DNA of 64,000 nucleotides from Pegea sp. RAD2-039 (taxonomy: Eukaryota; Chordata; Thaliacea; Salpida; Salpidae). The position numbers and the translations under genes were made by a program. The notes beneath the pieces are model-generated. The model was not told where the DNA came from. It made no database searches and was given only the letters and a program-made list of their open reading frames with translations. Shown here piece by piece: positions 1-64,000 of the stretch. Numbering within the stretch: the stretch's first letter is position 1; each line of letters begins with the position of its first letter. The stretch is taken from positions 682,001 through 746,000 of the forward strand of contig JAQGEQ010000071.1 of assembly GCA_034620365.1 (NCBI GenBank), written 5' to 3'.

Positions 1-3000
1 TTAAATTTGAAATAACTTAGAATTAGAGTATCCATATTTCTTACAAAAATTAGATTTTAGTTTTATATATTTGATCAAAATGTTTACTTTACATAATATC
101 TTCAATTTTAATTAGTCAGCTTGTGTTTATAAAAGCAACTAGTTGTTGGTTTTAAGTAAACGAAGATGACAAAATTATTTCTTTACAAAAAATTATTAAA
201 AATAAAATTTTAACAATTATAATCCATATTATTTCATGATTATTTGAAAGAAATATGTTCAATAAATCATCAAGATCAACTATAAAAAGCATTTATTCAA
301 TCTTACATATATGTTTTTTCAACTTTATTTCTAAAGTGATAATTTTTGCAAAGATTTTAATTGTTACCAAGCATAGAAGAGAACAATGAAACTCGACAAA
401 GAGAGATGAATAGCAAGTTAGCAACTAATTGTCAATTCACATCCTTGAAGACTACGCTTTTCAATCTCTTTTTTAATGTATGTGTATAAAATCAGTGTTT
501 CCTCATATTCTTTCTATTCTATTTAAGTTTTGGCAAAAATGCTTTTAACAATAGTTAAGAAGTAAATCAAAAATTGTAAAAGAGAAAATAATAATTATAA
601 CTTTTTATTTTTTCAATTTGCTACAATTCAGTAGGTTAAAAAACAATTGTTGTATAATTTAACTTAAAATCAGTAGAAAGGCTTTTTATTAAATATTTGA
701 TGTTGAAAAAGAAGTGTAATGAAAATAATATACATAAATTATATACATTTGCTTTTGATTTTACACTCAAAATAGCAGATGGTGCTACAATTATCATTAG
801 TTGGTGTTCTCATTTTGAAAAAAATTCACTCATATAATATATGGCAAGAATAAACATACATCAATGTAATAGTAGATTTAAATAGCAAATACATCTTCAG
901 TACAACCTTTTCCAAACAAGCTACAAAGTTCAACAAATACGTTACGAAAGTGGCAAATAGTTTCCAACTATATATAAAATTTGATAATTTAGCAAACATA
1001 CTTGTATATAACAAAATATTTTAGATAAGTAGCTTTTGAGTGACGAGAAGATAAACTTGAAAGCACAGCGGCAAAAATTGATTTAATAAAATTTTATAAA
1101 TATAAATAACATTTATTTAATTTGAAAGATATATCTATTCTTTTTTTAATTAAAACAATTTGTTTCAAGCTTATGAAATAGTAAAAAAGAATTCAATTTT
1201 TTATTTTGTTTGGACAAAAGTTTTAAGAAATCTTAAATTTTACCATTAAAATAGATTGACAAAGCTGTTATACAAAGTTCAAACTTTTGATTTTCATTAC
1301 TGTAGTAAAAAAGCTAAACAAAACATTTAATTAATTTGTGTAGTAAGTATATAGTTGTAGGAGACTTAGTGGAAGCAACCTAGAGAGTAAAAACAAAGAA
1401 ATTTGACAAAGCATCAAATTTAGAGCAAACATAAGATAATTAAGATAAAACTCCGTAAACTTTCTCATATAAATGTAAATTCGTTAAAAGTTGTTTAAAG
1501 TATCCTAAAATTAGTTTTGGATCTTATAAGTGAACTTTCAAAACACACATATTTATATAAGAAGATTTGAGTTGTGAAATAATGGATATTTAAAGTTATT
1601 GTATGATACGATGCTAAACTTAATTTAATTTTTAAGTTTTATACTTTTCATTTGTCTTTGAAAACAAACCTTGAATTATGTTTTTAAAATTTGAAATATA
1701 AAAATTAGGTTAAAAAAATCATTTTTTAATCTCAGTATTACACTTATATATTTGTATATTGTATTTGTATATATCTTTAACACCAAGGATACAACTTAAC
1801 CTACATGTTTTGTTGTAACTTTGTTTATTAGATTAACCAGATAATTTACAACATATATCTAAAATAACTTATATCTTCCGGTAACTTGTATTACTCGATA
1901 TGCCTTTCAACTTTATATTGTCATGTTAAATAACATCCTTTTGTCGAATGACAAGATTAAGGTTTGGTGTTAAAGCTGTGACAACATAAGAAACGATTAA
2001 GATAAAACAAATCCACAGAAATTACTCATGATATTGACTTGTGGAAAAAGTATGTAGTGGTAACAGTGGCGTAACTAAGAATTGTAAACATCATATAATG
2101 CAAGGTAAAAGATTATTTTACTTTAGTTATTTTGTATGTAAATAAACGTTTTATAAAGATTCGAAAAATAAACATTTTCAGTATAAAATATTTAAGATAA
2201 TTAATAGCATCACAAAAAAGCTTTACTTTAAGCTTGTAACTTGTTATATTTAATTTTACTATACAAACTTTGATTAAATGCGACAAAAAGTTGTTATTAC
2301 TATTTGAATATTTAATCAAATTGTTGATGTATTATATCTTTATAGTAAATCTTCAAACAAAGCTTCTATTTGTAAGTTTACTTAACAATAAAAGATAAGG
2401 CTTGTTAACATTAGTTTGATATTTCAAAGTAATTATGTGTTCAATATCAAACTTTTAAATGATGAAGATTCTCTCTTGAAAAGTGCTTTTATTTATATGG
2501 ATCGCTATTAACACGTGTTTCGCTTACAAAAATTTAAACAAACTTATATTTTATTGTTGCTGGTAAATATTATCCAAAATAAATTTTACTTTGTACAGTA
2601 AAACCCTTTAACACAGGATATCTTAAATAAATTATGATTTTACAAACCTTTATTTTATATCATATCAGTTTATATATTACATTAATAGGTACAAACTAGC
2701 TTCTTCTTTATTTCAACAGAAGCATAAATATATTCAATTTTCATGTTTGTAATTTTTAAAGGCACAATTTTTAAGAACTCTGGGCTTCATAGTCAACTTC
2801 AGTTTCGTGTTGCTTTACCCATTTTATTTTTGATTCGTTTTAAGAAACTCAAGTTTTACAACTGACAGGTAATCACAAAAAATGCCAGCCTAAACTCTTC
2901 TAACCACCCATGAAATTTGTCTTCAAGTATTCTTCGAATACTAATTAACTCTTCAAACCTACCATTTATTAAAACTTTTATAAACTATCCCATCTTCATT

Positions 3001-6000
3001 AGTGAATGAATATTAAATCAAATTAACCTATTATTATTACTTGTTGTTTTCGATGAATCACCTCAAGACGTGACTATCGTCATCATTAATCGTGTCTTAC
3101 GTAGGAGGAAACTTTCTTTATTTTCAAGATTCGTTCAATACTTTTCAAACCCCCTAGTTTACTGAAAATTTTATTTCCACCATCAAACTATTGTTCCAGC
3201 ATCCCTTTCTTCCTTAAGTAAAAAACAATGAACTCAGGAAGTGTATAGTTAGCGTGAATACACACACACCGTCTTTGTTAAGTTTTTCATTAACTGTAAA
3301 AGTATTTTTTTAAACAAAAGAGAATCAATTTATTAGTATTCAATTCATCTTTTGATCATCCTAGTGAATCTAGAAATTTTAAGATTTAAGAGTTTATTTT
3401 AAAATATATTTTTTAACAATTCAAATCATAATTTTAGCTTTAACTATTGATCTGCTTTGAGATTATTAACTTCAACAGAAACTAAATACAGTTTGATGTT
3501 TCAATAATCTCGATAATGTATATAATAACTCTCAAATATTTCTCACAATAGTTATATTATTAACGCCACTATTTTAGTAAATCTAAATATATTTCACGTG
3601 TTCTATTTGTTATATATAAATTGAAATTTGAATAAAAAAATGTTTTACAATAAGTGTAGCTCAAAATGATTTTATGGTTTTGTGATAAATTATTTCATGG
3701 AGATCAACTTTATGAAATAAGCTTTAAAAATATTTGTTTTTAAAAGTTCTAATAATTAAAAATCATGATTATGTAATCATAAAAATATATATTTGATTAT
3801 CATTTTTATTTTATTATTTTACATCAATTTTTTTTGATTGACTTTGTTTAAACAAATTTGAGATTAAAAGTGAAATGAGTCTCCTTCTTATGCAATAGTT
3901 TATGCAAGTAAATAATTTAATACACAAATGTTGTAAAAACTAAAATATTTGTCATAAGAAGTTATATCAAAAAAGGTTTTAAATAAAGAGTTCTTCTTTA
4001 AATAAAGAGCTGTAAATTTATTCTAGATTATGATATTCTTACTGTTAACACATTCTAAACTATAAAATCTTAATGACCCTAAATCCTAATCTTCAATTTG
4101 TTGATTTATTAGTTTCTAATCGTTTAATTTAGACACTATTTTGTTGAGTAAATATAAATATATTTATTGTTCTTACTTATAAGTGTCAATAGCTTTATAC
4201 ATTGTATCATGTTTAAATAAAACCCCAACAATATTACATGGAAATAATCTGTTGTAATCTGTAAATAACAGATTCTACTGTAAGTCGAAAATACTTGAAA
4301 GTTAGAAATGTAATCTGTACTTATTAAATGTTTGCTGAACAAAAATTAGGCTTGTTAAATGTCTAAAGTTAGCTTAAACGGAATCACAAGGTTTAAAAAT
4401 AAGCAATGAAAATTATTATATTATTAAAACATTATTTTAAGTTAAAATGCTTCTTATTAAGAAGATTGTTACTAAGTTAGATATTAATTTAACCGACACA
4501 ACTTTTTTGGCTCAGTAATCTGAAAGGATCTCAACATAACCGACAATCCGAAAGTAACTTTTTCAAAAATAAATAAAAATTTTGATAAATTCTAAGAATT
4601 TAAAGATATTCATTTATCAAAACGTTAAAGAGTACCTACTAGTGATTATCAATTAAACTTTGTTTTTTGTGTACAATGATCTAATCTATTTTGTTTGCTG
4701 AGAGTTAATATTTGCAAACATATAAGGAACAAATTTTAGCTTTAAACAGTTCAAATAGTTTTATAATATTATAATAATCTAAAAATAAACAAAACTTATC
4801 ATTTTAATTTGAAAAATATACAAATGCTTGGTAAACTTTTGACATTTTAGTAAATAAAAGCCAATTACTATTCAGACGTTTACAAGCTACTCAGGCAGCT
4901 AACTACTAAATGCAAATATTGATACGTCGAAGAATTTTTAGATAAGTTTTTTGAATTTAATCAAAAGTTTAATCAAAACTGATTCTATCATCAATTGACA
5001 TTTAAGAAAGTGGGACTAAAAGTTTAATTAGGATATTTGTAGTAATTTACCGGCGCCATAAGATGTCAGTTCTTTTATTTAAATGACTTGATGTCCACAA
5101 TTGTCTTGTTTTCACAAATAACAAAAGCAAATAAGTTTACTTTACAAATAAACACAAAATTAAAAATAACCATAACTTAGGCTAGACTTCTTAAAAGTAA
5201 TTTCTTTTTGTTTTATCATATCGCACGTCCAAGCTTAAAAAGGTATATTTGATATCTGTTCTGGTATTGGCGCACTCGCTTTTAACAAAATAATTTCGTC
5301 GTTTCGCGCAACTGTGATAATTGAGAGCAATATATGATTGTAAAACAGCTCAACTGACCTCTTTAAAAGTACTATTCTGTACTTCATATTAAAAACTAAT
5401 TAGCTAGTATCACAAACTAAGTTTAAATTCCAACCAAATGAGTACAAAACACTTATTATCAACACTTATTAAAACATTTTGGACACTTTAAACACAAATT
5501 AAACAAGTTCTGATGAGTTAAAAAGATCCATAGTTTACAAAATTTGTTTGTTTAGTAAAAGTCTTTTTACAGGATCAAGTATTCTTATAAGCCAATTGTT
5601 AAGTAGACCAAGCAAGGTACAAACTATTTATGGCTCATGTTAAATCTAAACTTTTTATTGGATATTGAAAAACTATGATCTTACTTTGACTGCTAATAAG
5701 AAATAAATATAAAAAAATATTGAAGCTGGCTTATATAAGTTTTTTAATCTTATGATTCAAATAGAACCAAAACTATTTAATACAAGCTGATATTTGAAAA
5801 GTTTCAGAAATTAACTCCTTACTATAAAAGAGTTCATAACAAACTTAAATTATAATCTTCATTTTTGAGATTTTTAAAGATAACTTGATTCTTCAATTTT
5901 TGAATTTTTGCAGCTTATTTTCTATTTCATTATTTTTCCAAAGCTTTTTAATTTGTTTTTTGCTAAGACAATTTATTCTAGATGCTATTTTTTACACATT

Positions 6001-7080
6001 TCAAATTGACTATTGTTATTATTAAACGAAACAAATCTATTATTGAAATTAAAAAGAAATCATTAAAAAAATTCTATCGATATTTTCAGGTAAAAGTAAA
6101 AGGTTTGGATGTTTATAAAAGTTTTACTAAGAGATGATTTCAGATTCTGCTAAATATTATGAAAATGAAAGAATTGTTGTCAAACTGAACCCAACTAACT
6201 GTATAATAGAACCTATTTGTACATTTTTAATATTAAACTCAGAATTTAAATTGTGTTCAGAACTGCACAAAATTACATACAAAAATTCAATCAATAATTA
6301 TTCTGAAAACTTATTTTCTAAGTGTTTTTTATTCATTAGTTGTTTAAAGTATATTATCATTTATTATTATTTATAATAATCAATGCACATCTTTATAGCC
6401 TATTTTCATCAATTACTTTAATAAAGTTGTAAATTGCTGCATTGATAAACTATATTTCGACTTTATTATAAAAAGTGGAAATTATACTTAAAAAAGTTTT
6501 AATTAAAAGAAAAATTTTCTTTAAAAAAATTTACAATAATTTAACAGCTAAGAAAATGAGAAAGCATATTATCAAAACTCTCTTTATCCAAACTGCATCA
6601 ATAAACACAATAGTTGTTTGTAATAAAATCAAGATTAACTTTATTTATTACTTCAATTGTACCGAATAATACTTTTAACATCAAAATCATTGCTTTGTTG
6701 AATATTCTTTGGAGTCTGGCAACATATCGTTAAGAAGCAAAGAATTTTCTGTGGAATAATAAGATTAAGTAATTAAAACTTTTATCAATCCCAAACGATT
6801 ATTCTTAGAAAATTTTTCTAAAAATATATCTTTGTAATCCGAATTGCATTTAAATTTATCTTAAAAATTATTGACGGTTAGATAGGTTCATGCAAAATGT
6901 ATTTGTATAAAAATTATTACTTATTTTTACTTATTCTACATAATATTTGATAGTTCAAATTATTTGCAATAATCTTAAATTCTTGCATTTATTCTATCTT
7001 TAAAGAAATAATTCCTAAAATAACAATTTATTTAACTTTTTACTTAATTGTTATTTTCATTTAAATATAGTTTATTGAAA
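1..7080. other. AT-rich intergenic stretch, no gene seen
   Basis: I find no supportable gene here. The open frames are short, rich in Phe, Ile, Lys, Asn and Tyr as expected of AT-rich noncoding DNA, and none resembles a known family or chains through splice sites. No tRNA-like or rRNA-like block was noticed. The right end holds the 3' flank of the ZP-domain gene, including a plausible poly(A) signal at 7027-7032 on the minus strand. Confidence 0.6.
7027..7032 (-). terminator. Poly(A) signal of the ZP-domain gene
   Basis: The plus strand reads TTTATT, which is AATAAA on the minus strand, about 50 bases past the stop codon at 7081-7083. In this AT-rich DNA the hexamer is common by chance, so distance and orientation are the only support. 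Confidence 0.4.
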
Positions 7081-10000
7081 CTAACGATTTTTAAATTTAT
7101 CTATCCGTCGAAGTTTTGTGTTTATAAAATCAGGTAAACTTGAAATTAGTGGAAAGGATAAATCTCCATCGTGTAGAACACCGATCATGATAAGAGCACT
7201 GAAAAATATTTTTCATTTATTCTAATAATGAAAATCATGCAACAGTTTAATTAAATTTCTAAAGCAAGTAGAACACACTAAAAAGGAACTTTATTTCAAT
7301 CACTTAAGCAAAAAGACATTAATTAATTAAATTGATAAAGAATTTATAATTTAATTAATAAGATCCACTTAATAAACTGATACTCATGTTAGCTTACATA
7401 ATTATCAAGTTGACGGGAACACTCATAGAGTCAAGATCATACAACTCAACAAAGTCCTTTTGAACTATTCTAAAAATACTATTCACTGTTTCAAAAATTG
7501 ACGATGATTCTGTCTCTGCAAACATAACTGAAAAGTAAATCAACGAAATCTTTGCTCATTAGATCAAATTGTCTATTAAAGTTTATTTCTGATAAATCGT
7601 TATTCCTTTAACTGCCTTAAAATTCCTAGATTGATTAATTTGCTTTGTAGTAACATACAATCGCAAAAATAGATACAATAACAATTTGATAAGATTAAAT
7701 AAAATGTTTTTTATCAACTTACTGCTAACATGCTTAAAAGGTCCTAATGATTTAGATAGCTGAGGTAAAATATTTTCTTCTGAGATTTCTCTTCTTCTTC
7801 TGGAGTTTTGAGAGAAACTACTAGGGCAAGAATTACACACAGAATCATTAGAATTTTCGTAACAAACATGAAATGTAAAGTGAAAATATACTTGAAGTTT
7901 GTCTGCATCCTAAAAATTATTATAATGATTTTAGAAAGCATGTTTAAACAAACCACTTTATACAAACACTATTTCGGCATTTAAAAAAATCTAATTCCTT
8001 ACATAGTCTCAAGTTCTGCTCACCTGTTCGTTTTGAGTTTGAGTAAATTCAAACATTTCAAAAGAGAAAGTTTGAGCGATATAATTAATATCTTTAACTG
8101 TTGGATCTTCAGGACATGCATTATTAAAGATTGATGCAGATGGACTACTTGATGAAGATGTAGTTGATGTAGCAGTCATAGTATTCAAGATGAGCTTAAA
8201 CTTAGAAGGAAGTGCTCCTTCCCATTTAACATAAATTTTATTCCCTGTTTCTAAACTCTAAAATAATGATAAAAATTTTTGTAATGAGCTGTAATGATCT
8301 TATATTTTGCTTATTTATCGAATGCTTAAAAAATATTACTGCAGTGAAAAGCATTTTTAAAAGTTTGTTTAATATTCTCTGTATTGAATTTACATATTAA
8401 ATACTAAGGAAACTAATTTCTTACAGCTGCTAGAATAAAATAATTTTAGTTTCTAATAACTTTTAAATATAAAGATCTTATTTTGATGTAACTTACATCT
8501 GAAACTAAAGTTGTTAGTGCTGCATCACTGTAGAATCGAACAGAAAAGTCTCCAAAATTACTACTAATCTCAGTAGTGCTTGTATATTGATTAGGTACTG
8601 GAAGTATTTCAGGCATATCTTGTTGATCAAGAAGGGGGGTAATACAAGAAGCATCTAAACTGATTGCAAGTTGTGTTGTCATTGATCGACTGCTGAGTGT
8701 TTGTGAATAAGTTACAATTTCATCATCAATATCGACCTGATTGAACAAATTAATGGTTTGATTAGTGAAAGTTCAAAAGATAATTAGATATATTAGCTTT
8801 TATTTATTAAGTGATTTTCTTTTGCTGATTTAGTTTTTAGGTTAAAACACTTATCACTAAATACTTTTAACAACCCAGTGCTTCATTTAGGTGATAATAT
8901 AAAGTTTCAATTGTCAAATATTTTGAACTTTTACATCTCGCGTTGTGCTGCATGTAGTATAAGGAAGGTGAAAATTATAAAAGTCATTCTCCACAGTTGT
9001 GATGGTGGTTACATTACATTGATCATCTAAAAGTTGAAAGTCTCTTGGTTCATAACCACCTAACAAGCATTTAGGGACTTTAAGTTGCATAGTACCAGTA
9101 CAAGAAGATAATTCAGCAGCTGTAAAATAGCAAAACCAAATTTATAAGATTTAAACTCAACTTTTGCTGTTATATTATCACATCTATTGTAGAAAGATAT
9201 AACGAAAGTTCTACCAATATTTCATTCATCTAGATGCATAATTTGATTAAATATCAAGGACTAGTTACTTATGCTATTTGTAAACACGTAAGAATGATTG
9301 TTTTTATGTTGTGAAAAGAAATTTTAATAAGTTTAAAAAGAGTAATAACAACAAGTTTAACTCACCATAGTTTATTCCAAGGCAATGGTTTACATTAATT
9401 AAATTGTAAATACTTTTTTTTGTTGGTATTGAATTGTAGTCATTTTTGTTGTCAATGAAAAATAGAAATGGACAGATAGTTGACTCTATTGAAGGGCGTT
9501 GACAGGCTACAGATCTATTTTAATTGGTAAATTCAAGTTAAAACAATAAACATTATGATAAAAAATTATGACATTTATTTAATTCTAAAATATTAGTTCA
9601 ATCTTTATTAAACCTGAATAAATTGGTCCGATCTTGATCACCAGCTTTGTTTGTAGTAAAAAAAAGGACATAATCAAAGTTGTCCCTTAAACCTTGAAGA
9701 TTACTTGCAACTTCAATGTTCGTTTTCGATGATGAATCAGATACCATGAGTATTGCTATACACAGTTCAACGTTAAAAGTTTTTACTCTAAGACGTTTGT
9801 TTAATCTAAGACTGTATAATTATTTAATATAACCAAGTATTTGTAAGGAGAACCCGTTCTAGTAAGTCCAGTTCTATCAGTGGTGAGCTGTATTCGGTCT
9901 AAAGAGGCAGAAATCACTTGATCGAATTCTGCTGGTGAATTTGTATCGTTACAACTTTTAGGGCCAGGGGCTGTTAAGGACGTCAAGAAGCTAATTGTTG

Positions 10001-11083
10001 TCGACAACGAAGGATTAAAGCTAAAACAGAGAGCAAGTTACAACAGTGTTTAGAGTAAGAACATATTTGGTCATCAAGTAGAATACTTTTGGATAACTGC
10101 TCCAGAATCCGAATATGCTTCAGTATAGAATTTGGTTTTGCTATTTGTTTCCAACATTTCAAGAATAGAAAGAACACTTTCTTTCCATATCTATAAAAAA
10201 ACATCTCATCAATTAAAAAAATAAGTCTAAACTCTAACCTTAAATTGAGTAAAGCTCGGTGATCCTCCTGCCCTTAATTGATTACATGCAGCCTCATCAG
10301 TATATGAGGATATATCAATTAGAATATAGAACTCATTAGTGCAAGGGAAGCTGGTTGCACAAGTTTTATCACTTGATAATTCCATGCCACAAGGGCATGA
10401 GCATTGAGCTCCATTTCCATCACCACGATCAAAGCAGTAATGGGAGCATCCTCCATTATCTTCAGCACAAGTGGTTTGAGCCGAGACTAAAGTAGAATTT
10501 TGATTTAAAAACATTGGTTTCTAGCAAATTACCAGTCAATAATACTTTTACATTATTTTATTTACTTATATATCACCGTTTTTATTTGTGTTTTGTTTGT
10601 AAGGCTTTAAAGCTTCTGTTATTGTTTTTAACTGGATCCCAGTATAAAGCATTTATGTAAAGTAAATGAATTTCATTAGATAAATTCTAATTATTATGTC
10701 CTTTTTTCGTTTCAAATAAAAAACTTGACAATTTGAATAATGAAAAGTCACAGATTCAAAGATTACTTTCAATACAGTGTAATATCTATAATGATTTTAA
10801 TGAGAAATTATTATTAGAGAAAGCTATCAGTAAACTTTTAAAACAAAGAAATTCTTAATTTTTTTCTTTCACTTAAGCTGAAAAACAACTAGCTAGCAAG
10901 CCACTTGTTAATGATCATTGAACTGATTGTTTTATTCTTTTTATTAATTAAGTATCGATTTATTGTTTTATTATTTCAAAATATAATCAGCAAAATTTAT
11001 AAATTGATAATAAACTGATTCAACTTACTTAGTTTGAAGACACAAATATTTAAAATGAATAGAATCAATCCAAAATAATTCAT
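7081..11083 (-). CDS. EGF - vWA-like - ZP domain secreted or membrane-anchored protein
   Basis: Twelve exons, about 652 aa: 11029-11083, 10239-10486, 10087-10190, 9854-10020, 9614-9755, 9366-9514, 8935-9119, 8497-8736, 8024-8257, 7723-7909, 7398-7527 and 7081-7198. Exon 1 gives a hydrophobic signal peptide starting MNYFGLILFILN. Exon 2 carries one six-cysteine EGF-like module (C-x5-GGCSHYC type), then a vWA-like strand ending in ILIDISS. Exons 3-5 continue the vWA-like fold, with a second strand AILMVSDSS. Exons 6-9 form a ZP module with the spaced cysteines and the conserved C-[ST]-T-x-R then Y-x-x-x-L region. Exon 10 has a tetrabasic RRRR after NS, the expected furin-type site that releases ZP modules. 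Exons 11-12 encode a hydrophobic run (about VPVNLIIIALIMIGVL) and a short basic tail, suggesting a C-terminal anchor or hydrophobic propeptide. The family polymerises into extracellular coats and matrices. The exon 4 donor is the least certain boundary, because the obvious GT downstream would be out of phase. A named ortholog is not recognised. Confidence 0.85.
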
Positions 11084-11935
11084 GTTATTTCTCTTATAAG
11101 CTTAACAAAAAATGTTCAATAATCAGACAAAAAATTGGTAAAATAAAAAATCTTTTCTTTGATTTATGGTTGTCTGATAAAATGGGTGGTTTCTACTTTG
11201 CTACTTTCTATCAAAACTAAAGAAATTTCTGAATATAATCTACAAGTATCTTCTACTAAGAATTTTCCTAAATAAAAGATTTCTTCACTAAAGTATTTAC
11301 TATCAGTAAATTCTATAGATTGAAATAAGCTTAAAACATCTGATTCTAGTTTCAGAGCAGAACTTATTAAATCTGAAATATTGGTTTAACATTTGACAAT
11401 TTCTTAATAAGCTGAATTATCGAACATTTGTCATCATTTCCTAATTTCCGTCAAAATACATCAAAAGTAACTGAAACTATTAAAAAAATTACAAAAATCT
11501 TTTTTCAAAGTATCTACAAATCATTAGATATAAATATTCGATAAAATCACAGTAAGTTGAAACAAATTTAAAATTAATTAAGAAAATTTTGTTAAAAATT
11601 GGAGTCTTATACATTTAAATGCTTCAGGTGGTTTTAATTGGATGAAAATTTGTATATTTTGTAGTAATAAGCATCTGTTGCAACCACGGCAATATTTCCA
11701 TCAAAGAATAATCATGTATCAAATAATTTCCACCCTTTTAGGACTATTTGAATAAAAAATGTTTAAATGTTGAAAAATATAAAGTTGTAAGATTGCAGAA
11801 TCAAGAAAAAGACAAAAATGAACGAAAAAGAAAATGATCAACAAATTTTGAAAGAAGTTGTGAAAGAAAAATAGAAAATTTCTGATCAGAATTTTGATTG
11901 CGGATCAAAGATAAAAAAGTAATTTCCGATATAAA
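11084..11935. other. Spacer between TMEM144-like and ZP genes
   Basis: This 852-base AT-rich spacer separates two minus-strand genes. It must hold the 3' flank of the TMEM144-like gene and the promoter or 5' UTR of the ZP gene. I see no ORF, repeat or RNA gene in it. An ATTAAA-like hexamer on the minus strand near 11634 could serve as poly(A) signal, but this is weak. Confidence 0.5.
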
Positions 11936-14594
<2,659 letters not shown>

Positions 14595-17135
14595 TTTCAA
14601 ATTGAAGCTATAAAATGTCTGTTATGTAAACAAATTATAAAGTTATTAATTTAATTAATTAAATAATTACTATAAATTAGTTTTCAAAATAATTAATAAG
14701 TAAAATTGATAATCTTAATAAATTTATTTTATAATTTAATTCTAAAAATGTAGCAACCTATTAAAGTAGATTACAGGTTTATAGATTCAGTAAAAATAAC
14801 AAATATGTTAAAAAATTAGTTCAAATCAAGTTTTAATCTAAAAAAGACAAAGCTTTAGAAAAATATTTTTGAATTAAATTGATAAAATATTTCTCTAAAG
14901 TCAAAAAACTTTCTAAAACAAATAAAAAAAGATATTCAATTTAGTATTTTATTATTAAAAATAGTTTAAATTGATTTAACTTAGTTTCTTTTCCATGTTT
15001 TATCTATTAATTTCATATATCACAAAGAGGAACACTTAAATTGTTAAGTAAATAAAAATCTACATTTATAATATATGTAAGTCAAATGCAAAGTTCAGCT
15101 AAAAAGTATAATAAATAGAAGATAAGTTGATGTTTACTTATGGTGATGTTTATTTTTAAAATTGATTTTATTTCTATGCAGTTAGCTTTGCATAATTTTG
15201 CGCTTTACAATAAAAGCTTATTTAACATTTTTGCTTCGTTTAAGTATTTAAAAAATATAAAACAAAAATTATCATTTTTTTACGCATTTATTATTCTTTA
15301 AAAATTTATTTTTCTGTTTAAAGATTTGTTATCTACTTTTTAATCTAAAATAAGAACCTGACATTTTAAAGTAAATTAAATATATTTATTTAATATAATT
15401 ACAAGAACACACAATGATATTAAGAGAAGAAATTTTTGAATATTTGAAAAAAAAATTTTCACTACAAATATCCGCCCCAAACTAAAGTTTAACTCTTTTG
15501 TATGAAGTCCTCACCGCGAAGATATTACACAGCTTGAATCCTTTAAAAGATTCCTTTTTACTTAGAAAGCTTTTCTTAGATTTGGTATTTTCCTTATACA
15601 AAAAACGTAATGTTGAGTTTTTGGTGTATCGACTAAAATTTTCTGACCTGGTACTACTATTTGAAATTATTAATGGTATTTTCTATCCTAACTTTATAGA
15701 ATATTTTCAAGATTTGAATCTCTGCTACGTTCTCAGAGGCTCTTCATTAAAAATTAAACAGCTCAACAACTTTAAGAGCATCCAGTGAAGTAACAGCCTT
15801 TTCAATAGGGTAACTAAGGCTTGGAACTCTCTTCCCGATTCGATCCCTACATCTAAACCTATCGCATCTTTAAAAATTATGCCAAATAGATATGATTTAA
15901 GTAATTTACTTAACAAGGGAGTATAAAACTGCCAGTTTCCTCACTTTCTTTTTTGTTATAAAAAATTTTTGATTCATAATTTATATATCTAAAATTAATT
16001 ACATTTTAAATAAAAAATTTAGTATCAACTTATTTAGAAGACTTTTACGTTTCTTTTTTCATAAAATGCCTTTAAAACATTCAAACAAATTTAAACCAAA
16101 AAATGAATAGCTTTCAATGACTTTAAATAATGGTTGTTTCTTCTTTCTCTTTATGTAAAGTAAATTATTTTGAGCCTATCAATCAACAGTAACTTGATAT
16201 AAATCTATATATTTTGACAAAGTCTAATAAAATTGTTTTATCCTTTAAAATATTTTAAAATGATTTTTAAAGTCTTTATAATAGAAATATAAAAACTGTT
16301 GAAAGATAAATTTTTACTTGTACAATGGTATACGTCATGTTTCATATAAAAACTAAAGTAGCTATGTCAATGCTATATAAAGTTTTATAAATACTTGATA
16401 ATCTTCGAAGCTGTAATGTAATTTTTTTCTACCCATTGAAGTTTCTGCATCTTTGAGTCTTTAGACTTTTATTAAAACAATTAGTTATTGATTTAAAATT
16501 ACTGATAAAATCTTATTGTGAGTTTTCAATACAAATTGAAAGTGCTGTCTTTGCTTATAATAAGCAGTAATAAATAAATTTCTATAAATTGGATAAACTA
16601 CTTTGTAATAGTCATTAGGTTTTAATACTAGTAAAATCAATTTATTATTTATCAACAATTTATGTGAAAATAATATATAAAACTCTTGATCAAATAATGT
16701 TTCCATAATTTAGTTTTATCAGAATATTAGACAACAAATTCAATATTGTTTTGTTCAAAAACTAGTTTAATAAAGTATAAAAATACTTAGCGTAAAATTA
16801 CTTAAAAACCATTTTAGAAAATTTACGCAAAGCGTCGGTAGTTACCAATTAATGTTAATGGCACTTTATTATTCTAAAATGTTATTTCTAATTTAAGAAG
16901 TCAAAAAATATTTTTTAGCAGTTACACTCAGTTACTGTAATAGAGTTTAACTTCTGTATTTTTGCTGAGAAAAATCAAATCGATTTTAATGTTTAAACTC
17001 AAGATAATGTTTACTTTTTCAGTCACAATGAAAATTATTTAAAAATATTCTTCTGTCAACGGATCGACAAAAACAAAAAACTTTAAATAACTTTGAAAAA
17101 GAGGATTTTTGAATTTGTGAGAAGCTGATATAAAA
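14595..17135. other. Divergent intergenic region with a LINE relic
   Basis: Lies between the minus-strand TMEM144-like gene and the plus-strand WD40 gene, so it should contain both promoters. Apart from the LINE reverse-transcriptase tail at about 15486-15926 it is AT-rich and featureless to my eye. No TATA element can be picked out reliably at this base composition. Confidence 0.5.
15486..15926 (+). mobile_element. LINE (non-LTR retrotransposon) fragment, C-terminal end of the reverse-transcriptase ORF
   Basis: An open frame from 15486 ends at a TGA at 15786-15788, and the same frame continues to a TAA at 15924-15926. The first part reads like the thumb region of jockey/CR1/L2-type elements, with the motif RLKFSDLVLLFEIINGIF. 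After the stop comes the diagnostic motif FNRVTKAWNSLPDSI, then a segment ending in SLK, which is the usual end of LINE ORF2 in that group. Fingers, palm and endonuclease are missing, so this is a strongly 5'-truncated, single-stop relic, which is normal for LINE insertions. No clear target-site duplication was found, and the exact ends are uncertain. It is richer in G+C than its surroundings, consistent with a more recent arrival. Confidence 0.75.
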
Positions 17136-24682
<7,547 letters not shown>

Positions 24683-26403
24683 ATAATGATCTTCTTCATC
24701 ACTACCTAAATCACTAGCGATCATATGACTGTGAAAGATTTTGTAATTTTAATCATGTATCAGAAGGAACAAGAAGATGTAAATTAATTATAAATTTGTA
24801 GTTTTAGTAATTTTGTTTATTTTTCAGATCTTGCTACTTTGAAATCATGAGTCTTTCTCTTATAAATAATTTTCTTAGCAAAACCAACTTTCTGAACCGT
24901 TTGCATTCACATCAGTTGTTTCATTTCTGTTTACAATTTTCTTATAGAAATATTCATTTGATAGTTTTATGAGTAACTCAGTAGAAAACACATTTCACTG
25001 TTATCTTCATGATCACTTAAACAAGCTGGTCAACGAATTTTCGTTCAAATATAAGAGATGTCAAATTATACATTTATTAAGTTTTGTCTGTATCTGAAAA
25101 ATAACAGTTTTTATGGTAACTGATCAATCGTTTCTAAAGTATTTTATTTATTTATTTATATGTCTGATAATTTTTGATAATTAAAAAGTTTTATCAAAAA
25201 ACACTAAAGCTATAACCCGAAAACAATTTAGATAGAACACGAAATATTCAGATGTAATAATAGATAATGATATTTTCAAATGCATAACCAAAAGTCATGT
25301 CATAAAAACTTAGCCTAAAAAAAGGTATTTTAAAACACGATTAAATAAAATGAACAGAGAAGAAATGCATTTTCTTATAATAAGAAAGTGAATTCAATAT
25401 GTCAATATTTCAAACATTTAATGAAAAGCACAAAAATGTATTCTAAGTCTCCTAACTACATTTGAATTACTAAACCGAAGATATCGTCTATAACTAGCTT
25501 TTCTTTGCTTGATATTATTAGTAAGGTCAGGATACTAAGTCATTCTAACTATCTTTTTTAAGTTGCATTTGAACCTTGAATGGTTTAATCTATTGAAGTT
25601 TTTATCATAATGTTAGTTGACTAGACATTTGCAATGTTATTTGAATTCTTGTAACTTTAGTGGAGTTTTATTTCTATTAGTTATATTTGTTAATCTAAAA
25701 TTTATTTAATAAACATATCTCTGAAAATCACTAATTTTGTAACTATCTGGAAAATTGTAATTCATGGCTACAATTGCAGCTACAAACATATTCAGACAAA
25801 AAAATGCTGAAAATACATACGTATTGTTTGAGAAGCACAATCAGACCAATCAAAAACTGTTTGCTATACAACAAATGTGTAGTTACGACTAAGCAATTCG
25901 TTTAATGAGAGTATAAATTTACAGAAAGCTACAACAAAGACTTTCCTGTTTGACAGCTTTATGTGTTATTGATCCCGCTTTTTTACAGAAAAATTTAAGT
26001 TTTAGTTATTGGTTTTATTTAACTTTATTTTGCTTAACTTGTTTTTTCAATGCTCTCACGAACTTAGAAAGTAAAAGAACAATTTTTCAGATAACGAATT
26101 TTAGAAAGCTGGTAAGTATTTTTTCTAAAGAATTTTATTATCTTCATCATAAAGTTGTTAAGATATCAAAATTCTAACATCAATTTCAGAAAAATATCAT
26201 TGTAATAAATTCTAATTTGCTTGAAACAAATCTAAAACTAAAATTCATTTTTAAAATAACTATTTTTATGTTTTTTAAAGCTGTTTATTTAACAGATAAC
26301 TTTATTCAAAAACAACTATTAAAAGTCAAGCTATTAAAGTATCTCAGAGTGTAACATTGTTAAAATTTTCAACTTGTGTTTTACAAAGATAAAACGTGTG
26401 AAA
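24683..26403. other. Spacer between the WD40 and UNC93-like genes
   Basis: 1.7 kb of AT-rich sequence between two plus-strand genes. It should hold the 3' UTR of the WD40 gene (an AATAAA lies at 25708-25713, rather far downstream) and the promoter of the UNC93-like gene. A 75-codon open frame at 25950-26177 looks like chance hydrophobic AT-rich translation and is not called a gene. Confidence 0.5.
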
Positions 26404-29400
26404 ATGGGAGAAAGTGAATTGGAATCCTCAGAACCTCCAAGATACAGCCTAGAATTTGATGCTGAGCAATATGAAATCGATTTGATTAAATCTAACCCTC
26501 GATTGTTAAAGTAACTATTATACATTTTTAACAGATAATAATTCAATGCCAATAAAATATATTCTAATTATAATTTAAAATCCTTAATCTTTTAAAACAT
26601 GATAGAGAAGAAAAGAGAAGAATTATGAAGAATTTGATCTTCATATGTATCTCATTCATGTGTAACTTTACTGCTTTTAACGGCTCATCTGTGCTGCAAT
26701 CAAGTCTCAATGATGATGATGGACTTGGCGTTGCTTCTCTCGCTATTATCTATGGAACTTTAATTATTTCAGCTCTATTCATGCCAACAATTGGTTAGTG
26801 CAAATTAATCAAATTTTACAACTTTTGTCAAAAGCATTATTGGCTGTAAACAATAAAGTTTTTATAGTGCGTCGATAAAGCAACTATAAAAGATTCTATG
26901 TAACTTTTATTTTTAATGACTAAAAAAATCTTTTATCAAAATTTCATAAGAATAGTAGAAATTAAAAACTTGACAATTTTAAGAATAAAGATACTAATAC
27001 TATACTAATAATAGATACTATTTGATTATCATGATAAAAACAATCCTTTTAAGTGAAGTTGAGGTCTGAATCAACTTAATAAGGATAATACAAATACAAT
27101 ACAAATAACAAACGTGTTTGTGTTCTGTTTAAGTTGTCATTAAAGTTTGGCAATATAAATTCTTTTACTTGAACATTTGAAGTGGTTCACTTTTGTTTCC
27201 TTATTTCATTAATTTTTGTTACCTTATCGCTTTATTGCTTTGTAAACAAAGATGTAAACAAATTTATTGTGTCAAGAATTTTAGTATGACATAAAATAGC
27301 TAAAATATCGAAAAGTAAACGAACAGACTGATTGTAAAACTAAAAAAACGAATTCATAATCCATCAAAGTGAAAAATTTACTTGAGGTATTAACAGATTA
27401 AACATAATGATGTTTATTTTAATTTTGTAGTAATTAAAAAACTGGGATGTAAGTGGACAATAGTTGTAGCTATTTGTGGCTACGTGACCTACAGCTTGGC
27501 TAATTTTTATCCTTCTTGGGGTACTCTTGTGCCCAGCTCAATTATCGTTGGATTTTCTGCAGCGCCACTCTGGTCAGCCAAAAGTGCATATTTGACGACA
27601 TCAGCGAGCCGGTAATGTTTATAGTTGATTAAAATAATATCAAGCTTCTAAGAGAAAAGGAACTTTGCTGCTATACTAAGAGTTTATTGTTAATATTTAA
27701 TATATTACCTTCACTTGATAAACAAAAATTTAAACTATTTTCCATCAATGAAAGAATTACTTTTACTTTTTTCAAATTCTAACTGATTTTTGCTGCCACT
27801 TTGTTGAGTATTTCAACTAAATTGTTGTATTATTTTTATATATAAGTAACAATCACTTACATCATAAAATAATAAATCAGTTTTTAGTATTGCGGCTCAA
27901 TTTTTTGACTTGGTGTACTATATTTATGTTTTTTATTGGAAAATAATAAAATAACTTTTTATTTTATATTGAATTCAATTCATAGATTTAATTTACAATT
28001 TAAGGAATAATGAATAACTTACTTCAAGTATAAAAGTTACAGATGGTTATTACTGTCTAGAGATTTTATACGTTAGCATTAAACTACAATTTTTCTGTAA
28101 TAAAGTAAACTTTGAGATTTTTTTTAACGAGCAGTTTAACTATAACATAAAACAAATTTCTCATTTGGTACTAGGTTGTGTTTAGTTTTTCTGCAAAATA
28201 CTATCAATTATTGTCTATTTTAAAAGATGATTTTTCTTATTACTACTTGGTATTACTTACTAAAGAATCAAACTTTTTTTGTAGATAGTATACTTGTATT
28301 AGGCACAACATTTTTATGTTGAGAAATCAGATGAATAAATTGAGATTTTTCTCAGATATGCCAAATTAGTAGATGATACAAAAGATGCTTTAGTAAACAC
28401 ATTTTTTGGAATATTTTTCTTCTTTTTTCAAGCAACAAACATTATTGGAAACCTTATATCTTCTTTTGTGTTATCAAATGGGTTTTTAGGTAAGTGTTTT
28501 ATCAAAACAACCAAAGTTAAAAATAAAAATTGTTTTCAACAATTAGTTTTATAGTAAGTTAGCAACTAACTTTATATTAGCTTTACAACTGCAAAAATAA
28601 TACTAAGCATTGAAACAATAGCTACAAAAAAGTTAAAAATTTATATCACAATGAAAGTAAAATCTAAAAGAATCTTAAAGGCCACGTTTTAACAACAATT
28701 GTTTTAACAACATTTTCTGACTTATTTTGTATTTTTGATAATGCAGATTAAGCTAACTATTTAGTTAACGCAGGTTATTTAAGGGTAAAAAGTAAATAAA
28801 AAAGATAAGACCAACTAATTTATCACGTTTTAAACGCAATTGTTTGTTTTTGTAAATTGAATAATATCAAAGATTACAAGAATAAAATAAAGTTGTGCTT
28901 AATTAAGAGTCAAAATACAGTTTTAACCTTAAAAAAATAAAAATGTTACAGAATAACTCACTTTTGCTAATCATGTGATTCTAAACTAATAAAAAATATG
29001 TTTGTTGTTGTGAAAAGTTTACACCAATATAACGCTTAAGGGTATTTTCAGAATTTCCAAGCTGTTACAACGAGACTTTCATTGAAGACTACTGTGGAGC
29101 TTCTGATTGTCCCAGCTTTGATACTGAATCAGCGAGAAACGAGTCTTCATGTGGAGACAGCATTGTGACAAGCGATAGCATCGAGAAAGACACTGTGTAT
29201 CTTCTGATGGGTATTTACGCTGCTATTGGACTCCTTGGAGCTTTTATAACAGGATTTTTTGTAGATCCCATTCAATTGAGGTATTTGTTCCACAAGCATT
29301 AAAAATAAATTTCTTGTTTTTAAACTAAACTAAAAGTTAATATATATTTAATCATTTTATTATATTTACTCCTTTTTTAGCTTATATTAAAAAATCATAA

Positions 29401-30935
29401 CATGAATAGAGTAGCTGAGCTAATTACCATCAAATTTTACTTGAGTGAAGATTTTGAATAATTAAATAATTTCTTGGTTTGTTTTTGCTTTTTTGTTTCA
29501 ATACTGTATTATAAAGCTTATAAGCTTAAAACGTCTCCTACTATTAATATGAATTTGGCTGTAAAAACTAATAAAGTCATGCAAGATAAGTTTGTATTTT
29601 ATATAGAACTAAAGAAGATAGGTCTTTGTTCTACCTTGTAACAGCTACATTGACACACATGAAAGATAAGCGTCAATTACTGCTCATTCCGATTACAATG
29701 TATAGTGGCTTTGAGCAGGCGTTTGTTACTGGTGATTACACTAAAGTATGTCCTCAAAAACTTATCACTTCGAATTTTAAAAATTAACTTTTAATTAAAA
29801 AATTTAACATATTATAAATTCAAATAGTCGATATAATAGTACTTTGAAAGCTGTTTCTAAAGCTCTTCAAATATATTAAAATAGAAAATGATTAACCTAA
29901 CTGATCTGCATACAGTCGTTCATCACCTGTCCTCTTGGTGTGAACTGGGTGGGTTTCGTTTTGATATGCTATGGAGCTTGTGATTCGGTATTTTCAATCA
30001 CATTTGGCAGACTAGAGAAGTATTCTGGTCGAGTTGTTCTTTTTATTCTTGCTGCAGTTATTAATCTTGCTCTACTAATAGTATTTTTAGTAAGTTGATC
30101 ATCTTATAAATGTTTATTAAATAGTGTTTCAAATAAAATTACTAAATCAGATTTAGGGCTTACAAACTTAGAAAATAAATATTGGTAACTCACAAACAAC
30201 AACAAAATAAGATTAAAGTTTAATGACTTTTGATTGAAAGTTGTGACAGACTTTTAATGGTAAATATAGGTTATTTATATTTTGCTAGTTATGGAAGCCT
30301 TACCCAGATGGTCAAGTTTTATTCTTTCTTTTAATCGCATTCTGGGGCGTAAGTGATGCAGTTTGGCAAACACAATTAAACTCTCTTTATGGTGTGCTGT
30401 TTTTAACCAATCAAGAGGCAGCATTTGCAAATTATCGCTTGTGGGAATCTCTTGGATTTGTTATTTCTTTTGCTTATCAAGGATTTGTTTGTGTTGAACC
30501 CAAAATTTGGGTGACATTAGGCGTCTTGATCGTCTCGATGATAACATACGCTATAGTAGAGGTGAGTGACTGAAAGTTAGAAGTGACTTCATAATGAACA
30601 AACTTAAATAGTTAGTTGTAGTTAAATCGGAATAACTTATCACTTTGAAAACTTATTACTGAACGCACTACTATAGTTGATTCATTTATTATGTAAAGTT
30701 TTAAAATTAGTTTTCTTCCTATAAATACATTTTATGTGATTATAAAAAAGTACAAATTATTCTTGTATTTAGATTGTAAAAATAATTAAGCAAATTTTCT
30801 TTTCAGGTAGTAGAAAGAAAAAGATTAAAACGAGAAGCTACTTCTCAAATAGAACCAACAAAAAAGGAATACTCTAATGAAGCATTTGAAGAAAGTTTGG
30901 AAACTGACAAATATATTATGAGTGAAAAATTATAA
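26404..30935 (+). CDS. UNC93A: UNC93A-like multispanning membrane protein (major facilitator type)
   Basis: Nine exons, about 517 aa: 26404-26510, 26606-26793, 27431-27611, 28356-28489, 29052-29280, 29607-29745, 29916-30089, 30289-30561 and 30807-30935. Every junction is GT-AG and in phase. From memory the protein follows human UNC93A closely: FMCNFTAFNGSSVLQSSLN in the first helix, GLGVASLAIIYG, a strongly conserved SAAPLWSAKSAYLT, FGIFFFFFQATNIIGNLISS, FEQAFVTGDYTKSFITCPLG, FWGVSDAVWQTQLNSLYGVLF and EAAFANYRLWESLGFVISF. Eleven or twelve helices are expected. A cysteine-rich outer loop (C-x-E then DYCGASDCPS) lies in exon 5, as in the family. The N-terminus is longer than I recall for the human protein (about 40 acidic, polar residues before helix 1), and the C-terminus is a charged cytosolic tail. 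C. elegans unc-93 regulates a muscle potassium channel, but the role of UNC93A proper is not settled, so no substrate is assigned. Confidence 0.95.
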
Positions 30936-33900
30936 GTTTCATATTTTGATTTTAAAAATCAACTTCCAATTAATGCAGTAACATATTCATTTTAAGAATA
31001 CCGAATTAAAGATCATGAAGTTTACGAAATAAGATAAAGATTTATGCACCTATAGAGTATAAATTTAGAAATAATTTATCATTCAAATTTGTACTTTTAT
31101 TAATTGCTTTTGTTTGTAAATATATTGATCCCAATAAAATTTAATCAAACGTGGCTTACAAATATAAACTTTTAAGAGTTTTTTATTTTAACATTAAGAA
31201 TATCACCAAACAATTTTTAAAACGATCAGGTAAAAATGATAAAACTAGTCAATTTGTAAAGAATGGTTGATTCAAGAGAGAAGTTTTTACTAATAGTGTT
31301 TATAATGAGATACAGAAAAAAGACTACAGAAAGAAATATCTGAAGTTAAAGTATTTCAAAAAGATAGTCACACAAAAACAATGCAGTTGACTTTTTTTAT
31401 TCTAAAATTGTATTTTTTTATTGAAGATAGAGAAAATAACAACTGTTTTTTATAAAACATTTCTTGGAACCGATAAGAAGCGAATAAACTACTTGTTGTT
31501 GTCTATCAGATTATTCAAATCAAAATATTAATTCAATCAAAACTAGAATTTTGTCAAACTGTATATTTTTTGCTAACGTTTTTATAGCGTAACTGAATTA
31601 CGATAAAAAAATTAAATTTAGATAAATAAAGGAATTTATAATTATAAAATTTAAAAACATCTTATTTATTTACTGAAAGTTTAATTTTTTTAAACATTTT
31701 TTCTGGTTGAATGAAAAAGTAAACATTTTGGAAAAGAGAGGCTAAAAACTAGAAGCGGAACACAAAAAAATTATGAAAACTTTAAGTAAACAAAAAGTTT
31801 GAATGAGATTTAAAAAGAGTTGATTATAAGATTAGGAAAAACACAAATCCTATAAACTATTTTAAATTATTCATAATTAAATAGAATAATTTTGATTACT
31901 TAAATTAGAAAAATATACTTTAAAAAATATGATAACTATAAAAAAAGTTAAATGATTTATTTAATAAAAGCTTATAATTTAGTTACAGACATATACGGTT
32001 TTTCAACTGTTTTTTGATAACATTTTTTACTTTTGATAGATTTAGTTTTTAACAGATTGAAGTAAATAAAAAACAAGACTTCTCTACTTTATTAGTAGAT
32101 GTTAGAAAACAAATTGATTTTTATTTAAAGCTCCATTAGCTCAGCTTTTAATTAGGCTCAAAATTTAGAATTGACCGCAAAAGTAAAAAAATATAAAGAG
32201 GGCTAGATAAAACTACCTCTTCAAACTTAGTAAAAATCTTGATAAGTTTAATAGAATATCTTACACAAAGCCTACATTTGCATAAATTCTGAAGAAGAAA
32301 TATTGATTTAAATAACATAAAACTGTCGTTTTTACAGCAAAATCTATTATAATATTTGGCTAAGTTTAAACTTTAAACTCCTTTTTTCATAACTTTTATT
32401 CATTATATAAATTTATCTCATCTGTTATTTTTGCTTATTTAAAAATGTTTCTTATTAGTTGAAAAATTATCTTAATTAGTTAAATTAGGCCTATAAGAAG
32501 TTAAAACAACAACAAAAAACGAAACGTTTATGTTAACAAAAATGATTTTAAAATAGAATGTAAATTTTTGCACAAGTCACACAAGCAATTTATTTCGAAT
32601 TTAAATTTATTTTAAAGATTTTTATTTATTTTCCCTACTGAAAAATTAGAGCAGTGATAAGTAATAAGAGTAAAAAATAATAAACTTTAGTTTTATTTAT
32701 ATGAAAATAAAGCGCACAGTTTTTAAATATATTACAAACTAACCTATTTTATGCAGAGTAACAATTTTAGCAATTTAGCTATTTATTGAAATAAACATAA
32801 GCTTTAGAACAGATTATTTTTTGGAAATACGAAAATAAATCTGTTGTTATTCTTCAAATCAATAAAAAATGACTCATTAAACTAAGCAGCATAACCAAAT
32901 AACATTTATACTTGTTGCTATCATATGATCAAAATATAGACTAATATTTTTCTACATATTCTTGTTGGTTTTGTGTTATCGTCATTTTAAAGGTGAAAAA
33001 ATAGTTAGTAAACTACCTAAGATAATTTTTGCCAAATTTCTTCAATACTCTACTTACAGAAAAATAGTTACTCAACAGACCTAATCGCCTCTTTTTGATA
33101 TTTTGAGATTTTTGAGTTTTAATGCTGATCAAAGTAATGTGATTGTCTAACAGAAATCTCTGAATAAAGTACCAACAAAGTCTAATTATATCCCATCTGG
33201 AGTGTCTTAGATTAAAGATAATTGGGTTAATTTAAGTTAAAAGTAAATATAAAATTTTAAGGTACCCTACTAGCACTTCTGCTTCTGTATTGATAATATC
33301 GGCTTTTAAGTTATTTTTTAGTTTGATAAATAATCTTACATAGAAACTACTCCATGAATGGCAGAAATTAATTTAGTTTAAAAAAACTAAGTCAGACTAC
33401 CCGAGTTTCTAAAATAAGCTTTAGAAGTAAATCTTTAAAATGTTGACATTTGTGCAAAAGTTCTGTAAATATACTTTAAGTATAATATTAATGTTGTTTA
33501 AACAAGTAGCTTTAAAAAATTAAAAAGATAAATTGTCTAGGTAAGCTTGATTAAAAACTCTGGTATCTTGTACTGTTTTTGTCGAGCACAACAGTTGTAA
33601 AAATACTTTTTTTTCATTTTCGATGATTCATAAGCATACATTTGCTTGACTAATTTTAGAACTTTTCAGTTAAGGTATTCTCAAATAAGAATTAGTAGAC
33701 TAATTTAAAAATTGTCAACCAAAAAAATGGTTATACAAAAGCGTGTTTCTATTTTACTGTGTTTCCTATAAACAATTATACATAATCATCTGGAAAGCAA
33801 TGTACTATTTATTACAAAGATTAGACTGATGTCAATTCAGTCGAATAAAGAAAATAGGAAAATAGAATAACGCTTCGTTTCTTATCAAAAGCAAAACAAC

Positions 33901-34134
33901 ACATTTTAAGTAATGATCAATTTGTATAGACAGGCAAAGCACAATAATAGTTTTTTTTAAGTCTTTAAAACAACAGCGATATTTCCCATCGTTTTATACA
34001 AATCAGCTCATGAAAAATAAGATATTTATAAATAGTTTCAATGAATAATATTAAATTCAAAAAACTTAAGTAAAAAGGTTTGAAAAGTTTTTAAATTTCA
34101 GCACTAACCCGTTGCGAAGGTAAAATTTTCAAAG
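30936..34134. other. Intergenic region between convergent genes
   Basis: 3.2 kb of AT-rich DNA between the plus-strand UNC93-like gene and the minus-strand GTPase gene, so both flanks are 3' ends. An AATAAA at 31133-31138 suits the UNC93-like gene, and an AATAAA on the minus strand at 33808-33813 suits the GTPase gene. I see no other feature. Confidence 0.5.
31133..31138 (+). terminator. Poly(A) signal of the UNC93A-like gene
   Basis: AATAAA about 200 bases past the TAA stop at 30933-30935, in the right orientation. Support is positional only, since such hexamers are frequent in this base composition. Confidence 0.45.
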
Positions 34135-37100
34135 CTACAACGTTCCGTCTTCAGAATCACTAAACACTTTTTCAAGCCTTTTCGAGCATCTAATTATTGA
34201 TTCAGAATCAGAATATGATCGTACATCATCATGCTTCACTTTGCGCAATGGTTGAGCAGAAACCAGTTTTTCACTGCTGAAGACGTCACCAGTTTTGCTC
34301 GTTGGACTATTTTGTGAAATTCCTGATTTAATTCGTTGAATCTTGTTAATGTGCTTATAAGAACGATGTCTTTGGCGAGGAGGACGTTGCATAACAGCCA
34401 CGTGACCATCACAACCACCTTTGTGTTTAGTTGCTTTGCATGATATTGAACACTCAAGATTTCTGGCTTGTCGATAGATACTTTCAAATATATCGATCAC
34501 TTCATCAAGATGATTTCTTGCTAAAAAAATGAGTTTTACGTTTGTGTAAAGTGTATATGCATATATACCAGTTGTTTCGAAGAATGAACATTGCAAATTA
34601 TCAGCTGTCTTTTTTCCTTCTGCTGTTGTCACCATTCTTTCAACTTCCAAATCACACTTATTACCAACCATGATAATAGGTGGCAACATACCGTTTTTAC
34701 TCTGAAATTTGTTTATAAATCATAATTTAAAAGTTGTCACACTTAATAACTAAAATTCTGTGGGAAATATCAACTAAGGTTGTTTATTGTAAAGAAAAAC
34801 TGTTAAAATTCATTTTAGTCACTTTCAACTTTCTTTCCTAGGATGTATGTCATAATAAAGTCTTTTAAAAATAGATAGAAGGAGAAATGATTAAGTTTTT
34901 TTGAGTTCTACCAAGTTAGGTTATTGGAAGTGATTTTAACATCCTATAGCAGCTAAGGTAATAAATATAATTACTCAATACAATATTTTAAGTTTGTTCA
35001 GATTATAAGTCTTTATCGATTTCAAATTGAACCTTTAAATTAACTTTATACTATCAGAGATTAACATACTAAAGAAAAATTGAAACCAAAAAATAAAATA
35101 TTTTTATAGCACGTCAAATTGGTTTAAGATGGTTATGTAATGATTTTTATCATAAAGTAAAATGATTTTCTGTATTAAAGAATAATGACGATGCGCTAAG
35201 AACCTTCTTACAAAGATTAACACGTTACAGTAAATATTAAATTGTTTCACAAATTCAACTTAAATAGCAGATAATATAGGAAAATTATTTAGTGATTGAT
35301 ATGAGAAATATTCTTTTATCAAATACTTCATCTACTTTGCTCAATGCATCTTGATCTAAAGTAATCATTATGTCTTTACCCCTGTAATTTACTTCCTTAC
35401 TTTTTCAGTTCTAACACTTAAAGTCTTATGATGATCTTAAATTATTTAAAGTTATACATTGACCATCTTAGTTATTTTATTACTTAAGCAAGCTGAATAA
35501 AATGAAAAAAAAACTTTAGAATGTCAATTTTTTAAACTTTTCAATCTTTTAATTAAAATTTTTAATACCTAACAATATTTTTATTTTTCACTTATTTAGC
35601 TTTTGAATTTTTTTCACTATAAACATTGAAAGTTACCAAGGCAACCGAAAGTTTACCGACGTCAAAAAAGTTCATTTTTTATATTTTAATGCGATTTAAG
35701 CAGAAGTATGGAGAAATGTTCCTTAGAGAAAATCATTTGTTGAATGGCTGAGCCTATTGGAGATTTAAACATTACTTTTGCAAACTCATTCACAAACCTA
35801 CTTTAAGGGTTATAAGGTTGTTAAAAATAAATTTTTGAAAAGTTGAAATTTATCTATAAACAACATCTTTCTCAGTTTATCGTATCAACAATAATACGTG
35901 AAAGTTTTTGAACCTTCATCGTGTTAACAATTTTATTAAACCAGTAATTATGATAAGTGAGTTTATACGTGCTTGTAGATGAGTTTTTTTGAGTCATCAT
36001 AATCGACTTTTATTGAAAATTCATTTTATTTTTACATCATTTGTTAACTGTCTATCTAAGAAATCAGGTTTGATTTGTATTAAGGATGATAATCGTGAGT
36101 CAGACTGTTTTCTACTTCAATCTTTTATCATACCAACTATATTTATAATTAGTTATTCAAAGTCTACAAATCTTGCATGCTTCATAGAGCTTTTGGAATT
36201 GTAAGATCTTAACAATTTAATTTAATTAGATTACACATTTTTCACCTTTTCAAATTCCAAACAATTGATTGTTACAAGTTAGAATTGTTAAAGTTGCTAT
36301 TTAAACTTATATAAATATTTCATAAATAAGCTTTAAGGATTTTGTAATAAAAATTAATGCGAAGTATATTTAGAGAGGTGAATTTCTGGATATTGACAAA
36401 TTCTTTTGAAAGTTATAATTTTTTTTGAATGAGTTTTTTTATGTATTTAGTAACATTAAAAATATATTTTTGAAAATTAAGTGATTGCATAAAAGTATTT
36501 GCTTTTGTAAAAACAGTTTTGACTTGAATGTCTTTTTAATGCGCATACGATCATTCACCATCAATATTAGAATTATCATCCATCAAATCAATGATCAGTT
36601 TTTGAGGTTAACTCTGAAAAATCTTTTATATTTTTATTTGATATCTTTAATTTCTAAATCACGAACAATTTTAAGTTAAAACATTTTTATACAAAGAATT
36701 CAGTAATTTATTCATATTGAATAAAATAAACTATTTTCATCTAACATTTTTATAAGCCTACACACAAACAACTTACAAAAATATTACTACAATCAAAACT
36801 GTTCTTAACTTAATTCTGGTTCTGAAGAAAATGAATTCTTTATTAAACACCTCTAAACGAAGAAGTAAATATTCTTCATAAGAGTAAATAATTATATTTT
36901 ATAAGAAACAAAACAAAAATAGTTTACTTTGTTTGATGAGCCTGTTAAGATGTAGCTGATTAAAAACTTCAGTCGAATAATTTCAGTGAAACTCAGCTGG
37001 TCGTTAATTGCATAGACCAGAATAAAAGCATCAGCCCACTTAATCTTCTCTTTTAAAATTGAGCTATTTTCTTGCTAAAATTGGACAAATCAATAAATTT

Positions 37101-40100
37101 AGTTTATTTATAATAGTTAAAAAGCTGAAACACATCTATGATTCAGTTTATATTTTGTTTACATACATTTAACAAGGCCTTCATTAACTACCTTCTACAT
37201 TTGTTAGGTTGACAATTAACAAACATGTGATTTATTAGATGATCAACTCATCATCATTTACAACAAAAGTGTTAGAAATTTATGTTTGACAATTTTCACT
37301 AATTAAATCTGTTTGTAAAAGTTAATTTTAAAAGTATCAGTTTAGCAATGCGCACAAAAGCGAGTTATATATAAAAGTTACCGAGAGTTTGTAAAGATTC
37401 TATTTTTGTACCAACTATAAGAGTTTTTGCATTCATTTAAGATTACCTACCTGGCCAGGTGTATCCATAATTTCAAAGAAAACTGGATAAAAAGGAGGAA
37501 CCACATGAATTCGTTGGTATATACTTTCTGTATTTTGAAAAAAAAATGTTTGAGTTTTTACACGTCATAACTTGCTTACAAATATACCACAGAAAATATT
37601 TTTAAGGTCATGGTTGTCATTCATCTGAAATTTAGTTTTTACTTGAAGTAAAATAATATTCAATCGTTTAAAATTTATTTTTTTTTGTCAGCAATTAACA
37701 TAAACCTATAGAAGTGCATTTTTATTCCAGTGTAAAGATAGTCTTTATAGAAAACTGTTTTAAGTATTTCATTTTTAACTTGTTTCTTTCTAACACTTAC
37801 AAGAAATTATTAGTCTTTAAAAGAAAGCAAAATTCCTAAAGTAAATAACCAAAAATTTTTTGTCTCATGCCTAACCGCTATTGATCATATACATTTTTCA
37901 GTTATGAATCTAAAAACAGAAGGATAAGAAAGCATAAGCCTGTAGCACGCAATTTACCGCTCATATCTGTCAGCAAATAAGTCAGTCAATAAGTTTATGT
38001 GGCAATGAGTTTTCAAAACAATGTTAATTTTCATATCGTAGCACCTGCAAGGGCCTAACCACATGAATTTACATTTGTTAAACCTAATTAAATTAGTTAT
38101 TAATTTTTTTTGTAAATATGATGAAATAATTTCTTGCACATAATTATTAAATATTGTTGATGGCATTTATATTTTTTAGTTGACAAGTAGTTTTACGCTT
38201 GAATAACTGAACTGTTTTCTTTTTTATATCTTATCTTTATCCACTCAGTCACCAACTCTTGAATTGCACTAAGAAATTTAATGAGTTTCTACCATAAAGC
38301 AATTAGAAAGAATTGTATACAGCTAACTTTATTTAGACCTAGTCTGACAACAAATTAGAAAATAGATAAGTATAAGTTTTTTTAGTTTGAACAAGCATAC
38401 TAAAACTAATTTCCATAAGAACAATTTATCGCTTAATTATTCATTATGTTCTCTTACTTTTGAAACTATTTCAAAATAGCTTGAAGTCTTGCTTAGCTTA
38501 AAAGTTTTCTTTTTAAGCAAACAGATTAAATGTCTTAGAATAGCAAATTTCATTTCAGATTTAAACTCATCCAAAATAGTGGCAGATAATTAACCGTTGA
38601 AGTTTAACACACCCACATAAAAAATCTATAAATTATTTCTAAAACAACAGTTACATTTGCAAAATATTTAAGAAAATGTTAAACCTTGTAAACCTTTCAA
38701 ATTATTTTCTGTACTACTTTTATAATTGTTATTTTGGAAAAAATCTAAAAAATTGATAGATGATGTTTTTTCTACTTACAATGAAAGAACTTTAATTTGT
38801 GAAAACTGTAGAAGTTTGAGCTTTTCTATCACTTGAAAAATTGTTGGTCTAAAGTTGTTTTGGTTAAAGGAAGGTTTTAGAAAACTATCTTTAACAGAAA
38901 AAAATCTAGCATTAAAACTATCTTTTCTGTGTCAAAGTCACATAGAAAATGTGTTTTAAGTATTTAGCTGAAAAATAAATATTTTAGATTTACACAATCG
39001 AAAGTGAAAAAATTTTAAAACCATACCTTTTCATAATATTTTTTAGGATTTAACTTTAAACTTTTATTGTTAAAAGTATTTTATTAAATGGATTACCCAA
39101 CATAAATAAAAATTTAATGTTGTCAATATTAATTAGATTAGTAGATGACTTAATTTTTAGTGTTGGGCTCCAAAAGTTTTAACTGTTGACAAACTATAAT
39201 ATAATATTTATCATAAATTAACATCCACTTATGGGGCCTGTACAATTTAAAAGATGTTTTACTTTAAGTTTAGAACAATAATGATTTTAGCTTATAGACC
39301 TCAATATGCAGCAAAATATGAACACATTTAATAAACAAACAGAAAAGAGAATGATTGCAAGTTTAAGATCTTTAATTAATAAATTTGTTCGAACTACATC
39401 AGACAAACATTTTTACGACCAAAACCGATACTTGGCTTTAAGCAGTTTAAAGTACTTAAAGAGTTAAATAAACTATTTAGAAATAACTATGTAAAAGTTT
39501 CAGAAACTGTATCTATAAGCTTTGGGAATATTAATCAAGCAAATAGGATTTATAGATTTGAGATACACTAACAATATCCTGTGAGAGAAAGACGTAAGAT
39601 AAAGATGCCGTGTAGTAAATATTGACAAAACAGTTAATTTGACACCTTCATCAGACTATTAGTAAACTAAACACTAAAATACAAATTTTTAACTATTTTT
39701 TTTTCAAAGCATTACGTTAAAAACAAACATTTTATCAATATTCTATTTATGACAATAATTTTTATTTATGATAAAAAAGCAAAAGGTTAAAACATCTTTA
39801 CTAATTTGCTCTTCTTTATAAACTGAATCGATAAAAGTATAAATCATGATCGATTGTGTTGTGTAAATCTATATTCTGCCACCCTAATTATTGATCATAT
39901 AGATAACTTGTCAGAAATCAATTATAAAAACTCTTTTAACGTAAAATTTTGGTGTATTTGTAATTTAATGGAATAAAAAGATAAAATTAAAGCAAAGTAG
40001 TAAAAGGCATTTGCTGCAAATTAAAGACTTCTACATACTAGTTTAGATAAAAAAATTTACCATTCACAGGTTTTTAACTTATATTTTAAAGTATTTATGA

Positions 40101-43100
40101 ATTTGAAACAGACTTTCAACTTAACAAATTAATGTGTTTTTCACTTAGCAGTATTGTTTTAGGTATTTTTTTATTTTAAAACTATTCATGTATAAAGAAA
40201 CATAAACAGAAAATTATTTTTAAAATACTTAACAAAATGTATTAAAAATTCATGATTATTTTGTGTAGCTACAATTTTAAACTGATTAAAACAATTTGTT
40301 GCAAGAACAAAATAAAAGGGAGCTCTGTATGAATTTACAAGATTAGATAAAATGTACTTTGATGAGATTGTCATAGCTTACAATGAGAAGTTTTATTTGC
40401 ATCCTGGCTTATAACTACTGTATCTTTGTACCAGATAGTTTTTGATTTAAAATTCACCATAACAAATTTAATAAAGGCTCTATATGACTTTGCTCAAATA
40501 TTATAGAATAAATAGAATTATTAATTATTAAATATAAAACTGTCGTCAAAGTGATAAGGAAATTGATTGTAAAAGTTTATAAAAAGATAAATATCTACGT
40601 GAAGTTAAAAACAGAAAAAGTTATTCAAAAATACTTGAAAAGGGCACATCGAATTGTAAATGAACATTAAAAACGAATCAGTTCAGCATAACTCGACTAT
40701 TTGGAATCACACGCAAAACAACTGACAAAGCTTTGAAAATATATGAATGCCCTAAAAAATGAATAGCTTCATCTAAATCCTTTGAGTTAAGAATCTCATG
40801 AAAACATCGACTTATTAAAACGAAAATTAATAATTGAAAAGAAAGAATTTCTTTTTAAATTAATCCGTACTTCAATAGATGTATTCCTAATAATAATGAT
40901 TTCTACAGAACAAAAAGAAGAAAAGACTAAATAATATCTTCCTTAGACTAATGGTATCTATCTAGTTTATTATTTGCAAAACGAGCACGATTTAGATATT
41001 AATTAGGATATATGAGCTATATTTTCACTATCGAAGAAATTGAACAAGTTGTTTTTGAACTAACTTTAACTAACTAGCTTTAACAAACTTTAGTAATTAT
41101 GAGAACACTTTAAGGTTGAGATTATTAGATAAAAGAGAACTCAAATAGTCAATTGGCTAATTGCACATCAGTTGTTGGTAATCTTAAATGATGGAAAACA
41201 TTTACGATCGTTTAAGATGTGTGTCACTCAATAGAAGCACACTGATTCTATAATGCGAGAATAGCTATTTTTACTCACAGAAGAAGCAATTTTGTAATGA
41301 TTTTGTTTACTGTAGAAACTTCAAACAAGCTCGAATAAAATGAATTTTTCGTAAACTAAACCTACTTTTTTGTTTCTTTTAAACCTTGTAACGAAAGAAG
41401 TTTTTTAACAAAACCCAATTATCAAAACAGAAACTAAAAAATGGTAAGAAAAATCAAATATTTCTAATCAAAATATCATATTTCTTCCTAACCAGTTATT
41501 TTTAAGTTAAATGATTTATTAAACAACAAAATTGAACGACGCAGAGAAAAACATTTCTTTTTTATCTATTTTGTTTGTTGCAGGGTTTGATTAATCAACT
41601 AAACAGATAAATAAATAAATATAAAATCAATAACAAGCAAAAAGTCTGACCAAAACAGTTTTTAAAACAAACAACCTGATTTATAAATTTTTTTTGTTTA
41701 ATTATGGTTAGATTAGCTCTGTTATATTTAAAAATATGTAAAAAAGTTAAGTTTGATGATTAAATACGAGTTTAAGTCTTGTAAAAAGTTATCTCTGTCA
41801 TATCCACTATTTTATTTGTTTATATATGTTTTTATAAGCATGATTACAATTAAATAAACTTAAATGTTGTATAGGCTAACATTTTTGAAAAACACGTAGA
41901 AACTAAGCAAATCTACTCTGGTCAAAATTCAATTGAAAAATATTTTAAAGAATTCTACAAAGAAAATATTTCGTTATAAACAAATAATAAGAATGTAGTC
42001 ATGCAAACTTTCAAATAAAAAGCCACAAAAAATGTAAATTAGTTTATAGTCAAGGTATATTGGGAGCTATTAATGAAATTATTACAATAATAAATTGGTC
42101 AATTTTACAAATAGGTACAGTGAAACTTACTGAAAATTAATAAAGTTATATATGTGCTTTTAACCAAATTGGCTGAGTTTTAGTTTACTAGAAATTTATC
42201 TATTATTTTGTACGTAACATGTAACTAATAAGTGTAACAAACCTAAAACTGTTTAAATGCTAACAGTCTCTCAAACTTTTTTTGTGAAAATCATTAAGCT
42301 AAGACAAACAAGTTAACAATATTAAATCAGCAATAAAAAGTGAAAGAAAATTTTGCAGTAATAATTTTGCCTAATTTTAATCTATTAGGTTATTGTATCA
42401 ACAAAAGTTCATTAGAAATCAGTTTGATGAACAAAAAATCAAAAAATTTCCGTTATGTTTTCAAAAACTTTTGTTTGTTTTTAAACTGTACTTTCCAAAT
42501 AATTCACTTATTTAAGGTTTAATCCTCAAAATAAATAATTGACCAATTAATCTAACAAGTAAAGTTGTTTCCAAGCTTGCCTAAATTTTTACTAGCTCAA
42601 TATGAACCAAACAAAATAACATATGGTATAAAATATGAAATGGTTATCAGTCTCTTACGTATTTACTCATCGTTGCAAATTCAAATGTGTCTAATAACTC
42701 GGGATTAAAAAACATAAAACAAAAAAAAAAAACTAAAAGTTGAACATTAAAATATATTTTTCTAATTTTAGATTGTTTACTAAGATAAAAAAGATAAGTA
42801 AAAATTATAATGAAACTAAGACTTCATTAGATGAAAGTCTTCGTTTAAGATAACATGTCTGAACTATTTACCCTTTACCGAAACATCTAGTTACTGATAA
42901 GCAAATTTTTCTGAATAATTACTGCTTCAAATTTTGATGAAATTTGTTTTGGTGTTGTCAAATGAAAATTCAGAGACAAGTACGATTAGCTCGACTTGAA
43001 GATAAGCAACAAAGGAAGGTGCTGACCTGTCGAAGAATCATATTCCCCGATAAACCGTCTTGTAACGAAGCGTACACTAAGCGCTGTAAAAATAAAATTG

Positions 43101-43959
43101 AATTAAAACATTAAGAAATAAAATATTAAATCAAACTTTCGCTTAGTTTCATTAAAACAATATTATATTTGTAAAACACTTCTGAACTATTAATAAGGAT
43201 GTTTGAACGCAATAAGCTTTTAATCAAAATTGATCATTCAGAGCGTTTTATTTTTTGTTATAACATGTAACTGTTCGATTTGTATAACTACCTTTTTTAT
43301 CACAATTTTATTCTAGCTACATTTGATTTTTAGTTTTAAATATTTTCTTTAATATTAAGATCAAAATCATTTAACGTTATCTACAATGAATAAATAAAAA
43401 CTTACAAGGATTGAAGACAATCAAATCATTAATGATTAATTTCTTTCTAACTGATTAATTAGTTATTAACTGGTTAATTTCGGTCGTTAAGTTTGATGAG
43501 AAAACTTTTACAACCCTTGTTAATAAAACGATAAAGCTTCGTAATAATAGTTCCCCTATTTTTCTAAAAGGTTTAAGTGGAGAAACTGCATCTACAACAT
43601 TAAAAAAATTTATACTCTTGAAAACAAATTACCCTTAGTTGATGATCATAATTCTGTTAAGTTTTCTAATCCATAAATAATTGTTTTTTTTGATCAAATG
43701 TAAATTTAAAAAACATTTTTTTTAATGAAACCCGATCTGTCTAACTATCCAATATCACTACAAATTACTAGAGCTCTATTTTAAGAACTTGAAAACGTAT
43801 TTCCAGATTTTTATGATATAAGGTTGATGATAAAAACTTACCAGTCTTGCCAACTCCTGTTTGACCGAAAACAGCGACTCTAAAGCAATCTTGACTGGGT
43901 TCGGAGGCTGAAGCGGAATTTTTAGGCTTTCGCAAGCGGGAAAGCACCTGAGTTGACAT
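34135..43959 (-). CDS. Ras-like small GTPase of the RASL11/RERG group
   Basis: Six exons, about 305 aa: 43842-43959, 43027-43083, 37451-37527, 36928-37074, 34569-34701 and 34135-34520. Introns are long, up to 5.5 kb. The P loop is GQTGVGKT, followed by [18 protein letters not shown], which resembles the [20 protein letters not shown] of RASL11 and RERG. Switch II reads DTPGQ rather than DTAGQ, and RASL11 proteins also carry Pro there. Then comes [15 protein letters not shown], the guanine-specificity motif GNKCDL, and CSFFETTA in the place of the ETSA motif. The P-loop residue equivalent to Ras Gly12 is Thr, so intrinsic hydrolysis may differ from Ras. After the G domain a tail of about 110 residues is basic, then Ser/Asp-rich, and ends SDSEDGTL. 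There is no CaaX box, so it is not expected to be prenylated, as in RERG and RASL11. Choice between RASL11 and RERG needs a tree. Confidence 0.9.
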
Positions 43960-46900
43960 TTCAGCACACGTTTAGAGTAAACTTTTTCTCTAAACACAGA
44001 AAAATGGATTTTATTTGCAAAGTACTATAAATATTTAGTAACAATTTTATTACAAAGCAACATTCCAGAAACTGTATCTTAATGGCCAAGAAACCAAACG
44101 GTTTCAAAAACTAACCAGTTGAATTTATAACAATTATATTTCTAGAACTTACGAGGTATAAACTAAATTTTAAAGAAGTTTTTCTTAAAGAACAATACAT
44201 TTTCATTGAGCAATCAGAAATATTTTGCAGTAAGTTTTTAATCTTTAGCATATTCAAAACTAAAATCTTTTCTAATCAATAATTCAATAGATTGCAATCG
44301 GAATCGATACAGCAACAGTTACACTGCAATCAAGTTTTAGCAAAACAATTTCATTTACCAACGCTTGAAATTAGAGGTAATACACGTAACTGACAAAGTT
44401 CCGTTTTTAGTTAATGTTCTATAATAATCAGGACGTAAACAATTTTATGACCTTTGATGTGAGCAGCTTTTCATTTAATTAAATAATTCAAAAAATTTTA
44501 TTAGAAATATCTTCTGTAACCAATAAATTTTCCTTTCAAGACTACTAGATGTTGAAGGTAATTTGATATCAACTAAACTGCTGAGAAATATTATATATCC
44601 CAAATTACAAAACAATGGCTTTTGTACATTTTCATATCTAAGCTGCTGAAAATTATTATTTTTCACAAAAACACAAACTTTAATCACTGGAAAATTTCAC
44701 CATCAATCAAGATTAATCATAATGTATAAGACAATGTGATAAAACTAAATACAAGTTAAGAATAGTATTTTTATGATTATTTGTAGGATTCAAAGTTGTT
44801 GTTCATGAGCCTTCGACATAAAATTAATTGTAAATATTAAAACGTTTAGAGTTCAAAACTTCAATTAACTTGCTAAATTGATTTTAAAGGCTTTCATATA
44901 TTTTGCCGCGTGGTCATTTTTTAATTAAGCTGCTAAATAATACAACGCAACACATTATTTTAAAAATAATATACTAGAAAAATAAAATCGACCTTATAAA
45001 TAAATTTAAGACATAAGAAATCGTTTGCAAAAAAATTTAAATAAGAACGTTTGTTCTGGTTTATGTATTTTAGTATTCTAAACTATAAACATAAGTTAAG
45101 AAAAAACAACGAATATGCCTAATTTTATCAAGACCGTTGTTTTTAATGAACCGGAAAATATTAATAATCTAAAGCATTACTCTTAAAACTTGTTCCATCA
45201 ATTTCTATAAGAAATTAACCTTAAGGTAAGCTAAGAATATCAAAAGTAATATTAAGTTTATCAAATACTAAATTTTGATCAACTATCATTAGTGAAAAAT
45301 TAATTTTTTAGTTCAAACTTTATTATGACAATGAAATAATTTGGTAACCGAACTGTTTACTAAACTGTTACAAGATAGTTAAGTTAATATATTGTTAGTT
45401 TATACCAGTTTAATTGTTATACTTTAATTAATTTTTAGTTAACTGTATACGTAAGTAAAACATAATATTGGTAATTAATAATTTTTAGACTAATTAAATA
45501 CTAAAGAATATACCAGATGTTATCAACTATTGCTATTATTTATGTTTTAACTTAGTATAAGCAACTTTTTATTTATTGATAAAAAACATTGTAATAAATA
45601 ACTTATATAGTTTAGAATATAGAAATTTTACAAATATTGACTTCAAGTAATCAACTTTCCAATATCTTTAGCTTATAAAAAGCCAAGCTGACTTTAACTT
45701 TGTGTCTAGCTATTAGTAAATGTTTTATCACCTTAAATGAGAGAGAGGAAACAAAAAAGTATTTGTTGCCAAGTTTTTCTACTTCTCTCTCAATTGCCTC
45801 TTTAAGTTGATAAGTTATTTATACTTTTTATGATAATCGTTATAAACTGTTTTTAGTTGATTATGACAAATGATTGTTACCTTAGAGACCATTTAATCAT
45901 TTTCAAAGTTTTTTATTTCAGTCGGTGAAAAAATAAAACGGTTTGTTGTTTAATCGTGTATTAATAATTTATTGATGAAGTAAGCATTTTTCTATACCAA
46001 TTTTTACATCAATCAAATTTAAGATACAATTTTTTCGAAGAGTAGAATATATTAAAAATACAAATTATTTTATTTTTATTCAATATTCTTAGGGTATATG
46101 GTTTATGTATGGTTTATTTATTAAATCTGGGTAACAACTAAAATTTGTAATTATATTATAATCTATTAAAATGCTAATTTTTTCTGTATTTTATAAATAA
46201 TATTATTAAAGCTTTTTAACAAAATCTTTGATAAAAATAGCTATATTTGGCATTGGAAACTTTATTTCGTAAAGTTGATGGTTGAACTAATACTTGAAGT
46301 ACTTTAACATTTTAAGTAGTTCATTTAGAAAAAAACTGAATATATTTTTGAACTATATTTTTGAACTTCAATGATGTCACCACAAAAGTTGCTAATTTTT
46401 TATATTTAGCAATAAATAAAACAATTTATCAAACAACTTGAGAACTTTTTTTCAGTTTTGACAGAAGTATCACGCAGTTGAAAAAGATAGTTGTTAATTA
46501 AATAATTAACAACTGGAAGAACATTTTATTTAAGTAATAAAACAAAAGTTAGTTTTACAATAGATTGAAAATAAACATTAATAGTTAATTAGTAGTCTGA
46601 CACAAATGTAACATGTTTTTTTAAGACGCAAGCTTTTGTAGCTAAAAATGATTTTATTTTTAGCCTAATTAATAAGTTTTTAAATTTAGGGTTTATCTAA
46701 CTTAAAGAGGCCATAAAGGTTTTAGAAAAAACCTAAAAGTAAACTTGAAATACTTAGTAAAAATAAATCTTCTAATTTTATCATTGGTTCTGTACTTCTG
46801 AATAAGTTTCAAGTTTCATGGAACATAAAACTTTATTGATTAAAAGAATTTCATTTTTTTCTCATAAATACAAACTCTTCTACTTGCATTGATGGGAAGA

Positions 46901-48749
46901 CCCTCCAAAACCTATTTAATAAATACTAAGCTAAAGATTTTGTTAATAAATACTTTTTGTACATACCTTTCTATTTAAATAGACTAAAAAAATTTATTTT
47001 TTTGTAAAATGGGGCCAACGTCTTTTAGATTCATAATCCGAGGTGCTCCGATTTACAAATATTAAAAGTCATAGCTAAAAGTGGTCTTGCAAATAACGAT
47101 AGAATAAAAGAAAGTATAGTAAAGCTAATATAGACTTCATGTCTCGTATTTTAATGTAACAACATTAAACTCAGAACTAAAAGTTTTTTTATTTTTCTTT
47201 TATAGTTACAAGTTTAAAATTTAAAAATCTTGTATGAAAGATTATGAATAACTTTTAGAAATTTTTTTAACTTTTATTTAAACGACAAGTTATAAGTTAG
47301 AATATATTTTTCAACTATTGCTTTGTAACGAAAGTTATAAAAGTTGAATAATAAAAATGTCAGGACAGTTTCTAAGTAATCAGGGTTATAAATACTAAAA
47401 CTATTCTTCTCATAAGTTGTTTACGCATGTTTACGTCAAAAAACCTTTTAGGGATACAAAATAAAGAATTTAATAGAAGCAAGTCTTAACGCTATTCAAA
47501 TACATTTTAAAAGAACAGTTAAAAAGAAAAACAAACTTGAGTTTCAAAACTTCAAGAAGTTAATTTAAGAATAAGCCATCTTCAAAGTAATTTTTAATTA
47601 CTTTACAAGCTTTAACCCTTCAATCTGTATACTTTGGAAAATCAATCATTTCATCCAGTTTACGAAAGTTTTACTATTCTGGGAATGAAGTTCATTTGTA
47701 TTTTATTAATTGCTATTTATCTTTGAGTTAATTGAAAAAGTTCGCCTGTCAACTTAATAGTAGCCTTTCACTTATTTCTCGCTATACTTTAATGAAACAG
47801 TTTAAGGTCGTGCACAATTTTATTCGTCGACAAAACCACATGCAATGCTGAGTAAATACTTAATGAAAACTAAATAGAGATGTTATACGTAAAGTTGCTA
47901 TATAAGTGTATAATACTTAATGCAAGCATGTAGTGAGGAGTACATGTATGCATAATGATTAAATAATAATATGTAGTATATAGTGAAGATAAATTCATTT
48001 CATGCAATTTATGTACAGGGTTGTATGGCTGTCTTATTTCCGTAGAAATTTAAGGAGGTACGGAAAAGAATAAGAAAACAGTAGTGAGGAACTGTTTCTT
48101 ACATTTTTATGTAAGAGCCATATTGATCAATTAGTTGGGTTTTTTCTATGTCTAGTTTGTTAGCGTTAGTTATGTAAAGTTTCACAAATCTTTAAAGATT
48201 TGAAGATAAAAACTTACATACTTGCATATCGAGTTTAAGTTAGCTCAGAAAAATGACTTTCATAAGCACGAGATAGTAAGTGTTCGTTAGAATTGAACTT
48301 AATAAGTTTCACTGAAAATAATTCAATTTTCAACACTTCTAACATTTGAACACTTAAAATAAGTTTTTAGGTCTATTTTTCATCAATAAGTAGTTTTCAC
48401 AATAAGCATTTTATATTGCTATTTACTCAGAAAGAATAAACATTTGTAAAAATGATGCATAAATTGCTATTTTAAGACGTTAGTTTACATCTTTGAGACG
48501 TTGCATAGTGGTTTGAAAAATAATCTACTGTTAGTAGAAATATGGTTGTATTTATGAAAGTTGTCTACTAGCATAATAAAATATTGCTAAATAAAGCAAA
48601 TCTTATCATGTCTTTTCAGGTAAAATTTTCTAAGTATTTCATTTCCTATTAATAAGTTATTTGTTAAAAGTAAAAGTATAAATAAGAAATTGTATCAGAA
48701 AACAAAAAGAAAGTTGAATTCTGATAAAATGAAATAAATGTAAAGTTGT
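43960..48749. other. Spacer between titin and the GTPase gene
   Basis: 4.8 kb of AT-rich DNA. It holds the 3' flank of titin on its right and the promoter side of the GTPase gene on its left. I found no coding exon, RNA gene or mobile-element core. Short open frames here have the composition of noncoding DNA. Confidence 0.5.
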
Positions 48750-50872
48750 CTAAATAATTGTGACGTCGAATTCACGAGCATCGATACCGTTAGGGTTAGA
48801 TACAACAAAAGAGTATTTCCCTGCATCGGTTTCTCGTGCATTCAGTATTGTAAGAGTTGATGAGTGATCTGATGTAAGAACTCTAACTCTTCCATTTTCA
48901 TACTCATTGCTGTAAAGCAATTTTGATTTTAATAAATCTGATCGTTATAATTTAAAACTATAAAAATCTACCTCAAAGGACGCCCACTTTTGTTCCATAC
49001 TGCTGAAAATGGCAGTGGAATTGAAATTGAAGCGTCTACAGTGATATTTTTGCCTTTGCTCACAGTCACATGACTTGTAATTCTTTCAATTTTTGGTTGA
49101 CTTCCACCCCGTCCTCTTGATACTATAAATCAAGTGTTGGTGATAAAACTTTCAGTTTATTGTACTACTTATCAATTCATTACTTTTTTGTAATAAATTT
49201 GTAATTTTTACTTACACACTTGATCAGTTCCGGCAAAAAAACCATCACCAGGCAACCGTTTATTCGGCTGTCGTTCGACTCCAAACTTTTGATGTTTCAT
49301 GAATGATTTACCTCTCATCCGTTGACAAGCATCATGGCTAAGTGTACAAACTGTTCCAATCTTATCACCATTATCTCCAGTCACTACGCATTCATATAAT
49401 CCAGCATCAGTAGTTTGAACTTGATCAATAATCAGAGAATAGCAAGGTCCATGTCTTTCCAAACAGTAGATACTATTAGAACTGCAAAAAAAACAATTCT
49501 TAATTGCCGGGCTACAAAGCAAGTCTTGTAAACTAACCCAATGACTCGACCATCTTTAAACCATTCAACTGATCTCACTTGAGATGCATTTGTCACTTCA
49601 CATTCGAGTCTAAGGCTTCCATCGAATCTATACTCGATATGAAGATCATTTATTATCTCAAGTCGCTTTGTTTTTCGCCTTGAAGGGGCTAAGAAATCCC
49701 TGAAAAATGATTTATAGAATAAAACAACTCAACAACAGATTAGGAGACTAACTCTTCGTATGTCGTAAATGGTTGATATTTTTTGCCGGCGACACTAAGT
49801 GAAAATTCACTTGTAGCGTTGCCATTAGAGGATTCAATTAAACATTGATAGCTTCCACTATCAGATCCTGTACATCGTCGAACTTCAAGAGTATGAAGAT
49901 TATTTTCAATGTTGATCACAAATTTGCCACTATCACTGATAACACGCCCATTTCGTAACCACAGTACTACACAATTTGACAAAATATCAGTTGAGCAATT
50001 TACTCATTTATTTGTTACCAACCTCTATGAGCTAATCTGGCAGCACATCGAGCTGTAAATACTGCATCATCTCCTTCTAATACTTGCTCACTTTTGGGGC
50101 GTATAATAAAATAAGGATCATGTATATCTCCCCTACTGTGGTGATGCAGTGAAGAAGAAGTCCTGACGCTACTTTGACTTGAAGGTTGCATTAGTGATGC
50201 TTGATATTCGCTGATTCTACTCGAAGATCTCGATCTGGGATTAGCGCCACAATTTGTGGGTTTCGAAATCCGCTTGTAATCAGTATCGCGACCAAATGGT
50301 CTGGACACTTTACATGAATCTGTGTCTTCTGGATATGATGTCTCTGTTGATCTATAAGTATTTATCTTTTAGATTTTAGCTGTTGAATAGTTATTTTCTT
50401 AAACCTTTCATAATATGGAAGCACAGCACCTCGTGCTCTGAACTCTGATTGGGTGATTTCCAAAGTAGAGACATCCGAGCATTCACCAAGATAATTTTTA
50501 CAAACAACACGATACACACCCTCATCTGCTTGATGGCATTTATAAATATCCAATGTCAGAACACCTGAAAGAAGCAAAGTTGAGTTGATAGTCAACAACA
50601 GTAGTGAACACTAACCTCCGATATTAGTCATTCGGTATTTAGTACCACCAGGAAGCAACTCTGTTCCGTTCTTGTACCATCTGATTGTTGGTTCTGGCTT
50701 GGCTCGAACACAAGCACTAATCTTTGTAGTCATACCCTCTACAACTATATTCGATTTCATTGGTAGTTGGAATATCGGAGCGTAATCTCCAGGTATTATT
50801 CCTTCTTTTAGTTTTGAGCTAGTGAACTCAAGTCCAGAGGAAATGTCTTCTTCATACTCATCGTAATCAGGT
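48750..50872 (-). other. TTN: Titin C-terminal M-band Ig domains (M4, M5, M6 and terminal M10-like)
   Basis: Exons 50616-50872 and 50405-50564 hold the M4-like Ig (IRWYKNGTELL, GVLTLDIYKCH). A Ser-rich linker, then M5-like (LWLRNGRVISDSG) and M6-like (VEWFKDGRV, ending with a basic GKSFMKHQKFG) follow. The final Ig (SQPKIERITSHV to FDVTII) occupies the position of M10, the obscurin-binding domain in vertebrates. Nothing equivalent to M7, M8 or M9 lies between. Confidence 0.8.
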
Positions 50873-53800
50873 CTATATAGAAAATAATTATTCAAAGATA
50901 AACTGGATGCCTGACTGCTGATATGATGAGTAGTAAAACTTAAACTTACTTGTTGCGATGGTTACGTCGTCTCTGTCTCCATCTGCTTTTATTAGATGCA
51001 ACAGCTTCTTCTTCATCTTCAGAAGATGAATATGTTTTCCTTAAGTTTATTTTACTATTTTCTTGTCTCTTTCGAGACTGATCAACGTGCATCATCAGCT
51101 CTTCATATTCTAAAGATCTGCGGCGTTTTTTGTTTATCTTATTCTCATCTATAGCAGACGTCTTCTTGTGCCGTTTATCTTGGACTACTTGCAAATCACC
51201 AGCTTCTACATTTGATTTACTTTGCTTTCTACGCTTCAAGTAGTTGCTTCCAGCAAATTCACTTTCAGCATCAGTTGAATCTGCTTGCCCATGATACTTC
51301 ATTACAAGGGCTGAAAATGGGGTAAGAAGTTCGTCGTCTTCTTCTAGTCCTCCACTTCTGCTAGTTGTTGACTTGCCTGAATGTTTTTCAAAACTTCTGT
51401 AAAGTAGAAGATAACTTTAAATACATTTGAAACACATTAGAACAGTTTATTAACCTAGTTGGCATGCTTGGAGCCATTGCACGGTCATGCCTCATTCGAA
51501 GTGACTTAAATGATGTTGAATCATCTTGCGATTGTCTATGAAGCGATTGAGTTGGGTAGATAAAACTCAACTTTTCCACAGAAGATTTATTTCCTATTTG
51601 TTCATCTGTTTGATTGTATGTTAATGTGTCTTGATTAATTGGAAGGAGAAGATCATCATCAGGTTCCACTTCAATTACTCTTCCATCTTCTCGTTGTAAG
51701 GTTCTTGAAAAATATTTTAGTTTACAAATTGTTTTCAAAACTAAATTTTTTCTCACTTTGTTTTTCGAGGCTTCTTCAAGGCGTTGTCGTGCCTCAAACG
51801 AAGATTTAGGAATGTCTCTGGAGATTCTTCAACACTCTTATGCCCGATGTCGGAATAACTGGGAGTAGGTTTGAAGTCGGCTTTGGTTTGTTCATCTCTC
51901 ATCTCTCTACTGTGCTGATCCATTAAATCCAAGTAATCAGTATACTCAGTTTTAGTGGTAGGTACAGACTGGCGTCTTGTATCATACACTAGATCTTTAT
52001 TAGCCTCTTCATTTAGATAGTCATCCACTGATTGAAGCAGCTGCCAGATTAAAACAATTAATTAGTGAAAATTTTATTAACAGAATGTTTAGATAAACAA
52101 ACCTTTGCGTCTTCTAATTTTCGATATTTATTGACTCCTTCAACTGGACGTTGACTTTGTGATTGCATAAAGTCATCAATTGAATGCTGCTCTAAGTAAT
52201 CACTAACGGGTTTTAATAGCTGTAGAAAATAAAAAGTTGATAAAATTTAAAGTTTGTAAACTATTTGTCAAAACTTACTTCTGAATCATCAAGAGTAGCC
52301 GACTTCTGAAGACCAAAACGATTATCTGAAGAGGTACCCATAAACTTGTTGATAGCACTTTGCTCCAAGAAGTCACTTACAGGTTGTAAAAGCTGAAAAT
52401 TCATAATTTAATAATTACCTTTGATTCACAATCAACTGATAATTTCTCACTTCTTTATCTTCACGATTCTGTTTATATATATTGATAGGTTCTTCTTGAG
52501 AAGGCTTTCTTCCTTGAATAATACTTCTTTTAAATGGTATCAAGGCTCGTCTTCTAGCTGCAAGAGTAGGACTAATAGATCGATCACTGTCTAGTGGTTT
52601 ATAACGTAGAGGTTTTGCCACAAATTCTTCATCACCAGAATAATCTCCATCCATAGCTCTTTCTTTAATTCTATAAAATTTGAACAATCAAGATTAATTT
52701 ATTAATTAAAAGCTGCATTTTTATGAACTCAATCAAAGCTTGTAAAATGTTTCACAGTAAAATGCTTTCAATTAACCTTTCACGTTTAGTCAGTCGTTTT
52801 GCAGGAATAACATATCCTGGATCCTCTATGTAATGATGACGACGTAGGGGTCTTGATCGTGGTAAAACAGGAGTAGTTGTATCTGGGAATCGTTTGAAAG
52901 ATTCGTCATCATCGACCATCTTCTTGTACCACGGTTGATCACTTAATGGTCTATAGTGTTTGATTGCAGCATCTTCTTGCAATGTTTTGCGAGATAATGT
53001 CAGTGGTTCAGGCACTGTATATGGCATTCGATGACTATGGACAACTTCTGTAAGGCGATCTTTTTCATCTAGAAGTTTTTGAGAAGAATCTTTAAGGGAA
53101 CTTCTATCTGGAAGTTGATACGATTTTGCTGAAGCTTCCCTATCAATTTGTCTGTATATAAAAGATGAAGATTTGGTATTTTCAAATTACAATGAAAATT
53201 GATATTTACTTTGAGTGGTCTTTGTGGACATATGGCAAGACCTTCAACAAGGCACAACATGAACAGCTCCCAGCAATATTCTTAGCTGTGAGTTTGTAAA
53301 CTCCAGCATCAATACTACAAACATCACGGACGAGAAGATAGTACAAGTTTTCACTTTCCCATTCAATTTCGTGTCTGGGACCAGTCTTTAAAGGCTGTCC
53401 ATCTTTTTCCCATTCAAGATCAACTTCTGGATGACCTTCAACTCCAACATCAAAACGAACAATTTCTCCTTCACAAATTTCTTGGTTTACAAGAAGTCGT
53501 CGGAATATTGGTGCGATTGGAACATTTGTATCTCGTTTCTTTATTTCTGTAAACAGATGAATTGAAATCTTCTGGTGATTCATTCGCTGAATCTAACTGA
53601 CGTTCTACAGTAAGTGTTGCGCGACATTCATCTTGTCCAAAAGAATTTTTCGCTATCACCCAAATACTTCCTTCATCAACTGATGTACAATTGTTGATAG
53701 TGAGGATATGGAGTCCAACTTCTTTTTCAACTGAGTATCTTCCTGTTTCAATCAACTCTTCAGTTACTTCAACAGCTTTGTGGTACCACGTGATCTCAGG

Positions 53801-56800
53801 ATACGGATGAACAGTGACTAAAATATTCAATTGTTAGAGAAGAAATTTTCTCATCTGATATTTTACCTGTGATTGTAAACGAAACTGCTTCGCCAACACT
53901 AGTAGTTCTATTGAAAAGTGGCAAGGTAAATTGTGGTGGGGTTTGTAATGAAACTAAATCTTTAGATTTCTTGGTTTTTAAGCGATCGTCGAAGTATAAA
54001 CTTCGGTTAGTTCGCACCCAGCCTCTGAGTAATCAAAAAACATTAATGAAAATCTTTAAAAACTAACAAATATTTACTTTGTTTTCATTTCCACACACAA
54101 TTCACACAATCTGCTGTTACATCCAGATAAATTCTCAACTTCACATTTATAGCTTCCATCATCTTCTTTAGTGACATCTTTAACGTACAACGCACATGAA
54201 CCCTGAACTGAATCGATTGAGATTTCATATTTGTCACAGCTTTCAATCTTCTTATCATCTTTATACCTATATTTTAAAAACATTATTAATAATTGAAACT
54301 TTGGTATGAATTACTCACCAAGTAAACTTCTCGTTGCCATCAATCGAATCAGATTTCACTTTGCAAACCATTTTGGCATTTTTACTTTCACGAGCAGTCA
54401 CGTGATACATGGGCATCAAATGAGGAGTTTGTTTTTTACCGAACTTCACTTTACTAACGTGTCTCAAATTAGTATCTGCTTCTATAAGAGCAAGCCGACG
54501 ACCAAGAGCACATGTTGAGTCATCTCTTTCTTCTTTAAAGTAACTTTGATAGAGACATCGATGCCAGGATGTAGGGATTTCAACTGATCTTTGTTTCAAT
54601 AGTGTTTGATCTTGTGAATCAGGATTTAGCCATGGATGTTCTAACGCTTCCGAAGCAGTCATTCGTTGATTTTTGTCTTGTGCAAGAAGTCTGTCAACAA
54701 TTTCATTATTAAAATTGTTTAAGATTTACAAGTATTAAAGTTAATATTACCTTGTTATAAAGTCCAGGGCTTTTTCGGTTATTAACTTCCACTTTTCTTC
54801 ATCAAAACTCCATTCTGCTTTTTCAACTTTTGAGACTGTGTCTTTTAGATTCTTCCCGAGGAAGGGTGAAACTCCAGACAGCAGAAGATAAGTGATTGCT
54901 CCGACAGACCACATATCAGCTGAAGTATCGATCTGTTGGTTTGATACAACTTCTGGTGCACTGAACTCGGGATGTTGGTGCGTAAGACGTAATCCTGAAA
55001 ATAGTTGAGAGTTAAATGAAAGTTGTTGCCTGAGTTTAAGTTTCTCACCTTCTCCAGGCTTAAGAACTTTAGCTGATTCAAAATTAACCAGTTTAATGTT
55101 TTTACTCGTTTGTGTTTGAAGAAGAAGATTTTCTGGCCGAATATCCAAATGAACTATGTCGTTGGCATGACAACAAACTAATGATTCGCAAATTTGTCTG
55201 ATGAAAGTGCTACATGAGTCTTCATCCAAAGAAAAGTTTGCACTAGTGATTGCTTCTATGAGGTTAAAACCAGACATGAACTCCAATACTAATGATATTT
55301 CGTCATCTTCTTCAAACCATTCGCAAAGTTGTATTATTTTTGAGTGTTGTAGCTTTTGTAATAAGCAAATTTCGTTGTTTGCTGCTTGTTTGTATTCTGT
55401 TCCTTTTTTGTATTTTTTGATTGCGAATGTTTTTCCTGATGCAATTTCACGAGCTCGGTAAGCAACTGCAGAAGTTCCTTTTCCAAGTACTTCAAACAAC
55501 TGATACTTATCAGTTAATTTTACTGCAGATTTTTCTACAATTGAAGCTATAAACTGTGATTTTTTATCAACTAAATCATCGTAATGAGTACCGTCTAATC
55601 GTGCATCTCTTGTAACAATTATGTCAGTTGGTAGTGAAGCTTTACTCTCACCAACTAAGTTTTCTGCGACAACACGGAACTGATAATTGGTTTTTGCAGC
55701 TGTTCCATAAACCGTATACTTTGTACTATCTGTAGAACCTTCTCTATGCCAGTACTCTCCACCATTACTTGTTTTTTCAATAGTATATTTTATAATTGGT
55801 TTGCCTCCATCATCTTCTGGTGGTGACCAAGTTAAAACGATAGAATCATAGGTAATTTCTGAAGAGTGGACATCACGTGGTGGAGATGGTACATCACTTA
55901 CCACCACCTCAATGGTAGCTTGATCATTACCAAATCGATTTGACAAAGTGATATTATAAAATCCACTGTCGGAGCGCTCAGCGCTAGTGATACTTAACGT
56001 CGTTGACGAGGGTGTGTTGATGATCTTCAAATGATCATCCTCATCAATTTTTAGTGTTTTCTTTGTCCATTTGATTTGTGGAGAAGGATTACTAGTGAAT
56101 GGAATCCGAGCACAAACCACTTCATGAAGCAGACATTCAACTACTCCCGATTGTAAATCATCTATCAGATATATTTCAGGACTTCTTTCAATGATAAGCT
56201 TAGCATCCATTGAAATAGAACCTCCTTGATTGGTTGCTCGTACAGTGTATGGTCCTTCATCGTATTTTCCGTTAATATCCATTAACACCAGCGAGTAATA
56301 GTTTCCTTCACCTTCACATATCTGCATTTTACGAGAACCAGCTATCTCTCTTGCTTGTTTGTACCATTTGACTACAGGCTTGGGATTACCTGAGATCTTA
56401 CAACTAAGTGTGGCTTTCTGACCTGTTTTAGTCACAATATTTTCAATTTCTTCAACAAATCTTGGTGGAATGATTTTCATGTCATCTTTAGGAATTACTG
56501 ATGTCGAAGATTCTGAAGGTTTAGATTCACCACAAGAATTCACTGCCTTGACTCGGAATTCATAAATAAATCCTTCAACTAATCCTTTAACATTAAAAAC
56601 TGTATAATCAGCTTCTTTATCGTCATCATTGATTACTATCCAATGTTTGCGTTTGTTATCATGTCTCTCTACAATGTAATGAGTAACAGGATTCGTATTC
56701 GCACCTTCATATTTTGGTTCTCGCCACGATAAGATACATCCATCTTTTGTAACACCCGAAGCAACAGGTTTCGAAGGAGGTTTCGGTACATCAGGAATTT

Positions 56801-59800
56801 CACCAGCAATCACAGGAACTTCTGTTTCAGATGGAGGTGATAACCCGAAACAAGTTTGCGCGAAAATTCGGAAGTAATAGCTTTTACCATCAACCAAATC
56901 TCTAATTCTGCAACAGGTTCGTGCAGTAAAAGCAGTCACGAGACTCCATCGTTTGTCTTCTACTTTTCTCTTTTCAACTATATAATAAGATACTGGTAAT
57001 CCACCATTATCCTTTGGAGGCTCCCAAGACAGATATACTGCATCCCAAGTAATTGAATCAACGATGATGTTGATTGGAGCACTGGGAACATGCTGAACTT
57101 CAACCTCTATTGGTATACTAGTTTCGCCATGCTTGTTCTTCAATAAAACATGATAGGTGCCAGAATCTTCAGATCGAGTGGCTTCTTTGATGGTTAATGT
57201 TGTATATTTCTCACAAACTTCAATTTCACAGCGTTCATCATTGTTATAGACCTTATCAACTAGAGTCCATGATACAGATGGCTTAGGAAAACCATAAAAA
57301 GGCAAATAAAGCCGAAGTGTTTGACCTTGACGAATAATAACTTTGTTTTTAAACCTCCAATCAAATTTGTTAAACAACGGTGACCCTTCTACTACTAGTA
57401 GTCCTTCTGTTTCTAGATATCCTAGTTTATTGTTGGCATAAAACGTATACTCGCCAGCATCTTGGTCATTTATGTCTGATATAATCAATCCAGATATTCT
57501 ACCGTCCCAATTCACTTTGTATTTTTTACCTCGTTGAACTTCTTTGCCAAAACGAAGCCAAGATATATCTGGAACTGGTAAACCTTGGATAGAACAGGTT
57601 AGAGCAGCTGTCTTCCCTCTCATCACAATTGCTTTTTTAATAGGTTCAACTAATCGTGGCTTATCATCACTTGCACTTTGGATCAAAACTGGTTCATTCA
57701 ATTTAGCCGAATGTGATCTACCAGCTTTGTTAACAGCAAACACTCTGAATTCGTATTCTCCACCAGACTTCAGATTATTAGCTTGATACACACATTCAAA
57801 AATTAATTTGTCTTCATGACATTGCTTCCATGTAACCATGCTGGTTTCTCTATATTCGATGATGTAGCCTTGAGCTCGACTAATATTCATGTCAGCAATA
57901 GGTTTCTGCCAAGCTAATATTACTGAATCTTTAGAGACACTGACAACTTCAAAGTTGCTTGGAGGAGGAAGAGTATCATCAGGTTCTTTACATTGAACAA
58001 CTATTGATGGATTTGAAGCTTTACCAATTCCTACATCATTTTCTGCAAGAACTCGGAATCGGTACTCAGCAAACTCCACTAGTCCAAAAACACAGTAAGT
58101 AGTTCTTTTAAGTCGGACTTGATTGCAACGAACCCATTTGGTGGCATTTTCTTCTTTTCGTTCAACATAATAGCCTCTAACAACAGGAGTATTAAGATCT
58201 TTACTTCTTACTCGAACCCATGAAATTGATATCCAATCTTTACCAACTTCATCAACATCAATCTGAGATGTAGCATTTGGAAGAAGTAGCTGAGTCTTAG
58301 GAACTACTGACTCGATTACAGTTAAACATTCGCCTACTCCATATTTGTTCTCAGCAAAAACTCGGAAGAAGTATTCTTTATCTTCAGTTAATCCTTTTAC
58401 TAGCTGTTTTGTGGACTTTATATCACAGTCTACTGTTATCCAAACTGATCTGCCCGTGTCACGTCTTTCTAAAATGTAATTAGTTACTTCAGACCCTCCA
58501 TTGTCTATCGGCGGTTTCCAATGAACAGTTAAGCAATTTGAATCGAGGTCTTTAAACAATAATGGACCGGCTGGTGGATCTGGTTTACCAATCACTACAA
58601 CTTTTATTGTTGCTTTAGCTATACCGTATTTGTTACTTAAAACAACTGAATATGAACCAGCATCTTTGCGATCTACATCTTTGATGATGAGTTCAGCTGC
58701 TGAATCTGTTACTGCTTGCATAGACACAACTTTGAGATCAGCAGCCTGCCCTTCAATCTTCCTCCAATCCACTAGAGGCATTGGTCGACATCTGTATGGT
58801 ACTTGAAGTGTTAAAGCTGCTTTACTATTCACTACAACTGTTTTATCAGCTTCGAGAAGTAGAATCTCAGGTGCATTGTAAAGGTCAACAACTTCAATTA
58901 GAGTTTCACTTTCAAAAGGTTCACTAATTCCACCAGCATTAAATGCAAACACTCTAAGACGTAACTTGTCTCCTTCTTTACAGCCACGAATTTGATATTC
59001 ATTTATACGAATTGGCACGTGATTACAAGAAACCCATTCTCCAGAATTAAGTTCAATGTCGAAAATTTCCACATTATAACCCAAAAGCTTTGAATCACCT
59101 TCAAAAGTTGGTCGATCCCATGTGATAGTAAGGACACCTTTCATAAAATCCAAATATCTTAGATTAGTTGGTTTATCTGGAGGAGTTGATGTTTGGCGGC
59201 ATACAACAGGCTCTGTTGCTTTGCTACCATCGCTTTCTATCGATTTGCTAACAGCAAAGACTCGAAACTCATATTTCATTCCTTCAGCTAACCCTTGAAC
59301 AGTAAACCGATTTTGTGACCAAATAATATCATTGACTCGTATCCAACGAGCACTGTTGACGTCACGGCGTTCTATAAAATATCCATCAGAATCATCAACG
59401 TTCCAACTTAAAGTAACAGTGTTTTTAGTTACTGCAACTACTGTGACATCACTAGGTATCTCTGGTGCAATCGCACGATCTTCCAAAAATTGTAATGTCT
59501 TTTCAGAAAGAAGAGGTGGACCAACCCCGTATCGATTTTGAGCAGAAACTCGGAAATCGTAAAACTTTCCTTTGTAAAGTGGCTCAACTCTAAAAAAGCT
59601 GCTAGTAACAGAAGCTGACAATACTTGCCAGCTAAACAGTTCCCGATCTCGTTTTTCTACAATGTAGTTGTTGATTTTAGACCCTCCATTATAAACTGGT
59701 TCATCCCAAGTTAATGTCAATGACCGACCAGCCATTTTTGTGATTCTTAATGGTCCTTGTGGTGCACCTGGTGCATCTAGAACGATTAACTTAAGTTTCT

Positions 59801-62800
59801 GCTCACAACTACCAAGTCTATTAGTAGCAGTTACTGTATACATCGCACAATCTTCTGAAGTAGTCTCTCGAATTGACAGAACAGCTTTGCTACTTTCAAA
59901 CTTTGTCCTAACACGGTGGAAATCTTCTACTAACATTTCGCCATCTTTTTTCCATTCAATTGTAGGAACAGGTGAGCCTAAAATTGGTACTGAAATATTA
60001 ATTGGACGTCCGGCCCTAATTGTAAATGTCAGATCATCTGGTAGTTGATCTTGCTGTACAAATGGAACCATTTCAGGAGCTCTTATTCGCACTGATGATA
60101 CCAAAGACACTCTGGCACTAACTCCATAAAAGTTCTTTGCGTAGAGTTTGAATCGATACTCGCCTTCAAACTGTAGCCCATCAATTTTAACTCGGTTGCT
60201 TTTTGTTTTTGCCACATTTCGCCACCTGGGAACGTCAGTTTCAGTCATTTCAATAATATAAGAAACATTTTTCTCATTTTCATCAGATTTTTTCCACTCT
60301 AGTACAATACTATCATCATTAACAGTAGATACAGCAAATGAATGAGGTTCAAGAGGTAGTTCTGATATTGTTACAGCTGATTTACTTTCGCACGATTCAC
60401 CAATTCCGCAATTATTTTCTGGATGTATACGGAAGTAATACATTTTTCCATAAATTAGATTATTTACTTTGTAACTGGTTTTGCTACATTTAGTTTCGAC
60501 AGTCTTCCAAGCTTTGTTTTCAGATAATCGTTGTTCAATGATGTAATTTTTCACAGCACTACCTCCATCTACTTCAGGAGCATCCCATCTTAAACGAACT
60601 GAACTTCTATTGACATCACTTGTATGAATAGCTCCTGGTGGTCCAGGTGTATCCAGAACTCGAACTTTTATTGTTGCTTCTTGGGTTCCACTTTGATTCT
60701 GAGCTTTTATCGTATATTTTCCTGCATCATTTCTATCACATTTTTCAATCAATAACCTTGAAGCAGCTTCATGATTATCAATCATTGCACGAGCTTCAAA
60801 GCTTTCATTTTTGTTTGGTTCTTTACTCCATGTAATTGTGGGAGCCGGTCGTCCACTCACTACAACATACAATCTCAAAGGTTTGCCTCTGCGTATAGTA
60901 ACAAGTTTGCGTATGGAGTCATCAAGCTCTAACATGGGCGAGTCTTCAACATCTTTTACAACTACAGGAGACTCAATCATTGCAGCTTCTTCACTTCTTC
61001 CTCTTTTATTCACAGCAAATATTTTGAATAAGTAAAGCTTTCCTTCAGTCAGCGAACCAACAGTAAATTCTTTATGAAGTAGCTTTTCAATCGTATTCGC
61101 TCTAACCCAATCTAAATTTTCAGAATTTTCAGCATAATAAAGCTCATATTTTGTTATTTCACTTCCACCATCATAGAGAGGCGGTTCCCATTGTAATGAA
61201 ACACTTTTACGAGTTTTATCTGCAACATGGAATCTTACAGGAGCTCCTGGTAGAGCTTTGGGTTCTTCTACAGTGATAAGGTCACTCAATTCGCTGAAAC
61301 AACTTAAGCCTGCTTCATTTTCAGCGGCTACACGGAATTGAAAAGAGCCGTTTGTGCGGATATCAGTAACACGCATTTGAATATCATCATTTTGACGTCC
61401 TCGGTTGCAATCTATCCATCTGGAACCAGATTTATCTCGCTTTTCCAGAATATAATTTATAATTGGTGATCCACCATCAGTTTCAGGTTCACACCATTTC
61501 ATAATAACTGAACTAGTGGCAACAGAAACAGCAAACGGCTTTCCTGGTTCACTAGGTATTGTATATTGATTGGATGCAGTTACTGGAGAAGATTGTAAGA
61601 TAGGACCTTTTCCAAAATCGTTTACTGCAAATACTCTAAACACATATTCTTTATCTTTAATAAGATGTGGAATGCGACAGCTTAGAGTTGTACATTTTTC
61701 GAGAACCACCATCCAGCTCAAGCGAGAAGTTTCACATTTTGAGACTGTATAATACTTCACTTTTGATCCACCGTCAAACAATGGTTCCTTCCATGATATT
61801 ATACAGCTTTTCGTTGTGATGTTTGAGAACTCAATTGGACCTTCAGGAGATCCTGGAGTATCAAGAACTTTAACTATTACTTCTTGTGCCAGTTCACCTT
61901 CAGAATTCGAAGCAGTCAACTTATATGAGCCAGCATCGCTTCTATTCACTCTATTCATAATGAGCTGTGTTGATGTCCGGGTAGTTTTCACTTTGACGCG
62001 CTTATTATTAGTTAAGTCTGCGAAGTCATTTCGACTCCATGTGACTTGTGGGCGTGGTTTTCCGTTTACCATCGCATTAATTTCCAAAGATTTTCCAGCT
62101 TCAATTTCAATGATTTTCGGACAAATGAAAGCAACTTCAGGTAGTTCAGGCATCACTTTACATAAAACTGGACCATAAGTCTGTGATGGTGGTCCAGTTA
62201 CTCCATTAGAGTTTCTGGCAGTAACCCGAAACTCGTAGAAGCAATCACGTATAAGTTGCTGTGCATGATACTGACAGTCGCTTACCACATCATAGTTACA
62301 TTTCTCCCATCTACCAGATGGCAGGCGAAGCTGTTCAATTATGTAGCTGGTTATTTCACCTGAGCCACACTCACTTGGTGGCATCCATTCAAGATACATT
62401 GAAGATTTCAATATTTCTACAACTGTTAGGTTTTGTGGAGCTCCGATTTGCTGTACAGCCACGAATGTTTCACTTGCTAAGCTTGCTTCACTTAAACCAG
62501 CATCGTTTTCAGCTATTATACGGACCTGGTACTCCAAACCCTCAATTAACCCTTGTATTGTGCATCTGTACTTTTTAAATGAACGTTTATTTTCTCGACA
62601 CCAAAGAATGTTATTCTTTTCTTTTTTCTCAACAAAGTAACCAGTTATAGGAACGCTTGTGCTTGGTTGTTTCCAGCATACTTCAGCGCAGCTTTGAGTA
62701 ATTTTTCCAATTGTTGGCTTGTCTGGTTGTGGTGGCTGTGAATAAGAAAAGTTTGGAGTGACGTTTTCTGATATCAAAGGTATACCGCAGCCGAATTTAT

Positions 62801-64000
62801 TTTCAGCTGACACCCGGAATTGATATAAATGATTTCGTAACAGATTTGTCACTTTTATCATAGTTCTTGCTGTACACGAAGTAACTGAGGACCAATATTC
62901 ATTTCCGGCTTCACGATAATCGACAACATATCCCACTATTTGGCTACCACCATTATCAGCTGGCATATTCCAAGCTAGTGTCACATTATCAGCATCTATA
63001 GACATTACTCGTACAGGTCCCCCTACTTGTCCAGGTATATTTAGCACTTTTACATCAATTTGATACTCTATTACCCCACGTTTGTTTTCAAGTGACAATT
63101 TGTAGTAAGCAGTGTCACTTCTTTTCACATCTTTTATTGTAAGTGTAGTGTTTGTATTTGATGCTGTAATCTCCCATCGTTGATCTTTATTTAACTGATT
63201 GTCGTTAGTTGACCATTTAACATTTGGCTTTGGCTTTCCACTTATTGGAATGGACAGATACAAATTTGAGCCAGCTTTCAAAGTAACACTCTCCATACCA
63301 TGTAACTCAGCTTTTGGAGATTCTGATTCATCTCTTGTCAAAACTGTCAGTGTCCTGCTCACATCTCCTTCACCTCTCTCATTGACAGCTTTCACTCTAA
63401 TATCATAGCTTTTATTTTCTTCTAAGCCTTCCACAACTGATGAAAATATGTTTTCATCGACTTGATTACTTTTTTTGAAATCATTTTCACCAGACAGCGA
63501 GGCATCTATGATATAGGAAAGAATTCGGCTTCCACCACTATGCTGAGGCGGCGACCACGATAACTTGATACTTATTTTTGAAACATCATCAAGAGACAAG
63601 CAAGTTGGAGCAGATGGGACTTGTGATGTTTTTACTGTTTCATCTGTCTGGCGTGGCTCACCAATTCCATGCTTGTTTATAGCAGTTACTTGGAATGCAT
63701 AACTTTTACCTTCTTCCAAATTGGTCACTTTGAAGAACAAACGAGTACAATCTGATGAAACTTTTGTCCATTTTTCAACAGTAGATTCACGTTTTTCAAT
63801 CAAATATCTTTCAATTGATGAACATCCATCGAAGTCTGGCTCTTTCCATGCAAGTACTACTGAAGTAGACGTAATATCTTTGTAAATAATTGAACCAACT
63901 GGTCCTGGGACAGATAGGACGTTGACATTAAATTTAAGTTTTTTAATTCCAGCATCATTGCTCAGAGTCAAAACATACTTGCCAGCATCCTCACGTACAC
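48750..64000 (-). CDS. TTN: Titin, C-terminal part (A-band, kinase, M-band); 5' end lies beyond the window
   Basis: Twenty-two exons are visible, coding about 4656 residues: 55049-64000 (open), 54751-54994, 54319-54690, 54078-54266, 53867-54024, 53602-53817, 53210-53546, 52777-53151, 52451-52670, 52279-52392, 52103-52219, 51757-52040, 51455-51703, 50950-51396, 50616-50872, 50405-50564, 50023-50351, 49753-49966, 49538-49699, 49216-49481, 48972-49122 and 48750-48909. Phases close throughout, ending in TAG. Order from the N-side: one partial and nine whole Ig domains with nineteen FN3 domains, kinase, three Ig, a long low-complexity linker, one Ig, a short Ser-rich linker, two Ig, a short linker and a terminal Ig. 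M-band blocks match vertebrate titin as I remember it: PPQFTLPLFNRT, PIFRRLLVNQEICEGE, WEKDGQPLKTGP, MPYTVPEPL, DQPWYKKM. Invertebrate twitchin and projectin lack this linker, which is why I call titin. Titin is the molecular spring and ruler of the half-sarcomere, and this part lies from the thick filament to the M-line. Confidence 0.96.
50872..53151 (-). other. TTN: Titin M-band linker (interdomain insert) with serial E-L-L-x-P repeats
   Basis: Exons 52777-53151 through 50950-51396 encode about 600 residues of charged, disordered-looking sequence between Ig M3 and M4. It opens with the conserved MPYTVPEP and SDQPWYKKM blocks. Then come LLQPVSDFLEQ, LLKPVSDYLEQ, LLQSVDDYLNE, LLLPINQD, ELLTPFSAL and finally EYEELM. 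Two copies of an L-R-x-R-H-D-x-A motif lie in exons 51757-52040 and 51455-51703. Vertebrate titin, as I recall it, has LLLPIDDYL and ELRERHAQA in the same insert. The end is very basic (QRRRNHR). Confidence 0.85.
52103..52392 (-). repeat. TTN: Tandem homologous phase-0 exons in the titin linker
   Basis: Exons 52279-52392 (38 codons) and 52103-52219 (39 codons) both start at phase 0 with CTN-TTA, encoding LLQPVSDFLEQSAINKFM and LLKPVSDYLEQHSIDDFM. They are clearly duplicates. The next exon, 52040 downward, begins in the same phase with LLQSVDDYLNEEANKDL and is a third, diverged copy. Equal phases mean copies can be skipped or added without breaking the frame. Confidence 0.85.
54629..55520 (-). 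other. TTN: Titin kinase domain, predicted pseudokinase
   Basis: Protein kinase fold split over exons 55049-64000, 54751-54994 and 54319-54690. The Gly-rich loop is GKGTSAV, without the third Gly. The ATP-anchoring Lys (FAIKKYK) and helix-C Glu (NEICLLQKL) are present. The catalytic loop is HLDIRPEN, close to HFDIRPEN of vertebrate titin. The DFG motif is NFE, so the Mg-binding Asp is lost, whereas vertebrate titin has EFG there. The activation segment ends PEFSAPEV, where vertebrate titin has PEYYAPEV. The C-lobe [23 protein letters not shown] is well kept. A regulatory tail after HPWL leads into Ig M1. In the raw open frame 18 extra residues sit before LRLTHQHPEF; they are translated intron (54995-55048). 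Confidence 0.92.
54995..55048 (-). other. TTN: In-frame 54-nt intron in the titin kinase activation segment
   Basis: The minus strand reads GTGAGAAAC at the donor and TATTTTCAG at the acceptor. The length is 54, a multiple of three, with no stop in frame, so simple ORF finders keep it. Removing it joins KPGEG to LRLTHQHPEFSAPEV, which aligns without a gap to the vertebrate KPGDN-to-PEYYAPEV segment. Retained, it would add 18 residues next to the APE motif. The neighbouring 55-nt intron at 53547-53601 shows that introns this short occur in the gene. Confidence 0.88.
55610..57670 (-). other. TTN: Titin P-zone: Ig-Ig-FN3-FN3-Ig-Ig-FN3 before the kinase
   Basis: The super-repeat register breaks here into paired Ig domains. 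The last three, Ig-Ig-FN3, correspond by position to A168-A169-A170 of human titin, the MuRF-binding platform next to the kinase. Ig pairs begin near DDKPRLV and PLFNKFDW, and again near PPRFVEEIEN and PEIYLIDD. Assignment is by domain order rather than by residue-level proof of MuRF binding. Confidence 0.8.
57671..60956 (-). other. TTN: Titin A-band super-repeat, second complete 11-domain copy
   Basis: The order Ig-FN3-FN3-Ig-FN3-FN3-FN3-Ig-FN3-FN3-FN3 recurs exactly, at about residues 1006 to 2100 of the long open frame. Two neighbouring copies show the C-zone register extends unbroken toward the window edge. It lies in the same uninterrupted exon as the previous copy. Confidence 0.85.
60957..64000 (-). 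other. TTN: Titin A-band super-repeat, 11-domain C-zone type (first, partial at its N-end)
   Basis: Domain order is Ig(partial)-FN3-FN3-Ig-FN3-FN3-FN3-Ig-FN3-FN3-FN3. That is the 11-domain C-zone super-repeat known from vertebrate titin, which binds myosin and myosin-binding protein C. Ig domains carry the [DS]-[AT]-x-x-Y-x-L/T-x-N type ending and FN3 domains the W-x-x-P-x-x-D/N-G-G-S and Y-x-F-R-V-x-A-x-N signatures. Domain limits are by eye, good to a few residues. Confidence 0.85.

Follow-up and report, generated by a model that had tools for sequence, protein, structure and literature searches.

Repeated ELLxP-type units in the M3–M4-type linker of a salp titin, a candidate series of docking motifs

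Results

The titin gene and the linker downstream of the kinase

The window, by which we mean the whole analysed stretch of 64,000 nucleotides of the 105.7 Mb Pegea genome, covers part of a titin gene encoded on the minus strand, as are all the features of the window described below. A kinase frame, recognised by eye in the reading frames, lies near 54600–55560, upstream of the Ig frames. An open frame for an M3-like Ig domain (53206–53592; best PDB match titin 3b43, E = 7.6e-40) stands directly before a linker, and the exon at 50616–50872 contains the linker end together with the first part of an M4-like Ig domain, which scored 22.6 bits against I-set, slightly below the cut-off of 23.7, because the exon stops before the domain is complete. 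The numbering of the flanking domains as M3 and M4 follows the human domain order.

The gene model, predicted from the DNA sequence, comprises eight exons (L1, L2, A to E and the first M4 exon). They splice together without a frame shift, and AG acceptors and GT donors border all of them. Exon L1 (52777–53151, phase 2-2) starts the linker and carries the blocks RMPYTVPEP and EDAAIKHYRPLSDQPWYKKM, which align to a provisional human linker sequence; it is followed by exon L2 (52451–52670, phase 2-0), the small exons A (52279–52392, phase 0-0, 114 nt, 38 aa) and B (52103–52219, phase 0-0, 117 nt, 39 aa), and the larger exons C (51757–52040, phase 0-2, 284 nt), D (51455–51703, phase 2-2, 249 nt) and E (50950–51396, phase 2-2, 447 nt). 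The linker before the M4 Ig domain is 630 aa long, and in a charge-hydropathy plot its composition places it with disordered chains. No Pfam family matched it above the cut-off; the four sub-threshold families listed for E values of 1 or less were three Ig families at residues 635–686 and GP70 (E = 0.074) at residues 234–251, a match over the start of unit B that was taken as chance.

The human linker sequence and the third mammalian unit used in the comparisons are provisional. An alignment of the Pegea linker with this human linker scored 177, a value reached in 0/1000 shuffles, and the part after exon L2 alone gave a score that 3/1000 shuffles equalled. Judging by domain order and these alignments, the 630-aa linker can be assigned to the M3–M4 linker position of titin, downstream of the kinase.

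Six related units in the linker

Six units related to the motif ELLxP were found in the linker: ELLQPVSDFL (A), ELLKPVSDYL (B), KLLQSVDDYL (C), DLLLPINQDT (D; 51625–51654), ELLTPFSALV (E1; 51303–51332) and ELMMHVDQSR (E2; 51072–51101), starting at linker residues 199, 237, 276, 388, 476 and 553, respectively. The first three take their initial residue from the preceding exon, the last codon of L2 supplying the E of unit A, while D stands in exon D and both E1 and E2 are contained in exon E. An earlier sequence-only reading had quoted five peptides and spoken of five or more units; each of the five was located in an open minus-strand frame, in exons bordered by AG and GT that splice together, and, as it had stated, LLQPV, LLKPV and LLQSV begin exons of one phase: A, B and C share the entry phase 0. 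The sixth unit, E2, lies outside the interval 51300–52392 to which that reading referred.

The same reading proposed a shuffled-sequence check of the motif similarity, and within the linker the similarity withstood it. The pattern LLxP[VIF] occurs four times in the linker (shuffle mean 0.025) and [DE]LLxP[VI] three times (shuffle mean 0.003), and 0/20,000 composition shuffles had as many in either case; over the gene-region minus-strand frames of at least 60 aa (49,121 aa), five occurrences of LLxP[VIF] were counted, three of them in the linker. A looser pattern with six matches was written after the units had been seen and was given no weight.

An independent profile was available from mammals, since mouse titin phosphopeptide windows contain DEELLLPIDDYL and EEELLRPVTTTQ (PMC7174613), which bears out the vertebrate counterpart that had been suggested for the motif. 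The profile was made of these two printed 10-mers only, with BLOSUM smoothing, and its top six places on the linker were exactly the six units, with scores of 20.9, 17.8, 15.7, 10.3, 7.3 and 7.0, the next place scoring 4.0. Ranks 1–5, which the comparison covered, each beat the same rank in 2000/2000 shuffles; the residue background of this run included the provisional human sequence.

A wider scan with a background from the Pegea genome only covered the minus-strand frames of at least 40 aa in the window and the loci L004–L018, about 66,000 aa in all with non-coding frames included. Three of the four highest scores belonged to units A, B and C; unit D came 13th, and the 20 matches listed contained neither E1 nor E2. 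Shuffles of the scanned background gave about 9.5 matches at the score of unit D. On this sequence comparison, units A–C stand on their own as matches, and D, E1 and E2 need their context: because of the low ranks and the shuffles, it is their placement and surroundings, rather than the 10-mer itself, that support them. The remaining place among the top four was CLLRPLDDYEEAY, a motif-like sequence elsewhere in the gene region (L013:1126; G000:C1:837126, minus strand). It lies near the start of an apparent exon with about 190 aa of unique sequence followed by Ig and FN3 domains, and its score was reached in 5/200 shuffles of the scanned background.

Mammalian counterparts, spacing and neighbouring motifs

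Mammals seem to have three units, two of them printed for mouse and the third provisional. A reverse profile built from the six window units ranked the three units of the provisional human M-band sequence 1st, 2nd and 3rd, the best shuffle match being as high in 0, 2 and 190 of 500 shuffles, respectively. The last of these values means that human ELLRPVTTTQ is not significant alone, while as a third-ranked score it was equalled in 3/500 shuffles. Local alignment of mouse unit 2 alone with the linker gave no significant result (196/1000 shuffles).

The spacings between the Pegea units are 38, 39, 112 (C–D), 88 (D–E1) and 77 (E1–E2) aa. The distance from mouse unit 1 to unit 2, computed from the residue numbers S33880 and S34005, is 110 aa, and the spacings in the provisional human sequence are 110 (units 1–2) and 77 (units 2–3). 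Two neighbouring motifs accompany the units. The linker contains two copies of LRxRHxxA and the provisional human M-band sequence one, each ahead of an ELLxP-type unit and starting 32 residues before unit D, 37 before E1 and 26 before the human ELLRPV; any copy at all appeared in 2/5000 shuffles of each sequence. In Pegea, it constitutes a further repeat, LRxRHDxA, with one copy towards the end of exon C (LRLRHDNA, 51780–51803) and one towards that of exon D (LRMRHDRA, 51478–51501), and it has a counterpart in the provisional human sequence. The combination RRRSL-x(2-9)-EL[LM] occurs once in the linker, at E2, and twice in the provisional human M-band sequence (0/5000 shuffles of each). The Pegea RRRSL (51111–51125) is a basophilic kinase-type site separated by three residues from unit E2, and a site of this kind precedes human units 1 and 3.

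The weak units D, E1 and E2 retain neighbours and spacing of the mammalian kind. As mammals seem to have three units, it looks as if three positions are shared with them (C, then D or E1, then E2) and three copies are extra (A, B, and D or E1), exon D being a plausible inserted module. This is the simplest reading; an equally possible history is that mammals lost copies.

Exon duplication

The sequence-only reading attributed the spread of the units to tandem exon duplication, an origin that holds for part of the series. Exons A and B are neighbours in the same phase and of nearly equal length (114 vs 117 nt), and their alignment over the whole exon length (score 73, 0/1000 shuffles; protein identity 45%) makes B, by sequence, a clear tandem duplicate of A, in which LLxPVSDxLEQ is the best-kept part. 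Exon C is probably related to both (A–C 6/1000, B–C 11/1000 shuffles), having only its start in common with them. Other pairs gave C–D 7/1000, D–E 24/1000 and C–E 8/1000, the units of C and E not being aligned with each other in the last case. Duplication of small exons does not account for all six units, E1 and E2 being inside one 447-nt exon, and for D, E1 and E2 the attribution is not supported as it was worded: since E1 and E2 share a large exon and D stands off the 5' border of its own, the common exon start explains A–C only.

Little similarity was seen when the intron DNA flanking these three exons (A–C) was aligned, so their duplication does not look recent. A genome search with a 205-aa query covering units A–D found no other copies of this part of the linker, its four matches being the linker's own exons.

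Structure predictions

Structure modelling based on an alignment of exons A, B and C predicted a helix at residues 5–22 of exon B (mean pLDDT 87–88 over residues 1–20). The single-sequence model of exon E contained a low-confidence helix at E1, starting at its Pro, and a long high-pLDDT helix across E2; such charged helices are often over-predicted. Each model covers one exon, the first being based on an alignment of three rows and the second on one sequence; their pTM scores are 0.36 and 0.31. Amphipathicity was not supported as a hallmark of the units, the helical moments of five of the six being below the linker average of 0.24 and that of C being 0.29. PDB searches gave chance-level matches only, both with the region of the units in the provisional human sequence (SDE2, E = 0.28) and with exons A–C (AcrVIA1, E = 0.88).

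FHL and other M-band binders

The M3–M4 linker has been reported to bind DRAL/FHL-2 (PMC6922384), an M-band review names the FHL2 site is2 (PMC7023976), and titin is described as having two FHL2 sites, of which this one is the weaker (PMC8553726). Since Lange 2002 is the source given for the FHL2 statement in PMC6922384 as well as in PMC8553726, is2 would be the M3–M4 linker, and FHL is the best candidate partner because the linker appears to be this reported FHL2 site. FHL2 has also been located at the titin kinase and at the edge of the M-line (PMC12826672). The Pegea genome contains an FHL-like gene with four LIM matches within about 1 kb (G000:C23:465949-466873, in L019, G000:C23:463001-470000); its exons are LIM-type, and the one exon run against PDB had FHL2 as the best match (E = 6.9e-14).

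Three other partners had been proposed in the sequence-only reading. Myomesin binds titin M4 and was set aside as the partner of the units. Obscurin was likewise set aside, obscurin/Obsl1 having been crystallised with titin M10 (PMC6922384). The case of MuRF is mixed, and it was set aside weakly: the MuRF1/2 sites are listed on the A-band, yet MURF1 and MURF2 are also named among M-band interactions (PMC10912352). The passages of the literature examined name no partner tied to the linker other than FHL2/DRAL.

Phosphosites beside the mouse units

If the mouse phosphosite is read as the middle residue of the printed window, S33880 is the Ser directly before DEELLLPI and S33875 is the Ser of RRRRRSL, which stands ahead of mouse unit 1 and whose Ser is listed as a phosphosite (PMC7174613). 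In PKD1-knockout hearts, the singly phosphorylated S33880 peptide was significantly lower (log2 −0.66, −log10 p 1.33), while a doubly phosphorylated form with S33880 showed no significant change; S34005 and S34009, beside mouse unit 2, were lower, with a listed −log10 p of 0 (PMC7174613).

Discussion

The passages found in the literature searched, which was mostly open-access, contained no description of the motif as a repeat, in agreement with the sequence-only reading. The repeat appears to be new; the linker and its FHL2 link were already known.

The closest known counterpart is the vertebrate M3–M4 linker (is2), which occupies the corresponding position between the Ig domains and has sequence blocks and ELLxP units in common with the Pegea linker, the human side of this comparison being provisional. 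The two differ in the number of units (six in Pegea, two printed for mouse, three in the provisional human sequence) and in exon structure, as three Pegea units start separate exons and mammals have one large exon. Titin Z-repeats offer a likeness of organisation: they are also short repeated units, one per small in-frame exon, in several copies per titin, with seven splice-prone repeats of 138 bp per exon described (PMC9408699). They are situated at the opposite end of titin, in the Z-disc, and bind alpha-actinin, whereas the partner of the Pegea units is only a candidate; the A–B–C stretch had no Z-repeat match among PDB chains at E up to 5. The KSP repeats of the M5–M6 linker, which are phosphorylated and then bound by Bin1 (PMC6922384), are a short motif repeated in an M-band linker as well, but in another linker and with another motif. 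The N2B unique sequence, likened here by description, is likewise inserted in titin, was for long regarded as disordered and is reported to make many contacts with FHL2; it differs in belonging to the I-band and in that its 24 FHL2 contacts, of 3–5 residues, were modelled as strands (PMC11530556).

We consider it probable that the units are a repeated docking motif of some kind. As the best explanation of what the motif serves, we tentatively favour a chain of FHL-docking peptides, resembling the Z-repeats in principle: we infer that the units are the FHL contact, that this contact is multivalent and that phosphorylation matters. Each unit would be one instance of a short docking motif of linear type, [E/D/K]-L-[L/M]-x-P-[V/I/F], with its Pro replaced in two of six units, followed by a short helix and strung along the disordered M3–M4 (is2) linker of a chordate titin. 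Extra copies (A, B, and D or E1) may have been gained by copying small in-frame exons, and several weak contacts to one M-band partner would raise avidity with copy number, as with Z-repeats and alpha-actinin; nearby serines could tune binding through phosphorylation.

The same repeat may instead be a conserved docking motif for another M-band partner, such as the myosin tail, a kinase or phosphatase, MuRF, MyBP-C or another adaptor, and this we regard as almost as likely as the FHL reading. A motif common to Pegea and mouse suits such a reading, and the drop of S33880 in PKD1-knockout hearts would suit a regulated dock for any partner. The published FHL2–N2B mode, with short strands that may need no such motif, is also different from the helix predicted for the units, and that is2 is the weaker FHL2 site counts against FHL as well. 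What speaks for FHL nevertheless is that FHL2/DRAL is the only partner tied to the linker in the passages of the literature examined.

Two further readings give the units no external partner. If the linker tolerates length change, small in-frame exons could have been copied in a mostly neutral growth of a spacer, the motif being an exon-start remnant with no multivalent role; the disorder-like composition, the weakness of D, E1 and E2 and the restriction of strong full-exon duplication to A and B would all be expected from it. We think it unlikely, as exons A and B, at 45% identity, keep LLxPVSDxLEQ best, and the motif is common to Pegea and mouse. Packing of the motif inside titin or between titin pairs, with helices lying on a neighbouring Ig domain or on the long exon E helix, would be in line with the helices predicted for unit B from the A/B/C alignment and across E2; it seems very improbable, the single-exon models (pTM 0.36 and 0.31) showing no packing.

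The docking reading can be extended to chordate titins in general, with a conserved, phospho-regulated multivalent array, equivalent in the M-band to the Z-repeats, in which the number of small exons sets valency and skipping of the 0-0 exons A and B could alter it; the partner would then have a further site at CLLRPLDDYEEAY, likened to the two FHL2 sites reported on mammalian titin. We find this broader form rather doubtful. A named, repeated and conserved motif of 10 residues gives the exact residues to mutate in human titin and connects mouse S33880, a phosphosite that depends on PKD1, with a possible docking peptide; the natural difference in copy number between chordates could serve to test whether valency matters at the M-band.

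Elsewhere in the genome, a Glyco_hydro_6 match was found in L022 (G000:C14:74494-74718; E = 1.2e-4); at 27.5 bits against a cut-off of 27, it is weak. GH6 genes in animals are a mark of tunicates, and the match gives a hint consistent with a tunicate genome.
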